This document shows positions 1 through 59,231 of a stretch of 59,231 nt of DNA, one piece after another. The stretch is taken from IMG/VR virus record IMGVR_UViG_3300040781_000275, positions 1 to 59,231 of that record; one strand, 5' to 3'. The translations under genes and the position numbers were made by a program. This DNA is from a virus. The first letter of the stretch is position 1; the number at the start of each line of letters is the position of its first letter. The notes beneath the pieces were generated by a model. That model was not told the DNA's origin, ran no database searches, and saw only the letters and a program-made list of their open reading frames with translations.

Positions 1-453
1 CCCGATAGGGATTTACTGGATGATGAGGACGATGAGTTAGATACTATTGAACTTGACCCTGTAGACCCAAAGCTTTTAGATAACGAAGATGGAACTAAAT
101 CAATAGACTTAATTAATCTGGGTTGGTTGAGTGAAAATGTTCTTCAAGCTATTCTAACTGTCGGTGATTTAATTGATGACCAGGAGGATGCTGAGGGAGA
201 CGTTTCTGAACGTTCAGTTGTGGTTGTTAGAGGTGGTAAAAAGGTTAGACTGCCTGTAGTTAGAAGGAAGAGAAAACGTAGATTAACTCCAAAGCAAAAA
301 AGTGCTATTAAACGTGGGGCTAAGAAACGTAAATCTCGTAAAGGTGCGATTCAGAGAAAAAGGAAAAGAAGCCTTAAGCTTAGAAAACGCTCCGGATTAA
401 AAAGTGTAAAAAACAAAAGGTTAAAAGTTGCTGGAACCAGTAAACACCTGTAG
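1..453 (+). CDS. Partial charged head-module protein (C-terminal part)
   Basis: The frame is open from the first base, so only the last 150 residues are visible and the start lies outside the window. The visible part begins very acidic (many Asp and Glu), passes through a short hydrophobic stretch, and ends in about 75 residues dominated by Lys and Arg. It lies upstream of the prohead protease, where T4 has its portal and small prohead core genes, so a core or packaging-associated protein is a reasonable inference. The basic tail would suit nucleic acid or acidic-scaffold binding. An in-frame TTG at 127 could be taken for a start, but nothing supports it because the frame continues upstream. 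I do not recognise the family securely. Confidence 0.75.
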   Translation, partial: PDRDLLDDEDDELDTIELDPVDPKLLDNEDGTKSIDLINLGWLSENVLQAILTVGDLIDDQEDAEGDVSERSVVVVRGGKKVRLPVVRRKRKRRLTPKQKSAIKRGAKKRKSRKGAIQRKRKRSLKLRKRSGLKSVKNKRLKVAGTSKHL

Positions 454-461
454 GTAAAGAA

Positions 462-749
462 ATGTCATTAAAGAACGCAATTGCAGCAGCTAAAAGAAAT
501 GTGAAGAAGGGTAAACCTTTGATGGAAGCTGATAAAACTGAAGCTAGAGTAGCTAGAATAATTTCCAGATACACAGCCAGACTTGGTAAAGAGTTTATTA
601 CATCTAAACCATCTGATAGAGTAGGGATACAGGCTGCTTTAACTGTTCTTAATCAAGCACAAATTTTAGTGCAAACAGATATGAATGAAGCTAGAAACTT
701 ATTAGCCGTTGCAAGACGATTATCAAATGTGAGAGATGAAGATGAGTGA
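462..749 (+). CDS. Small basic head-module protein, unknown function
   Basis: A 95-residue, mostly helical, Lys/Arg-rich protein that starts 8 bases after the previous stop behind a weak purine-rich ribosome site. Residues 20-23 (LMEA) match the Leu/Ile-x-Glu cleavage rule of T4-type prohead proteases. Together with its place between the portal side and the protease gene, this makes an internal core protein possible, comparable in position to T4 gp67 or gp68. That is inference from position and a very short motif; there is no clear sequence similarity I can name. Its end overlaps the start of the next gene. Confidence 0.7.
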   Translation: MSLKNAIAAAKRNVKKGKPLMEADKTEARVARIISRYTARLGKEFITSKPSDRVGIQAALTVLNQAQILVQTDMNEARNLLAVARRLSNVRDEDE

Positions 750-1209
750 TGACAAAATTGATAAAGAAGTATTCGATGTTCACATGAAAAACATTACAAA
801 GGGTTTGGACGTTCTTCATGACAAGACAACTAAACTTTTTGAATCACAATCAAAGATGAATGCCATCTTAGCTAAAAATACTGTGACAGTTAAAGAGCAC
901 CATATTAGAAGTACGAGGCTGGAAGAGATTCAGGTTGAAATGCTTAAGACGATTGAGAAGGTTAATTCTGAGATGAAACTTACTCAAAGAGAAATTGAGA
1001 TAGTGGATAATAAAGTTGGAGAAATTCAAACATCTTTAGAGCCTATTGAAGAACACGTTGAGTCAATGAATAAAGGTTTTGTTTTATTTACAAAGATACC
1101 AAGTTTTATTAAATGGGCACTGGGTTTGATTGTTGGTGGTTCAATACTGTTGGGGCTATTAAACGGCAGTACCCAAATAGGGGATATTTTAAGTTTTATC
1201 GTAAAGTAA
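742..1209 (+). CDS. Coiled-coil protein with a C-terminal membrane segment (XhlA-like layout)
   Basis: About 155 residues. The first 110 are hydrophilic and heptad-like, as expected of a coiled coil. A hydrophobic stretch near residues 124-143 (from IKWALGLI to the LLGLLN segment) should cross a membrane. This layout is seen in XhlA-type hemolysin or holin-associated proteins and in some membrane-tethered phage proteins. I prefer the ATG at 742 over the one at 736, because the GAGAG at 731-735 is too close to the first. It overlaps the previous gene by 8 bases, so the two are probably translated together. A role in lysis or in anchoring prohead assembly to the membrane are both possible; neither is shown. 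Confidence 0.65.
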   Translation: MSDDKIDKEVFDVHMKNITKGLDVLHDKTTKLFESQSKMNAILAKNTVTVKEHHIRSTRLEEIQVEMLKTIEKVNSEMKLTQREIEIVDNKVGEIQTSLEPIEEHVESMNKGFVLFTKIPSFIKWALGLIVGGSILLGLLNGSTQIGDILSFIVK

Positions 1210-1222
1210 AGAAAGGAAGAAT

Positions 1223-1942
1223 ATGAAATTTTTAAATGAATTAGATGTAAATACATTCTTAGCTGAGATTCGAGAGTTCGATAAGATTGGAACAGTCGAT
1301 GAGAACTATAAACCAACTAATGAAGAAGTTAAGAAATTCATTAAAGCTAGAACAGGTTTAGTCCGCAAGCTTAAAGACAATAAAAGGAGCTCTGACCAGA
1401 AGAAGAATTGGAGGGGCAATAGATATAAGATGATGAAAGGTATAAAGGCTTTTCATAAGTCTACAGAGGGAAAAAGATTCCACAAAAGGCTGGGAAGATT
1501 CTTAGCTACTAGGCTATTTAGAACTAAGAGAGTTTCAGAGGGCGCTTATCAAGATTTACTAATTAAGCAAACCTACCTAAAAGGTCTAAACACCGCTAAG
1601 AACCATCTATTTGTGGAATTAGAATACTTTCACCTATTAGAGGAACAGGTGGACTTAGAGCTATTTATTACCGACCACGCTATCCCAATGTATATGGGAA
1701 TAGAGATGAAGATGCTCAAAGACGAAAAACTAAATGAGGACGAAATTACCTTCCTATTTGATATCGTTAATGAGAAAGTTGTAATTAGCAGCATATCTAG
1801 TAGAATAGGTAAAGAGTTTGCAGAAATAGAAAAACTGTGGAACTCTATTAAGACGAATTTAGATAAAGATGGTATCAGTAATTTACATGAGGATTTTTAT
1901 CTAACTGCTATTAAAAAATTAACCAGTGCTATTGAGGCATAA
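1223..1942 (+). CDS. Head-module protein of unknown function
   Basis: A 239-residue soluble protein, Lys-rich in residues 35-110 and mainly helical throughout, with no membrane segment or recognisable catalytic motif. It starts behind a good AGGAAG ribosome site and its stop directly touches the start of the protease-scaffold gene, so it belongs to the same operon. T4 has prohead core genes in this interval, which suggests an assembly role, but I cannot assign a family. Confidence 0.75.
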   Translation: MKFLNELDVNTFLAEIREFDKIGTVDENYKPTNEEVKKFIKARTGLVRKLKDNKRSSDQKKNWRGNRYKMMKGIKAFHKSTEGKRFHKRLGRFLATRLFRTKRVSEGAYQDLLIKQTYLKGLNTAKNHLFVELEYFHLLEEQVDLELFITDHAIPMYMGIEMKMLKDEKLNEDEITFLFDIVNEKVVISSISSRIGKEFAEIEKLWNSIKTNLDKDGISNLHEDFYLTAIKKLTSAIEA

Positions 1943-3283
1943 ATGCAAAAACACAAGATTGTAGAAACATTAAATACGGGAGTAACTTTCAAAATTAATG
2001 AAAGTAGTGACCTAGTTGATGGGCAGCATATTCTTGCTGAGATTGAAGGTGAGTTTTTCGTTCCCAATGGAATGAGTCGCAACGGTCGTTATTACCCTAA
2101 GTCCTTATGGGAAAAGGTAATCGATAACCCAAGAATTAAACAAAGATTAACAGATAGATTGATGTTCGGAACTGTAGGCCATGACGCTCCACTTGGAGAT
2201 GAGGCTATTAGGGAAGGTTACGTTTCACATATTGTTACAAATATTAGAATTGATGAGGCTACAGGTAAGGGAATAGGTAACGCAGTTATTCTTAATACAC
2301 CTTCGGGCAGAGTTTTGAATACAGTGATTAGAGCTGGTTCAAAATTAGCAGTCTCTTCAAGAGCTAATGGAACGTTCAAAGGTAAGCATAAAGGTAAACC
2401 TGTCGTTGATGAGGATACCTATGATGTAGAGGGCTGGGATTTCGTTGTAGACCCCGGATTTTTAGAAGCGAAGCCTGACCTTAAAGAATCTTTGCAAGAA
2501 ATAGAAAACAAGTTTAATATAGATAGTAATCATGAAGGAGACAATACTATGAGCGCAGAAGATACGAGTAAAAAACTGGTTGAACACATCGCTAATGAGA
2601 ACGTAGACCTAAAACAAAAGGTTGGGAATCTTACAGATGAGTTAACAAATATGAAAGAGAGCTTCGCAACTGTTGAAGATGAAAATAAGCATCTTAAAGA
2701 GCAGCTTGAGAAACTTGAAGAGTCTGAGGCTTCTGTAAAAGCTTATGCTGAAGTTGGTACAGTTGAAGAAATTCAAACTAAACTTGCTAAAGCTGATGAG
2801 GACGCAAAAGTTCTTGAAGCATTTATAGCTCTTGCTGATACTCCTGAAGAAGCTAAGAAAGCTTTTGAGTCAGCTGATACTTTTATCAAATCTTCTAAGG
2901 AAGCTTTTGGTTCTATCGAAGAAGGTAAAGAGAAGTTAGAAACTCTTGCTAAATACGAAGGACTAGGAACATTTGAGCAAGTTGAGTCTGTGCTTAAAAC
3001 ATTTGATGAGCGTCTTGAAGATGAAGCAAAAGTTGAAGCTGAAAAGAAAACTAAAGAGCTTTCTGAAGCAATCGGTAAAGATATCGAAGCTACTGCTAAA
3101 CTTCTTGAGAAGTATAGTGAAGAAGATATTCTTGCTCTTTATGAAGAGGTTGCCCCTACTAATGAGAGCCGCTTTAAGAAGAAAGATGACAAGAGTCTTG
3201 AATCTGACCTTAACGAAGACACTGATAATGTATCAGAAGGTATGTCTCTCGCTGAGAAGATTGGTTCAAGCCTCGTTGGTTAA
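1943..3283 (+). CDS. Prohead maturation protease fused to capsid scaffold
   Basis: 446 residues in two parts. Residues 1-180 resemble the T4 gp21-type prohead serine protease, with a GTVGHDAP segment (His80) and an AVSSRANG segment (Ser138/Ser139) as likely catalytic elements, followed by a WDFVVDPGF strand. Residues 203-430 are acidic, heptad-like and almost without aromatic residues, as expected of a scaffold or core protein (T4 gp22). SLQE at 183-186, just before the junction, fits the Leu-x-Glu cleavage rule. T4 encodes the two functions as separate genes; here they share one frame. An internal start at 2549 could make the scaffold alone. The next gene is the capsid protein, as in T4. Confidence 0.88.
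   Translation: MQKHKIVETLNTGVTFKINESSDLVDGQHILAEIEGEFFVPNGMSRNGRYYPKSLWEKVIDNPRIKQRLTDRLMFGTVGHDAPLGDEAIREGYVSHIVTNIRIDEATGKGIGNAVILNTPSGRVLNTVIRAGSKLAVSSRANGTFKGKHKGKPVVDEDTYDVEGWDFVVDPGFLEAKPDLKESLQEIENKFNIDSNHEGDNTMSAEDTSKKLVEHIANENVDLKQKVGNLTDELTNMKESFATVEDENKHLKEQLEKLEESEASVKAYAEVGTVEEIQTKLAKADEDAKVLEAFIALADTPEEAKKAFESADTFIKSSKEAFGSIEEGKEKLETLAKYEGLGTFEQVESVLKTFDERLEDEAKVEAEKKTKELSEAIGKDIEATAKLLEKYSEEDILALYEEVAPTNESRFKKKDDKSLESDLNEDTDNVSEGMSLAEKIGSSLVG
2549..3283 (+). CDS. Nested scaffold protein from an internal in-frame start
   Basis: An ATG at 2549, in the same frame as the protease-scaffold gene, is preceded by GAAGGAG with its last base 8 bases upstream, one of the best ribosome sites in the head module. 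It would produce a 244-residue acidic coiled-coil scaffold (starting MSAEDTSKK) without the protease part. The arrangement parallels lambda C/Nu3, where the scaffold is translated from inside the protease gene. In-frame position and the ribosome site are seen directly; separate production is inferred. Confidence 0.7.
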   Translation: MSAEDTSKKLVEHIANENVDLKQKVGNLTDELTNMKESFATVEDENKHLKEQLEKLEESEASVKAYAEVGTVEEIQTKLAKADEDAKVLEAFIALADTPEEAKKAFESADTFIKSSKEAFGSIEEGKEKLETLAKYEGLGTFEQVESVLKTFDERLEDEAKVEAEKKTKELSEAIGKDIEATAKLLEKYSEEDILALYEEVAPTNESRFKKKDDKSLESDLNEDTDNVSEGMSLAEKIGSSLVG

Positions 3284-3372
3284 TTGTTGATTTTATTTGC
3301 TTAAGTTTGAACTGCACTTCGGTCTTCTTTAAGTTTGTAAATCGTTAGAAAGAAAACGAAATATTTTATTAA

Positions 3373-3380
3373 TATAAATT
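3373..3380 (+). promoter_or_regulatory. TATAAATT box, possible T4-late-like promoter of the capsid gene
   Basis: In the 116-base gap before the major capsid gene lies TATAAATT, one mismatch from the T4 late promoter TATAAATA, ending 19 bases before the ATG. No convincing -35 element is seen, which fits a late-type promoter. The same octamer occurs before another gene at 7980. In AT-rich DNA this can arise by chance. Confidence 0.4.
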
Positions 3381-3399
3381 TAGATTTAAGGAGTTAGAG

Positions 3400-4800
3400 A
3401 TGACACCAGAAGAAATGGACAAATTACAAGAAACTGGATTAATGGAGCATTATTTCAGCAAGTACAAAAAACACATTGAGGTTTTTGAGAAGTCACTTGT
3501 TGGTAAGGCTGTTAATCTACAAGACCACCACAAAATTCAACTTGGTAAAATGCTAGACCAGTGGAAAGTTTATGAGAAGCTTTCTGAGTCTGCGGGTTCT
3601 TTGAACACGCTTGGTGAATTACCAAAAGTTGCACTAGATGTTATTACAGCTACTATGTCGAACTCTGTTCTTCCAGTAATTGCTACAACTCAGACTATTG
3701 ATTCTCAGAAATCAATTATCTGGTTTAAGAACATCGTTGCTAAAGACAGTAAAGGTAACATCGTTGACGGTGATACCCTTATTGACCCAAGAACAGGTAC
3801 GAAGACTCCTTCAGGATATGCTTCTGGTGCTGTAATTGGTGAAGATGGTGCTACTACTGTGGCTGCTCAATTACCTTACACATTCACTGTAAACAACAAT
3901 GAAGCTATTCGTAGACAATTCGTTAGAGTTTATCTTGATTCTGATAACAGCATTGAAGCAAAAGATTTTGACGGTAAAGGAACTCTTTTCGGTAATGGTA
4001 TCTCAGGTAGCATTAATTATGAAACTGGTGAGATTACAGTTAATTTAGCTGCTGACCCAGGTGCTGGGGATATCATCAAAGTTGATTATACTCAGAACCT
4101 TGAAGCAATGGCTGATGTTCCAAAGATTGACCACTTTTTAGATTCAACTGATGTTGACGCTAAGCCGTATGCTCTAAAGGCAGTTATGGGTCTTTTCCAA
4201 ATGTTTGAACTTAAAAAGAGAATCGGTGATTCTGCAATTCAAGATGTTGCAACTGACCTAACTCGTTCAATCAACAATGAAATCGGTGGAGACTTCATTA
4301 GACAATACGATGCTATTGCTGGTGGAGCTACTCAATTCTCTCTAACAGCTCCAAGTGCTGTTTCTGAGCATGACCACAGACGTTCATATGCTTACCGTCA
4401 AGCGGATGCTGAAGCTGATCTAATCAGTAGAGCTGGTCGTGGTACGATTAAGGTTATGATTGTAGGTCGTGAACACGCTGCTCTTGTTAGAGGTCTTGAT
4501 GGATTTAATCTGTTAAGTGATTCTAACAGTCTTGGTGCTCATGTATTCGGTTCTTACAGAGGTGTTACTTATGTAAGAGTTCCTGAAGAGAACCTATTGG
4601 CTGCTAAAAAAGGTATTGGTCTTTATACTGGTAGTTCTCCACTTGAGAGTGCTGGTGTTTATGCTCCATATATGCCTCTAACTATTCAAGACAGTTCGTT
4701 AAGTCCTAACCCACTGAACCAACAAAAAGTTGCTGCTACTATGGCCGCTACTAAAGTAGTTGTTCCTCAGTACGCTGTTAGATTTGACGTAGTTGCTTAA
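3400..4800 (+). CDS. Major capsid protein (gp23-like)
   Basis: A 466-residue protein placed directly after the protease-scaffold gene, with a strong ribosome site (TTAAGGAG). Its length, order and general layout fit the T4 gp23-type capsid subunit (HK97 fold). The N-terminal 63 residues are charged and helical and end in LSE at 61-63, followed by Ser64. This matches the prohead protease cleavage rule, and T4 gp23 is cut after residue 65, so a removed propeptide is likely. After it comes the conserved-looking AL DVITATMSNSV region and a beta-rich insertion around residues 145-225. A strong terminator follows, as expected for a highly expressed gene. Confidence 0.9.
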   Translation: MTPEEMDKLQETGLMEHYFSKYKKHIEVFEKSLVGKAVNLQDHHKIQLGKMLDQWKVYEKLSESAGSLNTLGELPKVALDVITATMSNSVLPVIATTQTIDSQKSIIWFKNIVAKDSKGNIVDGDTLIDPRTGTKTPSGYASGAVIGEDGATTVAAQLPYTFTVNNNEAIRRQFVRVYLDSDNSIEAKDFDGKGTLFGNGISGSINYETGEITVNLAADPGAGDIIKVDYTQNLEAMADVPKIDHFLDSTDVDAKPYALKAVMGLFQMFELKKRIGDSAIQDVATDLTRSINNEIGGDFIRQYDAIAGGATQFSLTAPSAVSEHDHRRSYAYRQADAEADLISRAGRGTIKVMIVGREHAALVRGLDGFNLLSDSNSLGAHVFGSYRGVTYVRVPEENLLAAKKGIGLYTGSSPLESAGVYAPYMPLTIQDSSLSPNPLNQQKVAATMAATKVVVPQYAVRFDVVA

Positions 4801-4827
4801 TTTTAGAGATTTAATTTTGCCTATATT

Positions 4828-4858
4828 GGGGAGGGAGTATTCCCTCCCCTTTTTGTTT
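4828..4858 (+). terminator. Rho-independent terminator after the capsid gene
   Basis: A perfect 9-bp stem (GGGGAGGGA at 4828-4836 with TCCCTCCCC at 4841-4849), a 4-base loop and a T-run. It begins 27 bases after the capsid stop codon and is nearly the same sequence as the terminator behind the SSB gene at 54164-54191. Confidence 0.93.
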
Positions 4859-4867
4859 ATGAGATAG

Positions 4868-4873
4868 TATAAT
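4868..4873 (+). promoter_or_regulatory. TATAAT box, possible promoter after the capsid terminator
   Basis: A perfect TATAAT lies between the terminator and the gene starting at 4902. No good -35 element sits 16-18 bases upstream, since that stretch is the terminator itself. A promoter is expected here because transcription should restart, but the evidence is only the hexamer and its place. Confidence 0.35.
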
Positions 4874-4901
4874 TCATAGAAATAGTAACCAAGGAAAAGA
4901 A

Positions 4902-5312
4902 ATGTATTTTAAAGTAACGAACACATCAGAGAAAAACTTAATCTTAAAAAGCCTACAAGGTAAACAGATTAACCTAACAGCTGGGGATGATGAAACTCTT
5001 CACATCAACGACTTCAAAGCTTATAAGAAATCTATTGATAATTTTAAGCACTATTTGATGGTTGATAAAGTTGAAGAAGACTCAGAGCCACAACCAAGTG
5101 AGCCAGCTAATACACCTGATGCTCCTGAGTCATCTGAACCAGAAGTTCACGCTCATACCAAAGAAGAAATGATTGAAGGTGATGAGCCCCTTGAAAAAGA
5201 TGAAGAAGTTGTAGAGCTTGTTGAAAAAACTGAGGAAGTTGCTGAGGAAGTTGTAGCCCCTGCAAAAAAGAAGACTACAAAGAAAAATAAAAAAAGACGT
5301 TCTAAGAAGTAG
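4902..5312 (+). CDS. Structural-module protein with charged repeat tail
   Basis: 136 residues. Residues 1-55 look like a small beta-rich domain. Residues 60-120 are rich in Glu, Pro and Val, and the last 15 residues are Lys/Arg-rich (KKKTTKK). The ribosome site is AAGGAAAAG. Another small gene at 9299 has a similar layout of a short domain followed by a basic tail. Position after the capsid gene suggests a head, neck or decoration role, but no family is recognised. Confidence 0.75.
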   Translation: MYFKVTNTSEKNLILKSLQGKQINLTAGDDETLHINDFKAYKKSIDNFKHYLMVDKVEEDSEPQPSEPANTPDAPESSEPEVHAHTKEEMIEGDEPLEKDEEVVELVEKTEEVAEEVVAPAKKKTTKKNKKRRSKK

Positions 5313-5335
5313 TTTTTAGAACTTAGGAGAATATC

Positions 5336-6040
5336 TTGCTCACTATAGATGCCATTTTTCGTAAAATTCTAGTTCGCTCTGGCCACTTCGTAATGAATGT
5401 TAAGAACATAGAACTAGATGTTGATAACTTTAGAGAGTTAGTCGAAGATGCTTTGGATATCTATAGTGACCAAGTACCTTTTAGTAGGGAGTATGAGAAA
5501 GACCTAACGGGGTCTAGGAATCTCACACTTGACGAAACATTTGACCCCGAACTTGGACGTAAACCAGAGTGGCTTTCAGAGGTACACCCTATAAGAACCA
5601 CAGGCACGTTTTACGGACATTATCTAAATAGTCATAATCGTAGTGGGTACGGTTCACAATATAGCACCACGGAGCTGTCAGAGCCTACAATCGCCCCTTG
5701 GAAATATAATAAAGAAAGTGGAAAGCTAACTGTTCCTTATAGTGGGTTCTATAAGATTGTTGGTGTTTATCGCCATACTATTGAAAAGACACAGGATGAT
5801 TCAGGCAATATGACTTGGACTGTTAATACGATTGGAAACCGTGACCAAGCTTTTATCAAATTATGCCAAGCAATGTTTATGATTGGTATTGGTAGAAGCC
5901 GTAGAGCATTTACATTACAAGACTTACCTATCCTAATGGATGCAGCTGAGATTGTTTCAGAGGGTAGGGAATTATATAAAGAAGTAATTGATGAAGAATT
6001 ACCTAAATATCAAAAATTTCATTTAGCATACGGAGGATAG
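5336..6040 (+). CDS. Probable head-tail connector (neck) protein
   Basis: 234 residues, starting at a TTG with AGGAGA at 5325-5330 placed five bases upstream; no better start exists nearby. The N-terminal 50 residues include a short amphipathic segment and acidic helices. The middle is beta-rich and the C-terminal 70 residues are helical. Position directly after the capsid genes and size similar to T4 gp14 or gp15 suggest a neck or tail-completion protein. The functional call rests on gene order rather than on a motif. Confidence 0.6.
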   Translation: MLTIDAIFRKILVRSGHFVMNVKNIELDVDNFRELVEDALDIYSDQVPFSREYEKDLTGSRNLTLDETFDPELGRKPEWLSEVHPIRTTGTFYGHYLNSHNRSGYGSQYSTTELSEPTIAPWKYNKESGKLTVPYSGFYKIVGVYRHTIEKTQDDSGNMTWTVNTIGNRDQAFIKLCQAMFMIGIGRSRRAFTLQDLPILMDAAEIVSEGRELYKEVIDEELPKYQKFHLAYGG

Positions 6041-6041
6041 T

Positions 6042-6314
6042 ATGAAGTTGGCAGAACAATTAGAGAGTACATTAGAGACAGTTAGAACTGATGAGGATAT
6101 GTCATCAAACGATGATTTTAGAATCACCTTGAAAGACGGTCATCATGTTTATGTCGGTGTTAGTTTAAGAATTAGCAAATACCATAATCCTAATGAGGAT
6201 AGTATGGACGACTATATTGAAAAACAAGCTAATCTAAAGTCTTTAATTAAAGACGATATTGAGGCATTTAATAAATCTGTAGCTGCTAAGTTAAAAGCGG
6301 CTAATAAGGCATAA
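6042..6314 (+). CDS. Small neck-region protein, unknown
   Basis: A 90-residue acidic protein that starts two bases after the previous stop behind GGAGG, so it is tightly coupled. It begins MKLAEQLE, much like the MKLAEKLA start of the unrelated-looking protein at 8013. No domain is recognised. Confidence 0.7.
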   Translation: MKLAEQLESTLETVRTDEDMSSNDDFRITLKDGHHVYVGVSLRISKYHNPNEDSMDDYIEKQANLKSLIKDDIEAFNKSVAAKLKAANKA

Positions 6315-6315
6315 T

Positions 6316-6582
6316 ATGAAAGCTGCTAATAATATTATAAACACCTTAAACAACATTGAGATTGAAGAGAATGTTAAGTGGGAAAGAAACCTACATAACA
6401 AAGTTGTCAGCGCAATGAACAATTTTGAAAAACAGCTTGAGAACGCATCTAAGAAAACGAAGCAAGCCTCTTTCACTAAAAAGTATAAAGCTGCCTTAGA
6501 GTCTTTTCAGGGTTGGCAAGAAGAGGGTGAAGGCGAAATGGTTGTTATGGAAATTGACTCTGACATTGAAGATATGGAATAG
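6316..6582 (+). CDS. Small helical neck-region protein, unknown
   Basis: An 88-residue, mainly helical protein with an acidic C-terminus, starting one base after the previous stop. Its ribosome site would lie inside the upstream gene (AATAAGGCATAAT), pointing to coupled translation. No family is recognised. Confidence 0.7.
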   Translation: MKAANNIINTLNNIEIEENVKWERNLHNKVVSAMNNFEKQLENASKKTKQASFTKKYKAALESFQGWQEEGEGEMVVMEIDSDIEDME

Positions 6583-6585
6583 ACA

Positions 6586-7170
6586 ATGCCGGTTAGCCTT
6601 AAGCGAATAAAAAAAGAGCTCCAAGCAGACATACCTAAAGTTGGTAAGGGTGCTGATGGGGATTATAAGTTCACACCGCCTAACATAGTTGGGCGTAAGG
6701 TGAAGAATTATACTCAGCTCAAAATTTCTAAGGTTGTTAAAGAGGCAAATGAAAAAGTAGGTAAAATTAAGGTTACCTGTTTAAGTGCCTCTGAGTCCAC
6801 TAGCACAAAGTATAAAGTCTATTGTGAGTTCTATGAGGCTAAGTTTTCAGCTATTGAAACAAAGCTTTTTAAACACCCAATCGAAGTCCGTAAAGACGGT
6901 AAGAAAGTAACAATCTACCATAAGGATTTAAAGTACGGCACCAACCCTGTCAGATTAAGGTGTCAGTGTATGGATTTTAGGCATAGATTTCAAAAGCCTT
7001 TAAAAGATGCTGATGGGCTTTTCGGTGGTTTTATTGGATATACCAGAAAGACACCAGCATGGCCGGAAGGAAATCCTTTAGCTAACTCAACTAACAAGCT
7101 GGGTATTTGTAAACATATTTCATCCTTACTTCGCAGAATCGAAGATGAGGGAATTTTAAAGAATAGGTAA
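6586..7170 (+). CDS. SWIM-like zinc-binding structural-module protein
   Basis: 194 residues. Near the C-terminus are Cys126-Gln-Cys128 and, about 46 residues later, Cys175-Lys-His177. This is the CxC...CxH spacing of SWIM zinc fingers, which bind DNA or proteins. The intervening loop is long and Gly/Pro-rich. Basic residues dominate the N-terminal half. The gene sits among head-tail joining genes and is tightly packed with its neighbours, so a zinc-stabilised connector or DNA-end contact is more likely than a regulator. The metal ligands are seen; the role is inferred. Confidence 0.65.
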   Translation: MPVSLKRIKKELQADIPKVGKGADGDYKFTPPNIVGRKVKNYTQLKISKVVKEANEKVGKIKVTCLSASESTSTKYKVYCEFYEAKFSAIETKLFKHPIEVRKDGKKVTIYHKDLKYGTNPVRLRCQCMDFRHRFQKPLKDADGLFGGFIGYTRKTPAWPEGNPLANSTNKLGICKHISSLLRRIEDEGILKNR

Positions 7171-7173
7171 TTT

Positions 7174-7584
7174 ATGCGTTTCCTTAAGGATATGGAAAGA
7201 GTCATTCAAAATAATGGAGAGCGAGGTCTTGAGCACCTTGAGTTCTATTATGGTGTTGATTTAGCCATAATTAGGAGCGTAGCGGGTAGAGCAGATATCT
7301 ACAGCAAGGTTCACGGTAAGAATCGTGGTAAAGAGGGTGTAGTAGTCGATAAGATAGTCGGTATTTTAGCCTCTGATGATTTCTTTGCCGCTGATGATGC
7401 CTACACAGGTGGGTTTGAATTAGGGTTCCTTTACACACGCTCAGATAAGGTTATTGTAGGAGATACTTTGCAGATAGACTCATCTGATGGCAAAATAAGA
7501 CGATTTAAAGTAGAATCAAAAGAAGACATTGGTTTTACGCAAACTATATTTAAAAAATGGAAATTAAGTAATCTAGGAGATTAA
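7174..7584 (+). CDS. Possible head-tail joining protein
   Basis: 136 residues. An N-terminal helical part (1-50) is followed by beta-rich sequence with a Val-Gly-Asp-Thr turn near residue 94 and a short basic C-terminus. Such small alpha/beta proteins in the gap between capsid and sheath genes are often head-completion or stopper proteins. The gene is three bases from its neighbour upstream and two from that downstream. No decisive motif was found. Confidence 0.55.
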   Translation: MRFLKDMERVIQNNGERGLEHLEFYYGVDLAIIRSVAGRADIYSKVHGKNRGKEGVVVDKIVGILASDDFFAADDAYTGGFELGFLYTRSDKVIVGDTLQIDSSDGKIRRFKVESKEDIGFTQTIFKKWKLSNLGD

Positions 7585-7586
7585 TA

Positions 7587-7979
7587 ATGAGTGATAGTAT
7601 TTTTGAAACATTTAAGACACTTCAAAAGAAGACGGCTGAAGAGAAAGCACTATCTGAAAAGGTTGATTCTCAAGATGTTATTAAAGAGCTTATCGATACT
7701 GGTTGGTCTAAAGATAATAAATCTCAGATGAAGGCTATTCAATTACTTAAGGGGTTAGCTTTAAGTGATGAGCCTGAAGCAAATGCTTTTATGAAGAAAC
7801 TAGATTCATTTACTTCTGGTATGAAAAGTAAAAATGAAGCTAAGGGCAAAGATGTTAAGGTAAAAGTTTCCGATGAGACTATGGACCTAATTAATAAGGA
7901 TAAGAAAAAAGAACTTAAAGCCAAACTTGATTCCTTTGTTAAGGATATCAAATCTGGTGTAACCCACGCAAATTTATAA
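7587..7979 (+). CDS. Lys-rich helical protein, first of a paralogous pair
   Basis: A 130-residue, all-helical, Lys- and Ser-rich protein with a GGAG ribosome site. Residues 35-75 (WSKDNKSQMK, then DEPEANAFMKKLD) can be aligned without gaps to residues 40-80 of the protein at 8013 (YAKDNKMQEK, then DSEVANEFMGYMD). The two genes are adjacent and probably arose by duplication. The function is unknown; they lie between neck and sheath genes. Confidence 0.75.
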   Translation: MSDSIFETFKTLQKKTAEEKALSEKVDSQDVIKELIDTGWSKDNKSQMKAIQLLKGLALSDEPEANAFMKKLDSFTSGMKSKNEAKGKDVKVKVSDETMDLINKDKKKELKAKLDSFVKDIKSGVTHANL

Positions 7980-7987
7980 TATAAATT
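7980..7987 (+). promoter_or_regulatory. TATAAATT box, possible late promoter
   Basis: The same octamer as before the capsid gene, immediately after the stop codon of the upstream gene and ending 25 bases before the next start. It resembles the T4 late promoter with one mismatch. No -35 element is visible. Confidence 0.38.
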
Positions 7988-8012
7988 CATATAACCATAG
8001 AAGGAGACAGTT

Positions 8013-8411
8013 ATGAAATTGGCAGAAAAACTAGCTAACAAAATTAAGAAAAACGAGGGTTCAGCAAACTCAATGGGTGCTTTAGATAAGAAAGCAATGG
8101 GTATTGTTGAAATGCTTAAGAAAGAGTCTTATGCAAAAGACAACAAGATGCAAGAGAAAATGTGTGACGAAATGAAGAAGCTCGCTGAGATGGATTCTGA
8201 AGTTGCAAACGAATTCATGGGATACATGGATGAAATGTCTTCTAAATATGAAATGAAAAAGGCTAAAGACGAAGCTAAGAAGAAAAAGTCTGAAGAAGCT
8301 GATGACGAAGAAGATGATGATGACGCTGAAGATGACGAAGATGACAAAGAAGAGTCTGATGATGATGACGATTCTGATAAGCATAAGAAAAAGAAAGACG
8401 AAAAGAAATAG
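8013..8411 (+). CDS. Acidic-tailed helical protein, second of a paralogous pair
   Basis: 132 residues with an excellent ribosome site (AGAAGGAG). Residues 1-85 are helical and Met-rich and align with the protein at 7587. Residues 90-125 are almost purely Asp and Glu, and the last residues are Lys-rich. The acidic run is absent from its paralogue. A strong ribosome site and a possible promoter of its own suggest high late expression. Such acidic runs can mimic DNA or bind basic partners; the role is not known. Confidence 0.75.
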   Translation: MKLAEKLANKIKKNEGSANSMGALDKKAMGIVEMLKKESYAKDNKMQEKMCDEMKKLAEMDSEVANEFMGYMDEMSSKYEMKKAKDEAKKKKSEEADDEEDDDDAEDDEDDKEESDDDDDSDKHKKKKDEKK

Positions 8412-8594
8412 GTGCGAGTATTTTACTACCTCTACGGGGTTTACTGTTTTCTCTTATGGTCAGTAATTGGATGGTTTGCAACATTGCACGCTTTCGGAAT
8501 TCTGGCCTACAGAGATGAGGCTTACCTTGATGACCTCCACGAGGATTACATCATAGAAGAGGTAGATAAAATAGTTGGAGAGTTTTATGACTAA
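8412..8594 (+). CDS. Small membrane protein, unknown
   Basis: 60 residues starting with GTG directly after the previous stop codon. Residues 5-30 form one hydrophobic segment with many aromatic residues (YLYGVYCFLLW), followed by an acidic cytoplasmic-type tail. A single membrane span in a small phage protein can be a holin or spanin-like factor, but it lies in the neck module far from any endolysin. The last 8 bases overlap the next gene. Confidence 0.6.
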   Translation: MRVFYYLYGVYCFLLWSVIGWFATLHAFGILAYRDEAYLDDLHEDYIIEEVDKIVGEFYD

Positions 8595-9282
8595 TATAAC
8601 CCGCGATTCAATGGCTGATGTATTAGGTGGTGTCACCTATATCTTAGCTGCGTGGGAAGATTGTGTTAGGGAAGAAATGCCTAATACAGCCGTTTTATAT
8701 GATGATGGTTTAAGTTACGAAACAGCCATGAAACTTTTTAGAGATAATAATAACAACAATTTAAACACCTTAGACCCGTTGCCTATGTTGGCTTATAAGA
8801 GGACAGTTGCAAAACCTATCGAAGACCATTTGTTAGGTAAGAGAGCTGATTCAAAGAAAGCCTGCATTAGGAACGCAAACGGTGAACTTGTTAGATATAA
8901 TATCTCATATGTTGAATTCGACTTACTCTTTGCCTATTTTACTAAGGACGTTGAGCTTCAGGAGAGATTTGAAATAGCCTATACCAATGGAACAGGTATT
9001 TCAGAACTTGAGACTTTCCAAGCCAGCTACCCCGAAATAGGTGACGTGACTTACTCTATGAAGTGGCAAGAACTTGAGGAATTTACTATCCAAGAGGACG
9101 AAGCCAATCATTTTAAGTCTATTATAGGTTCAGCCAAGGTTAGGGGCTTCTTATTCAGTTTTGCTGATAAGCCTCAAGGTGAAATTAGAAGTATTGATGC
9201 AAGATTTGTGTCTTCTCCTAATCTCGCTGAGGAAGACCTTGATGAATTGCTAAGTGAATGTATAATTGAAGAAGATAATTAA
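8587..9282 (+). CDS. Probable neck or tail-completion protein
   Basis: 231 residues. I place the start at the ATG at 8587, because GGAGAG lies just before it; an upstream TTG at 8575 would lack a site. The protein mixes helices and strands and is acidic at the C-terminus. It is separated from the sheath gene only by one small gene, which is where tail terminator or completion proteins (T4 gp15 and analogues) occur. No diagnostic motif was recognised. Confidence 0.55.
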   Translation: MTNITRDSMADVLGGVTYILAAWEDCVREEMPNTAVLYDDGLSYETAMKLFRDNNNNNLNTLDPLPMLAYKRTVAKPIEDHLLGKRADSKKACIRNANGELVRYNISYVEFDLLFAYFTKDVELQERFEIAYTNGTGISELETFQASYPEIGDVTYSMKWQELEEFTIQEDEANHFKSIIGSAKVRGFLFSFADKPQGEIRSIDARFVSSPNLAEEDLDELLSECIIEEDN

Positions 9283-9298
9283 AGTAAAGGACTGAATC

Positions 9299-9643
9299 AT
9301 GGCTAGAAACAACATTGAATTGAAACTGATTAGGGGTAACACTGCTAAGAGTAATACGACCAAACCTGACTTGAAAAAGTATAAGGAAATGGTCAATTTA
9401 GGCAGAGTTAAAGAAGAAATGTGCAACCCTGCAATGTTAATTAGTTTAGTAGATTACCCAGTTGTGGTAAAATATGGAAAATCGGAGATTAGACTATCTC
9501 CTAGAAGCAGAGAAAAAGTTGCTGACCATACGTTACTGGATAAGGACTCACTTACTAAAGACGTAGCTCTAAAAAAGCTACCGGGCAAAAAAGCCCAGCC
9601 TGAGAAAGTCAAGAAAAGTAAAAGAAGAAGTAGAAATAATTAG
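9299..9643 (+). CDS. Small basic protein before the sheath gene
   Basis: 114 residues, with a central beta-type stretch (PVVVKYGKSEIRLSP) and a strongly basic C-terminus (KKSKRRSR). It has a weak AAAGGA ribosome site. The layout of a small domain plus basic tail resembles the gene at 4902. It may be a head-tail interface protein contacting DNA, but this is only suggested by charge and position. Confidence 0.65.
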   Translation: MARNNIELKLIRGNTAKSNTTKPDLKKYKEMVNLGRVKEEMCNPAMLISLVDYPVVVKYGKSEIRLSPRSREKVADHTLLDKDSLTKDVALKKLPGKKAQPEKVKKSKRRSRNN

Positions 9644-9668
9644 TTAAAGACTTATATGGAGGTGTAAG

Positions 9669-11492
9669 ATGAGTGGTGCCGCTTCGGTTAATATTAGAGA
9701 AGTAGATTTATCCACACGCGTAGCCTCTTTCGAGGGTGTTTTTGGTGGTCTTGTTATCCAAGCAAAGAAGGGAAGTTCTAGTGAACCAACTTTCGTTTCT
9801 AGTGATACACAATTCTTAAACTCATTAACACCTAATGGAAGAGTAGATGTTGGTTTTGATTTAGCCTATTTCTCAGGGCTTGCTTTCTTAGAGAGAGCAA
9901 ACAAGCTTTGGGTTCAGAGAGCTATTAATAGTGCTTACTATGCAGGGCTAGTCCTTGTTGAAGCAAGCTCAAGTTCAAACAACGCTGGAATTGCTACAGA
10001 TTCAGATATCGCAGACCCTACAGCTAGGGTTTTTGGTGCTGAGGAAGCCGTGTTTATACATAGTGCAAATGAGGGTGCTTGGGGTGATGATGTTGGTGTG
10101 AGAATCACAACGATTGATGAAGACCCTGATTTACTTGAAGAGAATTCTTTCTTAATTGAAGTTTTCTTAAGAAGCAATCAGGCTGTTCCAGTTGAGTCTT
10201 ATTTAGTCTCAAGAGTTATGGGGCAGAAGAATGCTGCTGGTAGAAATATGTTTATTGAAGATGTTCTACAGGCTTCAGCTTATATTAGGGGTATTAGTAA
10301 CCCACTCATTGATGAAGACGTTTTACCTAAAGGTGTTGTAAGTGCGGTTGCAGCTACGGCCACTGAACAGAGTGTTTTATTCACTGCTAATACCGCTGGT
10401 GTTATCGGTAATACGATTAGTTTAGTTTTTGATGGTGTAGCCACTATTGATGCAGTTGTTGATGCTTGGAACTTAGCTAACCCGTCCAATACAGTTTCAC
10501 ATGATGGAACAGGAACAGCCGTTTTGACAGCTGCTACAGTTAACTTAGCGGATGGTGTTGATGAGATTGGAAGCCAGATTCTATTTATGAATGACGGTGA
10601 TGACGGTCTTGCTGTTGGTGACGCTCAAATGATTAACGCTGCTGACAAGTTTTCAAATAAAGCACAAACGAATATTACGCTTTTAATGGACGGTGGTTAC
10701 ACTACTCCGGCTTATCAGATTGCACTTGATACAATCGCTCAATCTCGTCAGGATTGTGTGGCTATTTTAAGTACACCTTTTGCAGCTGAAGATAGCTCTG
10801 CTTACATTACAGATATCGTGGATTATAGAAAGAACACTTTGAACTTAAATAGTTCTTACTCAGCTCTTTATACTCCACACCTTAGAATTTCTGACAGATT
10901 CAATGATAGAGAGATTTTTGTTTCTCCTGATGGATATGTTGCTGGAAGTATTTCTTTTAGTTCTCAGAACTTTGAGATTTGGTTTCCACCTGCGGGATTC
11001 AAAAGAGGTATTCTTAACGTGCTCGACACAAAGAGAAGATACTCTGATGGTGAACTTGATGTTCTTTATAATGCTGGGATTAACCCAATTAGGTTTTTTC
11101 CTGGAAGAGGGATTGTTGTTTGGGGTCAGAAGACTCTACAAGCAAGAGCGTCAGCCCTTGATAGGCTAAACGTAAGACTTCTTCTAATCGTTATTGAACC
11201 AGCGATTAAAGAACTTCTTGAGAACTTCCTATTCGACCTAAATGAGGCGGCTGTAAGGTCAATCATTGAAGGACAGATTGAGGATTATCTTGAGACGATT
11301 CGCTCTAAAAGAGGAATCACAGATTATGATGTTGTTTGTGACGACACCAATAACAGCGCTGCTGATATTGATGCTAACAGACTTAACGTAGATATTTTTA
11401 TCAAACCTACTCGCTCTATTGAAGAGATACCTGTAAGAGTTGTCATTACGCCAACTGGTATCAGCTTTGGTGATGCGGCCGGTGCGATTTAA
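9669..11492 (+). CDS. Contractile tail sheath protein (gp18-like)
   Basis: 607 residues behind a GGAGG ribosome site and immediately before the tail tube gene, the usual sheath-tube order. The N-terminal 75 residues and the C-terminal 170 residues have the typical sheath pattern: an FPGRG-V-WG motif, then a helical region around LLENFLFDLNE, and a final beta strand pair IPVRVVITPTG. Sheath subunits slide along the tube to drive contraction. Residues 228-299 are an inserted beta-module that also occurs in three other virion proteins of this window. Confidence 0.93.
   Translation: MSGAASVNIREVDLSTRVASFEGVFGGLVIQAKKGSSSEPTFVSSDTQFLNSLTPNGRVDVGFDLAYFSGLAFLERANKLWVQRAINSAYYAGLVLVEASSSSNNAGIATDSDIADPTARVFGAEEAVFIHSANEGAWGDDVGVRITTIDEDPDLLEENSFLIEVFLRSNQAVPVESYLVSRVMGQKNAAGRNMFIEDVLQASAYIRGISNPLIDEDVLPKGVVSAVAATATEQSVLFTANTAGVIGNTISLVFDGVATIDAVVDAWNLANPSNTVSHDGTGTAVLTAATVNLADGVDEIGSQILFMNDGDDGLAVGDAQMINAADKFSNKAQTNITLLMDGGYTTPAYQIALDTIAQSRQDCVAILSTPFAAEDSSAYITDIVDYRKNTLNLNSSYSALYTPHLRISDRFNDREIFVSPDGYVAGSISFSSQNFEIWFPPAGFKRGILNVLDTKRRYSDGELDVLYNAGINPIRFFPGRGIVVWGQKTLQARASALDRLNVRLLLIVIEPAIKELLENFLFDLNEAAVRSIIEGQIEDYLETIRSKRGITDYDVVCDDTNNSAADIDANRLNVDIFIKPTRSIEEIPVRVVITPTGISFGDAAGAI
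10350..10566 (+). repeat. Shared beta-module, copy 1 (in sheath)
   Basis: About 72 residues with a GNTISLVFDG turn, a Val-Asp-Ala-Trp-Asn-Leu-Ala-Asn-Pro core, a TVSHDGTGT turn and a final LADG. The same pattern is found in the gp6-like protein, in the 1666-residue fibre and in the last fibre-region gene. It looks like an autonomous surface domain inserted in a permissive sheath loop. Confidence 0.8.
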
Positions 11493-11505
11493 GGAGGATT
11501 AGAAA

Positions 11506-12039
11506 ATGGCAAGTTTTACTATTGACCAACTTAGAGCACTTCCTGATTACGCACAAGTCACGAAGTGGGATATTACTTTTTTACAATTACCGGCGGTAGG
11601 GGCAGTAGGGTTCCCCGCCTCCGAGGACATCAACCTTCGATGCGAAACGGTTGAGACTCCTAAAGCTACGAACCAGAAGTTCCCTGTTGAATTGAGAGGA
11701 CATAGAACTTTCCATTCAGGAATCATGGATTATGGTAACGTAATGAACCTAACATTTACTGAAACAGTAGATAACTTTACATTCCTTTTTGTTAAGGCTT
11801 GGAGAGAGTTGTGCTGGGCAAGTAGAACAGGTTCAGCTTTTCCTAAGTCGGATTTAGAAGCAACAATTCTTCTAACTCTTTTAGACAACGAAGACAATGC
11901 AAGAGCGTCATGGAAAATTTATGGTGCTTTTTATGAGGCTGATGATTTTGGAACTTTAGATGGTTCAACTTCAGATGCTATCCGTCCTTCGCTTACTCTA
12001 AGCTACGACTTCTACGTTGATAACCCAATCGGCGGTTAA
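11506..12039 (+). CDS. Tail tube protein (gp19-like)
   Basis: 177 residues, with a GGAGG ribosome site, directly after the sheath gene. Length (T4 gp19 is 163 residues), beta-rich composition and the pattern around W-DITFLQLP and the LRCETVETP strand fit the T4-type tube subunit, which stacks as hexameric rings around the DNA channel. A strong terminator follows. The call is also supported by related tube-like proteins encoded downstream. Confidence 0.9.
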   Translation: MASFTIDQLRALPDYAQVTKWDITFLQLPAVGAVGFPASEDINLRCETVETPKATNQKFPVELRGHRTFHSGIMDYGNVMNLTFTETVDNFTFLFVKAWRELCWASRTGSAFPKSDLEATILLTLLDNEDNARASWKIYGAFYEADDFGTLDGSTSDAIRPSLTLSYDFYVDNPIGG

Positions 12040-12051
12040 TTAAGAATTTAG

Positions 12052-12083
12052 AGGGGAGCTTCAAAACTCCCCTTTCTTTTCTT
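12052..12083 (+). terminator. Rho-independent terminator after the tube gene
   Basis: AGGGGAG at 12052-12058 pairs perfectly with CTCCCCT at 12067-12073 across an 8-base loop, followed by TTCTTTTCTT. It begins 12 bases after the tube stop codon. Confidence 0.9.
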
Positions 12084-12095
12084 ATCCCTACATTC

Positions 12096-12101
12096 TATAA
12101 T
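12096..12101 (+). promoter_or_regulatory. TATAAT box, possible promoter of the tube-like gene
   Basis: A perfect TATAAT lies between the tube terminator and the next start at 12119, mirroring the arrangement after the capsid terminator. No clear -35 element is seen. Confidence 0.33.
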
Positions 12102-12118
12102 ATTTTCAGAGGTACAAT

Positions 12119-12784
12119 ATGGCATTTGGTATTCCAAATTTAGAGCGTGAGCTATCTAACTTTCTTGAAGGTAATAACGGGATTACGGCTATTCGTTCTG
12201 TAGAGTTCGATAAAAGATTTTTGTGGGCCATAGATTTTGTAAATACTTTTACTCCCCCAGCTCCCTTTGATAATTTCTTTCCAGCAAGTGAAGTCAGTTT
12301 TGGAATGTCCAACGTAAATACAAAAACCATTCCCTACGGTCAAAGAGAGTTAGAAATACCAATTAATGAAAGCCCAAGAGAAGTATCAATTACTTTTTAC
12401 GATGACACCTCACAAACCTTGTTAAGGTATTTTAAAGATTGGATGGAATTAGATATTAAGAATAATGGTCAGTTCATGAGTGGGCTAGAGGATAACCACC
12501 CAATCGTTACTACAGATTCTTTTGGTAATGGTCAGAGAAGGGTATTCCCATCTAGAACAATCAGATTGACGCACTTAGATGCTTATAGAACTCAAAATAG
12601 TATCTATTCATATAGAATTTTCCCTAAAGGTCAGATAGACTTCTTAGGTAGTCAGGCTAGTGAAGCAACCGAATACACAGTTCAGTTTGCAATCGTTGAT
12701 GATTTATCAGCCAAGCCACAAAATAGGTCCATTGGTGGATTCTCCTTCGATACTGTAAGGCAATCGTTAGGGAGATTTTTATAA
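12119..12784 (+). CDS. Tube-like baseplate or tail-tube junction protein
   Basis: 221 residues with an AGAGG ribosome site. The order of strands (FLWAIDF, then the PASEVSFGM region, a Glu-Leu-Glu-Ile-Pro-Ile strand and EVSITFYDDTS) is like that of tail tube proteins, so it probably has the tube fold. T4 uses the tube-like proteins gp48 and gp54 to start tube polymerisation on the baseplate. A second candidate of this type is at 15330. Which corresponds to gp48 and which to gp54 cannot be decided here. Confidence 0.7.
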   Translation: MAFGIPNLERELSNFLEGNNGITAIRSVEFDKRFLWAIDFVNTFTPPAPFDNFFPASEVSFGMSNVNTKTIPYGQRELEIPINESPREVSITFYDDTSQTLLRYFKDWMELDIKNNGQFMSGLEDNHPIVTTDSFGNGQRRVFPSRTIRLTHLDAYRTQNSIYSYRIFPKGQIDFLGSQASEATEYTVQFAIVDDLSAKPQNRSIGGFSFDTVRQSLGRFL

Positions 12785-12802
12785 CATACAGAGGTGAAAG
12801 TA

Positions 12803-13600
12803 ATGTCAGAAAAGTCAGAGAACAACGTACCAGAGATTGAATTAGAAATTAGTAAACTACCTTCAAGAGGTGTTCCTTATCCTTCAAAGGGAACGGTTAA
12901 GTACAGAACATACACTTGGGGAGAGGTAAGGAGAGCTAGCACATCACGTTCTTCAACTGCTGAAAGATTAAGAGAAGTCATGAAAGGCATCGACTGTAGT
13001 TTTGATAAGACGAAATTAACGGTAGCTGATGCACTGTATTTAGGAATTTTAAGAAAGATTAGCACATTCTCTGGTTTACAAATTGAGGTACCCTATGTTT
13101 GTAGACACTGCGGTAAAAGTAATAAGGGATTGTTTACTCATAATGATATTAATTTTCGGGATTTACCACTTGAAGTAACGGAGTTTCCTTTAGTTGCTGA
13201 GATTGAAGGGCGTGAGCTTGAATTTGCTCCAATGACTGTCCGAGAATACTTAGAGCTCCATGATGGTCGTCACGCTAAGGTGTTAAAGGGTAGTAAGATT
13301 GATGAGGTTGCTGTTCAAGCCACTTGGGTTAAGAATTTAGACTATGCAGAGGCTTATTCTGTGATTAACGGTCTGACCTCTCCTGAAGCGTTTGAAGATA
13401 TTACAGAAATTGATAAAATGATAAGACACGATATGGAACCACTTACATTTGAGTGCCAAAATTCAAAGTGTAAAGCTAAGAACTTAGTTCGGCTAGAAGG
13501 GAGGGACGCTTTATTGCGCCCGTTTCGTGATGGAGAAAAGCCTAAACGAAGTAGAATTCGTATTGGCAAGAGAGTTGAACCAACAAATAACGACTCTTGA
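12803..13600 (+). CDS. T4-type baseplate assembly protein with zinc ribbon
   Basis: 265 residues. I choose the ATG at 12803, six bases behind AGAGGTG, over an upstream GTG at 12794. The opening KLPSRGVPYP and the RTYTWGE segment match the T4 baseplate hub assembly family (gp26-like, T4_baseplate domain). Two Cys pairs, CRHCGK near residue 100 and CQNSKCK near residue 223, probably bind one zinc. It lies between tube and tape-measure genes, the place where other phages encode tail assembly chaperones. Its last 71 bases overlap a small +1-frame gene. Confidence 0.75.
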   Translation: MSEKSENNVPEIELEISKLPSRGVPYPSKGTVKYRTYTWGEVRRASTSRSSTAERLREVMKGIDCSFDKTKLTVADALYLGILRKISTFSGLQIEVPYVCRHCGKSNKGLFTHNDINFRDLPLEVTEFPLVAEIEGRELEFAPMTVREYLELHDGRHAKVLKGSKIDEVAVQATWVKNLDYAEAYSVINGLTSPEAFEDITEIDKMIRHDMEPLTFECQNSKCKAKNLVRLEGRDALLRPFRDGEKPKRSRIRIGKRVEPTNNDS

Positions 13601-13688
13601 TTTATTAGAGTATAATAGGGTTATGGCAATGCGACATAACCTGAATCAGTACCTTAAGAAGGATAAAAAGAATGGCTTCGGAAATTGA
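13530..13688 (+). CDS. Small overlapping gene before the tape measure, possible chaperone partner
   Basis: A 52-residue frame starting at ATG 13530. It overlaps the zinc-ribbon baseplate gene by 71 bases (+1 frame) and the tape-measure gene by 17 bases. The product reads like a real helical protein (segments LNEVEFVLAREL, LDLLEYNRVMAMRHNL and a basic end). The 71 bases between the flanking genes are otherwise unexplained. No ribosome site precedes the ATG, and the frame is open back to 13497, so it may be reached by coupled translation or by a +1/-2 frameshift, as known for tail assembly chaperones. No slippery site was identified. Confidence 0.5.
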   Translation: MEKSLNEVEFVLARELNQQITTLDLLEYNRVMAMRHNLNQYLKKDKKNGFGN

Positions 13689-15321
13689 AAAACTGCTCAC
13701 CTCCCAAGAGACTACCACTAGTCAGGTTGAGCTATTCAATGAGAACAAAGAGACTTTTGAAGACTTGCTCTTAGAGCAAATGATAACTAACGAAGAACTT
13801 TTAAACTCAGCTAGTCGTTCAGAGGCTAGTTTTTCTGATATCAATGATACATTGGTTGATTTACCTTTAAAATTAGCATCAAGCTTAAAGGGCCTTATGC
13901 CCTCTGAGGACGTTGAGGAACCTTTTGGTAACCCACAATTAGCCGAGATTGCTGAAATCATGAAACAGGGCTTCTCAGAGGTTCTGTCAATGCCTGCTAG
14001 TGAAGCGTCTGAGATGGTTGAGATTAATAGAGATGCCAAACTCCTACCACCTCCTGAGACAGATGAGAATGGCGAAAATTTACCAATAGTGGTTAATGCT
14101 CCTGAAAATGATAACCCAATGGAGTTAGCGGAGCTAAGTGAATATAGCCTATCTTCCTCTGAGTACCTAAAAAACATAGATGACAATATCCAACTAATGG
14201 CTCAAGCGGCTACGGCTGAAGAAGAGGTTTTGGGTAAGGCTACTGATTTCGGAGAAGATTCTGCAAGTAGCCCCAATGACGATAGTGGTGGATTAGATGG
14301 CTTTGGTGGATTGTTTACTGGACTAGGACAAAAGTTTGGTAAATTTGGAAAGCTGGCAAAAGGAGCTCTTAAAATCGGTGGCAGTGTTTTAGCTGCTGGA
14401 ATGGTTTTATCTGATGTATATGAGGGGTTTACCAATGATGAGAGAATCATGGAAATCTCGGGTAAGGCTAAACAGGATTTATCTAACGCTGAGGAAAGTG
14501 CTGTTGCAATCGGTAATGTTGTTGAAGGTTTAAGCTTTGGTTTAATTAATGCAAAAGACGTATTCAATGAATCAGTTGGACTTATGGATACTCTTCAAGG
14601 CGGGTTGGACCAGTTATTTGACCCTGAACAAGGCGCATTTGGAACTTTAACTAATTCTTTATTTCAAGGAATTGATAATATAAGTGATGGTAACTACGAA
14701 GACGCTATTGGAACAATCGTTGATGGTTTTGCTGAAGCACCTGGCCGCCTCTTAGATGTATTAGGTGGGTGGACTAGTTCACTGGTTGAGATGTTGCCCG
14801 GTGAAGTCTCTGATAATATTAAAAAGAGATTTGGTGATGTTAAAGATTTTGCTGGTTCTATATTTGATAGTGCTTCAAGTTTCTTAGGGTTTGGTGATGA
14901 TGAGCCCGTCTTAGAACAACCAACCAGTAGAGAACAGAATAATAGTTTTATGAATAGGGTAACTGAAGAACCTGTGCAATCTGTTAATCCATCTGTTAAT
15001 CAACCAGTAAATTCACCACTAAACTTCTCAGAAGCACCAGAAGTTCAAAGGTCAAGCAACATTAACCGTCCAGTTGATATTCAACCTGTTACACAATCCG
15101 TTAGCTCCCCACGTTCTGTGAGTGCTTTAGGTAATGAGGGTTTAAAAACTATTGCTATCAGTAAGAAAAGATTTGAAGAGAAAAGTCAGACAAGTACGGA
15201 CAAGAACGGTGATACAACCGTAGTCGTTAATCAACAAAATTCAGAGAAGAAAAGAATCGATAGAAGCACTTCTAACTCTGATATGAAACTCGCTTTCTTA
15301 AATGCGGGTATGGCTGACTAG
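13672..15321 (+). CDS. Tape-measure or hub protein (gp29-like)
   Basis: 549 residues, close to the 590 of T4 gp29. The first 200 residues are acidic and helical. A Gly-rich segment at 200-245 contains a hydrophobic stretch (LKIGGSVLAAGMVL) that could insert into a membrane. Residues 245-400 contain further Gly/Phe-rich amphipathic helices, and the C-terminal 130 residues are polar and low in complexity (Asn, Gln, Pro, Ser). This layout and the position between tube assembly and baseplate hub genes fit a tape measure that sets tail length. It starts behind AAGGAT and overlaps the small frame upstream. Confidence 0.72.
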   Translation: MASEIEKLLTSQETTTSQVELFNENKETFEDLLLEQMITNEELLNSASRSEASFSDINDTLVDLPLKLASSLKGLMPSEDVEEPFGNPQLAEIAEIMKQGFSEVLSMPASEASEMVEINRDAKLLPPPETDENGENLPIVVNAPENDNPMELAELSEYSLSSSEYLKNIDDNIQLMAQAATAEEEVLGKATDFGEDSASSPNDDSGGLDGFGGLFTGLGQKFGKFGKLAKGALKIGGSVLAAGMVLSDVYEGFTNDERIMEISGKAKQDLSNAEESAVAIGNVVEGLSFGLINAKDVFNESVGLMDTLQGGLDQLFDPEQGAFGTLTNSLFQGIDNISDGNYEDAIGTIVDGFAEAPGRLLDVLGGWTSSLVEMLPGEVSDNIKKRFGDVKDFAGSIFDSASSFLGFGDDEPVLEQPTSREQNNSFMNRVTEEPVQSVNPSVNQPVNSPLNFSEAPEVQRSSNINRPVDIQPVTQSVSSPRSVSALGNEGLKTIAISKKRFEEKSQTSTDKNGDTTVVVNQQNSEKKRIDRSTSNSDMKLAFLNAGMAD

Positions 15322-15329
15322 GATAAAAT

Positions 15330-15971
15330 ATGAGCTTAAGAGATTTTAACAGATTAAATATTAATGATGAGAACGCTCAGAATTATAAAATTATAATTAC
15401 AGGGCTTCAGGGTGGACCAGTCACAGGAGCAGTTGAAACTGATTTTGGACTAGCGGGCGGTAATGATTTTGGTTCAGCCGGAGATGCGCTTAACGACTTA
15501 CCTATTGTTGGTGGTTTAGTTGGACTTAAAAATAAATTATCTAATGTTGCTAACTTAAGTGGTCGAAGTGCGATTACAGAATTAGAAACTAGAAAGGTTT
15601 GGAACAATTCACTGATACCTGATTTACCTGTTGAGTTTACCTTATATCAAGCTAGTGCAAGTGACTTGTCTATTATCGAAAAGGTTAAGAGATTAAAAAG
15701 TGCTGTCTATCCTTCAAGGAATGGGGCGTTCTTTAAAGCTCCACTTGGTTATAGGTTTGCTGGTCAGAGTAGTCGAACAGCTCAGGGAACTATTGCACTT
15801 CAGATTGGAACTTGGTTTAGAGCTTTTGGTTTAGTTATGGCCAGTGTTAATACAACATTTTCTAAAGAAGTTAACAGTCAAGGTCAACCTATTGAGGTTA
15901 AAGTAAACTGCACTTTTCAACCCTATAAGGCAATCACTTACGATGAATTTGAAAGTTGGTTTTTGGTATAA
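15330..15971 (+). CDS. Tube-like baseplate junction protein (gp48/gp54-like)
   Basis: 213 residues. The N-terminal 90 residues are Gly-rich. The C-terminal half has the strand order of tube-fold baseplate proteins (VEFTLYQAS, TIALQIGTWFRAF, then VKVNCTFQPYKAIT). It lies between tape measure and gp53-like wedge genes, where T4-related phages encode the ring that joins baseplate and tube. The assignment rests on fold-like pattern and order. Confidence 0.65.
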   Translation: MSLRDFNRLNINDENAQNYKIIITGLQGGPVTGAVETDFGLAGGNDFGSAGDALNDLPIVGGLVGLKNKLSNVANLSGRSAITELETRKVWNNSLIPDLPVEFTLYQASASDLSIIEKVKRLKSAVYPSRNGAFFKAPLGYRFAGQSSRTAQGTIALQIGTWFRAFGLVMASVNTTFSKEVNSQGQPIEVKVNCTFQPYKAITYDEFESWFLV

Positions 15972-15973
15972 TT

Positions 15974-16348
15974 ATGGCTAAAGAATTAGAAGCAAAAAGT
16001 TTTTTTATAAATACTGAAATAGAAGATGTTCAGCGATTCGACCTATCTCGGTTTATGCTTTATGACGAAGATGTATTTGAACCAATTACAGCTAACATCT
16101 TCGATGGGCTAAGAGAACTTCCAGCGGGCGGTCAATACACAGTTAATGGTAAGGAAGCAAGACCTGACCTAGTTAGTTTCGATATTTATGGCTCAACTCA
16201 GTATTATTGGGTAATAATGGTTTATAACGGTTTGCAATCTTTTAATGAGATTGTTCATTCACAGGAATTAACTTTTCCAAGCTTGGCGGTATTGGAAGAT
16301 TTTTTCTTTAACTTAAAAGTTCAACAGAACGAATCAGATAGAGATTAG
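15974..16348 (+). CDS. Baseplate wedge protein (gp53-like)
   Basis: 124 residues from the ATG at 15974, two bases after the previous stop; an upstream TTG at 15956 lies inside the previous gene and seems unlikely. The segment DLVSFDIYGSTQYYWVIMVYN is typical of the gp53 family, followed by a LysM-like turn and LTFPS. In T4, gp53 clamps neighbouring wedges together. The visible ribosome site is weak, so coupling to the upstream gene is likely. Confidence 0.8.
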   Translation: MAKELEAKSFFINTEIEDVQRFDLSRFMLYDEDVFEPITANIFDGLRELPAGGQYTVNGKEARPDLVSFDIYGSTQYYWVIMVYNGLQSFNEIVHSQELTFPSLAVLEDFFFNLKVQQNESDRD

Positions 16349-16351
16349 AAT

Positions 16352-17494
16352 ATGTCGGTTGGTATAGAAGGTCAGTTTTATTTAAGGTTCAAGATTGGAA
16401 ACAATGATGATTTCTTAGATAGAGAAGACTTTTTATTTTTTAATGTTTATGAGTATGCTGGAAACCTATTGCCAACTTTTGAATGGGCTTTTAAAAGCCA
16501 AGACGAAAGCATATTAAAACGTCTCAACGAGGGTAATATTATCCAAGCCCAATATGGCCGTAACAGAGATGAGCTAATCGATGTAAAGCTTTCAGTCAGT
16601 TCTATTAGTCCAACTAAAGATGGGGCTAATCTGATGGTTATCAAATGTACGGGCTATGCTTCAGAGATTAACTATATTACCGACCATAGCCTACAGGTAA
16701 CAGCTGAACAAAGTGCGGTTAAAACAGCTATTGATACTGCTAGAGCTAATGGATTTGTTATTAAAGCTAATGTTCTAACGTCCTCAGATAGCCAAAGGTG
16801 GATCCAACACAATACATCAGATAAACAGTTCGTAAATGACTGTTATATGAGAGCTGATGTAGGTGACAGTGCTATCGCAGTTGCAATTACAGCAGACGGT
16901 GAATTTATATTGAAAGACCTTTTAAAGGACTTTAGAAGAACAGGTTTTAGAAAGTTTGATTGGAAGTTTACAAAGAACCCTTTAGATTCTTCTGATGTTG
17001 TTTACGATTCAGATGGAGACTTTAGCAGTCAGGCGGGATTCATTAATAATTGGCTTGGTTACGGAAGAGTGACTAAACTGATAAACAACGAGACAGGTTT
17101 GGTTACAGATATTCAAGACCAGCCTGGTGTTGTCCTCGCATTAACAAATATTGTTGATAAGCTAAAAAGTGTTGGAGACAGGTACGGTGGTTCAAAGTTT
17201 CAAAGCGAATCAGTCCACGCCAAATTCCATGAGAGTTATAACCATAACCTAATATTCTTAGCCAACTTATCTAAGATTGAGAATGTTGTTTCAGTTACAG
17301 ACAGATTTTTCTTGATTAGACCGTTAGACTTGGTAATGTATTCAGAAGAGGGTACTGAAATAATCGAACAGGCGAGTGACATTAAATCAGGATTATTTGT
17401 CGCTTCAGGTATTGTTAGAAACTTCCAAGCGGATAGAATGAATACAACGGTTATTTTGAATAGAGAAGCATTGAACGAGGTACAGGTAGAATAA
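16352..17494 (+). CDS. Baseplate hub protein (gp27-like)
   Basis: 380 residues. The pattern WIQHNTSDKQFVNDCY around residue 150 and the later DGEFILKDL strand are typical of T4 gp27 and Mu gp44-type hub proteins, which form a trimeric ring between tube and spike. It is placed between the gp53-like gene and the spike gene, and its stop overlaps the spike start by one base. Confidence 0.82.
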   Translation: MSVGIEGQFYLRFKIGNNDDFLDREDFLFFNVYEYAGNLLPTFEWAFKSQDESILKRLNEGNIIQAQYGRNRDELIDVKLSVSSISPTKDGANLMVIKCTGYASEINYITDHSLQVTAEQSAVKTAIDTARANGFVIKANVLTSSDSQRWIQHNTSDKQFVNDCYMRADVGDSAIAVAITADGEFILKDLLKDFRRTGFRKFDWKFTKNPLDSSDVVYDSDGDFSSQAGFINNWLGYGRVTKLINNETGLVTDIQDQPGVVLALTNIVDKLKSVGDRYGGSKFQSESVHAKFHESYNHNLIFLANLSKIENVVSVTDRFFLIRPLDLVMYSEEGTEIIEQASDIKSGLFVASGIVRNFQADRMNTTVILNREALNEVQVE

Positions 17495-18294
17495 TGTTAA
17501 TTAGTTTAGCTGAACATTTAAAGCCTATTAGGGCGTTGACTAGACCTCATAAGGGTGTCGTAGTCGATAATGTAGACCCTAAGAAGTTGGGTAGAGTGAA
17601 AGTTCAGATAAAGGGCTTATTGGAAGTTGAAAAAGAGATGTTGCCGTGGTGTTCTACTTTAAATGACCCTAGCAATTTTGATGTGCCAGAAATAGGAGCA
17701 GAGCTTTATGTTATTTTTCCTTACGGAAGTATTTATTTTCCTTTTAGCCTTGGTTACTTTAATAGCGAAACTAATATTAACGCTAATCTTACTGGTGATG
17801 ATGACAATTATCCTAATACCTCGGGGTTCTCAAAACAAGGTTTCACGATAAAGTATAATAAGACAGCGCAAGAAGCTAATTTAATTCATCCAAGCGGCTC
17901 AACAGCTAAACTCAATAAAGAGGGAAGCTTTGAAATGAACTTAACGAAAGACTTGCTATTAACTATTGCTGGTAAGGTTGAGCAGACTGTCACAGGTGAT
18001 GTTATTTTTAATACAGATGGTAAATTGGAATACTCAGCTGTTGGTGATGTAAATGTTTCTAGTGATGGCAACGTGACTATAAAAGCAAATGGTCAAGCAA
18101 TATTTGAAGGTACAAGCACAACGATTGTTGGAAGTTCTGCTAGTGCTACTTTAGTTGAAGGGCAAACAGTTGCTTTAGCTGGTGGTGGAAAGCCTGTAGC
18201 AACATTAGGAAGCAAGTCTATTGGAACTGGTAATGCTGGTGCTCCGGTTATATCCACAGTTATTCAAGGTAGTACCAAAGTGAGTAGTGCATAA
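17494..18294 (+). CDS. Baseplate central spike (gp5/gpV-like), no lysozyme domain
   Basis: 266 residues. Residues 20-95 form the OB-fold typical of spike proteins (GVVVDNVDPKKLGRVKVQI, then EIGAELYVIFPYGS). Residues 125-230 are short alternating beta repeats expected of the triangular beta-helix that pierces the host envelope. Unlike T4 gp5 there is no lysozyme domain between them. The C-terminal part is rich in Gly, Ala and Ser. It overlaps the hub gene and the next gene by one base each, so the three should be translated together. Confidence 0.85.
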   Translation: MLISLAEHLKPIRALTRPHKGVVVDNVDPKKLGRVKVQIKGLLEVEKEMLPWCSTLNDPSNFDVPEIGAELYVIFPYGSIYFPFSLGYFNSETNINANLTGDDDNYPNTSGFSKQGFTIKYNKTAQEANLIHPSGSTAKLNKEGSFEMNLTKDLLLTIAGKVEQTVTGDVIFNTDGKLEYSAVGDVNVSSDGNVTIKANGQAIFEGTSTTIVGSSASATLVEGQTVALAGGGKPVATLGSKSIGTGNAGAPVISTVIQGSTKVSSA

Positions 18295-19859
18295 TGGGAA
18301 CTTTAGTATTCACTGATGAACAAATTAGAACAATTACAGAACAGGTATTAAGTTTACCTATTACTCTTGATGGTATTCCTGAACTTGGTGTAACGGGTTT
18401 GAGAGACTCCCTTGTTACTGCTCAAGAAGAAAAAGAAAACTTTTTATCTCAAGATGAGGATAAGAAAATATTTTTCGATAATGTTTTACTTTCAGTTCAA
18501 AAATATCATGAGGAAATTCTTCAAATTGTTGGAGACAGTAGAACCCTTTATAGTGAAGCGGATTTAATTGCTTCAGCTAAACATACTTTACCTCATTATG
18601 AAAAAACAACTTGGTTCAATGCTGTTATTGAAATCATTGCTTCAAACAACGGAAATCCTAGAACTACAAATTCTCAGGAAGCTGAAGATGATAAAATTCA
18701 GGACGTTATTGATGCCGTAGATGGTTATATTTTAGGCACACCTCCATCAAGCCCTTTAAATTCAACTCTAAGCCAACCCTATAATCCGGGTGATGGTTTC
18801 GTTCACACTGAGAACACAGGTGGTTCAGTTGGGGATATTATTCTAATTGAAAACACTTTCTTAAGTCAGATTATGGTGGCAATTATTACAAATGTTACAG
18901 GCCCAGATGGAACTTGTACTAATGCTGCTTTTAATAACGACCCCGCTGGTTGTGCTTTAGATAACTTCACAAACGAATATGAGACTTTAGGTGCTCAGAA
19001 GATATTTTTTGATGTTATTGATAACGACCAAAACTTTTCTGACACTGCAACTATTACAAATGTGTATGACCCTTTTACTAATTCTGAGAGAGGTAGACAG
19101 GAAGTAATTGCCCCTGAAAGACAAGTTATTCAAACAGCTTTAGAAGACAATATCGTTACCTTCTTAGCTATATGGGAAAGTGAGCTCCAAGCTACCAAAG
19201 CTATTATCGAGTCTCAGGTTACATCAGGAGACAATACAAAAATTGCTGAGAACCAAGTGGCATTAGATAATGTTCAAAATATCTTGGATGATATTACAAC
19301 TTGGGAGAATACGCCTTTAACAAGTGCTACTGGAAGATACACTGATTCAAGTGTCGTTCCACTTATTAAAAACAACACTATTCTCAGGAAGGATACACAG
19401 ATTCCTAATCGGAATACGGAAATAAGTACGTTCTTAGGTAGTGTTGCTCAGGATGCCCAAGGTAATGTTTCAGGTGATGGGCAATATTTTGAGCTTACTA
19501 ACATAATTAAGTCGCGAATAGACCTAATTGGGGGCTCTCTGTCATCGTTCTTTCAAGCAGACCTAACTTTGGTTAGTATTGACCAAGATATCAAACAAAA
19601 AGAGTCTGACTTAGCACGGTATGAAGCGAACTTTGATGTTAAGCCTTTATTGGAAGAATCAGAGCTTGGACAAATTGAATTTGAGGTTGAAGATGCTAGT
19701 TCTTTTAGCCCAGCTGACGAAGTAAAGGTGTTCGATAACAGTTCGCTGGTATTTACCAGAAATATTGATACAATAGATGGAAACATAGTCAGACTAGACA
19801 CTGGAATACCCACAACATTGACACTAGGAAACCAAGCCCGAATAGTTAGGTTAAAATAA
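18294..19859 (+). CDS. Baseplate-region structural protein, unknown
   Basis: 521 residues, largely helical in 1-130 and 270-450 with coiled-coil-like segments. A central Asn/Pro-rich part contains two Cys residues (TCTNAAF and AGCALDN) that could pair, and a small beta domain ends the protein (residues 460-521). The gene starts at the spike stop codon and is followed by the gp25-like gene, so it is probably a virion protein of the baseplate. I cannot assign it to a T4 or P2 counterpart. Confidence 0.7.
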   Translation: MGTLVFTDEQIRTITEQVLSLPITLDGIPELGVTGLRDSLVTAQEEKENFLSQDEDKKIFFDNVLLSVQKYHEEILQIVGDSRTLYSEADLIASAKHTLPHYEKTTWFNAVIEIIASNNGNPRTTNSQEAEDDKIQDVIDAVDGYILGTPPSSPLNSTLSQPYNPGDGFVHTENTGGSVGDIILIENTFLSQIMVAIITNVTGPDGTCTNAAFNNDPAGCALDNFTNEYETLGAQKIFFDVIDNDQNFSDTATITNVYDPFTNSERGRQEVIAPERQVIQTALEDNIVTFLAIWESELQATKAIIESQVTSGDNTKIAENQVALDNVQNILDDITTWENTPLTSATGRYTDSSVVPLIKNNTILRKDTQIPNRNTEISTFLGSVAQDAQGNVSGDGQYFELTNIIKSRIDLIGGSLSSFFQADLTLVSIDQDIKQKESDLARYEANFDVKPLLEESELGQIEFEVEDASSFSPADEVKVFDNSSLVFTRNIDTIDGNIVRLDTGIPTTLTLGNQARIVRLK

Positions 19860-19866
19860 GGAATAA

Positions 19867-20238
19867 ATGGCTTTTTATAGAGATTTAAACCAAACATCTT
19901 TTGCAAACCGTCCGTATGTTACGGATATTGAAGCCGTTATCCAGTCGGTTAGAAATTTAGTATCAACCCGTAAAGGCGAAAGGCCTTTTAGACCAGACTA
20001 CGGAATTAATATTGTGGACTACCTATTTGAATTAATGGACGACTCTGCAAGTTTACAGTTACTTGGAGATGTTTTTTCGGCTGTTCAAACCTATGAACCG
20101 AGAGTTACAATAGACAGACAAAGAAGCACGGTTACACCTGACCCAGACACTTACACTTTTGAAGTAGAACTTTTCTTTGTCGTTGAAGGTTTTGAGAACG
20201 AGGGTATTTTCAACGTAACTGAAACAGTAAGGCAATAA
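19867..20238 (+). CDS. Baseplate wedge protein (gp25-like)
   Basis: 123 residues, the usual size of the family. The segment KGERPFRPDYG-INIVDYLFE is the hallmark of gp25/gpW-type wedge proteins, and EPRV near residue 78 is also typical. The protein nucleates sheath assembly and joins the sheath to the wedge. The stop of the upstream gene forms part of its AAGGA ribosome site. The gp6-like gene follows two bases later. Confidence 0.9.
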   Translation: MAFYRDLNQTSFANRPYVTDIEAVIQSVRNLVSTRKGERPFRPDYGINIVDYLFELMDDSASLQLLGDVFSAVQTYEPRVTIDRQRSTVTPDPDTYTFEVELFFVVEGFENEGIFNVTETVRQ

Positions 20239-20240
20239 TT

Positions 20241-22463
20241 ATGACGGATTTTATCGTAGACCCATCCAAATTATCATTTGAAGAAATTAAAAAAGAGTAT
20301 GAAACATTCTTAGCCTCTAAACCAAATGCAGCTGAGATTAGCCAATTCTTTTTAAGTTCAGCGGGTCAGACAACTATAGAAATTGCAGCAGCTTATTTAG
20401 CTTATCTGAAATATGACTCAATCGTAAGTCGTAGAGAAAATTATTTACCGTATGCTACTACTCGTGGTGGAATTGTAGCTGGTGGACAGACTTTAGGTTA
20501 CTCAGCTGATAGGGGAAGAAACGCTATTGTTACAATTACATTTACACCCCTAACAAGCGGTGTTTATCCAAGGTTCTATAACTTGGGTAATGTTTCTGGA
20601 TACGGTTTATTACTATTAGAAGAAACTGTTCACAATGCTGGAACACCTTTAACAGTTCAATGCGTTGTGGGTGATTTATTAACTGATGTTCAACAAGCTG
20701 ATACAGAAGGTAGTTCTAAATTCAGATTCACTAATAAAAGAGTTTCAAACGATATTAGAATTAATATTGAAACAGATGAGGTTGCAAACTCAACCAACAT
20801 CACAGATTTGCTTGAGAATCAATTTGTTGTTCAGTCTAATGCTATTGGTTCAATCGATGCTTTATATCTTAACGATGCAACGGCAGCATTCCAATATGTA
20901 ACAGGTTCAAATATTAATTTAGAATATGTTGAACTTAGAGATGTAAATTTCACATCACAAAATATTCAACTAGACGAAGCTGAAGGTACTTTAACAAGTG
21001 CTGAGATTACAAATCTATATCAGGAGCCAGAATCAAATGAGTCGATTAAAATCAATGCCCCTCTACAAAATGAAACGAAGTTTGTAATTAGAGGAAGGAA
21101 TGACTACGCAAAACTATTACTGCTATCTAATCCAGACTTTATCGCTGCGGGGGCTAGAGACACAAATGTTGCAGCAGTTGTTGAAGCATTTGCACTTAAA
21201 GACGATTTAAGTGTTCTAAGTGCTATCGAGAAAAATAATTTGGTTATCGCTGTTAATCAAAATAGAAGTTTTGGTGTTCAACCTTCAATTATTATTGATA
21301 CGGTTCCAAACTTCTTAGACGTAAATATCGAGATTTGTGTTCAAGCCGGTGTAACAGGTGACCCAGCAACTTTAATTAGAGAAATCCTAGCTCCTTATGA
21401 AAAGAAATTATCAACACCCGAAGAAATTCAGGGCATTGATTTCAAAGAACTAGAGTCTTTAATTACAGCTCTTTCAATTGTGCAAATTTCAAGAATACTT
21501 TATAATACAAATCCTTGGGCAAGCTCAAGTTCTTATAGGAGAGGTAATTATATTTCTCCTTCTGTTGCAAATGGATTCATATATGAGGCTGTTGGATTTA
21601 GTAGGTATAGCGGTGGTACAGAACCATCTTGGCCTTCTCCAATTCCTCTTACTCCACCAGCAAATGGCTTTACCTATGGCCAAACTATTGATGATAACGA
21701 GCTTGTTTGGGTAAGCATTGAAGAGGATACAAGTCTTAATGATTGGCAACCTAATCTTGGCTATAGTGTGGGGGATAAGGTTAAGGTTACTGGAAACGGT
21801 AATACACCCGATGCTTCATTTGAAGTTCAATCTGTAAAACATAAATCAGGAACTTCTACAGCGGGTGTTGCAGCAACGGCTACTGAACAAGGTGTAACCT
21901 TCACAGCGGATAATTTAGGAACTATTGGAGACGGTATTTCTCTTGGATTTAATGGTATAGCTGACGTAGATGCTGTGGTAGCCGCTTGGAATTTAGCTAA
22001 CCCATCTAATACGGTTTCACACGATGGAGCTGGTACGGAAGTATTAACAACGGCTACCGTTAACTTATCAGGCGGGCTTGAAGCCTTTGATGCTGAACCG
22101 CTGTGGCCAGTACCAGTTAGCCCACCAAACCCAAATGAGCGTTCATTTTTAAACGATAACCAGGTTCTTTGGTTGATGGTTGCTAAAGAAGGTACACCTG
22201 ATGCTTGGGCAGCGGATACAGAATATAATGTAGGCGATATTGTTGTTCCAACTAATATTCAAACTGGACAAGAGGACATTGCTTTTCAAATGGTTTCATT
22301 TATTGGAACAAGTGGGTCAACCGAGCCAACATTCCCAACTACTTTGGATGATGTAGTTGTTGATAACGGTGTTATTTGGGCTGCTAGAAGTGAAAGTGCA
22401 AGTCCTAATCCTCCTGTAGAAAATGAATATTTCTTAATTAATGAAAACGTGGTGCTTATCTAA
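20241..22463 (+). CDS. Baseplate wedge protein (gp6/gpJ-like) with added surface repeats
   Basis: 740 residues. Residues 1-400 have the order of gp6/gpJ wedge proteins, including a conserved-looking DVNIEICVQAGV strand and helix. Residues 425-730 carry three repeats beginning W-x5-Y-x2-G and ending with a Val-Trp or Val-Leu-Trp (near 428-500, 510-645 and 660-725). These resemble small sugar-binding modules of the CBM5/12 style. The second repeat is interrupted by the beta-module also found in the sheath. The gp25 and gpI neighbours support the wedge role; the added part is probably exposed. Confidence 0.82.
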   Translation: MTDFIVDPSKLSFEEIKKEYETFLASKPNAAEISQFFLSSAGQTTIEIAAAYLAYLKYDSIVSRRENYLPYATTRGGIVAGGQTLGYSADRGRNAIVTITFTPLTSGVYPRFYNLGNVSGYGLLLLEETVHNAGTPLTVQCVVGDLLTDVQQADTEGSSKFRFTNKRVSNDIRINIETDEVANSTNITDLLENQFVVQSNAIGSIDALYLNDATAAFQYVTGSNINLEYVELRDVNFTSQNIQLDEAEGTLTSAEITNLYQEPESNESIKINAPLQNETKFVIRGRNDYAKLLLLSNPDFIAAGARDTNVAAVVEAFALKDDLSVLSAIEKNNLVIAVNQNRSFGVQPSIIIDTVPNFLDVNIEICVQAGVTGDPATLIREILAPYEKKLSTPEEIQGIDFKELESLITALSIVQISRILYNTNPWASSSSYRRGNYISPSVANGFIYEAVGFSRYSGGTEPSWPSPIPLTPPANGFTYGQTIDDNELVWVSIEEDTSLNDWQPNLGYSVGDKVKVTGNGNTPDASFEVQSVKHKSGTSTAGVAATATEQGVTFTADNLGTIGDGISLGFNGIADVDAVVAAWNLANPSNTVSHDGAGTEVLTTATVNLSGGLEAFDAEPLWPVPVSPPNPNERSFLNDNQVLWLMVAKEGTPDAWAADTEYNVGDIVVPTNIQTGQEDIAFQMVSFIGTSGSTEPTFPTTLDDVVVDNGVIWAARSESASPNPPVENEYFLINENVVLI
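21867..22086 (+). repeat. Shared beta-module, copy 2 (in gp6-like protein)
   Basis: Residues 543-615 of the wedge protein. It is the closest relative of the sheath copy: a shared ATATEQ start, the WNLANPSNTVSHDG core identical, and a similar LSGG end. The DNA differs at many third positions, so the two are not a recent copy. It sits inside the second W-x5-Y repeat of its host protein. Confidence 0.8.
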
Positions 22464-23065
22464 TGACAACAAGAATAGGTTTAGAATCAGCCATTGACTT
22501 AGTAGCCAGTAACTTACGAAATGATGAGTTTTTAATCCTATTCACAGATATGTTAAATTATGCCGTTGAAGAGTACGCAGAAGAGTTTGCAGACGTTAGA
22601 TTTAAGTTCCAAGACCCTACTCAGCTTAGGGAAATTGCGATTAAAGAGATTATTACAGAACTTGGGTTTGATTATATTAGAAACCTGATGGATACTTTAG
22701 ATGACATTTCATTTAATGTTTTAATTGATTTCTTGTCGCTTCTAAATCTTTTAAAGGGTTCGAGAAGAGGGCTTGAAATTGTTCTTCAACTTTTAGGTTT
22801 AGATTCAATTATTGTAGAATGGTGGGAAAACCAACCTCAGAAAGAGCCTATGACATTTGACCTAACAATCATTGTCACAAATTCAACGGTTCCTGATATT
22901 GAAGACACACTGAGTAAAATTAGAATTTTTGTTCAACATTATGTGATTCCTAAGCTAAACTTGATTGAGTTCCAATTTATTTTAGGAGCATTTTTAGAAC
23001 AGTCAGCCGGTATTGCAGGATTTGTTAGATTAAAAGAATTTGGTAGAATTGTAGGTAAAATTTAA
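22463..23065 (+). CDS. Tail protein I-like baseplate protein
   Basis: 200 residues, overlapping the gp6-like stop by one base. A helical N-terminal half leads to a GSRRGLEIVLQLLGLD segment and WWEN, then a TFDLTIIVTN strand, the pattern of P2 gpI and Mu gp48-type proteins. These link the wedge to the tail fibres, and the fibre genes follow directly. Confidence 0.8.
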   Translation: MTTRIGLESAIDLVASNLRNDEFLILFTDMLNYAVEEYAEEFADVRFKFQDPTQLREIAIKEIITELGFDYIRNLMDTLDDISFNVLIDFLSLLNLLKGSRRGLEIVLQLLGLDSIIVEWWENQPQKEPMTFDLTIIVTNSTVPDIEDTLSKIRIFVQHYVIPKLNLIEFQFILGAFLEQSAGIAGFVRLKEFGRIVGKI

Positions 23066-23077
23066 GGATATATAATT

Positions 23078-26000
23078 ATGAGTATTTTAGGTGTTGTAAC
23101 AAATAATGGACTCGCAGCTGCTCAAGATGCGGCATTGAATGAGGGTTTTAATTTAGTTCCTACTAGATTTGGTGTTTCCGATGTTTCAGGTACTTTAGAC
23201 CCGACAAGGGAGAATCCTACTTCTGGACAGTTTTTTACTGCTCCGATTAATTCAAGGGTTATCATTGACCAGAACACAATTAAATTTGTTCTAACTGTTC
23301 CACCTAATCAAATTTCTACAGGTACTTTTAAAATTGTTAGAGAAGTTTATCTCTATATCAACGACAGTTCTAATAATGAAATCTTATTTGCTGTTGGTCA
23401 GCCTACAGACACTATTCGCTATAACTTCGACCAAGAACTAACATTAGACTTAGAATTTTCAATCGTTAACTTAAACCTGATTGATAACTTTGTTTTTGAG
23501 TTTACCCAAGCAACTGAAATCGCTGAACACAATACAGACCCTAATGCCCACCCCGACATTATAGCGATTATGAGAAAGGCTGGTTTATTTATTCCAATGG
23601 GTGCTTACACTTTTGATAGACGTGGGCAAACATTTGAAGACAACGGTGGAAACGGTGTTGAATTTGAAGGTAATAAATCAAGTGTTACAAGTGGCGGTGT
23701 AACTTTCACTTCTACTTTTAATGGTGATGAGTTAAATGGTTTCACTATTGAGCCTGATGGTTTAAAAACTGTAGATGAACTACGCTCTGAATTTAATGCG
23801 GCTAACTACCCTAATACAATCGAGCATGACGGTGTTGGAACAGAAGTTTTAGGTGGTGGAACACTTATTCTAACAGCCGGTTCATATGTTGTTCAGGATA
23901 AAGATGTTGTTTACAAAGACGTAGACGGAATTTACAAACAAGCTATTGCTGATGGAACAATAAAATCAAGGGTAGCGGGTATTGCTTTCAGAGAGGATAA
24001 ATTAATTGTCTCTGACGGTTTTATTGGTGTTGATACGGGTTACGATATTTCAACTCCACTATATTTGAGCTCAACCGTTCCGGGTGCTATTACCAATTTT
24101 AATACGAACATTAACCTCGGTCTTGGACTAGGTGATTTTATATACTTTACTGGTTTTGCAAGTGATATCACAAGCCGAGTTAGCCAAGACTTTGATGCTG
24201 TTGTAACAACGACTACAGGGGCTGGCCAATTCTTAACTACACAGGATGCAATAGATGATGTTCCTAATGGTGGTAGAATATTAATTAACAAGATTGACCA
24301 GATTGCTGAAACTATTGAAACAAACGGTAAACAGGTTGAGATTGTTTTTAATGGCCCTGAGACAGGTTGGGAAAGATTTCCGGGTCTTAACTCCCAGTTT
24401 AGATTGGATTTTGATTCTGTTCCTACACAGGGTACTTTTAGAATTGAGTGGAACAACCAAGAGTCAAACGATATTGACTTCGATGCTACTGCCTTAGAAA
24501 TTCAGAACGAGTTTAATTTACTCGAAGGTTCAAACGGCTTTACTGTCACAGGTGACTTTTCTAGTGGGTTTGTTTTCACTTCAAATGATGAGAATACTTA
24601 TCCTCTTCCAACATTTACATTTGCTGGAACAAACGAAATTCAAAGATACGATTTCTCTAATGTACCTAACGATGGAACTATCCAATTTGAAAAAGATGGT
24701 CAAGCAACATTAAATTTTCCTTGGGATGATAGCGCATCTGATTTACAAATTGCTTTACAAGCCCTACCTAATCTTTCAAATGTAATTGTTACGGGTGAGT
24801 TCGCCCAGCAGTTTTTTCAAATTGAATACGATGGCGGTTTTTTACAAGACGGTAATCAGGAGCAAACACCTCTTGAAGCGGTTATGTTCGACCTCGACTT
24901 AAATGGTGCTCCTACTAACGTAAATGGAACAACGGTTACACCTGTTGAAGCCTCTATTGTTCAGAAAGGTAAGAAGCCCGCATCTAACCTATATAACGGT
25001 TCAACATTAATCAATATTACTACTACGGCTATTGAAGATGGCTCTAGTCAGGGTGCGGATAGAGCAATCAATATTGATTCTCCTTACACACAGATTACTG
25101 GTTTTGGTAAGATATCTAATTTCTCAGAAGGTATTTATTTAGATAATGCAACCACAGGTAACCAGATTGAGGTTTACTTTGAAAATGTTGCTCAACCTAT
25201 TTTAACAAACGATAAAATTCCGGGTGTCGATTATGATATTGAGGCTTTAGGTTTTGCAAAAGATGTTCTATCTCAATTACGAGTAACAGAGCATCCAACA
25301 AATAAGAAAAGATTAAAAATAACGGGTGCTGAACAAATTTTAGCTTCTGGTATAACATTGGGAGCGGACTTAAATAGTTTGTTAATGTCTTTTAGTGGTG
25401 CGGAAATTGACTTCAGCACAGACCCTATTGAAATTTATGCTTCTGATGGTGTAACTCCGTTAGGTGTAAATATTGCTAGACCTGTTATCGCCCAATCACA
25501 ATTCAGATGGTTTTCAATTAATATTATTCCTGAGATTACTGAAACTGATTTAAGTTTAAAAGCACAGATTTTATTATTACCCGCTGCTAATGATGGCTCA
25601 ACTAAAGAGACAGCAGAGAAGCCGCCTTTTGGAGATAAGCCAATTGGTTTAGTTGCTGTTGAAGGTGCTTTTGGTGATGCTGAGATTACAGAATTAATTA
25701 CTGTTAGAAATGACTTTGGTAGCCTTACAGGTAAAACATTTATTTTAGAGGGAAAACTCTCCAACAATCCTGGCCCTAGTGAAATTGAGTCTGTTGCATT
25801 TTGGTTTAGTGACGAAAGTTTAGATACTTTTCCACTTCAGGATGAGACTTCTGTAACAGGTAACGATGAGTCGCCCTTTAACTCTGTAGTTACTAATGTT
25901 CAGGCTGGTAAAATATCATTAGCTGCTTCAACGACTTTTGACACCGTGGACGTGTTTTTAAGAAGAACAGGTAACCCAACTGGAAATTTATCAGTAAGGG

Positions 26001-28078
26001 TTTTAGGTGAGTCAGGTGGTTTACCAGATTTAGGTAATGTTTTAGCAACAGGTTTAGCTGTTGTTGAAGCAAGTGAGATTGGAACTGACTTTGTTAATCC
26101 TTCGAGAGTTAGATTAAATAGTGAAATTACTCTTCCAGTAGGTGATTACTTTATTGAGGTAGATGCTGACAACTTGGTAACTTCTGGCGGTAACTTTATT
26201 GGTTGGAATGTTGAAACAAACGGTGCCTCAGTTGAGTTATTTAACCGCGACCCCTCAGGTTCTACTTGGTTAAGTGATAACGGTAATGTTACAGCCAAGT
26301 TTCAATTAAGAAATAGAAACAGAGGTATTCCTTTAGCTGCTCAGGCTGCTGATAGAGAGGTTGAAATTACAACGCTTGGTGATGAGGATTTACAATCTGT
26401 AGTTGCTCAAAAAGTACAAGCTGTAATTAACACTGATGTTTTATTCAATGCTTCCGTTAATACAAACAGGGTAACTATTACAAATGTGAATGTTGGTGAT
26501 GTGGCTGATATTGATTTGTCTGATTCTGGTTTCTTTGCAACTATTACTCAACAAGGTACTGAAACAGACACTACAGGTGTTGAAGATATTTCAAATGCCA
26601 ATATTATTCAATTAGGAGCTGGAACAGGTTCAGGTGGTGGTTCAGGTGGTGGACCATCTTTTCTACAGGATTTAAAATTTCAGTTAAAGACTTCAAACTA
26701 CGAATTTGTAACTGCTTCAGTTTTCAGTGATGACCAAGATTCTAAGATTGATTCTTCTACTGGTTCTTACTCTTTTAGTGAGAGAGCTTGGGAACTAGCT
26801 GCTGGTCAAAATCTTTTAACCATTAATCTACTTGACCCAAGTTATCTTTTTGACTCGATAGCAAGCTCTGTAGTTGCTCAGGACGTTAGAAACATAGATG
26901 TTACTGTAAAGTATAAGGACGTGGACAATATTGACCCTGCGGCTGTATATGAGGCTTCTATCGATGGTGGGGCCAACTTTGAAACTATTGAAATGGAAAG
27001 AATCGGTGAGACTGATACCTTTGTAGCCAGTTTATTTGAGTTCGATGATAGCGGTTATGCTTTTTCAACTTTCAATACCTATTCTTCAACTAACTTGGAT
27101 TCAAATGTTTTATTGGACGATAATACTAGTCAGGAGATTAGTCAGGAATTTACAACCCCTGCGGACTTTTATCAAATTACCAGAACAATCCAAACTTATT
27201 TTTCTAAAGTAGGCTCGCCTAGTGGTTTCTACGGTATAAAAATTGTTAAAGACGATGCTGGAAGTCCTAGTACAGACCCGAATGACTTAGTTTATACAAG
27301 TGAGTTAAAAGATATTGAACTACAGTCAGTCGGCAATTTTGCTGTTACTTACGATGTACCTTTTGCCCTTTTAGAACCTAGCACAAAGTACCACTTAGTA
27401 CACATAACGGATGATACCTACAAAGATAGTGGTTATGTTTTTAACACTGATGAGATTAGAGTTAGAATTGATTCTTCATCAAGTGAACCATCTTTACAGG
27501 TATTTGACGGTTCGAGTTATAGTGTTACGGCCGGTTCAAGCTGTGCTTATATAATTAACGGTAGAGAGCTTGATTTAAGGCTTAGGATTACATCTTCGGT
27601 TGATACGTTAATTGAGGGCTTCGGGGTGTTCTACGGTCTTGATTTGGACATTACAGGTCAATCTAACAATTACCCTACAGAACTTATTTACCTAAATGGT
27701 GACGACAACACTACGTTAGTTCCTATTTCGCAATTTCAGGTGAATACTGATACAATAATGGTCATAGATTTAGACACTCAGGAGTCTTGGGCTTGGCCAG
27801 CGTTTTCGCTTTCAGGAAACAACTTAATTTTTAAACAAGATACCTTTAATAGACCAGGCGAAGGTATTAGACTAAAAGCAATACAAGTTGGTGGCGGTAG
27901 TACAGCTAATGATGATAACATTAATCAACAGCTAGCTGAAAATCATGTTTGGAGCGGAGATTCTTCTAAAGATAATTCAACTGCTGGGCGTGGTAATACT
28001 TATAGGGATGGGGCTAATAATCCTGTTGAACTAGCAATAGATGAAAACGGCTTAATCGCATTTATTTTTAAGGGTTAA
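23078..28078 (+). CDS. Large tail fibre protein (collar-fibre N-terminus, 1666 residues)
   Basis: Residues 1-165 resemble the P2 gpH-type collar-fibre N-terminus that binds the baseplate, ending in a His-rich AEHNTDPNAHPD motif. The rest is a chain of beta-modules: a copy of the shared module near 200-270, two related units (GTFRIEWNNQES and GTIQFEKDGQA) at about 445-590, a jelly-roll-like unit near 930-1060 with a second at 1330-1460, and a further VVAQKVQAVI unit near 1085-1165. A Gly/Ser linker (about 1184-1194) separates the distal part. It starts behind TAAGGATA and is the largest gene here. It likely reaches the host surface. Confidence 0.85.
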   Translation: MSILGVVTNNGLAAAQDAALNEGFNLVPTRFGVSDVSGTLDPTRENPTSGQFFTAPINSRVIIDQNTIKFVLTVPPNQISTGTFKIVREVYLYINDSSNNEILFAVGQPTDTIRYNFDQELTLDLEFSIVNLNLIDNFVFEFTQATEIAEHNTDPNAHPDIIAIMRKAGLFIPMGAYTFDRRGQTFEDNGGNGVEFEGNKSSVTSGGVTFTSTFNGDELNGFTIEPDGLKTVDELRSEFNAANYPNTIEHDGVGTEVLGGGTLILTAGSYVVQDKDVVYKDVDGIYKQAIADGTIKSRVAGIAFREDKLIVSDGFIGVDTGYDISTPLYLSSTVPGAITNFNTNINLGLGLGDFIYFTGFASDITSRVSQDFDAVVTTTTGAGQFLTTQDAIDDVPNGGRILINKIDQIAETIETNGKQVEIVFNGPETGWERFPGLNSQFRLDFDSVPTQGTFRIEWNNQESNDIDFDATALEIQNEFNLLEGSNGFTVTGDFSSGFVFTSNDENTYPLPTFTFAGTNEIQRYDFSNVPNDGTIQFEKDGQATLNFPWDDSASDLQIALQALPNLSNVIVTGEFAQQFFQIEYDGGFLQDGNQEQTPLEAVMFDLDLNGAPTNVNGTTVTPVEASIVQKGKKPASNLYNGSTLINITTTAIEDGSSQGADRAINIDSPYTQITGFGKISNFSEGIYLDNATTGNQIEVYFENVAQPILTNDKIPGVDYDIEALGFAKDVLSQLRVTEHPTNKKRLKITGAEQILASGITLGADLNSLLMSFSGAEIDFSTDPIEIYASDGVTPLGVNIARPVIAQSQFRWFSINIIPEITETDLSLKAQILLLPAANDGSTKETAEKPPFGDKPIGLVAVEGAFGDAEITELITVRNDFGSLTGKTFILEGKLSNNPGPSEIESVAFWFSDESLDTFPLQDETSVTGNDESPFNSVVTNVQAGKISLAASTTFDTVDVFLRRTGNPTGNLSVRVLGESGGLPDLGNVLATGLAVVEASEIGTDFVNPSRVRLNSEITLPVGDYFIEVDADNLVTSGGNFIGWNVETNGASVELFNRDPSGSTWLSDNGNVTAKFQLRNRNRGIPLAAQAADREVEITTLGDEDLQSVVAQKVQAVINTDVLFNASVNTNRVTITNVNVGDVADIDLSDSGFFATITQQGTETDTTGVEDISNANIIQLGAGTGSGGGSGGGPSFLQDLKFQLKTSNYEFVTASVFSDDQDSKIDSSTGSYSFSERAWELAAGQNLLTINLLDPSYLFDSIASSVVAQDVRNIDVTVKYKDVDNIDPAAVYEASIDGGANFETIEMERIGETDTFVASLFEFDDSGYAFSTFNTYSSTNLDSNVLLDDNTSQEISQEFTTPADFYQITRTIQTYFSKVGSPSGFYGIKIVKDDAGSPSTDPNDLVYTSELKDIELQSVGNFAVTYDVPFALLEPSTKYHLVHITDDTYKDSGYVFNTDEIRVRIDSSSSEPSLQVFDGSSYSVTAGSSCAYIINGRELDLRLRITSSVDTLIEGFGVFYGLDLDITGQSNNYPTELIYLNGDDNTTLVPISQFQVNTDTIMVIDLDTQESWAWPAFSLSGNNLIFKQDTFNRPGEGIRLKAIQVGGGSTANDDNINQQLAENHVWSGDSSKDNSTAGRGNTYRDGANNPVELAIDENGLIAFIFKG
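23680..23885 (+). repeat. Shared beta-module, copy 3 (diverged, in large fibre)
   Basis: Residues about 201-269 of the fibre: a GGVTFTS start, an FNAANYPNTIEHDGVGTEVL core and an LTAG end. The FDG turn and the Trp of the other copies are not conserved, so it is the most diverged copy. Confidence 0.6.
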
Positions 28079-28081
28079 AGT

Positions 28082-30220
28082 ATGCATTTTAAAAAACTAA
28101 ATAGCGGGAATAATGAACAGGTTTTGGGAGCTGCTAACGTAGTTCCTATTGCCACGGTTATAAACGGTAGAGCAAACATCGAAGCTAATTGTAAAGTTGT
28201 AGGCCCTTTTGAAAGAATCAGAACAAATAGTTTAAAAAGAATTTATGGTGAGTCTGGCCCTAACGGTGAAGAGATTTTTGTAAATGACACAAGAGACTCT
28301 CGTATTAGGTTTGGTGGTTTTTGGACTACTAACTACGATACCAATGGTACATATGTAGAAAACAGTGTTAGCCCAAATGTTAACAGCTTTGTTGAAATCA
28401 CATTTTATGGAACTGCTTTAAATATGTTATCCGTTGGAACAAGCGGTGATAGAAATGCCGATATTTATGTTGATGGCGTTTTGACAGGAACCAGAGACAG
28501 TATTGCATCTAATGTTTTAGGTGGTCGTAATTTTCATGGGAATGTTTCTTTTCCAATCGCTAGTAACTTAGCTTTAGGTTGGCACACCATCCGACTTGAA
28601 TCTAATGGTGTTGCCGGTGGCTTAAGGTTATTCGGTTTTGATGTTATAAACGCTGATAGCCAATTAAGTATTTTATCCGGTTCTATCTTCAAAGACGGCT
28701 ATGAACATATTTTACAAAATAATGTAAATCTGCCTTTTATCCCTGCTTCTTATACTGGAACTAAAGGCGGGCGTTGCTTAACTTATATTGATGAAAAAGG
28801 TGAAGTAGCTCAAGCAGTTAATGAAGTAGCTAGTGCTCCTTCTTTTTTATCTTCTACTTCTCACGGTAACGAAGCTGTTTATAGAGTCATACACTTTAGA
28901 GAATTTGGTAGAGAAAAAACAGACGACTTCTCTGCTATTACAACAAGCACTGTAAATAGGACTTTTGTTTTAGATGATGGAACTACTGGTTTAGTTGGTA
29001 ATTTAATCCAACAATCAGGCGAAACAATAAATTTAGCCAATAATACCGCTTCATTTATTTCAATTACTTTTGAAGGAACAGGCTTAGACCTTAACCTTAT
29101 TTCAGGAACAGTTACCTGTGGCGATGTTTATGTTGACGGTGTAAATGTTGGAACTTGGAACCAGAATGATACAAAAATCTGTTCTGACCTTCCTTATGGT
29201 GTTCATACAGTTAAGATTGATAATTCACTTTTCGGTGGTGTTTTTGGTATACTGGACGCTTTTGTTGTTTACCGACCTAAAAAGCCGATAATTTCTGCAA
29301 ACTTTCCTGTACTGGCTGATTATTGCATCGTGGCTGATTATGTTGAGGAAGCGACAGTTTCATCTACAGGGGCTTCAGGATTAATCTCTCAGGGTGTTAT
29401 TAGAAAAGCGGGTGTTAGAGAGCTGAAATACACTGGTAGTGGTTGGCTAATGTCTTCCCTGAATCCAAGTGACCCTTACGGTAAATTTCCTTATACAGAT
29501 AATAACGGTGAGACTTGTGAATTTAGTTTTACAGGTACAGGTTTTGATTTATGGTCTAGGTCAGGTTCAAGCACTGTTTCATTTATTATTGAAATTGATA
29601 AAAATGATGGTAATGGTTATCAGGCTTTCACAAATGTTAATTTCCCAAGTGAAACGGCTTCTGTAAATTATAGGGGAGTTGGTGGTTCATTTGATGCCGC
29701 ATCAGCTTTGGTTACAGCTAGTAGTGGTTTTAATGGTAGGTTAACAGGGTTAAGTAACCTTCCTTTTGGTCATTACAATGTTAGATTAACGTCTTTAGCT
29801 AACGCTTCAAACTTTTTTGAAATACAGGCTATTGACGTTATTACACCAATTTCTACTCCAGCTATTTATCACGGTAGCCAATCTCTTTCAGATACTAGAA
29901 AAAGCGTTAACGATAGTCGTTTTAAAACAAAGGCTTTAGTCAATACGACAAATAGCAGAGTATTAGAATCTGAAAATGTGGCACAAATAGTTAGATTAGG
30001 TGTTGGTTATGTTAATGTTTATATGCTAGACGGTCATGTTGACCAGAGTTATGCGGTTTTGGTTTCGGGTACTTCAAATTCGGGTGTGCAAGAGTCTTTT
30101 AAAAGGTTCCCGTCATTTGCTATATTTAATGTAAACAGCGCAGGTACTTTTACAGACACAGTATTTTTACAAGGTCTGACCTTCGACAAAACACAAGAAG
30201 AAGATTTATTTAAGGATTAA
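28082..30220 (+). CDS. Tail fibre or adhesin with three beta-sandwich repeats
   Basis: 712 residues. Three units share the plan Phe-x-Gly-Thr-x-Leu/Phe, a Ser-Gly turn, a YVDGV-like strand and a closing L-x-GxHT/YNVRL strand: about 100-205, 325-400 and 478-590. The spacing is reminiscent of galactose-binding-type folds of glycan-binding proteins. It starts four bases after the large fibre and is followed by another fibre gene one base away, so it is probably a distal receptor-binding part. Which sugar or protein it binds cannot be seen. Confidence 0.7.
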   Translation: MHFKKLNSGNNEQVLGAANVVPIATVINGRANIEANCKVVGPFERIRTNSLKRIYGESGPNGEEIFVNDTRDSRIRFGGFWTTNYDTNGTYVENSVSPNVNSFVEITFYGTALNMLSVGTSGDRNADIYVDGVLTGTRDSIASNVLGGRNFHGNVSFPIASNLALGWHTIRLESNGVAGGLRLFGFDVINADSQLSILSGSIFKDGYEHILQNNVNLPFIPASYTGTKGGRCLTYIDEKGEVAQAVNEVASAPSFLSSTSHGNEAVYRVIHFREFGREKTDDFSAITTSTVNRTFVLDDGTTGLVGNLIQQSGETINLANNTASFISITFEGTGLDLNLISGTVTCGDVYVDGVNVGTWNQNDTKICSDLPYGVHTVKIDNSLFGGVFGILDAFVVYRPKKPIISANFPVLADYCIVADYVEEATVSSTGASGLISQGVIRKAGVRELKYTGSGWLMSSLNPSDPYGKFPYTDNNGETCEFSFTGTGFDLWSRSGSSTVSFIIEIDKNDGNGYQAFTNVNFPSETASVNYRGVGGSFDAASALVTASSGFNGRLTGLSNLPFGHYNVRLTSLANASNFFEIQAIDVITPISTPAIYHGSQSLSDTRKSVNDSRFKTKALVNTTNSRVLESENVAQIVRLGVGYVNVYMLDGHVDQSYAVLVSGTSNSGVQESFKRFPSFAIFNVNSAGTFTDTVFLQGLTFDKTQEEDLFKD

Positions 30221-30221
30221 T

Positions 30222-30986
30222 ATGGCTAAGTTTATTGGACAAGAGAAATTATCAAAATTTTCTGAACTTAATGTTAGTTCAGCTCGTTTATTAAACGGCT
30301 CATATGTTGTTATTGGTGGCCAAGCATACAACATCGGTCAACTAGATATAAATATTGATACAAGTGGTTTTGGTGGTCTTGAACTAACTAAACAAGCTAA
30401 TACATTGTATTATGTTTATGCCGTTCTTGAGAATGGTTCTCCTAGATTAATTGGTAGCGTTAATCCTAATGGCCCCATTGGTTTCTTATCTTATAGAAAA
30501 GTCGGAGCTTTATATTTAGACCATAGAAGCGAAATATATAAGGGCTTTTCAGTTGGTGAACAACCACAGGAAGAAACGGAAGTTTATGTAGATAGCGGTG
30601 ATCCTGTTACAACCACACAGCTAACAACAAACGGCAACCTTGAGCAAATTAACACTTTAAATTATTTAGCCAATAATGATACAAACGGCTTCATTATTAT
30701 GAACGCCAATATAGACGTTAAAATTTCTGCTTCAGCGGCTTGGAACAGTACGAGTAGTACAACAGCGGTAGCAATCTATACTTTTAGAGATAATACGGTT
30801 GAAAAAATAGCTGGTTTAGCAAATGCCACTAATACTACATTTGATGAATCTTGCTCCGCTCACATGGTATTAAACGGGCCCGGTGATTATTTTTATTGGC
30901 GAGCTTTAACATCAAACTTAGATGACGTTAGGCTTTACTCAACTTTAAGTGGTTATTTATTTAGAAACATTGATTGGAGCTTATAA
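30222..30986 (+). CDS. Tail fibre-associated protein
   Basis: 254 residues, beta-rich. The N-terminal 120 residues look like a small fibre-cap or attachment unit (Gly-rich turns, LYYVYAVLENG), and the C-terminal 120 residues a globular beta domain ending in a Trp. It starts behind TTAAGGATTAAT where the previous stop lies. No enzyme motif is seen. The fibre role is inferred from position and composition. Confidence 0.65.
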   Translation: MAKFIGQEKLSKFSELNVSSARLLNGSYVVIGGQAYNIGQLDINIDTSGFGGLELTKQANTLYYVYAVLENGSPRLIGSVNPNGPIGFLSYRKVGALYLDHRSEIYKGFSVGEQPQEETEVYVDSGDPVTTTQLTTNGNLEQINTLNYLANNDTNGFIIMNANIDVKISASAAWNSTSSTTAVAIYTFRDNTVEKIAGLANATNTTFDESCSAHMVLNGPGDYFYWRALTSNLDDVRLYSTLSGYLFRNIDWSL

Positions 30987-30995
30987 GGATAAGAT

Positions 30996-32285
30996 ATGAG
31001 TCAGAACGGTAACACACAAAATAATTTATCTATCCGTAAAAAGGATTTAGTAAACAGTAAGATTAATTCTACTTTTTACTCTAATTTAGAATTTGCTCAC
31101 TTATCAAGTGGTGGTGAAACAGTTATTGATTTCAATAGCCTGAATTTACCTAGTGAAGCAATTAGCTTAGAGGGTTTTCAAAACCCAACTGTAGCTGCTC
31201 TAGTTAATGCGAAAATTACGCAGAATAAGGGTAATGTAAAACTTCACTCTTCTTTAAGAGGCGAGCTTCAAAGGTTTACAGAATTTTATATTAGAGAGGA
31301 CTCTAAAATCAGATTAACTTTTGAAACAGCTGAAAATGAAATTATCACTGGTATGATTAACAATGTTATTCGTACAACACCTTCGATTATTGATGTTAAG
31401 AAAATATCTTTTACAGGAACATTATTAGAAGGCGCAACAGACATTGTAATAGGTGCTGAGTACAACATCAACGCCAACCCTAGTTCTCAGTTAGGTGACA
31501 TTGTAGTTTATCGATGGAAGGGTAATGCTGCTCCAAGATTAATGGTTCGATGCGAAGGTAACGATATTGGAAACGATGGTAACTATATTGAAAAACTAAA
31601 CGCTATCGAATTTAAAGAAGTTGGTAGAGCAGACGGTGAGAATATCGCTATCTTTTCTCCTAATTGTGTTCCAACTACTTTTCAAAATTCTTTTCAAACA
31701 GACCTCGAAACAATCGGTGGGCAAGTAGATATTATTTCGCAGTTCTTACAAGACGTTCACAGCTTACCAACAAATATTTTTCAAGTAGCGGCTAATCAAT
31801 TAGACCTTAGAGCTTTTGGACAAAAGCTATCTCAGATATTTGGCGTTATTTTTGGTTCAATAACTATCCCATCTTCCTTTGCAACAAAAATACAAAGTTA
31901 TTTTTCTTTCTCAAAAGCTATTGGTAAAACCTTAGACTTCGATACTGTTGCTGGTTCAAATTTAACTGTTGATGTTAACAGTGTTGAAGGTGATTTAAGT
32001 ATCTCTGGTGGTGGAATCGAGATTACTAGAAACGGTAGATATAAAATAAAGGTTATGGCTGAGGTTTTTGGTAACTTTGAGGGTATTGCTTTCGGTTACA
32101 ATGTTAATGGCACTGTCTTTATGGGTGATGCCCAAACAGTTTCACCCAACGCAAGTGGAACTAGAGAGCAGACTCAGGATAACTTTTTAACTAACCTTCA
32201 AGCTGGTCAGATTGTTAAGCCAGTTTATTTTTGTGCTAATGTTAGAGGTTGGCGAGTAGGAAGAATACACATTGAGGAATATTAA
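30996..32285 (+). CDS. Tail fibre-region protein with C1q-like end
   Basis: 429 residues. Residues 1-225 are mixed; 226-305 are helical and probably trimerise; and the C-terminal 120 residues form a beta-rich domain (FDFDTVAGS-like start, RYKIKVMAEVFG, then a final V-RGWRVGRIHIEEY) that resembles C1q or tumour-necrosis-factor-like tips of phage fibres. Its ribosome site overlaps the upstream stop (TATAAGGATAAG). Confidence 0.62.
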   Translation: MSQNGNTQNNLSIRKKDLVNSKINSTFYSNLEFAHLSSGGETVIDFNSLNLPSEAISLEGFQNPTVAALVNAKITQNKGNVKLHSSLRGELQRFTEFYIREDSKIRLTFETAENEIITGMINNVIRTTPSIIDVKKISFTGTLLEGATDIVIGAEYNINANPSSQLGDIVVYRWKGNAAPRLMVRCEGNDIGNDGNYIEKLNAIEFKEVGRADGENIAIFSPNCVPTTFQNSFQTDLETIGGQVDIISQFLQDVHSLPTNIFQVAANQLDLRAFGQKLSQIFGVIFGSITIPSSFATKIQSYFSFSKAIGKTLDFDTVAGSNLTVDVNSVEGDLSISGGGIEITRNGRYKIKVMAEVFGNFEGIAFGYNVNGTVFMGDAQTVSPNASGTREQTQDNFLTNLQAGQIVKPVYFCANVRGWRVGRIHIEEY

Positions 32286-32293
32286 GGATAACT

Positions 32294-33397
32294 ATGAATA
32301 ATTCACCAAGATTAAATTTATTTCAACAATTCCTATCTGTTAATAAAATCATCAATGGTGGTTTAGATTTCTGGCAGAGGAACTCTACATTTAATATTGC
32401 TACAGGTAATATCCAAAACCAATATTTAGCGGATAGATTTTTCATAACTCACGAAACTTCTAACTCAGGTAGTGTAGATGTTGAACAAATTGTTAACTCA
32501 TCTCCAAACGCTAAAACCCCTAATGCTATAAGGATTGAGGTTACAAGTGCTGATGATATGTCAACGGTTAGCGATTACTCTGTTTTCGGTCAACACATGG
32601 AAGGTAATTTTTCATATGACCTTTTAAATAAGACAGCAATTTTTAGAACATGGGTTAGAACAAATAAAACAGGTATCTATTCATTTTGTTTTACAACTCA
32701 AAATGGTGAGAACTATCTAAAGGAAGTTGACATTACTTTAGCTGATTCATGGCAAGAAGTAGTTGTTGAGATACCTGTAGATTATTTTGGAGACAACGGA
32801 ATTGGTATTGGTATGACAGCCTATATTGTCTTAGCAAGCGGTTCTGATAGAAGAGGCGATACAAACGATTCATGGAATTTATCTACTCCACAAAATTATA
32901 GAGCATCTAATAATCAAGTTAATCTTTATTCAGATGTTGGTAACTATATTGAGTTTTCAGAGGTAATGGTTTTTGATAAAGACTTTGGTTCCATATTTGA
33001 AAACGAAGTTCCTTTCTCAAGGGCGGGTAGAAATTATTCTGAAGAATTAGTTTTGTGCCAAAGATATTTTGAAAAAACATATCCTCTTGATATTAGGCCG
33101 GGTTTAGCTACAGGCTTAGGTGAAGTCTATTACTACGCTGCTACAAACTTTGCAAATGCAGGGGCTCTGCACATACAGTTTGCTGTTAGTAAGCGAGTAC
33201 AACCCGTCTATACCCCTTACTCAACAGTGACATTTGATGCACCTAATACTTTTAATAATGCGTCAATTGGGCAAAACTTTAGTGCTAGTGGAACAAACGC
33301 AAGTGAACATGGTGTCACAATGTTATTTGGCCCTTCAGCAACTTTAACAGCGGGGCAATTAGCTAGATGGCATTGGACAGCGCAAGCTGAATTATAA
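32294..33397 (+). CDS. Fibre-tip adhesin of the NG-DFWQR type, copy 1
   Basis: 367 residues. Near the N-terminus is IINGGLDFWQRNS, then DRFF, a signature of a widespread jelly-roll adhesin domain at phage fibre tips. Around residue 250 comes EELVLCQRYFEKTY, followed by a C-terminal domain ending WHWTAQAEL. The next gene has the same plan with different sequence between the anchors, so the two are paralogues. The stop of the previous gene forms part of its TTAAGGATAA ribosome site. Confidence 0.75.
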   Translation: MNNSPRLNLFQQFLSVNKIINGGLDFWQRNSTFNIATGNIQNQYLADRFFITHETSNSGSVDVEQIVNSSPNAKTPNAIRIEVTSADDMSTVSDYSVFGQHMEGNFSYDLLNKTAIFRTWVRTNKTGIYSFCFTTQNGENYLKEVDITLADSWQEVVVEIPVDYFGDNGIGIGMTAYIVLASGSDRRGDTNDSWNLSTPQNYRASNNQVNLYSDVGNYIEFSEVMVFDKDFGSIFENEVPFSRAGRNYSEELVLCQRYFEKTYPLDIRPGLATGLGEVYYYAATNFANAGALHIQFAVSKRVQPVYTPYSTVTFDAPNTFNNASIGQNFSASGTNASEHGVTMLFGPSATLTAGQLARWHWTAQAEL

Positions 33398-33407
33398 GGA
33401 TTTAATA

Positions 33408-34430
33408 ATGGGAATTGAAACAGCTTTATCAACACCAAATGAAAATAAGAAGAACCTTATAATTAATGGGGCTTTAGACTTTTGGCAACGAGGAACAAAT
33501 ATTACCGTTGCGGGTAACACTTATGGCCCTGATAGGTTTTTAGGTGATACATCAAACGGTGCTCTAATTAGGGAGGATATTTCTAGTGCTCTAACTTTAC
33601 CAGACGATGTTTCCTTTAAATATGCTTTAAGAAGCGTTGATAATGTTGGTGGTGGCGCAGTTAAGCACAGAGTTGAATCCGTTTATTTAAGAGATATACC
33701 AGTTGGAACGCTTTTGACCTTTTCATTCTACGCTGCCGGTAATAGCCCAAGTGCTACAGGTGTAATGGTTGGATTAGCAACACCTCAAGGAGTCGATGAC
33801 TTTAGTGCTGTTAATATTATTCAATTGAATAGCGGTGCTTCAACTGATTTTGATGAGGCTTTATATTTGGGTGACCTTGAAGATGTTGGTACAGAATATA
33901 AACGATTCAATTACACATTCCAAATGACAGCGGCTATGAAAAATGGTGTAGAGCTAAGAATATTTGGAGATAAAAGAAGTGCGGGTTTAAATGGTGATTC
34001 GCCTTTTACTCAGACAATTACAGGTTTAATGCTTCATGAAGGTGCGGGTGTTATAGAATTTAAAACGGCTGCGGAGAATTGGGCTGAAGAGTTGGTACTG
34101 TGTCAGCGTTATTATGAAAAAAGTTATGACCTAGAAACAGCTATTGGAACAATTACAAATGTTGGTGCAAGAAAGATAGACAGGATGAATTTAACCGCTG
34201 CCCAATCCTCGCCAAATATGTATGTGACTAGGAAAAGGGGTCCGGCTGTTGGAACGGTTTATAGCCCTGTTACAGGTACAGTAAACCGAGTTAGAGATTT
34301 AAGCTCAAGCTCTGATACTGTTGCCTCTGTTGATAATGTGTTTTTAGGTGAAATGGGTTTTATTGTGGACTTCACAAGTGTTAACGGTGCTCCCTACTCT
34401 TGGCATTTTGAAGCAGACGCAGAACTATAA
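33408..34430 (+). CDS. Fibre-tip adhesin of the NG-DFWQR type, copy 2
   Basis: 340 residues, paralogue of the upstream gene: IINGALDFWQRGT near residue 20, DRFL shortly after, EELVLCQRYYEKSY around residue 222, and an end WHFEADAEL matching the WHWTAQAEL end of copy 1. The sequences between these anchors differ strongly, as expected of receptor-binding domains under diversifying selection. The two may bind different host receptors or form one mixed tip. Confidence 0.75.
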   Translation: MGIETALSTPNENKKNLIINGALDFWQRGTNITVAGNTYGPDRFLGDTSNGALIREDISSALTLPDDVSFKYALRSVDNVGGGAVKHRVESVYLRDIPVGTLLTFSFYAAGNSPSATGVMVGLATPQGVDDFSAVNIIQLNSGASTDFDEALYLGDLEDVGTEYKRFNYTFQMTAAMKNGVELRIFGDKRSAGLNGDSPFTQTITGLMLHEGAGVIEFKTAAENWAEELVLCQRYYEKSYDLETAIGTITNVGARKIDRMNLTAAQSSPNMYVTRKRGPAVGTVYSPVTGTVNRVRDLSSSSDTVASVDNVFLGEMGFIVDFTSVNGAPYSWHFEADAEL

Positions 34431-34438
34431 GGAATAAT

Positions 34439-35173
34439 ATGAAAATAGCTTTAATAGTTAATGGTAAAATTAATGGAAGGTCGATTGGGGATATTGAGTT
34501 AATTGCGGATGAAGAAGTGGTTCGTGGATTAACAGGTCATCACTACAATAGTCTAGCTCGTGTAGTAATTCCTAAATCAATGGAAAATCTTCCTTTAAAA
34601 GGAGTTTTAACAGATGTTGAAGCTTACTGGTTTAAAGGCGAAGAAATAGTTAAGGTTAAGCCACTGGTTCAAGCATGGGAAAATAGTAGTAACCCAGGCG
34701 AGTATGTTTTAGAAAATCCTGAAGACGATAGATGGGATGAAGTTCAAATTCTCGACCCTGAATATACAGAGATTAAAAACTTTGCTCCTAACATAAATAT
34801 TCAACCTGATTGGCTTAAGTATTTTGAAGATAAGATTGAAGAAGCCTACAACGAAATGGATAAAGATGTTAGAGAGGCTATGTTTACAGTTTTTGGAACT
34901 TACTCAACGGAATCTGCAACGGCTTATAATTCTACTTGGGAAAAAATGTCCAATTCTCCCTCTTTGTTTTCTGATGCTGGATTAACTTCAAGATTTGATA
35001 TCCCATCAGCTAATATTGAAATTGATACTTTGTTAAACACACCAGAGATAGTTAAAGAATATGCTGATGCTAAATTAGCTGAAGCACAGGATTATAGTAT
35101 TGCCAGAATGGTTAGAATTGAAGAGTTTAGAAACTTAAGAAAGGAATACCTGAACAAATTAAACGAACTATAA
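34439..35173 (+). CDS. Protein behind the adhesin pair, possible fibre chaperone
   Basis: 244 residues, acidic. Residues 1-100 are beta-rich and 110-244 helical, with a long amphipathic C-terminal helix (EYADAKLAEAQDYSIARMVRIEEFRN part). Small alpha/beta proteins directly behind phage fibre genes are often fibre assembly chaperones (T4 gp38-like or Tfa-type), and the helical tail would suit that. No known family motif is seen. Confidence 0.55.
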   Translation: MKIALIVNGKINGRSIGDIELIADEEVVRGLTGHHYNSLARVVIPKSMENLPLKGVLTDVEAYWFKGEEIVKVKPLVQAWENSSNPGEYVLENPEDDRWDEVQILDPEYTEIKNFAPNINIQPDWLKYFEDKIEEAYNEMDKDVREAMFTVFGTYSTESATAYNSTWEKMSNSPSLFSDAGLTSRFDIPSANIEIDTLLNTPEIVKEYADAKLAEAQDYSIARMVRIEEFRNLRKEYLNKLNEL

Positions 35174-35199
35174 AATCAGATGAGAGAAGAGAATAGAAA

Positions 35200-35574
35200 A
35201 TGGCCGGTGCCCAGCTTGTACAAGCACGAAAACAAAAGAACATGGAGTGTGCTTCAACTGTAGAAGTTGGTGACTTAGTGTATCTTCACCCGTCTACTCC
35301 AAATACGGTAGTGACAGCGGAAGATAATAATACTCCCAGTCCTATTATTGGAATCGTGATTTCAAAATACAGTGATAATAACGCTAAGGTCCTCGTTAGC
35401 GGGATAATTAAGATATCTACTGTTATTGACAACGGTAGGCTATTTGTGGGCTTAGGGGGCGGTATTAGCCCTTCTTGCCCTATGGTTAACTATTCTCAAG
35501 AGATTGGTAGAAGTTTTGGTGACGGAGTTATTGATTTCGCACCTGTTTATCGTAGAGTTAAGAGGTCAGCATGA
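35200..35574 (+). CDS. Small beta-barrel structural protein (DUF2190-like pattern)
   Basis: 124 residues, with V-EVGDLVYL near 24, then IIGIVISK, a KVLVSGI strand and LFVGLGGGISPSCP. Such strand order is found in DUF2190-type and related trimeric decoration or plug proteins. Its location in the fibre block rather than beside the capsid gene is unusual. The 3' end overlaps the next gene by four bases. Confidence 0.55.
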   Translation: MAGAQLVQARKQKNMECASTVEVGDLVYLHPSTPNTVVTAEDNNTPSPIIGIVISKYSDNNAKVLVSGIIKISTVIDNGRLFVGLGGGISPSCPMVNYSQEIGRSFGDGVIDFAPVYRRVKRSA

Positions 35575-35792
35575 GGAAAGCAACTAAGGATATATTATTT
35601 GTTGCTTGGTTGGAGGTTGTTAAAAATGTGACCTTTGATGATTATAAAATAACGGATGAGAGAAAGAAACTTGGAGTATTCTTTTACAACATAGATTCAG
35701 ATAGTTGGAATAAATGCAAGAGTGAATTTTTTAAAAGCGAAACAACTAAAACTAGATATACTGTCCAAAGATTAAAGGATTTATTAAATTAA
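35571..35792 (+). CDS. Small hypothetical protein (DUF5659-like pattern)
   Basis: 73 residues, overlapping the upstream gene by four bases (ATGA), so translation is coupled. The plan is an N-terminal helix, one Phe-rich strand (LGVFFYN) and a basic C-terminal helix ending LKDLL. It resembles small DUF5659 proteins found in phage structural regions, but this is a weak match by eye. Confidence 0.5.
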   Translation: MRKATKDILFVAWLEVVKNVTFDDYKITDERKKLGVFFYNIDSDSWNKCKSEFFKSETTKTRYTVQRLKDLLN

Positions 35793-35811
35793 AGTAAAGT
35801 AAGGAGCTAAA

Positions 35812-36276
35812 ATGAAGGGATTAAAAGCTAAAGTAGACAAGCCAGTTGAGCAAGTTGCAAAAACTAGCCCAAAGGTGCAAAATAAGAATACGAGTAAAAA
35901 GGAAGTCAAGAAGCCCAAAAAGCCGAAAAAACCTGTTTACGAGTACATAGAAAGGAAAGATGGTGTAAACTATCTACTTGAAGATACAGTTAATAAGTTT
36001 TCAAGTTTCGATACACAAGTTAAAGAGCTAGACGGTGAGATTCTTAAACAAGAACATAAGAAAGAGAACGTAGAGCTTAGAATTGAGAATATGAAACTTA
36101 GAATTCAGTTAGCTGAAAAAGAGAAGCGAGATATCGAAACTGCGGTATTTCACTTTAAGACCGAGAAGAAAAAAGCTGGATTGCTTAAAGCCGAGTATGT
36201 GACAAAAGTTGGCAGAGAGTTAGGTAATATTAAAAATTTTGGCTACGACCCCGACACTTTAGAAGTAAAAGTATAA
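35812..36276 (+). CDS. Coiled-coil protein with basic N-terminus
   Basis: 154 residues behind AAGGAG. The first 45 residues are Lys/Pro-rich and probably disordered; residues 60-130 are a heptad-rich helix. It sits between the small genes and the next fibre gene. It may be a virion linker or an assembly factor. No family is recognised. Confidence 0.6.
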   Translation: MKGLKAKVDKPVEQVAKTSPKVQNKNTSKKEVKKPKKPKKPVYEYIERKDGVNYLLEDTVNKFSSFDTQVKELDGEILKQEHKKENVELRIENMKLRIQLAEKEKRDIETAVFHFKTEKKKAGLLKAEYVTKVGRELGNIKNFGYDPDTLEVKV

Positions 36277-36301
36277 TTGAATGTGACCGTAGGAGGATTA
36301 C

Positions 36302-37813
36302 ATGGCCGATCAATCGAAATTGATTTTTGTAAATGGTAATTGTGAGTATGAAGAAACAAGTGTTTCAGATAGTTTATTGTTTGAAAGTTTTAAAACTGCC
36401 AACTTTGAATTAACTGATACCCTATTGGGTGACCTAAATGGTGCTATTGATACTTCAACTGGACTTCCTTCTGCTGGTAGTTTTATTAGATTAGATGGCG
36501 GTGGGTTAATTAGTCAGACAATGTTAAATCTTGCTGGATTAGAAGCACAGCTTGACCACAACGCTTTATCTAACCTAACAGTAGGTGACCCCCATACACA
36601 ATATATTCTTGTTAATGGTACTAGGGCTTTCACAGGTGACCAATCATTAGGTGGTAATAAGATTACTAACGTAGGTGTTGATGCTTCAAGTATCACAGGT
36701 GCTTTAGACGCTGTTAACAAAGCTTATGTTGATGCCGTTGCTCAAGGTCTAAGACCAAAAGGTAATGTTGTTGCTGCCACTACTGGTAACATTGATATTT
36801 CAAGTGCACCAGCCACTATTGATGGCGTAACACCAGGTCTTGTTGATAGAATTTTAGTTAAAGACCAAACTGACCCAACTGAAAACGGTATTTATGAATG
36901 GAATGGTGCAGCTACTCCTATGACTCGTTCTGCTGACCAAGATAACAACCCACTAGCTGAGATTGTAAACGGTGTTTATATTCCACAGGTTATTGGTGGT
37001 ACTGTAAACGGTGGTAAGCCTTTCTTTATTTCTTCTGTTGGTACAGGTAGTGAAGGTCTTCATACAATTGGAATAGATGATATTGTATGGGAAGAATTCA
37101 CAAGTCCTTCACAGTTAGCTGCTGGACAAGGTATTTTAATTTCTTCAAATATTATTTCTGTTAGATTAGCTGCCAATGGTGGGCTAAAATTTGTTCTTGA
37201 TGAGATTGCTGTTGAACCGGCTGATTTTGCTGGTACAGGTCTACAAGACGATGGTGCTGATAATTTAGAAATTGATTTTGCTGATACTGCTACAGAGATG
37301 GGAACTCAAAGAGCTGTTGCTGCTTCTGACTTAAGTGCTAACGGTGCTAATCAGGGTGCAAATATTATAGGTGCTGACCCAACAACTATCTCACAATCTA
37401 GTGCAACAACTATTCAGGGAATTTTAGAAGACCTTTCTAATGAGCTTGAAAATGTCGATATTCCAAGAATTGAGTACACTGTTGATACAGGTGAGACAGT
37501 TGCATTAGGTGACTTCTTAACATTTGCTGGAAACGACTTAACTCGTCCACTTGATGTAACTGTTGATGAGAAGCCGGGTGGAATTGCTTTTGAAGCGGGT
37601 ACTGCTGGACAAGTTGTTCAAACATATCAAAAAGGTGAAGTTGCTGCTGGAGTTATTTCTGGTGGTGTTGCCGGAACACAATACTTTTGGGATGGAAGTG
37701 CTCTTACTACTACCAAGCCAAGTGCTGCTGGTACGAGAGTATGGCGAGTAGGTTATGCTAAAAACGCTACTGACCTATTTATTGATTGGGAATTAATCAA
37801 AGTAAACTCTTAA
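36302..37813 (+). CDS. Tail fibre protein
   Basis: 503 residues behind the strong ribosome site AGGAGG. Residues 96-150 have the common fibre shaft pattern (DPHTQYILVNG, then LGGNKITNVG and AVNKAYVDA), and 155-270 the widespread VDRILVKDQT plus NGIYEWNG domain of phage fibres. Residues 380-503 form a beta-rich end. The first 60 residues probably attach it to the baseplate or to another fibre. A strong terminator follows at once, hinting at high expression. Confidence 0.82.
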   Translation: MADQSKLIFVNGNCEYEETSVSDSLLFESFKTANFELTDTLLGDLNGAIDTSTGLPSAGSFIRLDGGGLISQTMLNLAGLEAQLDHNALSNLTVGDPHTQYILVNGTRAFTGDQSLGGNKITNVGVDASSITGALDAVNKAYVDAVAQGLRPKGNVVAATTGNIDISSAPATIDGVTPGLVDRILVKDQTDPTENGIYEWNGAATPMTRSADQDNNPLAEIVNGVYIPQVIGGTVNGGKPFFISSVGTGSEGLHTIGIDDIVWEEFTSPSQLAAGQGILISSNIISVRLAANGGLKFVLDEIAVEPADFAGTGLQDDGADNLEIDFADTATEMGTQRAVAASDLSANGANQGANIIGADPTTISQSSATTIQGILEDLSNELENVDIPRIEYTVDTGETVALGDFLTFAGNDLTRPLDVTVDEKPGGIAFEAGTAGQVVQTYQKGEVAAGVISGGVAGTQYFWDGSALTTTKPSAAGTRVWRVGYAKNATDLFIDWELIKVNS

Positions 37814-37820
37814 TGAGATT

Positions 37821-37844
37821 GGGAGGGTAAAACCTCCCTTTTTT
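37821..37844 (+). terminator. Rho-independent terminator after a fibre gene
   Basis: GGGAGG at 37821-37826 pairs with CCTCCC at 37833-37838 across a 6-base loop and is followed by six T. It begins eight bases behind the fibre stop. Confidence 0.88.
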
Positions 37845-37868
37845 ACTTTTAGAATAGATGAGAACTAA

Positions 37869-38450
37869 ATGGCACAAATTAGATATAAGGTTTTATATTA
37901 CGAAAGAGATGGCCAAGAGTTTAGTGCCGGTGTTGAACTAGACTTAAATGGTGAGAACGTATTCTTTGATAATACAGATACAGGTCTTACCGCAGAAAAC
38001 CTCACCGATGCAATCAAAGAACTTTTAACTAACTTTGAATCATATTCAAGTTCTTCTCTTCAAACCACAACTTCTAATGGTTGGATAACTAAATCAGGAA
38101 ACGGCACAACTGACACAGGATACCCCTTTTTGACCACTATAAAACCAGCGGGCGTTTATGTAGTTGATTATGTGGCAAAAGTTGGTCAAACTAAGAAGAG
38201 TAAACTTGTTGGAAGCCGATTGGAGTATCGAATTGGTGGAACAGGAACTTGGATTGTTTTAGAAAAGAGTGAGGTTATAAATTCCTTTAGCTTAGATAAC
38301 GACAATGAGTTAAGGTCTGGTTGGGATATTATTGAAATAGCTTCCGATGATACGATAGAATTTAGGTGGCAATTTGGACAAACCACTAATGGTGGTATAG
38401 GTGTTATCTCATACGCTGATATAAAACTTTCAAAGGTTAAAGGTATATAA
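37869..38450 (+). CDS. Fibre-region protein, unknown
   Basis: 193 residues, beta-rich, with no good ribosome site in front of the ATG (GATGAGAACTAA only). Residues 95-193 look like a jelly-roll domain (GVYVVDYVAKVG, then RLEYRIGG and TIEFRWQFGQT). It is probably a small fibre or tip protein. Confidence 0.62.
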   Translation: MAQIRYKVLYYERDGQEFSAGVELDLNGENVFFDNTDTGLTAENLTDAIKELLTNFESYSSSSLQTTTSNGWITKSGNGTTDTGYPFLTTIKPAGVYVVDYVAKVGQTKKSKLVGSRLEYRIGGTGTWIVLEKSEVINSFSLDNDNELRSGWDIIEIASDDTIEFRWQFGQTTNGGIGVISYADIKLSKVKGI

Positions 38451-40952
38451 ATGGCTTTGCAATTTAATTTCCCAGTAACGAATACAGTTAATAACATTGT
38501 AAATGTTGAAACACTTCGTTCAGAAATAAACGCCAATCCTAATATTTTAATTGGACTGAGTGACGTTGGTAGTATCTTTGATTCACAGAACGCGGAATTT
38601 ATTGTTGTAACATTTAAGACGGACCTATCAACACCAGAAGAAGGTGTTTTAGCTGGTATTATAGCTGCCCACAATGGTTTTGTAATAATTGAAGATGTAG
38701 ACTTAATTCGAGTTGCTAAAAACGATACAAAACAGCAAGCCAATATTATTAATGATAACGATAGAATTAAGGTTGAGGTTACAGGAACACTTTCTGACGG
38801 AACTGTGAAGGTTTCAGCTAACGATGCCTCAATGGGGCCTTTAATTGAAAAGATTGTACCCGCAGATAATAAGGTAGTCGTTTCTGAGACTAATGATGGT
38901 AATGCTGAACAACTAACTATCGGTATTAACCCATCAAATATTTTAACCAGTGAATTAGATAACGATGCAGAATTCTTAGATGAAAGCGCACACGATAACC
39001 TGGCTCAAGATAACCCTCACAATGTTACGAAAGCACAGGTTGGTTTAGGCAATGCTGATAATACCAGTGACGCAAATAAGCCTATTTCTAATGCTACCCA
39101 AACAGCTTTAAACGACATAGCCCAAGACGTTACAAATTTAGAAAATGCCGCAATTACCGACCACGGTGAATTAGGTGGTTTACAAGACGATGACCACTTA
39201 CAATATTTAAACGAAGGTAGACACGATGGGTTACCAAATGACAATCCACATACAGTTACACTAACTCAAGCTGTCCAAGCAGACGTAAATACAGATGTAA
39301 CAGCTAGTGAGCTAGAGACTTTAACGGACGGTTCAAATGCAAACGGTTTACACCAGCACCCAATAGGCGACATTATTGATTTTGCTCAGGGTGTAATTGA
39401 TAATGCCCCTGTTCAGGTATCGGATATCGCTGACTTTGAAACAACCACTCAACTCAATAATAGAGATGTGGCCAATAGAAATAGAGCGAACCATCAAGGT
39501 TCACAGCCAGCTAGTACCATTTCTGATTTTGCTTCTCAGGTTGTTGCTAATCAAACAGTTACTAACCTCGTTTTCAATAACACTACAAAAATTCTAAGTT
39601 ATACCAATGAACTTGGTAATACAGTTAATGTTGATTTAACTCAGTTCTTAGATGATACGAACTTAGCTAGAATTTTAAACGGCACTCTAAACGCTGCAAC
39701 AGGTATTGCAACTTTCACAAGAGATGACGGTAGCACATTCACAGTGGATTTTAGTAGTCTAAATGACCAAGCTGCCATTGGTGCGGCAATAGCAGCTCAT
39801 GAGGCAGCAAGTGACCCCCATCCACAATATACAACGGCTGCTGAAGCAACAGCTCTAGCCCCTGTTCAACCAGCTGATATTCAAGATTTTGAAACGACTA
39901 CACAATTAAATGCTAGAGATGTAGCTAATAGAAATAGGGCTAATCATCAGGGTTCACAGTTAGCTAGTACCATTTCAAACTTTAATACTGCCGCCTCCGC
40001 TGCTGCTCCTGTTCAGAATGTTAACGGTGAGACAGGAACAGTTAGCTTAGGTCAAAACAATTTAAACGACACAATAATTACAAGCCCTTTATTAGACCAA
40101 ATTCTTCAATACAATGGTGTGAATTGGGTTAACGTATTTCCAGTATCTAAAAATGAATTAATTATTACTCAACCCAATCACGGTTTTACTTTAACTAACG
40201 GAATACCAAAACCGGCTTATAGCAATACAAGTGGATTGGTTCAATTAGCTCAAGCAAACTCACTACAAACCTTAAGTGCTTATTACATTACTGAGATTAT
40301 TAATGCTAACCAAATTAGGATTCAGAGTGGTGGAAGTTTTATAAATGCTGTCAGTCACGGATTAAGTGTTGGTAGATATTACTTTACTTCTGAATTAGTT
40401 GCTGGTGAAATTTCAATAACAGAACCTTTATCAACTATTAACGATGTCGTTCTTTTTGCTGTAGATGCAGATAACCTTTTATTAATTGATAACAGGCCGG
40501 AAGATAAGAATAGTATTGAAAAGTTTTTAATTAAAGTTAGAAACACTAATACAACAACAAATATAAATACTGTTGCTCCTACTGCTATACCTGTTACTGG
40601 AACAGTTGAACAAAACGAAAACAATTTCTACACAGTTGTTGGAAACGGTATTCAAGTTCCGCAGACTAGAAGTTATAAGGTAAAAGCGAATATTCATGTT
40701 GGAAGTGTCTCTACTCGTTCAAGTGCCAGAATACGTTTTGCCATAAACGGCTCACCTCAAGGAGATATTGCTGCCACAGGTTACATTAGGAACTCAACAG
40801 GTCATAATGAGGCATCTTATATCATCAGTGATGAATTTATATTAAATGCTAACGATATTGTTACTGTTACAGCTGAAAGGGAGTCTACTGCTGGCGGTAC
40901 TGTTACACTGCAAGAAGTAGGTACATCATCAATCACAGTCGAGGCTAGATAA
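38451..40952 (+). CDS. Tail fibre protein with collar-type shaft repeats
   Basis: 833 residues. Residues 189-215 (PHNVTKAQVGLGNADNTSDA) and 238-275 (DDDHLQYLNEGRHDG, then NPHTVT) are classical collar-fibre shaft motifs. Two copies of a 33-residue unit (FETTTQLN to ASTIS) lie near 328-360 and 479-511. The C-terminal 130 residues resemble a C1q-like tip (TRSYKVKANIHVG, then ARIRFAING). It directly follows the previous gene and overlaps no other. It is likely a side fibre distinct from the large fibre at 23078. Confidence 0.82.
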   Translation: MALQFNFPVTNTVNNIVNVETLRSEINANPNILIGLSDVGSIFDSQNAEFIVVTFKTDLSTPEEGVLAGIIAAHNGFVIIEDVDLIRVAKNDTKQQANIINDNDRIKVEVTGTLSDGTVKVSANDASMGPLIEKIVPADNKVVVSETNDGNAEQLTIGINPSNILTSELDNDAEFLDESAHDNLAQDNPHNVTKAQVGLGNADNTSDANKPISNATQTALNDIAQDVTNLENAAITDHGELGGLQDDDHLQYLNEGRHDGLPNDNPHTVTLTQAVQADVNTDVTASELETLTDGSNANGLHQHPIGDIIDFAQGVIDNAPVQVSDIADFETTTQLNNRDVANRNRANHQGSQPASTISDFASQVVANQTVTNLVFNNTTKILSYTNELGNTVNVDLTQFLDDTNLARILNGTLNAATGIATFTRDDGSTFTVDFSSLNDQAAIGAAIAAHEAASDPHPQYTTAAEATALAPVQPADIQDFETTTQLNARDVANRNRANHQGSQLASTISNFNTAASAAAPVQNVNGETGTVSLGQNNLNDTIITSPLLDQILQYNGVNWVNVFPVSKNELIITQPNHGFTLTNGIPKPAYSNTSGLVQLAQANSLQTLSAYYITEIINANQIRIQSGGSFINAVSHGLSVGRYYFTSELVAGEISITEPLSTINDVVLFAVDADNLLLIDNRPEDKNSIEKFLIKVRNTNTTTNINTVAPTAIPVTGTVEQNENNFYTVVGNGIQVPQTRSYKVKANIHVGSVSTRSSARIRFAINGSPQGDIAATGYIRNSTGHNEASYIISDEFILNANDIVTVTAERESTAGGTVTLQEVGTSSITVEAR
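39432..39530 (+). repeat. Fibre shaft repeat, unit 1
   Basis: 99 bases coding a 33-residue unit with the RDVANRNRANHQGSQ core. The second unit at 39885-39983 is the same length and in phase, and differs at a few residues and many third positions. Confidence 0.85.
39885..39983 (+). repeat. Fibre shaft repeat, unit 2
   Basis: The partner of the unit at 39432-39530, 453 bases downstream. The RDVANRNRANHQGSQ core is unchanged, pointing to conserved shaft structure rather than recent duplication. Confidence 0.85.
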
Positions 40953-41639
40953 ATGTCATTAACAAGAGCAAAAAGGGATATTGATTGGGGAGTGGGTACA
41001 AGTATTTCTGACCCTGTTTCTATTAGTAGGGCTTGGGAGCTTGGTACAACCTTTAACAACCCTGTAAGTGCTGACCCTTTAAAACTTGGGCTTATAGTCG
41101 TCTTTAATGAGGATGGGGCCGGTACTTCAAATGTTGTAGCTGTTACGGTTGGCTCGGAAACTGCTACAGAAATAACTTCGCAATTTGTTGAAAATGGTTT
41201 TAGCAATGATTTAGCTATTTTTCAATTAACTAATGCACAGTTAGCAAACTTAGGGGCTTCAGAAGCTATTAACGTTGACTTCACTAATGCCCCTGATAGC
41301 TTTAGTGTTTCAAGCGGTATTTATCAGAGCGTTAGTCAAACAAGCCCTGTAGTTGGAACTGGTTCATCTGCTTTAGATGCTGGGGAAACTGCCGTTAGCG
41401 TTAATGCTACCGCTGAAGATGACGGTGTTAGTATATTTACATTAGGCTCTGGTTCAGGCGGTACGCTTTCTGGTGTTACAGTTGGATATGTTGAACAAAC
41501 GAATGTTTTAGATGGTAACGGTAACAGATTTGTAGTCTACGAAAAACTACCTTCAGATTCTCCTAGCGAAACAGTTAATGCTACACTTTCAACCAATAAC
41601 AGATTTACTGCTTTAATTATTAATTTAAGGAAGGCTTAA
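40953..41639 (+). CDS. Fibre-region beta-rich protein, unknown
   Basis: 228 residues, starting at the stop codon of the fibre gene. It is made of repeated short strands rich in Val, Thr, Ser and Gly, without membrane or enzyme motifs, and a Gly/Ser-rich turn lies near residue 168-175. It looks like an extracellular-type beta-sandwich, likely a virion surface protein. Confidence 0.62.
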   Translation: MSLTRAKRDIDWGVGTSISDPVSISRAWELGTTFNNPVSADPLKLGLIVVFNEDGAGTSNVVAVTVGSETATEITSQFVENGFSNDLAIFQLTNAQLANLGASEAINVDFTNAPDSFSVSSGIYQSVSQTSPVVGTGSSALDAGETAVSVNATAEDDGVSIFTLGSGSGGTLSGVTVGYVEQTNVLDGNGNRFVVYEKLPSDSPSETVNATLSTNNRFTALIINLRKA

Positions 41640-42482
41640 ATGGCTTTATATTATAAAAAAATATTCCCTAGTAGAGAAGAAGCTATGATTGCTAAAAGAG
41701 ATATTGGTTTTAAACACCTTTATATCATTAATGGCGATTATTGTTATAAGTCTTTAGTTCAGACGGATGAATATTACACAGATATGTCAGAGCATATGTC
41801 CGATGAATCAGACATTGTTTCCCTAGTTAAAGAGGAACCCGACCACGTTAGAATTTACAGATTCATACCTGTTGCGGATAGTGACTTAAATGTTGCTCCC
41901 ATTGAGCGGAATTATATAACAGGTTTAGTAACTAGGCTTCAGGCTCGTAGAACTTTTAATCATGGCGAGCTTAATAAAATTTACTGGTACGGAGATGGAA
42001 CAACCAATGACTTAATTATTAAGGTTGATGTTGCGTACGAGCGTGACACTATTGGTTTTGCTGTTAGACGAACAACTACTAGAACATGGTTAAGAGAAGA
42101 CGGTACAGATGCAACACCTAATAAATATACTGAAAAGTTTTATAACACCGATTTATTGGGTGCGATTGATGAAGGTATTAGAAGAAGAGGTAATATTGTT
42201 AAGGGTTTACAACTTCCAATTTTAGGAACTATGACAGCCACTATTCCGGCTTTATCTGGTGAGTCCGAACCTGAGAGACAAGCTAGAATTATTACAATTG
42301 GTAGACGTTTCTTAGGTGCGTATAAAGAACATTTTAATGCGTTTGTTGAAGATTCAAATAAACAGATAATTGAAGAAATGGAATTAGCTAATGACTTTTG
42401 GTTAGATAATATTATTGATGCTAATGGAACAACAATTAGAATGATGGTCCTGTACGAGTTAAATATTGGTGGTATCGGATAA
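41640..42482 (+). CDS. Fibre-region protein, unknown
   Basis: 280 residues, mixed alpha/beta, with a Tyr-rich N-terminus (ALYYKKIF), a central beta part with several Arg-Thr strands and a helical end. Its start is directly at the previous stop, and its stop overlaps the next start by one base. It is probably structural, but unlike its neighbours it is not obviously fibre-like. Confidence 0.6.
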   Translation: MALYYKKIFPSREEAMIAKRDIGFKHLYIINGDYCYKSLVQTDEYYTDMSEHMSDESDIVSLVKEEPDHVRIYRFIPVADSDLNVAPIERNYITGLVTRLQARRTFNHGELNKIYWYGDGTTNDLIIKVDVAYERDTIGFAVRRTTTRTWLREDGTDATPNKYTEKFYNTDLLGAIDEGIRRRGNIVKGLQLPILGTMTATIPALSGESEPERQARIITIGRRFLGAYKEHFNAFVEDSNKQIIEEMELANDFWLDNIIDANGTTIRMMVLYELNIGGIG

Positions 42483-43036
42483 TGAGCACTGGATTTAATA
42501 TACAGACAGGTGAACCGATTGTTCTTAGGTTATTGTTACCTGAGAGTGATAATACTAAGTTCGTTAGGGCCATAGTCAAAGACGAGGATGGTAATGTTTT
42601 AACAGGCTCACCTTTTACTTTAAATAACATCGGTGATGGTGAGTATTATTTCAAAGACGCTGTAAATCTATTGTTTCCAGAAGGTAAGCTTGAGATTTTT
42701 GCAATTTATGAAATTTACGATGATAATGGATTCACTATTCCAACTTGCGATTATTCTCATAGGGTTGGAGATGTTTTCAGAAGACTCAATACAACAAGTA
42801 ATGATATAGAAACTGTAATTAATAGATTAAACAAGATTATTAATAGCCTTATTCCAACTGATGCTGAAATTGACGTTACTGAAATTTCTCAATTAAGTCT
42901 TGAGGTAACCAGCGAGTCTAATATTGAATTAGATATATCAAGCCCAGCAAATGCGGAATTAAATGCACAGTCAGAGTCAAATATTGAGCTTGAGCCTGAA
43001 AATCAGCCTGATATTGAAATCGAGACTTCTTCATGA
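42482..43036 (+). CDS. Fibre-region protein with acidic repeat tail
   Basis: 184 residues. Residues 1-95 look like an Ig- or BppU-like beta-sandwich (GEPIVLRLLLPES, FVRAIVKDEDGNVL). Residues 95-125 are a short helix and 130-184 a low-complexity tail with two SESNIELD/E units and other Asn/Glu/Ile repeats. The tail may be a flexible linker or a beta-spiral. The start overlaps the previous stop. Confidence 0.6.
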   Translation: MSTGFNIQTGEPIVLRLLLPESDNTKFVRAIVKDEDGNVLTGSPFTLNNIGDGEYYFKDAVNLLFPEGKLEIFAIYEIYDDNGFTIPTCDYSHRVGDVFRRLNTTSNDIETVINRLNKIINSLIPTDAEIDVTEISQLSLEVTSESNIELDISSPANAELNAQSESNIELEPENQPDIEIETSS

Positions 43037-43062
43037 GACTATTATAAAGGAAAGGTATTTAG

Positions 43063-43647
43063 ATGAGTATAACTAATCGTGTAGAAATAAATTCAGGGGC
43101 AGACGCTTCAATCGTTGTTAGGGTTAAAGACCCTTTGACTCGTGACCCATTTGATTTAACTAATGCTACCAATATCCAATTTACTTTTGATACTAGAGAC
43201 AGGGGAAAGCTCACTGTTGATAATGTTGAGGTTCCAGCTCAGGTTGCTAACTTAACTTATGACAACATTGCTTTAAGTGCTGTAAACGCTGGTGCTGATG
43301 GTAACCTAATTAGTTTAGTTTTTGATGGGATAGCCGACTTAGATACAATCGTAAATGCTTGGAATACAGCTAATCCGACTAATCAGGCTCAACATGGTGG
43401 TGTGGGTAATGAAGTTCTAGTTGCTGGAACGGCAAGGCTGACTGATGGTTACAACGCTTATACACCTGTTGAAATCATTGGTGAAGCAATCTTAGGTAGG
43501 GTTAGAATCACTTTATTAGAAAAAGAAACTTCTTCTCTAAAAAGAGGACCTAACCAATCTTTTAAAATGACTATTGACCAAGGGGCTTTTCCCGGTGGTG
43601 TTAGAACGAAAGGTTCTTACGATAGATTAGATGTAATTGACGAATAA
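43063..43647 (+). CDS. Last fibre-region protein, BppU-like with shared module
   Basis: 194 residues behind AAAGGAAAG. N- and C-terminal parts together resemble a BppU N-terminal-type sandwich (VVRVKDPLTRDPFDLT, then GRVRITLLEKET), as in baseplate adaptor proteins. A copy of the shared beta-module (residues about 58-132) is inserted in the middle. A bidirectional terminator follows. Confidence 0.65.
   Translation: MSITNRVEINSGADASIVVRVKDPLTRDPFDLTNATNIQFTFDTRDRGKLTVDNVEVPAQVANLTYDNIALSAVNAGADGNLISLVFDGIADLDTIVNAWNTANPTNQAQHGGVGNEVLVAGTARLTDGYNAYTPVEIIGEAILGRVRITLLEKETSSLKRGPNQSFKMTIDQGAFPGGVRTKGSYDRLDVIDE
43234..43460 (+). repeat. Shared beta-module, copy 4
   Basis: Residues about 58-132. 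The GNLISLVFDGIADLD segment and the AWNTANPTN core follow the sheath and gp6-like copies closely. The HDG turn is replaced by HGG, and it ends LTDG. Like the other copies it interrupts an otherwise regular domain. Confidence 0.78.
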
Positions 43648-43667
43648 ACTCAGGATGAGTTAAAAAT

Positions 43668-43725
43668 CCTGACTGAATCCATATTTGCAAAACAGGATGT
43701 GTGTGGGGTTCAGTCAGGTTTTTTT
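43668..43725 (+). terminator. Bidirectional terminator between converging genes
   Basis: A 13-pair stem, 43668-43680 with 43706-43718 (one G-T pair), with a 25-base loop. On the + strand seven T follow; on the - strand a run of five T (AAAAA at 43663-43667 of the + strand) follows. It therefore can end both the fibre operon and the small - strand gene, whose stop codon lies at its edge. Confidence 0.88.
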
Positions 43726-44113
43726 ATCCCTCTATTTGAACGTCCCACTTTGTTACTCTTTCCTTTAAATCTTCAATTGAATGTTTAGGCTTATAAGAAA
43801 ACTTTTTTGAATATCGCTTTTCAAAGGAGCTCATTAAACTAACTGCAAATTGCTCAACTTCTCCTAAGACTAAATCAAACTTATCTTGTCCATGTAAACT
43901 CTTATCGTCCAACTCTCCAATCTCTTTCATTATTGTTAAAATAACCTGATAGACCTCGATAGAACCGTGCATGTGACTTTGCGTTAGGTTTTTCTGAAAC
44001 TCCGCTTTATTAAATTTCTTTTTTATCTTTGTGTTATTTCCAATTGGATAGTGGCAACTTGTTAACCACTGTGCAAATTCATCACTATTTTTATCAATAC
44101 CTTTATATTTCAT
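43724..44113 (-). CDS. Small - strand protein of unknown function
   Basis: 129 residues, mainly helical and Lys-rich, with a good ribosome site (AAAGGGGAG). It converges with the fibre operon and diverges from the regulator-like gene at 44397. No DNA-binding motif or membrane segment is clear. Its isolated position beside a structured control region suggests that it is regulated separately from the structural and replication blocks. Confidence 0.7.
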   Translation of the reverse strand: MKYKGIDKNSDEFAQWLTSCHYPIGNNTKIKKKFNKAEFQKNLTQSHMHGSIEVYQVILTIMKEIGELDDKSLHGQDKFDLVLGEVEQFAVSLMSSFEKRYSKKFSYKPKHSIEDLKERVTKWDVQIEG

Positions 44114-44130
44114 GGACTCCCCTTTGAGGC

Positions 44131-44136
44131 ATTATA
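44131..44136 (-). promoter_or_regulatory. TATAAT box of the - strand gene
   Basis: Read on the - strand this is a perfect TATAAT, 18 bases ahead of the ATG at 44113. A standard -35 hexamer is not obvious. A 10-bp element (44161-44170) lies about 25 bases further upstream. Confidence 0.45.
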
Positions 44137-44160
44137 TTTAATTGAAAACCGCCAATAATC

Positions 44161-44368
44161 ATAGGCAGTCATTAATTTTTATAGATTGGGGCTTATATCG
44201 AGCATATTTCGCCCAAATATAGCCCATATACTACTTTTAGTGCTTATTTGTGACTTTATAGCCCTGAACACTAAATAGGGCTTAAATGGCCCAAATGGGC
44301 TTAATTCTATTATTAAATAAAAAATGTTTAAAAGTATCAGGATTATCGTTGAATAATGGACTGCCTAT
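44161..44368. repeat. Perfect 10-bp inverted repeat near both divergent promoters
   Basis: ATAGGCAGTC at 44161-44170 and its exact reverse complement GACTGCCTAT at 44359-44368, 188 bases apart. AATAAT stands next to the core in both arms. One arm lies in the spacer of the + strand promoter, the other just upstream of the - strand TATAAT box. This is the layout of an operator pair for one regulator. Confidence 0.65.
44189..44304. repeat. Cluster of GGGCTTA and GCCC repeats in non-coding DNA
   Basis: GGGCTTA occurs at 44189, GGGCTTAA at 44278 and 44297, and GCCC, its complement core, at 44211, 44222, 44261 and 44289. Two local hairpins can form: AGCCCT/AGGGCT (44260-44282) and GCCCAAATGGGC (44289-44300). 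No reading frame explains the 283-base gap. A control region, or an origin, is possible. Confidence 0.6.
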
Positions 44369-44376
44369 ATTATTCT
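44349..44376 (+). promoter_or_regulatory. Sigma70-like promoter of the regulator-like gene
   Basis: TTGAAT at 44349-44354 and TATTCT at 44371-44376 with a 16-base spacer, 20 bases before the ATG at 44397. The spacer contains the right arm of the inverted repeat, so a protein bound there would block the promoter. Confidence 0.5.
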
Positions 44377-44396
44377 AATACCAACGGGGAAGGGCA

Positions 44397-45041
44397 ATGT
44401 TAAAGATTGGAAAAGTGTATTTATACGAGAATAAGAATTATATTTATGTTCACACTAAAAAGAAAGTCGGTGGCCGGAACATTTATTCAGTTTCTAAAGT
44501 CGATATCAATGGGGAGTTAAAGAAGCCCATTGATGTTAGATTTAAGCGTGGTAAATTTAAGCTAATAGAAGATGTTTCTATTAGAATCTTAGTTAGAATC
44601 CCTCAGAAAAATAGGCAAAAACTAAAGTGGTTAAAAGTTGTTAACGATGCTCAAAGAAAAATGGTCGCACTAAAGATATCTGGTTGTCGTGAAACTAAAA
44701 GGGAACTAAGGAAAGAGATTGGTAAATTAGCAGTAGCTTCCATATATTTTCAAAACAGTGAATCAGGCGATTGTTTTAATCTTAGAGATTTTGCCAAAGA
44801 ATTAAACTTTAATACTTACACAACTTTATATCGATGGGCTGAAAACTACCTTCGCTCTATCTATACGGAAGACAGGTATAAGAACGCTATTAAGTCTGCT
44901 GCTGATAGAACCATTTATCAGGCGTATAACAATAAGATGAAATATTGGTCTGGTTTATATGGTTTCAATAAGAACATTAATAAGATGCTGGATAGAGACT
45001 TAAAAGCTTATATGAAAGAAATGAGAGAGCGGGCTATTTAA
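44397..45041 (+). CDS. Putative DNA-binding protein in the switch region
   Basis: 214 residues, strongly basic. Residues 1-60 look beta-rich (a small barrel with GKVYLYENKNYIYV), and residues 122-150 (NLRDFAKELNFNTYTTLYRW) have the spacing of a helix-turn-helix. It is the only + strand gene in the region facing the replication block, has its own promoter, and converges with the next - strand gene with an 8-base overlap. A regulator binding the inverted repeats upstream is an attractive but unproven idea. The ribosome site is GGGAAGGG. Confidence 0.6.
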   Translation: MLKIGKVYLYENKNYIYVHTKKKVGGRNIYSVSKVDINGELKKPIDVRFKRGKFKLIEDVSIRILVRIPQKNRQKLKWLKVVNDAQRKMVALKISGCRETKRELRKEIGKLAVASIYFQNSESGDCFNLRDFAKELNFNTYTTLYRWAENYLRSIYTEDRYKNAIKSAADRTIYQAYNNKMKYWSGLYGFNKNINKMLDRDLKAYMKEMRERAI

Positions 45042-45348
45042 GGTAGTCGTTAAAAACTCTTTCGTTAAAGTATTGATAAACCCAAAGATAAGAATCAAAC
45101 TCAGGCATCTCAACTTTAAGAACTAAATTTTCAGACTTGATATATGGCAAAATTGCTTGATGAGTAATTGTATCCATTACAACAACATTATATTCACTGA
45201 AATAAATAGTTACATCACTTTCAATATTAAAAATATTTTTGAAAGTATCTAAGGCATCTCCTTTAAGTTGTTTGATGCCTGAGACAGAATCTTTAACACA
45301 ATCACTTAGAGTTGATAATCTTTCCTTAAGGTCTGATTTTGATGCCAT
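45034..45348 (-). CDS. Small - strand protein, unknown
   Basis: 104 residues with a GGAG ribosome site seven bases from the ATG. Helical in the first 40 residues, then beta-rich and aromatic (SYLWVYQYFNERVF). The 3' end overlaps the converging regulator-like gene by 8 bases; the 5' end overlaps the upstream ligase-like gene by 43 bases, so it is the last gene of the replication operon. Confidence 0.7.
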   Translation of the reverse strand: MASKSDLKERLSTLSDCVKDSVSGIKQLKGDALDTFKNIFNIESDVTIYFSEYNVVVMDTITHQAILPYIKSENLVLKVEMPEFDSYLWVYQYFNERVFNDYLK

Positions 45349-46181
45349 ACTTTAACTCCAAATTTATAATAGATACCCTTTAAGAATAGTACAAAGTCTA
45401 GGTTCTCTTCAACTACTTTTTTACATCTGGCCGGAAGCTTCTTAAGTTTTTCTTTTCCAGTTCCATCTAAAATTTCTAGCGGTGAAATTGCTCCTAATGC
45501 TTTTAACTCTTTTTCATTTAAGTTAGGGAAATTACAAATATCCCAAAAGCTCTCAGCACTAAAGGAAGTTTGCTTAAGGTACTCCTGAACCATTACATCT
45601 ATGTGCCAAAGTATATTACCGTTCTCTTTATAAAAGTTATTCCAGTGGGCTAATCGACCTTCCGTGTTATGGTCACTAATAGCAGAGAACATAACAAAAT
45701 ACTCATATGGGTTATCTACCTTGGTCTGAGCTTGTGAGTAAACGTAACCATCTAAATAAACTTTTAGAAGTCTTTGGTCTAATTCAGGGTAGGCGTATTT
45801 AAACAGCTTAAATAAGAACCCTCTTGAAGTAGCAGAACAATAAACATTAGGGCATTTAATAACACCGTCTACAGTTATTAGGTCACCTTTACAAGTTGTG
45901 CAATTAGTAGGGAGTTCTAACTCTCCTACAGGCTGACTCAAAACTTCTTCAATTTCTGGAATTAATTGCTCATCAACTTTTACTCTGAGTTTTGTTCCTT
46001 TCATTAGGAATCTTTTATTTTCAATATCTCTAAAAATCATAGCGTTGATATTGTGTTTCTTAAGTTTGGTTGTAGTTTTTAAATGAACCAACATAAAAAC
46101 ATCGCCTCTTTGACCGGTTCGATAATCAACTTTCTTAACCGTGACGTTTTCTTTAAATGTTTCAATTTTAGACGTTTCCAT
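45306..46181 (-). CDS. Zinc-finger protein resembling the C-terminal half of NAD-dependent DNA ligase
   Basis: 291 residues. I take the ATG at 46181 because AAGGAG precedes it; an ATG at 46211 lacks a site. Residues 10-85 look like an OB-fold, then four Cys (CTTC, 12 residues, CPNVYC) form a zinc finger like that of bacterial LigA (CxxC...CPNxxC), followed by helical sequence that could hold helix-hairpin-helix units. The nucleotidyl-transfer domain with its KxDG lysine is absent, so it cannot be a whole ligase. It may be a DNA-binding subunit or one half of a split ligase. Confidence 0.6.
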   Translation of the reverse strand: METSKIETFKENVTVKKVDYRTGQRGDVFMLVHLKTTTKLKKHNINAMIFRDIENKRFLMKGTKLRVKVDEQLIPEIEEVLSQPVGELELPTNCTTCKGDLITVDGVIKCPNVYCSATSRGFLFKLFKYAYPELDQRLLKVYLDGYVYSQAQTKVDNPYEYFVMFSAISDHNTEGRLAHWNNFYKENGNILWHIDVMVQEYLKQTSFSAESFWDICNFPNLNEKELKALGAISPLEILDGTGKEKLKKLPARCKKVVEENLDFVLFLKGIYYKFGVKVWHQNQTLRKDYQL

Positions 46182-46461
46182 TAATTTCTCCTTCGTCATC
46201 GTAAGCTTCACCTACAACAACTACTTCTTTAGCTGTGATTCCCTTTGGCCCTCTGAACATTTCAAACTGAATTATTTGTCCAGGGATTAACTTTCTAACA
46301 CCTTCCATATTAACTTCTCTGTGATGTACGAAAGCGTCTTCTCCCATACCTGAAGACTTATAAACATCTCCACTTAATATTTCATCAATTTTAGAGAACC
46401 CAAATTTCTTTTCTGCATCCCATCGAATAACTCTACCCTTAGCCTTACCAACAAACTTCAT
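46168..46461 (-). CDS. Cold-shock domain protein
   Basis: 97 residues. KKFGFSKI at 18-25 (RNP1) and DAFVHHR at 42-48 (RNP2) are the nucleic-acid-binding strands of the cold-shock fold, with GKAKGRVIRW at the start and PGQIIQFE plus KGITAKEV at the end as in CspA-type proteins. The loop between RNP1 and RNP2 is about ten residues longer than in CspA. Such proteins bind single-stranded RNA or DNA and melt structure. It overlaps the downstream ligase-like gene by 14 bases and has a good AAAGGA site. Confidence 0.85.
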   Translation of the reverse strand: MKFVGKAKGRVIRWDAEKKFGFSKIDEILSGDVYKSSGMGEDAFVHHREVNMEGVRKLIPGQIIQFEMFRGPKGITAKEVVVVGEAYDDEGEINGNV

Positions 46462-46988
46462 TATAATCCTTTCCTTTTTCCATACTCAGCTAATAAATAG
46501 CCGTCAACAATTCCATCATGAGGAACCTTACTTCGTTTAGTAGCTAAAAAATTTTCTTTTGGAAACAATCGCATTGCAACCAACAGAGCTGTTTTCTTAG
46601 TATCCTTAACTTGTTTAGTTTTACCTTCATCAGTCTTTTTATTTTTTGTTTGAATTTTAGCGTCTTTAAATAAAACCTTTTGCCAACTAATAGGGCTAAC
46701 CATTGTGTAAGGTAAATTTAAAGCAACGCAAGCCATCTCCATGTAACCTGTTTGAAGCCCCAATGAAACAGCCGCTCTTTTCATTAAACCAAACATTCCA
46801 TGAACTTTCTCAAAAACTACATGGGCATCGTGAGTACAATACTGTGCTAAAAAATCGTAGATACCTCTAAGGTCTAGTTCTTTACCTATTTTCGGCATAA
46901 CTATTCTTTCATGGGGTCTACCATTTTTAAGAACTACCAATGCTCCCGCTTTACCTAAATCAATTCCAATATAATATTTATCTTCCAT
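46461..46988 (-). CDS. RuvC-like Holliday junction resolvase
   Basis: 175 residues, the usual RuvC size. An RNase-H-like start GIDLGKAGAL with Asp10, then a central HVVFEKVHGM with Glu60, and a final PHDGIVDGYLLA with Asp158 and Asp162 give the four acidic metal ligands. RuvC-like proteins cut four-way junctions; in T4 the unrelated endonuclease VII does this before packaging. The gene is directly downstream of the Rad50-like gene and shares one base with the cold-shock gene. Confidence 0.85.
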   Translation of the reverse strand: MEDKYYIGIDLGKAGALVVLKNGRPHERIVMPKIGKELDLRGIYDFLAQYCTHDAHVVFEKVHGMFGLMKRAAVSLGLQTGYMEMACVALNLPYTMVSPISWQKVLFKDAKIQTKNKKTDEGKTKQVKDTKKTALLVAMRLFPKENFLATKRSKVPHDGIVDGYLLAEYGKRKGL

Positions 46989-47000
46989 AATTTCCCTTAC

Positions 47001-49070
47001 CTATGCCGCAAACTTAGCCACACTATAATCACCTTTCTTAGTTACTGTGATGATATGTGGAACTGCGTTCTGTATTTCCTTCTTATGAGATACCATAATG
47101 ATTTGCTCATAGCCAAGTTTCTTAGTCAATAATTTTGTAATACTGTCTGTAATCGTAGAAGCTAGGTGAGAATCTAGAGCACTATCAACCTCATCTAAAA
47201 ATAACATATTTAGTTTAATCTTAGACTGTTTACGTTTAAGCATTGTAAGAGCAATTCTAACAGCGTAGGAAACAATGGTTTTACCTCCACCACTATCGCC
47301 TTCAAAGTCACTCTGCTCACCATTCTCAATAATCTTAAGAGATAGTTCTTCTTTACGGGCTTTTAATCTAACGCTTCCACATTCTTCACAGTCGGACTTT
47401 CTATAACCTTTAGGATATGTGAATCCGCAGTCACAGACTGACTCCCACTTGTTTAGTTCTTTGTCTGGACTGAATACTACTGTAGGGCCAAACTTCATTT
47501 CTTTTAATATGTAATTGATATTGTCTTCTACTTCCTGAAAAGCATTCTCAATCTCAGCACTTGGAATACCACTCTTAGAGAACATTCTCTGGATATACAT
47601 TAATCCTTCAAGCCTTTTTCGATACTTTGAACTTTTCTTTTCCAATTCATCTATTGTTTCTAAATCATTCTTTGTACTTTCAATCTTTTCATTAATCGTA
47701 CCCATTTTAGTATTTAATATCCCAATACTGTTTTCTAATTCACTTAGAGCTTCTTTAGCTTCGTAAAGCCTTTCACCAACTTCTTCAGCTACCTCATTAT
47801 TTAAAGATTTCTTATATCTTTTTATTTCTTTTAAGACCGTATCTTCATCTTTAGGCTTTTGAATGTTTTTTAATTGCTCTTTAACAACCTGAATCTCGCT
47901 TTGAACTTCATTAAGGTCTCTTTGTGACTCGTCGTGTTCTTCTAAAATATCAATATCTGCTCTCAGATGTTTAATAGCCTTACTAATCTTTTGGTATTCT
48001 TCTTCTTTGTCATCCAGCATTTTATCCGTGCAAGCTATTCTGTCACACGACTCGTTCAGTATAGGGCACAACGCCCCGCCTTTATGGCTTTTTAGTTTCT
48101 TAATTGTGTCACTAACTAATTGCAGTTCAACTTTTCTTTTTGAAATCTTTTCAATTAACTTAGCGTGAGTTAGCTCCGGTAGTTTTTTAGATAGGGCTTT
48201 AATCTCGGCTTTCGTTTCTGCCATTATTTCTTCAAATTCAATTATTTTTTCTTTCTTCTTTTTAATTCGCTTCTTCTGTTCTGTAATCTCTCCCAGCTCT
48301 ACAGTTAGTTCATTTATTTTATTCTTAGCCCCTTTTCTATCTTCAGAAAGTTTATCTTCTTCTTTTTGAATATCGGCTAATATACCTTTTTGTTTTATTA
48401 ATTTCTTGGTTTTTATTTTAAGAGAAGATTTAATTTCGCTCTTTTCAGTTTCTAAATTTTCAACCATCATTAGGTCGCCTTTTAAGGCTCTAACTAAGGT
48501 GTCGTTTGACTTAATTTTATCTTTGATGAGTTTTACATCTAGTTTGACTAAACCTTCTTTGTTAGTCCAATGCACATTATCAACCCACTTCATAACGTGT
48601 TCTGATTTTCTACTAGGACTTAAATCCATAAATCCATTAATGTCCTGTTGCTGGAAAAAAGATGTTAGTTCAAAGTCTTCTTTAGTGATACCAAATAAGT
48701 CCTCAATAGCTTCCTGCGATTCTCTACTTTTATCAATCCAATCTAAGTTAAGTAAACCTTTCCCTTTATGGTCTACACCTCGCTTAACCTTATATTTCTG
48801 GCCGTTGCTATCTAAGTAGATTGCTTCAACGAACATTGCCTTTTCTCCCTTGTGAATCATTTGGGAGGCTTTAGGGTATCGTTGCTTGCCTATTAGGTTA
48901 TATTTAATAGCTTCGATTATAAGGCTCTTACCCGCCCGATTAGAGCGTTCTTTAGCCCCTTCGTATTGACCTAAGATTCCAACAATATCTCTACCTTCAA
49001 AATCTAGTTCCGTGTCTTTATAGACTCCGAAATTGTGTAGGGTAAGTTTACTTAACTTGATTGTTTCCAT
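47001..49070 (-). CDS. SbcC/Rad50-like recombination ATPase (gp46-like)
   Basis: 689 residues. The N-terminus contains a P-loop ending SNRAGKS (residues 43-49) and the C-terminus the SGGGKT signature, a MLFLDEVDSALD Walker B with D-loop, and a VSHKK H-loop. Between them lies a long coiled coil with CPILNESC near residue 345, the zinc-hook position. A second Cys cluster (CDCG, CEEC) near the C-terminal lobe is extra. With the SbcD-like partner nearby it should resect DNA ends for recombination-driven replication. The first Gly of a classical GxxxxGKS P-loop is not in place. Confidence 0.92.
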   Translation of the reverse strand: METIKLSKLTLHNFGVYKDTELDFEGRDIVGILGQYEGAKERSNRAGKSLIIEAIKYNLIGKQRYPKASQMIHKGEKAMFVEAIYLDSNGQKYKVKRGVDHKGKGLLNLDWIDKSRESQEAIEDLFGITKEDFELTSFFQQQDINGFMDLSPSRKSEHVMKWVDNVHWTNKEGLVKLDVKLIKDKIKSNDTLVRALKGDLMMVENLETEKSEIKSSLKIKTKKLIKQKGILADIQKEEDKLSEDRKGAKNKINELTVELGEITEQKKRIKKKKEKIIEFEEIMAETKAEIKALSKKLPELTHAKLIEKISKRKVELQLVSDTIKKLKSHKGGALCPILNESCDRIACTDKMLDDKEEEYQKISKAIKHLRADIDILEEHDESQRDLNEVQSEIQVVKEQLKNIQKPKDEDTVLKEIKRYKKSLNNEVAEEVGERLYEAKEALSELENSIGILNTKMGTINEKIESTKNDLETIDELEKKSSKYRKRLEGLMYIQRMFSKSGIPSAEIENAFQEVEDNINYILKEMKFGPTVVFSPDKELNKWESVCDCGFTYPKGYRKSDCEECGSVRLKARKEELSLKIIENGEQSDFEGDSGGGKTIVSYAVRIALTMLKRKQSKIKLNMLFLDEVDSALDSHLASTITDSITKLLTKKLGYEQIIMVSHKKEIQNAVPHIITVTKKGDYSVAKFAA

Positions 49071-49072
49071 AA

Positions 49073-49627
49073 TTATTTCTCTAAGATTTCTCTTTCTGCA
49101 TTTGTATCTCTGTTGATTGCTTTAGCCGCTTCAAACTTGTCACCGAACCTACTTTTAAGTTTATCGATGTTTTTCTGTCTAACCTGTTCGATTGTTGACC
49201 CCTGACTAACAATACAAGCGTTAACTAGGTTATGGAGAATCGTTACTGAGGTTACAATCTGGTTAGCATCAATAGGTTTCCCATAAAAACATCTTTTCTT
49301 ATAGATATCCAAAATCTTAGAGGCCTCAATTTTCATTGATATAACAATGTCTTTAAGATTGAAGTCTGTAATTTCTGTTGGTGTGATAGCATCAAAGTCC
49401 AGCCCGAATAGCCTGCTAAATATTGAGTTATACCAAAGCAAGTCACCCATCTCTTCTAAGAAGTTTATAGGGTCAAATGTAAATCCGGCTACAGCTTCAA
49501 ATATCTCTCCTATCTCTGTTTCAATACCAATTGCACCATGCAATCCAATATAGTGAGAAGGTTCAGTTAGATGCCACTCTTCAGATAAGGTTACTGCTGC
49601 ATTTTGTTTGTACTCTAAATCATTCAT
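49073..49627 (-). CDS. MazG-like nucleotide pyrophosphohydrolase
   Basis: 184 residues. The helical ExxE (Glu38-Glu41) and ExxD (Glu59-Asp62, in EEMGDLLWY) pairs are the metal site of the all-alpha NTP pyrophosphatase family, and the C-terminal RQKNIDKLKSRFGDKF segment is typical of phage members. It probably removes unwanted nucleoside triphosphates, or adjusts alarmones as proposed for phage MazG. It sits between the two nuclease subunit genes, two bases from each, with a good AGGAGA site. Confidence 0.85.
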   Translation of the reverse strand: MNDLEYKQNAAVTLSEEWHLTEPSHYIGLHGAIGIETEIGEIFEAVAGFTFDPINFLEEMGDLLWYNSIFSRLFGLDFDAITPTEITDFNLKDIVISMKIEASKILDIYKKRCFYGKPIDANQIVTSVTILHNLVNACIVSQGSTIEQVRQKNIDKLKSRFGDKFEAAKAINRDTNAEREILEK

Positions 49628-49628
49628 A

Positions 49629-50849
49629 CTATTCTCCTAAGTATTTGAGGCTAAGGGCATATAGCTTCCTAGCCTTTTTGGGGTTTTTCTTAAAGTTTTT
49701 TGTAAGCCACGTTTGAACAGCTTTCTTTGGTGTTAAATTTATTTTTTGGTCAGCGGAGCGAACTTGTCTTTTAACAATTATTCTCGGAACAATGTTTTTA
49801 ACAAAACAGTTATAATCTTTAGCAATCTTTTCTCTAATCAAAGACCATTGATAGTTATTACATTCGGGGTCAATAGCAATGTCTAATTTAACTACAGGTT
49901 TTCTTTCAGTGTCTAAAGTTTCTAAGAATTTAACCACTTCAGGTATCTCAAAGAACTCTCCTGTCTGACCAACCATGTTCAATTCTAATTGATAGAAAGG
50001 CCTGTATTTAGTCTCATGTAGAAATAATTCATTAGGTTGACCTATTTCTCCCGGTATATTGATTTCTGCAAAATACTTAGGCTCAATCTTTTCTCCAAAA
50101 CTACAGAAGATAGGGCTTCCAATAATGTAAAGATTTTCTCCCACCATTTGATTAGTGTGGATATGCCCTTGAACAACCATTGTCTTTGAATAACCAATAG
50201 GCGGGTCTAGTAAAATCTGTGGAACAAAAACATCGCTTCTTTTCAGTAGGTTCTCTTCACTGCCCGGATGAGCACCGCTAACATTTAAGTGACTAAATGC
50301 TATGTTATTCCCTGCCTGACCAATCTTTTCAACAATACGCTTAGTCTTAGCTTCGATATATTGTTGAGGTGTGAGGCTTTCCTTAAGCTTATTATCTTTA
50401 ACCTTAGCTTGGATAGTTGCTCTGGTTATGTGAGGTAGAAAGGTAAAGTACATTGGCCCTGTTTCTAAGACACCCACTTTAACCATTTTAACATCTTCAA
50501 CTAACTCAACTGAAGGATAACCGTGTTTTAATTCTTTAATGAAGGACAGGCAGCTCAGTCTTTCAGGGTCAAAGATTGCATCGTGATTACCAACCATAAT
50601 AAATGTTTTTATATTATGCTTCTTAATTAGTTTTAAAAGTCTGATAATAACTGCAACGTATTTCTCGCTAGGGTTATTTTTATCAAACAAGTCACCACCA
50701 ATAACTAAGATTACGGTATGTCCTTCTTTTTTAAGCTTAACTGCATACTTTATAACATCGGTTGTGACAGACTCAATCTCATCTGTTCTATCAATTTCAT
50801 CTGTCTTTAAACCAATATGTAAATCAGAAGTCCAAATGCACTTAATCAT
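49629..50849 (-). CDS. SbcD/Mre11-like nuclease subunit (gp47-like)
   Basis: 406 residues. The metallophosphoesterase motifs are in order: SDLH (Asp9, His11), GGDLFD (Asp53), GNHD (Asn88-Asp90), FSHLNV and QGHIHT. The protein is the nuclease partner of the SbcC-like ATPase two genes downstream. A basic C-terminal end may contact the partner. Its ATG overlaps the stop of the UvsX gene by four bases, so they are translated together. Confidence 0.93.
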   Translation of the reverse strand: MIKCIWTSDLHIGLKTDEIDRTDEIESVTTDVIKYAVKLKKEGHTVILVIGGDLFDKNNPSEKYVAVIIRLLKLIKKHNIKTFIMVGNHDAIFDPERLSCLSFIKELKHGYPSVELVEDVKMVKVGVLETGPMYFTFLPHITRATIQAKVKDNKLKESLTPQQYIEAKTKRIVEKIGQAGNNIAFSHLNVSGAHPGSEENLLKRSDVFVPQILLDPPIGYSKTMVVQGHIHTNQMVGENLYIIGSPIFCSFGEKIEPKYFAEINIPGEIGQPNELFLHETKYRPFYQLELNMVGQTGEFFEIPEVVKFLETLDTERKPVVKLDIAIDPECNNYQWSLIREKIAKDYNCFVKNIVPRIIVKRQVRSADQKINLTPKKAVQTWLTKNFKKNPKKARKLYALSLKYLGE

Positions 50850-52084
50850 GACTCAGCTTCCTGTGTGTACTCTTTGACTTCATCAATTTCTTCTTCTATG
50901 TCTAAATCAGGTTCAATTTCTTTAGTCCAGATAGGTTCTTCAACATGCGGATTCTCTTCAACTAATTTATCAAACTCATCGAGAGAATAAAATTTCTCGG
51001 TATCTTCCCCACCATTTAACTTATATCCTTTAACCGTTTTCCCATCTATTTTCTTAGTAGCACTTCTAATGCTTCCATCGGCTATTAACAGTTCATCGAA
51101 TCCAGATAGTGTATCAATTGGGCGGTTATAGTAATATTTAATAGTAACAGTTTGAAAAGGCTTTACACCTCTGTTCTTAATACAACTCCACTGAACTTTT
51201 TGCCCGATTTGTTCTTTGGTTTTCTTGTCTTTAATTTTACCAACTAACTTACCTTTAAGCCTCTGAGTAGCGTTGTATTTAATTTTGTTCTCACCGTTAG
51301 ATTCCCAAGGGTCACCAAATTGAACATCATATCGTTTGGTTAATTGATTTAGACAAACAAGTGTCGCACCCAACTGGTCAAACTTAGGTATGTAAGTTGT
51401 AGTCGCTGTATTAAATTTAGCTGCTCTTTGCATTGAGGCGTAACCCATTGGGTCTTTACCCTTTTCAAGCTTCTCTAAATCATCATCTGTTTTTAATAAC
51501 GGGTAGGAATCAATACCAATGATAATTGGTTTTGAACGGTCTTTATCGTGTTCTCTAATATTTTTACAAAAAGCGTAAGCTAGTTTAAAAAACATTTCAA
51601 CACTAACAATCGGTTCGCCTCTAAGCCCAAGTTTCCTTTGAGTCTTAGTTCTTTTTTCAGCTAACATAAAACGCTTACTTCTAATATTTAATCCCATCAT
51701 CTGCGCGTAAGACTCTTCTAAAGCCCTCTCACCGTCTAATAACAAGGCGTAACCACCCATTTCTATAGCTGAACCCATTAGTTGATATAGGTTAAATGAT
51801 TTACCCGCTTGTGAGGATGCGCCAATCTCAAAGAACTTTCCTTGAAAAACACCACCTGTAATTTTTTGAAGTGCTTTAAATTTAAAAGGAATAGCGTTTA
51901 AGTCTAGTGCTTCATCTGGTTCACTTTCATCAAACATCGTAGCACCAAAAGAACTTAGCTCACTTTCAATATCTGACAGGTCAAACTCTTTGACTGCTTT
52001 CTTTTTAGTGGCTTTTTTCTTAGTTGTCTTTTTCTTTGTTACTTTCTTTGCTTTTGCTCTTGGTTTCTTTTTTCTTTCAGCCAT
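50846..52084 (-). CDS. uvsX: UvsX/RecA-like recombinase
   Basis: 412 residues. The RecA core has a Walker A GASSQAGKS (88-96), a Walker B PIIIGIDSYP and a QLTKRYD strand end, in the order of T4 UvsX and RecA. The first 31 residues are almost purely Lys, Thr and Ala, an unusual basic extension; the last 45 are strongly acidic. It should pair and exchange strands during recombination-dependent replication, with SSB and a UvsY-like mediator encoded upstream. Confidence 0.9.
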   Translation of the reverse strand: MAERKKKPRAKAKKVTKKKTTKKKATKKKAVKEFDLSDIESELSSFGATMFDESEPDEALDLNAIPFKFKALQKITGGVFQGKFFEIGASSQAGKSFNLYQLMGSAIEMGGYALLLDGERALEESYAQMMGLNIRSKRFMLAEKRTKTQRKLGLRGEPIVSVEMFFKLAYAFCKNIREHDKDRSKPIIIGIDSYPLLKTDDDLEKLEKGKDPMGYASMQRAAKFNTATTTYIPKFDQLGATLVCLNQLTKRYDVQFGDPWESNGENKIKYNATQRLKGKLVGKIKDKKTKEQIGQKVQWSCIKNRGVKPFQTVTIKYYYNRPIDTLSGFDELLIADGSIRSATKKIDGKTVKGYKLNGGEDTEKFYSLDEFDKLVEENPHVEEPIWTKEIEPDLDIEEEIDEVKEYTQEAES

Positions 52085-54151
52085 TTAATTCCCCTTTGGA
52101 AGCTCTATTTTTACATTACTCGGTAATCTAATTACTCTTTCCATTTCTTTATGAATTTCAAAATCAATCTCATTGTAGATATCGTTAATTTCCATATCCC
52201 TTTGAACATTTACATTCATGTTCATTAGGTATGGGCTAGTATTGACTTTAAATTTCCCATACCTACTTAAAATATTACTTAGTATAAGTTTTGATTTAGG
52301 TCTTGTGAGTGCAACATACATAACCCGTCTTTCCTCGTCTACGTTACCTTCTTCAACTGCCTTATAAAATGGATAAGTTCTATTGCACATTCCAGCTATA
52401 ATCACTACTGGAAATTCCTTACCCTTTGAAGCGTGAATACTCATCATCTTAATGTAGTTACCGTTCTCATCTTTTTTCTTCTTCTCTTTGTTTTTAATAT
52501 CATCAACAAAGTCTAAAAAATCTTGAGGGTCTTTGAACTTGTGTACTGAACCTATTAATGATTCAAAGTTCATTTCAACGTCATCGTCTACATCTCGCAT
52601 TTTCTTTTCGTTAATTGCCCATTCCTTATACCCAAGGGATTCCAATATAAATCTAAAGATTTCACTGGTTTCCTTACCCTGATTTATATATCTTCTTAAA
52701 AGGGTTATGTCACCCATTAATTTTTCAATACTGTTAACTAATTGGCCATCAGAAATATAATCCCAAGGACTAGCAAATATCTCACTGTGGTGTATCTCTA
52801 AATCGTCAGCAATGTCGTCTACCTCGTTAAAAGTCTTATTGGTAATATATCTAACTGGTCTATTAGCAATTCGCTTATATTGCTTAATATCAGCCTTGTC
52901 AGGGTGTAATGCTATCTCTAAGTAACAAAGTAAGTCCTTAATCTCTTTTCGATTGTAGAAGCTTGTCTTACTGAATATCACATAAGGTATTTCATTTAAT
53001 AAAAACTGGTCTTCAATCTCTCTACTCTGGCTATGGATTCTATAAAGCACAGCTATATCTTTCCAATCGTGACCTTCAACATCGTGCATATGTTTCACAA
53101 GGTCTAAAATGTTTTGCCCTTCACCAGCTAGTCCGTAATTACCAATTAACCTAATTCTCTCACCTTCAGGGTTTGGTGTAATTGCTGGCTCTCCTATAAC
53201 TTCGGTACTCTTCGCAATTACCTCATTAGCGTTTTCAACTATTGTTCTGCTGCTTCGATAATTAATATTTAAGTTAATCATCTTTGGGTTATATTCATTT
53301 ATGAATTGTTTTGCATTACTAATTTTTGCGCCCTGAAATCCATAAATACTTTGCCTTAAATCACCAATGATAGATATGTTTCTATGTTGGTCACCAATTA
53401 TTTTCATAATTTTAAAAGCTATTGTATTTGTATCTTGTGCTTCATCTACTAATAAGTATTCACAGTTTCTCTGAACTTTTGAAACAAAGCTTTCAAACCT
53501 TGGATTCTCTAATAAATCAATACAGTTCAGTAACATATCCTGAAAGTCGATATAGTCTTTTTCTTCTTTCCATCTTTCATATTCTTTATAAACTAAATAA
53601 ACGCTTTCTTCCCACTTTAATTCATGTGGCTTATCCCATCTAATTGGATAACCTGTATTTGCTTCTATTCTCTGCTTTACGTCTTTTGGTCTAATTCTAT
53701 CTAATTTGAATAGTGATATTTTTGCCAGATATTCCTTAGCATCTTTGCTTGGGAAACTGTGTTTCTTTAAAAACTTATAGAGAGCAGACTGAGCTATACC
53801 TTCATTACTTAAAATTTTAGGACATTCCCACCAAGGTTCTTTACTTCTCATTCCCTGTTTCCAAAGCTTGAAAGCTAAACTATGGATAGTGCTCAATTTA
53901 ACAAAGTCAGCTTTTTCTCCGATAATCCCAGAAAGCCGTTCTTGCATTTCATTAGCTGCTTTTTTAGTAAAAGTACAAGCCCATATTCTGCCTGGCCTAA
54001 TACCAAGTTCTTCTGTTAAATAAGCAATCTTTGTTGTAAGTGTTCTAGTCTTACCTGACCCTGCGACACTTAAAATTGTTAGAGGCCCTTCATTATATAA
54101 AACTGCCTCTTTTTGTAAGTCGTTAAGACTTTCTAAATCAACTTTTGCCAT
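52085..54151 (-). CDS. UvrD/PcrA/Rep-type superfamily 1 helicase
   Basis: 688 residues, with all helicase motifs: the Q-region LNDLQKEAV, SVAGSGKTRTL (I), CTFTKKAANEM (Ia), LVDEAQDT (II), IGDLRQSIYGFQGA (III), LNINYRSS (IV), SIHASKGKEFPVV (V) and VALTRPKSKL (VI). It is thus a complete 3'-5' helicase. I choose the ATG at 54151 because AGGA lies seven bases before it; the ATG at 54157 is too near. It stands behind a terminator that follows the SSB gene, so it needs read-through or its own promoter. T4 uses Dda and UvsW instead. Confidence 0.93.
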   Translation of the reverse strand: MAKVDLESLNDLQKEAVLYNEGPLTILSVAGSGKTRTLTTKIAYLTEELGIRPGRIWACTFTKKAANEMQERLSGIIGEKADFVKLSTIHSLAFKLWKQGMRSKEPWWECPKILSNEGIAQSALYKFLKKHSFPSKDAKEYLAKISLFKLDRIRPKDVKQRIEANTGYPIRWDKPHELKWEESVYLVYKEYERWKEEKDYIDFQDMLLNCIDLLENPRFESFVSKVQRNCEYLLVDEAQDTNTIAFKIMKIIGDQHRNISIIGDLRQSIYGFQGAKISNAKQFINEYNPKMINLNINYRSSRTIVENANEVIAKSTEVIGEPAITPNPEGERIRLIGNYGLAGEGQNILDLVKHMHDVEGHDWKDIAVLYRIHSQSREIEDQFLLNEIPYVIFSKTSFYNRKEIKDLLCYLEIALHPDKADIKQYKRIANRPVRYITNKTFNEVDDIADDLEIHHSEIFASPWDYISDGQLVNSIEKLMGDITLLRRYINQGKETSEIFRFILESLGYKEWAINEKKMRDVDDDVEMNFESLIGSVHKFKDPQDFLDFVDDIKNKEKKKKDENGNYIKMMSIHASKGKEFPVVIIAGMCNRTYPFYKAVEEGNVDEERRVMYVALTRPKSKLILSNILSRYGKFKVNTSPYLMNMNVNVQRDMEINDIYNEIDFEIHKEMERVIRLPSNVKIELPKGN

Positions 54152-54163
54152 TTCCATTTCCTA

Positions 54164-54191
54164 TAAACAAAGGGGAGGAATAACCCTCCCC
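54164..54191 (-). terminator. Terminator between SSB and helicase genes
   Basis: On the - strand GGGGAGG and CCTCCCC pair (54185-54191 with 54172-54178) across six bases, followed by TTTGTTTA. It lies ten bases behind the SSB stop codon and has nearly the same sequence as the capsid terminator at 4828-4858. Confidence 0.85.
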
Positions 54192-54201
54192 AAAGTCTTA
54201 T

Positions 54202-55230
54202 CTACTTCTTAGTGCCTCTTTTCTTCCCTCTAACTCCACGCTTTTTCTTTGTGTCCTTAGCTGGCTTTTTCTTCTCTTCTGAGGACTTTTTACCTTTAAC
54301 CTTTTTAGGTTTTTTAGGCGGTTCATCTTCTTCTTCGTCCTCTTCTTCGTCTTCGGATTCTTCTTCATCTTCTTCGTCTTCGATGTTTAAATCCTCTTCA
54401 TCAACCTCTAATCCTTCATCATCCTCTTCATATTCATCACCGTCTTCAGATTCTTCTTCATCGTCATCCAAATCCTCAATGTCAATTCCGATCTTTTTTC
54501 CTTTTTCTTTAAGGAATTCATAATGTTTTTCAAAGAGTTCTTCTTTGTATTGAAGTTGTAAAGATGAGAGGTCAGCCATTTTTTCTTCTATCTCTTCTAA
54601 ATCATCTTCTTCAATAGCACCGTCTTCAATAAGATTTACAGGTTCTTTAAACTTAACAACCTTGTATTTACGTTTCTTACCTTTAAGTCCATTGGTTTTA
54701 ACAAATAGTCTTCTACCTTCATCAAAGTCACAGATAGAACTTAAGTCTCCATCTTCATCAGATAGTGCGTCTTTGATTTCATCAAGAACAACGTCTGAAA
54801 CACTTTGAGGTAGTGACCAAACCATAGGGCCTGCTTCAACATTCTTTAAATCTAAGACTAAGATATTGTGACTTGTTCTAAGTAGGAACTTTTTCCAAAA
54901 ATCTTTCTTCTTTTCGTTTTTAGAATTTCCGTACTTGTCTCTAAGTTTCCAGCCTGTTTCGACAATCTTGTCTTTTTCTCCCGTGGCCTCTCCACCATTT
55001 TTAGCTGTGTAGCTCGGTGTACCACTTCTGGACATTGGACGACCATTAGCCCAATACTCATGGTTCTTAGCTGTAAAGACAGCCCCCATGTCATCCTTAA
55101 CAGGTGCTAGGATTAAAAACTCCCCCGACACTCTGTTGTCATCCCACTTGAAACGTTTCATTCCGTTGCTGGACTCTGTGGCCGCTTTAACAGCCTTCTT
55201 TGTTGCCTTACTCTTCATCTTAAATGCCAT
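54202..55230 (-). CDS. Probable single-stranded DNA-binding protein (gp32-like) with long charged tail
   Basis: 342 residues. Residues 20-200 look like an OB-fold core (GEFLILAPVKD, RTSHNILVLDLKN, then VWSLPQSVSDVV and GRRLFVKTNG). Residues 205-300 become highly acidic, with long runs of Glu and Asp, and the last 35 residues are Lys-rich (KKPKKVKGKK). SSBs normally end in the acidic tail; the basic end is unusual. Its neighbours (helicase, recombinase, polymerase) and a private terminator fit an abundant SSB. No Cys-based zinc finger of T4 gp32 is present. Confidence 0.65.
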   Translation of the reverse strand: MAFKMKSKATKKAVKAATESSNGMKRFKWDDNRVSGEFLILAPVKDDMGAVFTAKNHEYWANGRPMSRSGTPSYTAKNGGEATGEKDKIVETGWKLRDKYGNSKNEKKKDFWKKFLLRTSHNILVLDLKNVEAGPMVWSLPQSVSDVVLDEIKDALSDEDGDLSSICDFDEGRRLFVKTNGLKGKKRKYKVVKFKEPVNLIEDGAIEEDDLEEIEEKMADLSSLQLQYKEELFEKHYEFLKEKGKKIGIDIEDLDDDEEESEDGDEYEEDDEGLEVDEEDLNIEDEEDEEESEDEEEDEEEDEPPKKPKKVKGKKSSEEKKKPAKDTKKKRGVRGKKRGTKK

Positions 55231-55280
55231 TTTTTCTCCTTTGTCATAAACAATAAACCCTTAATGGGCGACACTGAAAT

Positions 55281-55712
55281 TTAAGTTCTGTTATAATTAC
55301 TCTTCTTTTTTTCTTCTCTTACGTTGTGACTGATGTTTACCATCATTTCACCCTTTTCTTTTAATACTTCTTTCTTCATTTTGGCCAGCCTATAAAGTTT
55401 TACCACTTTGGAAAGCTCATCTCTTAGTTCTTGGTATTCCTCGTGAGATTTAACCATTTGCTTAATAGCTGTTTCGGTTACGTCTATCTTAGAACGCTTG
55501 TATTTGTTCCTAATAGCCGCTGATAAGGAAGCTTCTCTATCGTCTAGTTGATTGGTTAGGGCTTCTTTTTTCTCCCATATACGCTCAATTTTAAGACCTA
55601 TATCATATAGGTATTCACTATGTTCAGCCATTTCATCATTAATCTTGTTACGATTAATTCTAATAACCTCTCTGAACGTTTGCCCTGTCTTTTTCGTCTT
55701 CTTTTTAGCCAT
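55281..55712 (-). CDS. Small coiled-coil protein, UvsY-like candidate
   Basis: 143 residues, helical throughout. The size is close to T4 UvsY (137 residues), and the run of residues in Tyr-Lys-Arg-Ser, followed by VTETAIKQMVKSHEEY, resembles the core of phage recombination mediators that load the recombinase on SSB-coated DNA. It lies between SSB and polymerase and has a GGAAAGGGAA site. The match is by eye only; a simple coiled-coil protein is the alternative. Confidence 0.45.
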   Translation of the reverse strand: MAKKKTKKTGQTFREVIRINRNKINDEMAEHSEYLYDIGLKIERIWEKKEALTNQLDDREASLSAAIRNKYKRSKIDVTETAIKQMVKSHEEYQELRDELSKVVKLYRLAKMKKEVLKEKGEMMVNISHNVREEKKKSNYNRT

Positions 55713-55737
55713 TTCCCTTTCCGTAATAATGTTACCT

Positions 55738-55766
55738 ATATTAATAAATTATTTACTGAAAACCAA
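55738..55766 (-). promoter_or_regulatory. Sigma70-like promoter before the UvsY-like and SSB genes
   Basis: Read on the - strand: TTGGTT (55761-55766), a 17-base spacer, and TAATAT (55738-55743), located in the 55-base gap between the polymerase stop and the next start at 55712. It would drive the SSB gene strongly. Confidence 0.5.
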
Positions 55767-55767
55767 T

Positions 55768-58437
55768 CTATATTTTAATTTTCTTTCCGTACCATTCCCA
55801 ATCATAGTGGTCGCCATCAACCTTTAATTCTATTTCTAAAGGTGTTCCTTTGTTTAGAAAAGTTTTCATCTCTTCCATAGCAATTGCGTCAATATAAGGA
55901 CGTTCTTCTAGTGGTGATTCACCTAAAATACCATCATGGATATAAAGTAAAATTCTTGACTTCATACCTTCTTTTTTAAACCTTCTATTTAATCTAATAA
56001 TTGCTGGCTCAAAAATATCATGTGCTCCACCTTGAACAGGTGCGTTCATTGCCTGACGAGATATTTCTTCTTTTAACATCTTAGTGCTCCAAAGACCTTC
56101 AGAAAATGAACTATTAAACCAATCGATTGCGTGGTGAAACCTTCTTTTTCTAACAGATAATAAATTCACATATCCTTCCGTTAGAGCCTTTTCAACTTGC
56201 CCATCTCTCCAAGACTTCATTACACTGTAGATATTAAAATAAGCGTCTACCATTTCCTCTGCTTCATCTATATCAATTTTGAAATCTTTAGCAAATGTAA
56301 TGGCAGTTTTACCGTAGTTAAGACCAAAACCAATTGCTTTCGCATTAGTTCTCTGGTCAACAAAGTTAATGTCAGCTCCGTGAGTTTCTAAGTCTTTTCT
56401 AATCTCATTAATAACATCAGTATCTTTTATTAATGATTCCTTACCATTAGCCACTAACATATGTTCATAGCTAACCCATTTAGGTATTGTTTGGAGTTGG
56501 CTTCCTAAGTCAGCCGCATTAATACAATGCAAATCCATTCCATCCTGAATACGCTGTGTAAGTACAGGGTCATTACTTAAAGAAGCAACTACACATTGTT
56601 CAATCTGACTGTAATCATATTCCCATAATCGCCAATCCTTATTAGTTGGAACAATGGCGTTTCTCATATTAGGTAAGCCCTTAATTGGTCTTGGCCAGAC
56701 TTGCAGAGAGGGTCTATTACATGACCACCTAGAAGTCCTTGGAGTCCAGATATTATAGTTAGCGTGTATTCTGTGACGCTTATCTAAATATTGCAACATC
56801 CCACCTTTTCCGTCTTTACCATCAACGTAGGTTCCTCTAATTTTTGCTAGTTTTTTTGAATTGATAATCAATTGTGGGAACTCTTTCCACTTTTTATATT
56901 TAGTGAACTTCTCTAGCTCTTTAGCAGCTGTAGAATATCCTGATTTGTTTTCCTTAATTTGTAATTTCTTAAATGGATAACCATTTTCAATCATGTGGTT
57001 ATTAATTTGTTTTGGGCTATTAGGATTAAACTCTTCATCACCTGTTATATCAGCTAATTTAGTTAACAGCTTGTTTTGCGTTCTCTGAATAATCCTACTA
57101 GATTTCTTAAATAGTCTTTTATCCGCTTTAACTCCAATATATTCATTTTTAACTAAGTCTCTCAGAGCTGGCATCTTCCTTTTAAACATATGTTTAAATT
57201 GCCCCTCTTTCTTTAGTTCTGTTAGCTGTTTTGCGAATAACTGAAAATCTCCCCAAGTATCTATCCCTAAATATTTCTCAAGAAGTGTGGGTGGTACAAA
57301 CTGATAACTTTTCTTTTTCTTTTCATCCTTATTAATATATGGCCATAGAAGTGTGTCGTATGCGCCATAGTTAATGCCCCTTCTTTCCATAGCAACGTTC
57401 AAACTATGTCCTAAATTCTCGTCAATTAGAGAGTCAGCTATAAGTGTATCAAACCAAAAGTTTCTATATTTAATTCCATTAGCAATTGCAAACTTACTAT
57501 CAAACTTACCATTGTGAAGAATTAACTTTAAATGCTTAAAGTTGTTAACAGTTTTAATTGCTTCTAGTGTTTTATTTCTATTGAACTTTAGAAAGGTATT
57601 AATTTCTTTAGCTCTTTGAACATCTCTCCTATCCCACTTTTTTGTGTGCTCTCTTTTATAAGGCTCTAAGTATAGAATATCTGCCACACCATCTTTTCCA
57701 CAGTAACCAGTGTTTATAATCTTGTCTCTCCAAAAATCAAAACCCGTAGTCTCAAAATCTGTTGCAGCATAATCAACTTCTCTATACTTTTCTACAAAGT
57801 CTTTTAATCCCTGCTTTGATAAAATTACATTTAATTTAGGCTCTTTACTTCTATCAATTACACCTTCTTCTACAAACTTTTTAGCTTTCTTAAAATCGCT
57901 AATCATATCAGGGTTATATACCCACTTATAAAGTGAACCGTGAAGTGACCAAGTTGGAATTATTTTACATTTGAAACTTCTTTCAATGGTTTTACCATTA
58001 ACTTCTTTTTCATAATCTAATTCAAAATCTTTGTGTGTGAAGTGACCTCTAAACTCTCTAACAGAGGTAAAGTCAGAGACAGCTTGAAAAGCCCATTTAC
58101 CCATTGGGATAATAACATCTGGTTTGTGGGTTATTATTTCCTGAAATAAGTATTTTCTACATTCTTCTAAATGCTTCTTTTTAATGTCACTGTTTTCTCT
58201 CGGTTTACACTTTAGAGCATAGGTATAATAAACTTCCTTACGATTGATTCCAGCCTTATCCAAGAGGTAGGAGAACTTCATTTGCCCTTCTCCTGTTAGA
58301 GGTGTGTTTTGGGCATCATCGGTTCTACTCGGTGTTTCCTGAATGAACATATATTTAGTTCTTTTAGGCTTTGAACCACGTCCAAAGATACCAGAATTTC
58401 TACAAGCCTTAGATAAGGCACAATCGTTACAAGCCAT
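55768..58437 (-). CDS. DNA polymerase I with fused family-4 uracil-DNA glycosylase domain
   Basis: 889 residues in three parts. Residues 1-190 are a family-4 UDG-like domain with Cys3/Cys6 and Cys77/Cys93 (16 apart, as in iron-sulfur UDGs); its first active-site motif reads QETPS and its last lacks the HPS triplet. Residues 205-400 are a 3'-5' exonuclease with DFE (Asp227, Glu229), HNGKFD (Asp313) and YxxxD (Tyr389, Asp393). The polymerase has YDYSQIE (Asp608), RTNAKAIGFGLNYG (696-709) and IHDG (Asp835), where family A normally has HDE. The same fusion is known in phage SPO1. It is the main replicative polymerase. Confidence 0.93.
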   Translation of the reverse strand: MACNDCALSKACRNSGIFGRGSKPKRTKYMFIQETPSRTDDAQNTPLTGEGQMKFSYLLDKAGINRKEVYYTYALKCKPRENSDIKKKHLEECRKYLFQEIITHKPDVIIPMGKWAFQAVSDFTSVREFRGHFTHKDFELDYEKEVNGKTIERSFKCKIIPTWSLHGSLYKWVYNPDMISDFKKAKKFVEEGVIDRSKEPKLNVILSKQGLKDFVEKYREVDYAATDFETTGFDFWRDKIINTGYCGKDGVADILYLEPYKREHTKKWDRRDVQRAKEINTFLKFNRNKTLEAIKTVNNFKHLKLILHNGKFDSKFAIANGIKYRNFWFDTLIADSLIDENLGHSLNVAMERRGINYGAYDTLLWPYINKDEKKKKSYQFVPPTLLEKYLGIDTWGDFQLFAKQLTELKKEGQFKHMFKRKMPALRDLVKNEYIGVKADKRLFKKSSRIIQRTQNKLLTKLADITGDEEFNPNSPKQINNHMIENGYPFKKLQIKENKSGYSTAAKELEKFTKYKKWKEFPQLIINSKKLAKIRGTYVDGKDGKGGMLQYLDKRHRIHANYNIWTPRTSRWSCNRPSLQVWPRPIKGLPNMRNAIVPTNKDWRLWEYDYSQIEQCVVASLSNDPVLTQRIQDGMDLHCINAADLGSQLQTIPKWVSYEHMLVANGKESLIKDTDVINEIRKDLETHGADINFVDQRTNAKAIGFGLNYGKTAITFAKDFKIDIDEAEEMVDAYFNIYSVMKSWRDGQVEKALTEGYVNLLSVRKRRFHHAIDWFNSSFSEGLWSTKMLKEEISRQAMNAPVQGGAHDIFEPAIIRLNRRFKKEGMKSRILLYIHDGILGESPLEERPYIDAIAMEEMKTFLNKGTPLEIELKVDGDHYDWEWYGKKIKI

Positions 58438-58850
58438 TATTCTTCCGTATCGCCATCTTCAAAGTCTTCAATTAAATCAGCTTCAACTTTGAATTTATCG
58501 TGTTTTGCATACCATTTCTTAACGTCCATTAAACCTAAGAACAATGCTTTCTTTGCTGTATCATGTTCAACAAATTTTCCAGTTCGTACTCTAATATCAG
58601 CCTCTCTAAGGTCTAATACTTTACGAACCCTACTCATAGCCCTTTTAGCTGATTTAGAAAAAGCATCTTTATCTTCTCCAACATCAACTACATCGTCTGC
58701 CCATATTTTTACAGTTGCTTCTTTTTCATTAATTTGTTCTACATCAGTAGAGTATGATAATTCACATCTAATGCTTTCATAGTCTCCGATGTTAATTGTT
58801 CTACTCTCTTTGTAATGAATTCTTTTAGGTAGTCGTTTTGTTTCTTCCAT
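58437..58850 (-). CDS. Small protein before the polymerase, unknown
   Basis: 137 residues, with a GGAAAGGGAA site and a stop that shares a base with the polymerase start, so it is translated together with it. Residues 15-60 are beta-rich and acidic, then a basic helix (KSAKRAMSRVRKVLD) and an acidic end. It may be a replication accessory factor, judged only by its place. No family is recognised. Confidence 0.65.
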   Translation of the reverse strand: MEETKRLPKRIHYKESRTINIGDYESIRCELSYSTDVEQINEKEATVKIWADDVVDVGEDKDAFSKSAKRAMSRVRKVLDLREADIRVRTGKFVEHDTAKKALFLGLMDVKKWYAKHDKFKVEADLIEDFEDGDTEE

Positions 58851-58862
58851 TTCCCTTTCCTT

Positions 58863-59024
58863 TTAATCGTTATTTTGTTTTTTAATTTCTTCATGAAATT
58901 CATATAAGAAGGATTCTAAATCTATTAAGTCTAATTTATTTAAAATAAACTCAGCTAGAACCTTATTTTTAATTTCAGAAAATTTTAGCTTTTCCTGTGT
59001 TCTTTTTAATTCTTCGTTAATCAT
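58863..59024 (-). CDS. Short 53-residue protein, unknown
   Basis: A 53-residue helical, charged protein with an excellent AAAGGAGG site. Its ATG overlaps the stop of the gene to its right (TAATG), so it is coupled. It fills the gap between the partial gene and the small gene upstream of the polymerase, and falls below common length limits for gene finding. Confidence 0.7.
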   Translation of the reverse strand: MINEELKRTQEKLKFSEIKNKVLAEFILNKLDLIDLESFLYEFHEEIKKQNND

Positions 59025-59231
59025 TAAAACCCTCCTTTAGGTTTTTTCTTTTTCTTACCTTTCATTAGTTCGTCAATAACTTCTCCATATAGCTGCCCTC
59101 TCTCACTAAACAGTGACCGAGTTTCGTGGAAAGCTAAAACCGTCTTTCCTCCTGAATGCCAACGAGAAGTAACCTTTACATCGGTTTGTGGAGACTTAGA
59201 ACCGTCTGTAGCCCCTTCTTCCATTTCATCC
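59024..59231 (-). CDS. Partial gene at the right edge, unknown
   Basis: The frame is open to the window edge, with an ATG at 59224 that may or may not be the start, because the in-frame codons before it are also open. The visible part contains TSRWHSGGKTVLAFHE and ends in a basic tail (GKKKKKPKGG). It is the first - strand gene in this window and appears cotranscribed with the genes to its left. The family is not recognised. Confidence 0.55.
   Translation of the reverse strand, partial: DEMEEGATDGSKSPQTDVKVTSRWHSGGKTVLAFHETRSLFSERGQLYGEVIDELMKGKKKKKPKGGF

Follow-up and report, generated by a model that had tools for sequence, protein, structure and literature searches.

The locus described here lies where the structural and the replication genes of an uncultured contractile-tailed phage meet. 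The phage is represented by a virus record of 59,231 bases, which has been analysed over its whole length and to which we refer as "the window". The structural module, with genes for a head maturation protease, tail sheath, baseplate and fibres, is located on the + strand; the replication and recombination module is located on the - strand and includes a family A DNA polymerase with a UDG-like domain, a UvrD-like helicase and a UvsX-like recombinase, as well as an SbcCD-like pair, a RuvC-like resolvase and a cold-shock protein. Neither a terminase nor a major capsid gene has been recognised among the scanned window proteins and the end of the record falls within a gene cluster; the record is, therefore, probably a fragment. 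The polymerase (positions 55768-58437) carries an N-terminal domain of the uracil-DNA-glycosylase superfamily, and among its best relatives over the full length are SPO1-like phage polymerases, which are about 25% identical to it.

The two modules converge, and a small divergent island is found between their ends, consisting of one gene for a 129-aa protein and one for a 214-aa protein, with the intergenic gap between the two (Table 1). The next longest non-coding stretch in the window measures 116 bp. The first-pass annotation had described a 283-base gap between two divergent small genes, with coordinates that check out, but had placed it between the structural and the replication halves of the genome; the halves converge, and the gap belongs to the two-gene island. 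The hairpin that precedes the island in Table 1 is the terminator of the structural operon, and possibly acts in both directions. Further along (45306-46211), a 301-aa protein shows weak similarity to NAD-dependent DNA ligase (PHROG 3869, LigA), over the middle part of the latter, and is far too short for a ligase; it adjoins the cold-shock and RuvC-like genes also in one of the two related phages presented below (L002) and, by position, in the other (L020).

Table 1. Features of the divergent island and its surroundings (window coordinates).
Feature	Position	Strand	Remark
Hairpin CCTGACTGAA...TTCAGTCAGG-TTTTTTT	43648..43735		strong fold, z -4.9 on +, -2.5 on -
129-aa orphan protein	43724..44113	-	no family match
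Divergent intergenic control region	44114..44396		283 bp, longest non-coding stretch of the window
TATAAT -10-like box, putative promoter of the 129-aa gene	44132..44137	-	no recognisable -35
Operator-like element O1, AATAAT-CATAGGCAGTC-ATTAAT	44154..44176	+	putative function
Core ATAGGCAGTC, arm 1	44161..44170	+	exact match
O1-O2 spacer with three GGGCTTA and four GCCC words	44177..44351		175 bases, folding not above background
Putative promoter of the 214-aa gene, TTGAAT-16-TATTCT	44349..44376	+	consensus match only
Operator-like element O2, AATAAT-ATAGGCAGTCC-ATTATT, inverted relative to O1	44352..44374	-	putative function
Core ATAGGCAGTC, arm 2	44359..44368	-	exact match
214-aa protein, candidate DNA-binding regulator	44397..45041	+	homologs in L002 and L020

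Promoter-like sequences and paired elements

Promoter-like sequences precede both genes of the island. The putative promoter of the 214-aa gene consists of the boxes TTGAAT (44349-44354) and TATTCT (44371-44376), 16 nt apart, with TATATT at 44366-44371 as an alternative -10 box; one arm of an inverted repeat falls within its spacer, as had been described. On the opposite strand, a TATAAT box is found upstream of the 129-aa gene, whose transcription would start near 44125 (-); this box had been placed beside the other arm of the repeat, and it does exist (44137-44132), but "beside" is a loose description of two elements that are 23 nt apart. In a promoter scan of the area, promoter-like sites are no commoner than in shuffled sequences, and the two putative promoters are not listed by the scan. 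Bare TATAAT boxes, with no recognisable -35 box, are also located before structural genes at 4801-4901 and 12040-12118; these boxes and the one of the 129-aa gene are situated 17-28 nt ahead of the respective gene, which suggests a common, perhaps late, promoter class shared by the structural genes and the 129-aa gene. The absence of a -35 box seems to be a habit of this phage; since the structural genes also do without it, its absence before the 129-aa gene is no proof that this promoter is activated.

The 10-mer ATAGGCAGTC has exactly two exact copies in the 59 kb, arranged as a perfect inverted repeat near the ends of the gap; the repeat reported at 44161 and 44359 is thus confirmed. With no third exact copy, the 10-mer is unique to the gap within the window, and the observation withstands the first of the refutations that had been proposed for it, a 10-mer that is common in the genome. 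The AATAAT flank that had been noted at both arms is also present, and each arm is the core of a 23-bp element of the form AATAAT-N11-ATTAWT; we refer to the two elements as O1 and O2. This pattern, which has been defined after it was seen, occurs in the window only at O1 and O2, and is absent from three other phage records; a DNA pattern scan of all viral contigs with the full element returned no match. The two elements face each other at a distance of 198 bp, centre to centre. In both of them the AT-rich half-sites are 11 nt apart, with the core shifted by one base between O1 and O2, and this equal spacing despite the shifted core fits the footprint of a dimer better than a chance 10-mer. 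Relative to the genes, O1 is located at about -30 to -52 of the putative TATAAT promoter of the 129-aa gene, and O2 overlies the spacer of the other putative promoter together with most of its -10 region, with the ribosome-binding site of the 214-aa gene following shortly after. Elsewhere in the window, inside a gene, an O2-like sequence AATAAT-N12-ATTATT with an internal AGTCC (35326-35349) has a 12-nt spacer and is probably due to chance.

How unusual the pair is depends on the way it is scored. A perfect inverted repeat of at least 10 bp is found in 21 of 200 dinucleotide shuffles of the gap, and, as about 10% of the shuffles have one, the 10-bp repeat alone is weak evidence. The gapped inverted match, which extends over about 20 positions, is reached by 1 of 2000 shuffles under strict scoring, by 0/600 to 38/600 under composition-weighted log-odds scoring, depending on the parameters, and by 88 of 1000 under lenient mismatch scoring; when the window is tiled into 831 segments, a single segment reaches the score, namely the one over the gap. 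A shared 6-mer dyad, with any equal spacing from 4 to 24, occurs in 17/500 shuffles. With p about 0.0005-0.09 according to the scoring, the pair is probably real, not certain, and its statistical weight is modest.

The 214-aa family and its junction in other phages

The 214-aa protein gives nothing significant in Pfam, PHROGs, NCBIfam, PADLOC or, by sequence, the PDB, and is assigned by these searches to no known DNA-binding family; it is without a match in 50,697 phage records, and no member of its family has been found in genome contigs. The same set of databases yields nothing significant for the 129-aa protein, the model of which is all-helical and of low confidence, and megablast and tblastn searches against phage records return no matches for the region or for the SbcC, 214-aa and 129-aa proteins. 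The model of the 214-aa protein has been built from a three-sequence alignment (mean pLDDT 65) and consists of a confident five-strand SH3-like β-barrel, at about residues 7-57, followed by a helical remainder of low confidence. The block that is most conserved across the three phages, NLRDFAKELNFNTYTTLYRW, has the look of a helix-turn-helix, judging from its sequence pattern and from the low-confidence part of the model. In Foldseek searches with the 214-aa protein, resemblances are limited to the N-terminal barrel, with no E-value at or below 0.001, and they comprise the RNA-polymerase-binding barrels of Mfd, UvrD/PcrA and CarD along with many generic SH3/Tudor-like domains. A CarD/TRCF RNA polymerase-interacting domain has been considered for the barrel and rejected, with PF02559 giving no match up to E 10.

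Relatives of the window in the collections are distant only, and both have been found through the junction genes: L002, a contig of 104,850 bases whose RuvC is 53% identical to that of the window, and L020, a contig of 66,425 bases. Both keep a homolog of the 214-aa protein, at about 32% identity, between the end of the structural genes and the converging replication operon; the family is thus encoded on the + strand (in the orientation of the window) at the structural/replication junction in all three phages. The 129-aa gene is absent from L002 and L020, the O1/O2 sequence is carried by no relative found, and the comparison of the window element with the promoter regions of L002 and L020 gives low scores that are alike in both orientations, with nothing convincing among them.

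The junction of L002 contains two unrelated reverse genes and an inverted dyad pair of its own, AATAG-N17-CTATT, at promoter regions: one dyad (within 17836-17869 or 18243-18274, the two stretches that hold the pair) is in the divergent gap and the other precedes the operon leading to the 214-aa homolog. The alignment score of this pair is reached by 0 of 2000 shuffles, and any such shared dyad occurs in 22/2000; a third exact match is located inside a gene, which indicates that such dyads do arise by chance. The parallel with L002 supports a junction that is locally regulated by paired sites with a fast turnover of sequence, as one case and not as proof. L020 lacks both a reverse gene and such sites, and the gap ahead of its 119-aa gene is short.

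Several further observations concern these relatives. The sequences ATAAT-N11-ATTAT in the window and ATAAT-N21-ATTAT in L002 may be related by one helical turn, a relation noticed post hoc and given no weight here. In L020, a 17-nt inverted repeat, ATTGCCACC...GGTGGCAAT (11094-11135, 82% complementary), encloses the ribosome-binding site and the start of the 214-aa homolog, the translation of which may therefore be controlled by a hairpin; just after this homolog, a short lysine/alanine-rich ORF (11865-11957), beginning with MAKALKKVAKKASKK, resembles bacterial histone H1-like proteins. Besides L002 and L020, a third phage (L022:13841-14509, G003:C1:25760-26122) shares the genes that end the structural operon; it encodes two recombinases, a tyrosine recombinase close to this junction and a serine recombinase at a different place.

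Readings of the two sites

On balance, we consider it somewhat probable that the gap is a divergent promoter/operator region, in which O1 and O2 are bound by one protein, most likely a dimer of the 214-aa protein that regulates its own gene. The sites, their uniqueness in the window, their positions relative to promoter-like boxes and the conservation of the 214-aa family at this junction are observed; that a protein binds there, which protein it is, in which direction it regulates and whether the sites cooperate are inferred. In this model, the dimer would bind both 23-bp elements; at O2, by lying over the -10/spacer region, it would repress its own promoter (negative autoregulation), and from O1, located where a -35 box would be, it would either assist or block the RNA polymerase that transcribes the 129-aa gene. 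This reading is favoured by the restriction of the 10-mer and of the 23-bp pattern to these two places in the window, by the equal spacing and the gapped match, by the positions of the elements, with O2 over promoter-like boxes of the 214-aa gene and O1 just upstream of those of the 129-aa gene, by the helix-turn-helix-like block that is conserved in three phages, together with the helical C-terminus of the model, and by the inverted dyad pair at the equivalent junction of L002. It is weakened by the shuffles, 10% of which match the 10-bp repeat, with p rising to 0.09 under lenient scoring; by the absence of the O1/O2 sequence from the relatives, and by L020 in particular, where the 214-aa gene is kept but a divergent gene and such sites are lacking; by the promoter scan, which does not list the two promoters; by the third dyad match in L002; and by the lack of a match between the 214-aa protein and known DNA-binding families.

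The sites may instead be bound by a different regulator of the host or the phage, for example the 129-aa protein or one that is encoded beyond the fragment. We regard this as unlikely, yet deserving of serious thought: the sites serve both divergent genes alike, L002 and L020 have 214-aa homologs yet not the operator sequence, and other regulators may be missing from a record that is probably a fragment. The occurrence of the element nowhere else in the 59 kb speaks against it, favouring a local regulator that is encoded alongside its sites.

It is rather improbable that no shared binder exists, i.e. that the repeat and its AT-rich flanks coincide by chance in an AT-rich promoter region of 283 bp. 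The frequencies of the 10-bp repeat and of the 6-mer dyad in the shuffles are compatible with such a coincidence, as is the lack of conservation outside this record; a gapped match of about 20 positions is, however, rare under most scorings, it is found at both promoter-like boxes, and an analogous pair is present in L002.

A third alternative is an invertible segment, where a recombinase would flip the 175 bp between O1 and O2 and swap the sequence upstream of both promoters, with the 214-aa gene losing its TTGAAT -35 box, which is situated inward of the O2 core. Inverted sites with an identical asymmetric 10-bp core and dyad flanks do resemble recombination sites, but the window, which may be a fragment, and the records of L002 and L020 contain neither a tyrosine (PF00589) nor a serine (PF00239) recombinase, a one-base shift of the core relative to its flanks would be poorly tolerated by such sites, and a single orientation has been seen; we consider the inversion very improbable.

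The first-pass annotation had left the choice between a regulatory switch and an origin. The three GGGCTTA and four GCCC words between the arms are present as described, but the folding that had been attributed to them is at background, with z -1.3 (+) and -1.7 (-) for the central 175 bases versus a window baseline of -0.3 +/- 1.2. The RNA fold reaches z -2.2 to -3.4 once both arms are included, and the value of about -3.3 for the arm-containing stretch is explained by the arms pairing at long range. Rfam gives only sub-threshold noise on the region, and no iteron array has been found. The cumulative GC skew, proposed earlier as a check for an origin, peaks not in the gap but at 45046, where the 214-aa gene and the replication operon meet with their 3' ends; around the junction, G is in excess on the coding strand of the genes, except for one gene (38451-40952) in which the excess is near zero, and the change at 45046 is therefore a coding-strand bias. 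A cumulative skew maximum is, moreover, not the usual signature of an origin. That the gap, as the largest non-coding stretch with its several short GC hairpins, is a replication origin between the genome halves or a structured non-coding RNA is scarcely credible, given a fold signal that depends on the long-range pairing of the arms and a skew change that tracks the coding strand. What stands of the earlier proposal, as a plausible reading, is the divergent control region, with related operator-like sites at promoter-like sequences; the origin and the specially folded centre are unsupported.

Relation to described control regions

The nearest described logic to the proposed divergent promoter/operator region is that of protein p4 of phage phi29, in the sense of a functional analogy and not of membership. 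Protein p4 binds pseudo-inverted repeats (CTTTTT-15-AAAATG) between promoters A2c/A2b and the late promoter A3; the promoters are regulated in opposite senses, the sites overlap promoter elements, and the activated promoter has a poor -35 box (PMC3100819). Like the p4 sites, O1 and O2 are pseudo-inverted repeats with AT-rich half-sites and a fixed spacer, and overlap promoter elements; unlike them, they have the half-site AATAAT and an 11-nt spacer, and there are two of them, whereas phi29 has four. Protein p4 has a fold of its own, to which no relation of the 214-aa protein has been detected, and no p6-like partner has been identified. A switch of the phi29 p4 type itself has been rejected: half-site and spacer differ from CTTTTT-15-AAAATG, and the search of the 50,697 phage records linked the 214-aa protein to none of them.

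Switch regions of the lambdoid cI/cro type combine divergent genes, paired operators and autoregulation. The window shares with them the divergent genes and the paired operator-like sites, as well as autoregulation in the proposed model; it differs in having no cI/Cro-family match and no integrase in the 59 kb, and in belonging to a phage that has a contractile tail and a large replication module. A role in lysogeny is not indicated. The plasmid pLS20 has overlapping divergent promoters, operators, a locally encoded regulator and DNA looping (PMC4207663); the window resembles it in its divergent promoters, operator-like sites and locally encoded candidate regulator, and differs from it in that its promoters do not overlap and its two single sites are about 198 bp apart.

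In its general design, the region is most likely ordinary, a local on/off control region that adds a new example to a familiar type. A bolder reading, which we hold to be decidedly unlikely, is that the 214-aa protein is the first of a new family of phage regulators, combining an SH3-like barrel that possibly touches RNA polymerase with a helix-turn-helix; positioned where operons meet, such a protein would repress itself through O2 and activate a promoter without a -35 box through O1, and its operators and neighbours would be swiftly replaced among related phages.

Should the divergent promoter/operator reading be true, a regulator and the sites that it targets would be named for a group of uncultured phages that has hardly any annotated relatives, and a short, testable DNA element would be gained. 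Of wider interest is the 214-aa family itself, which three distantly related phages retain at the same junction between operons: its surroundings and its presumed operators change, while its position at the junction stays.
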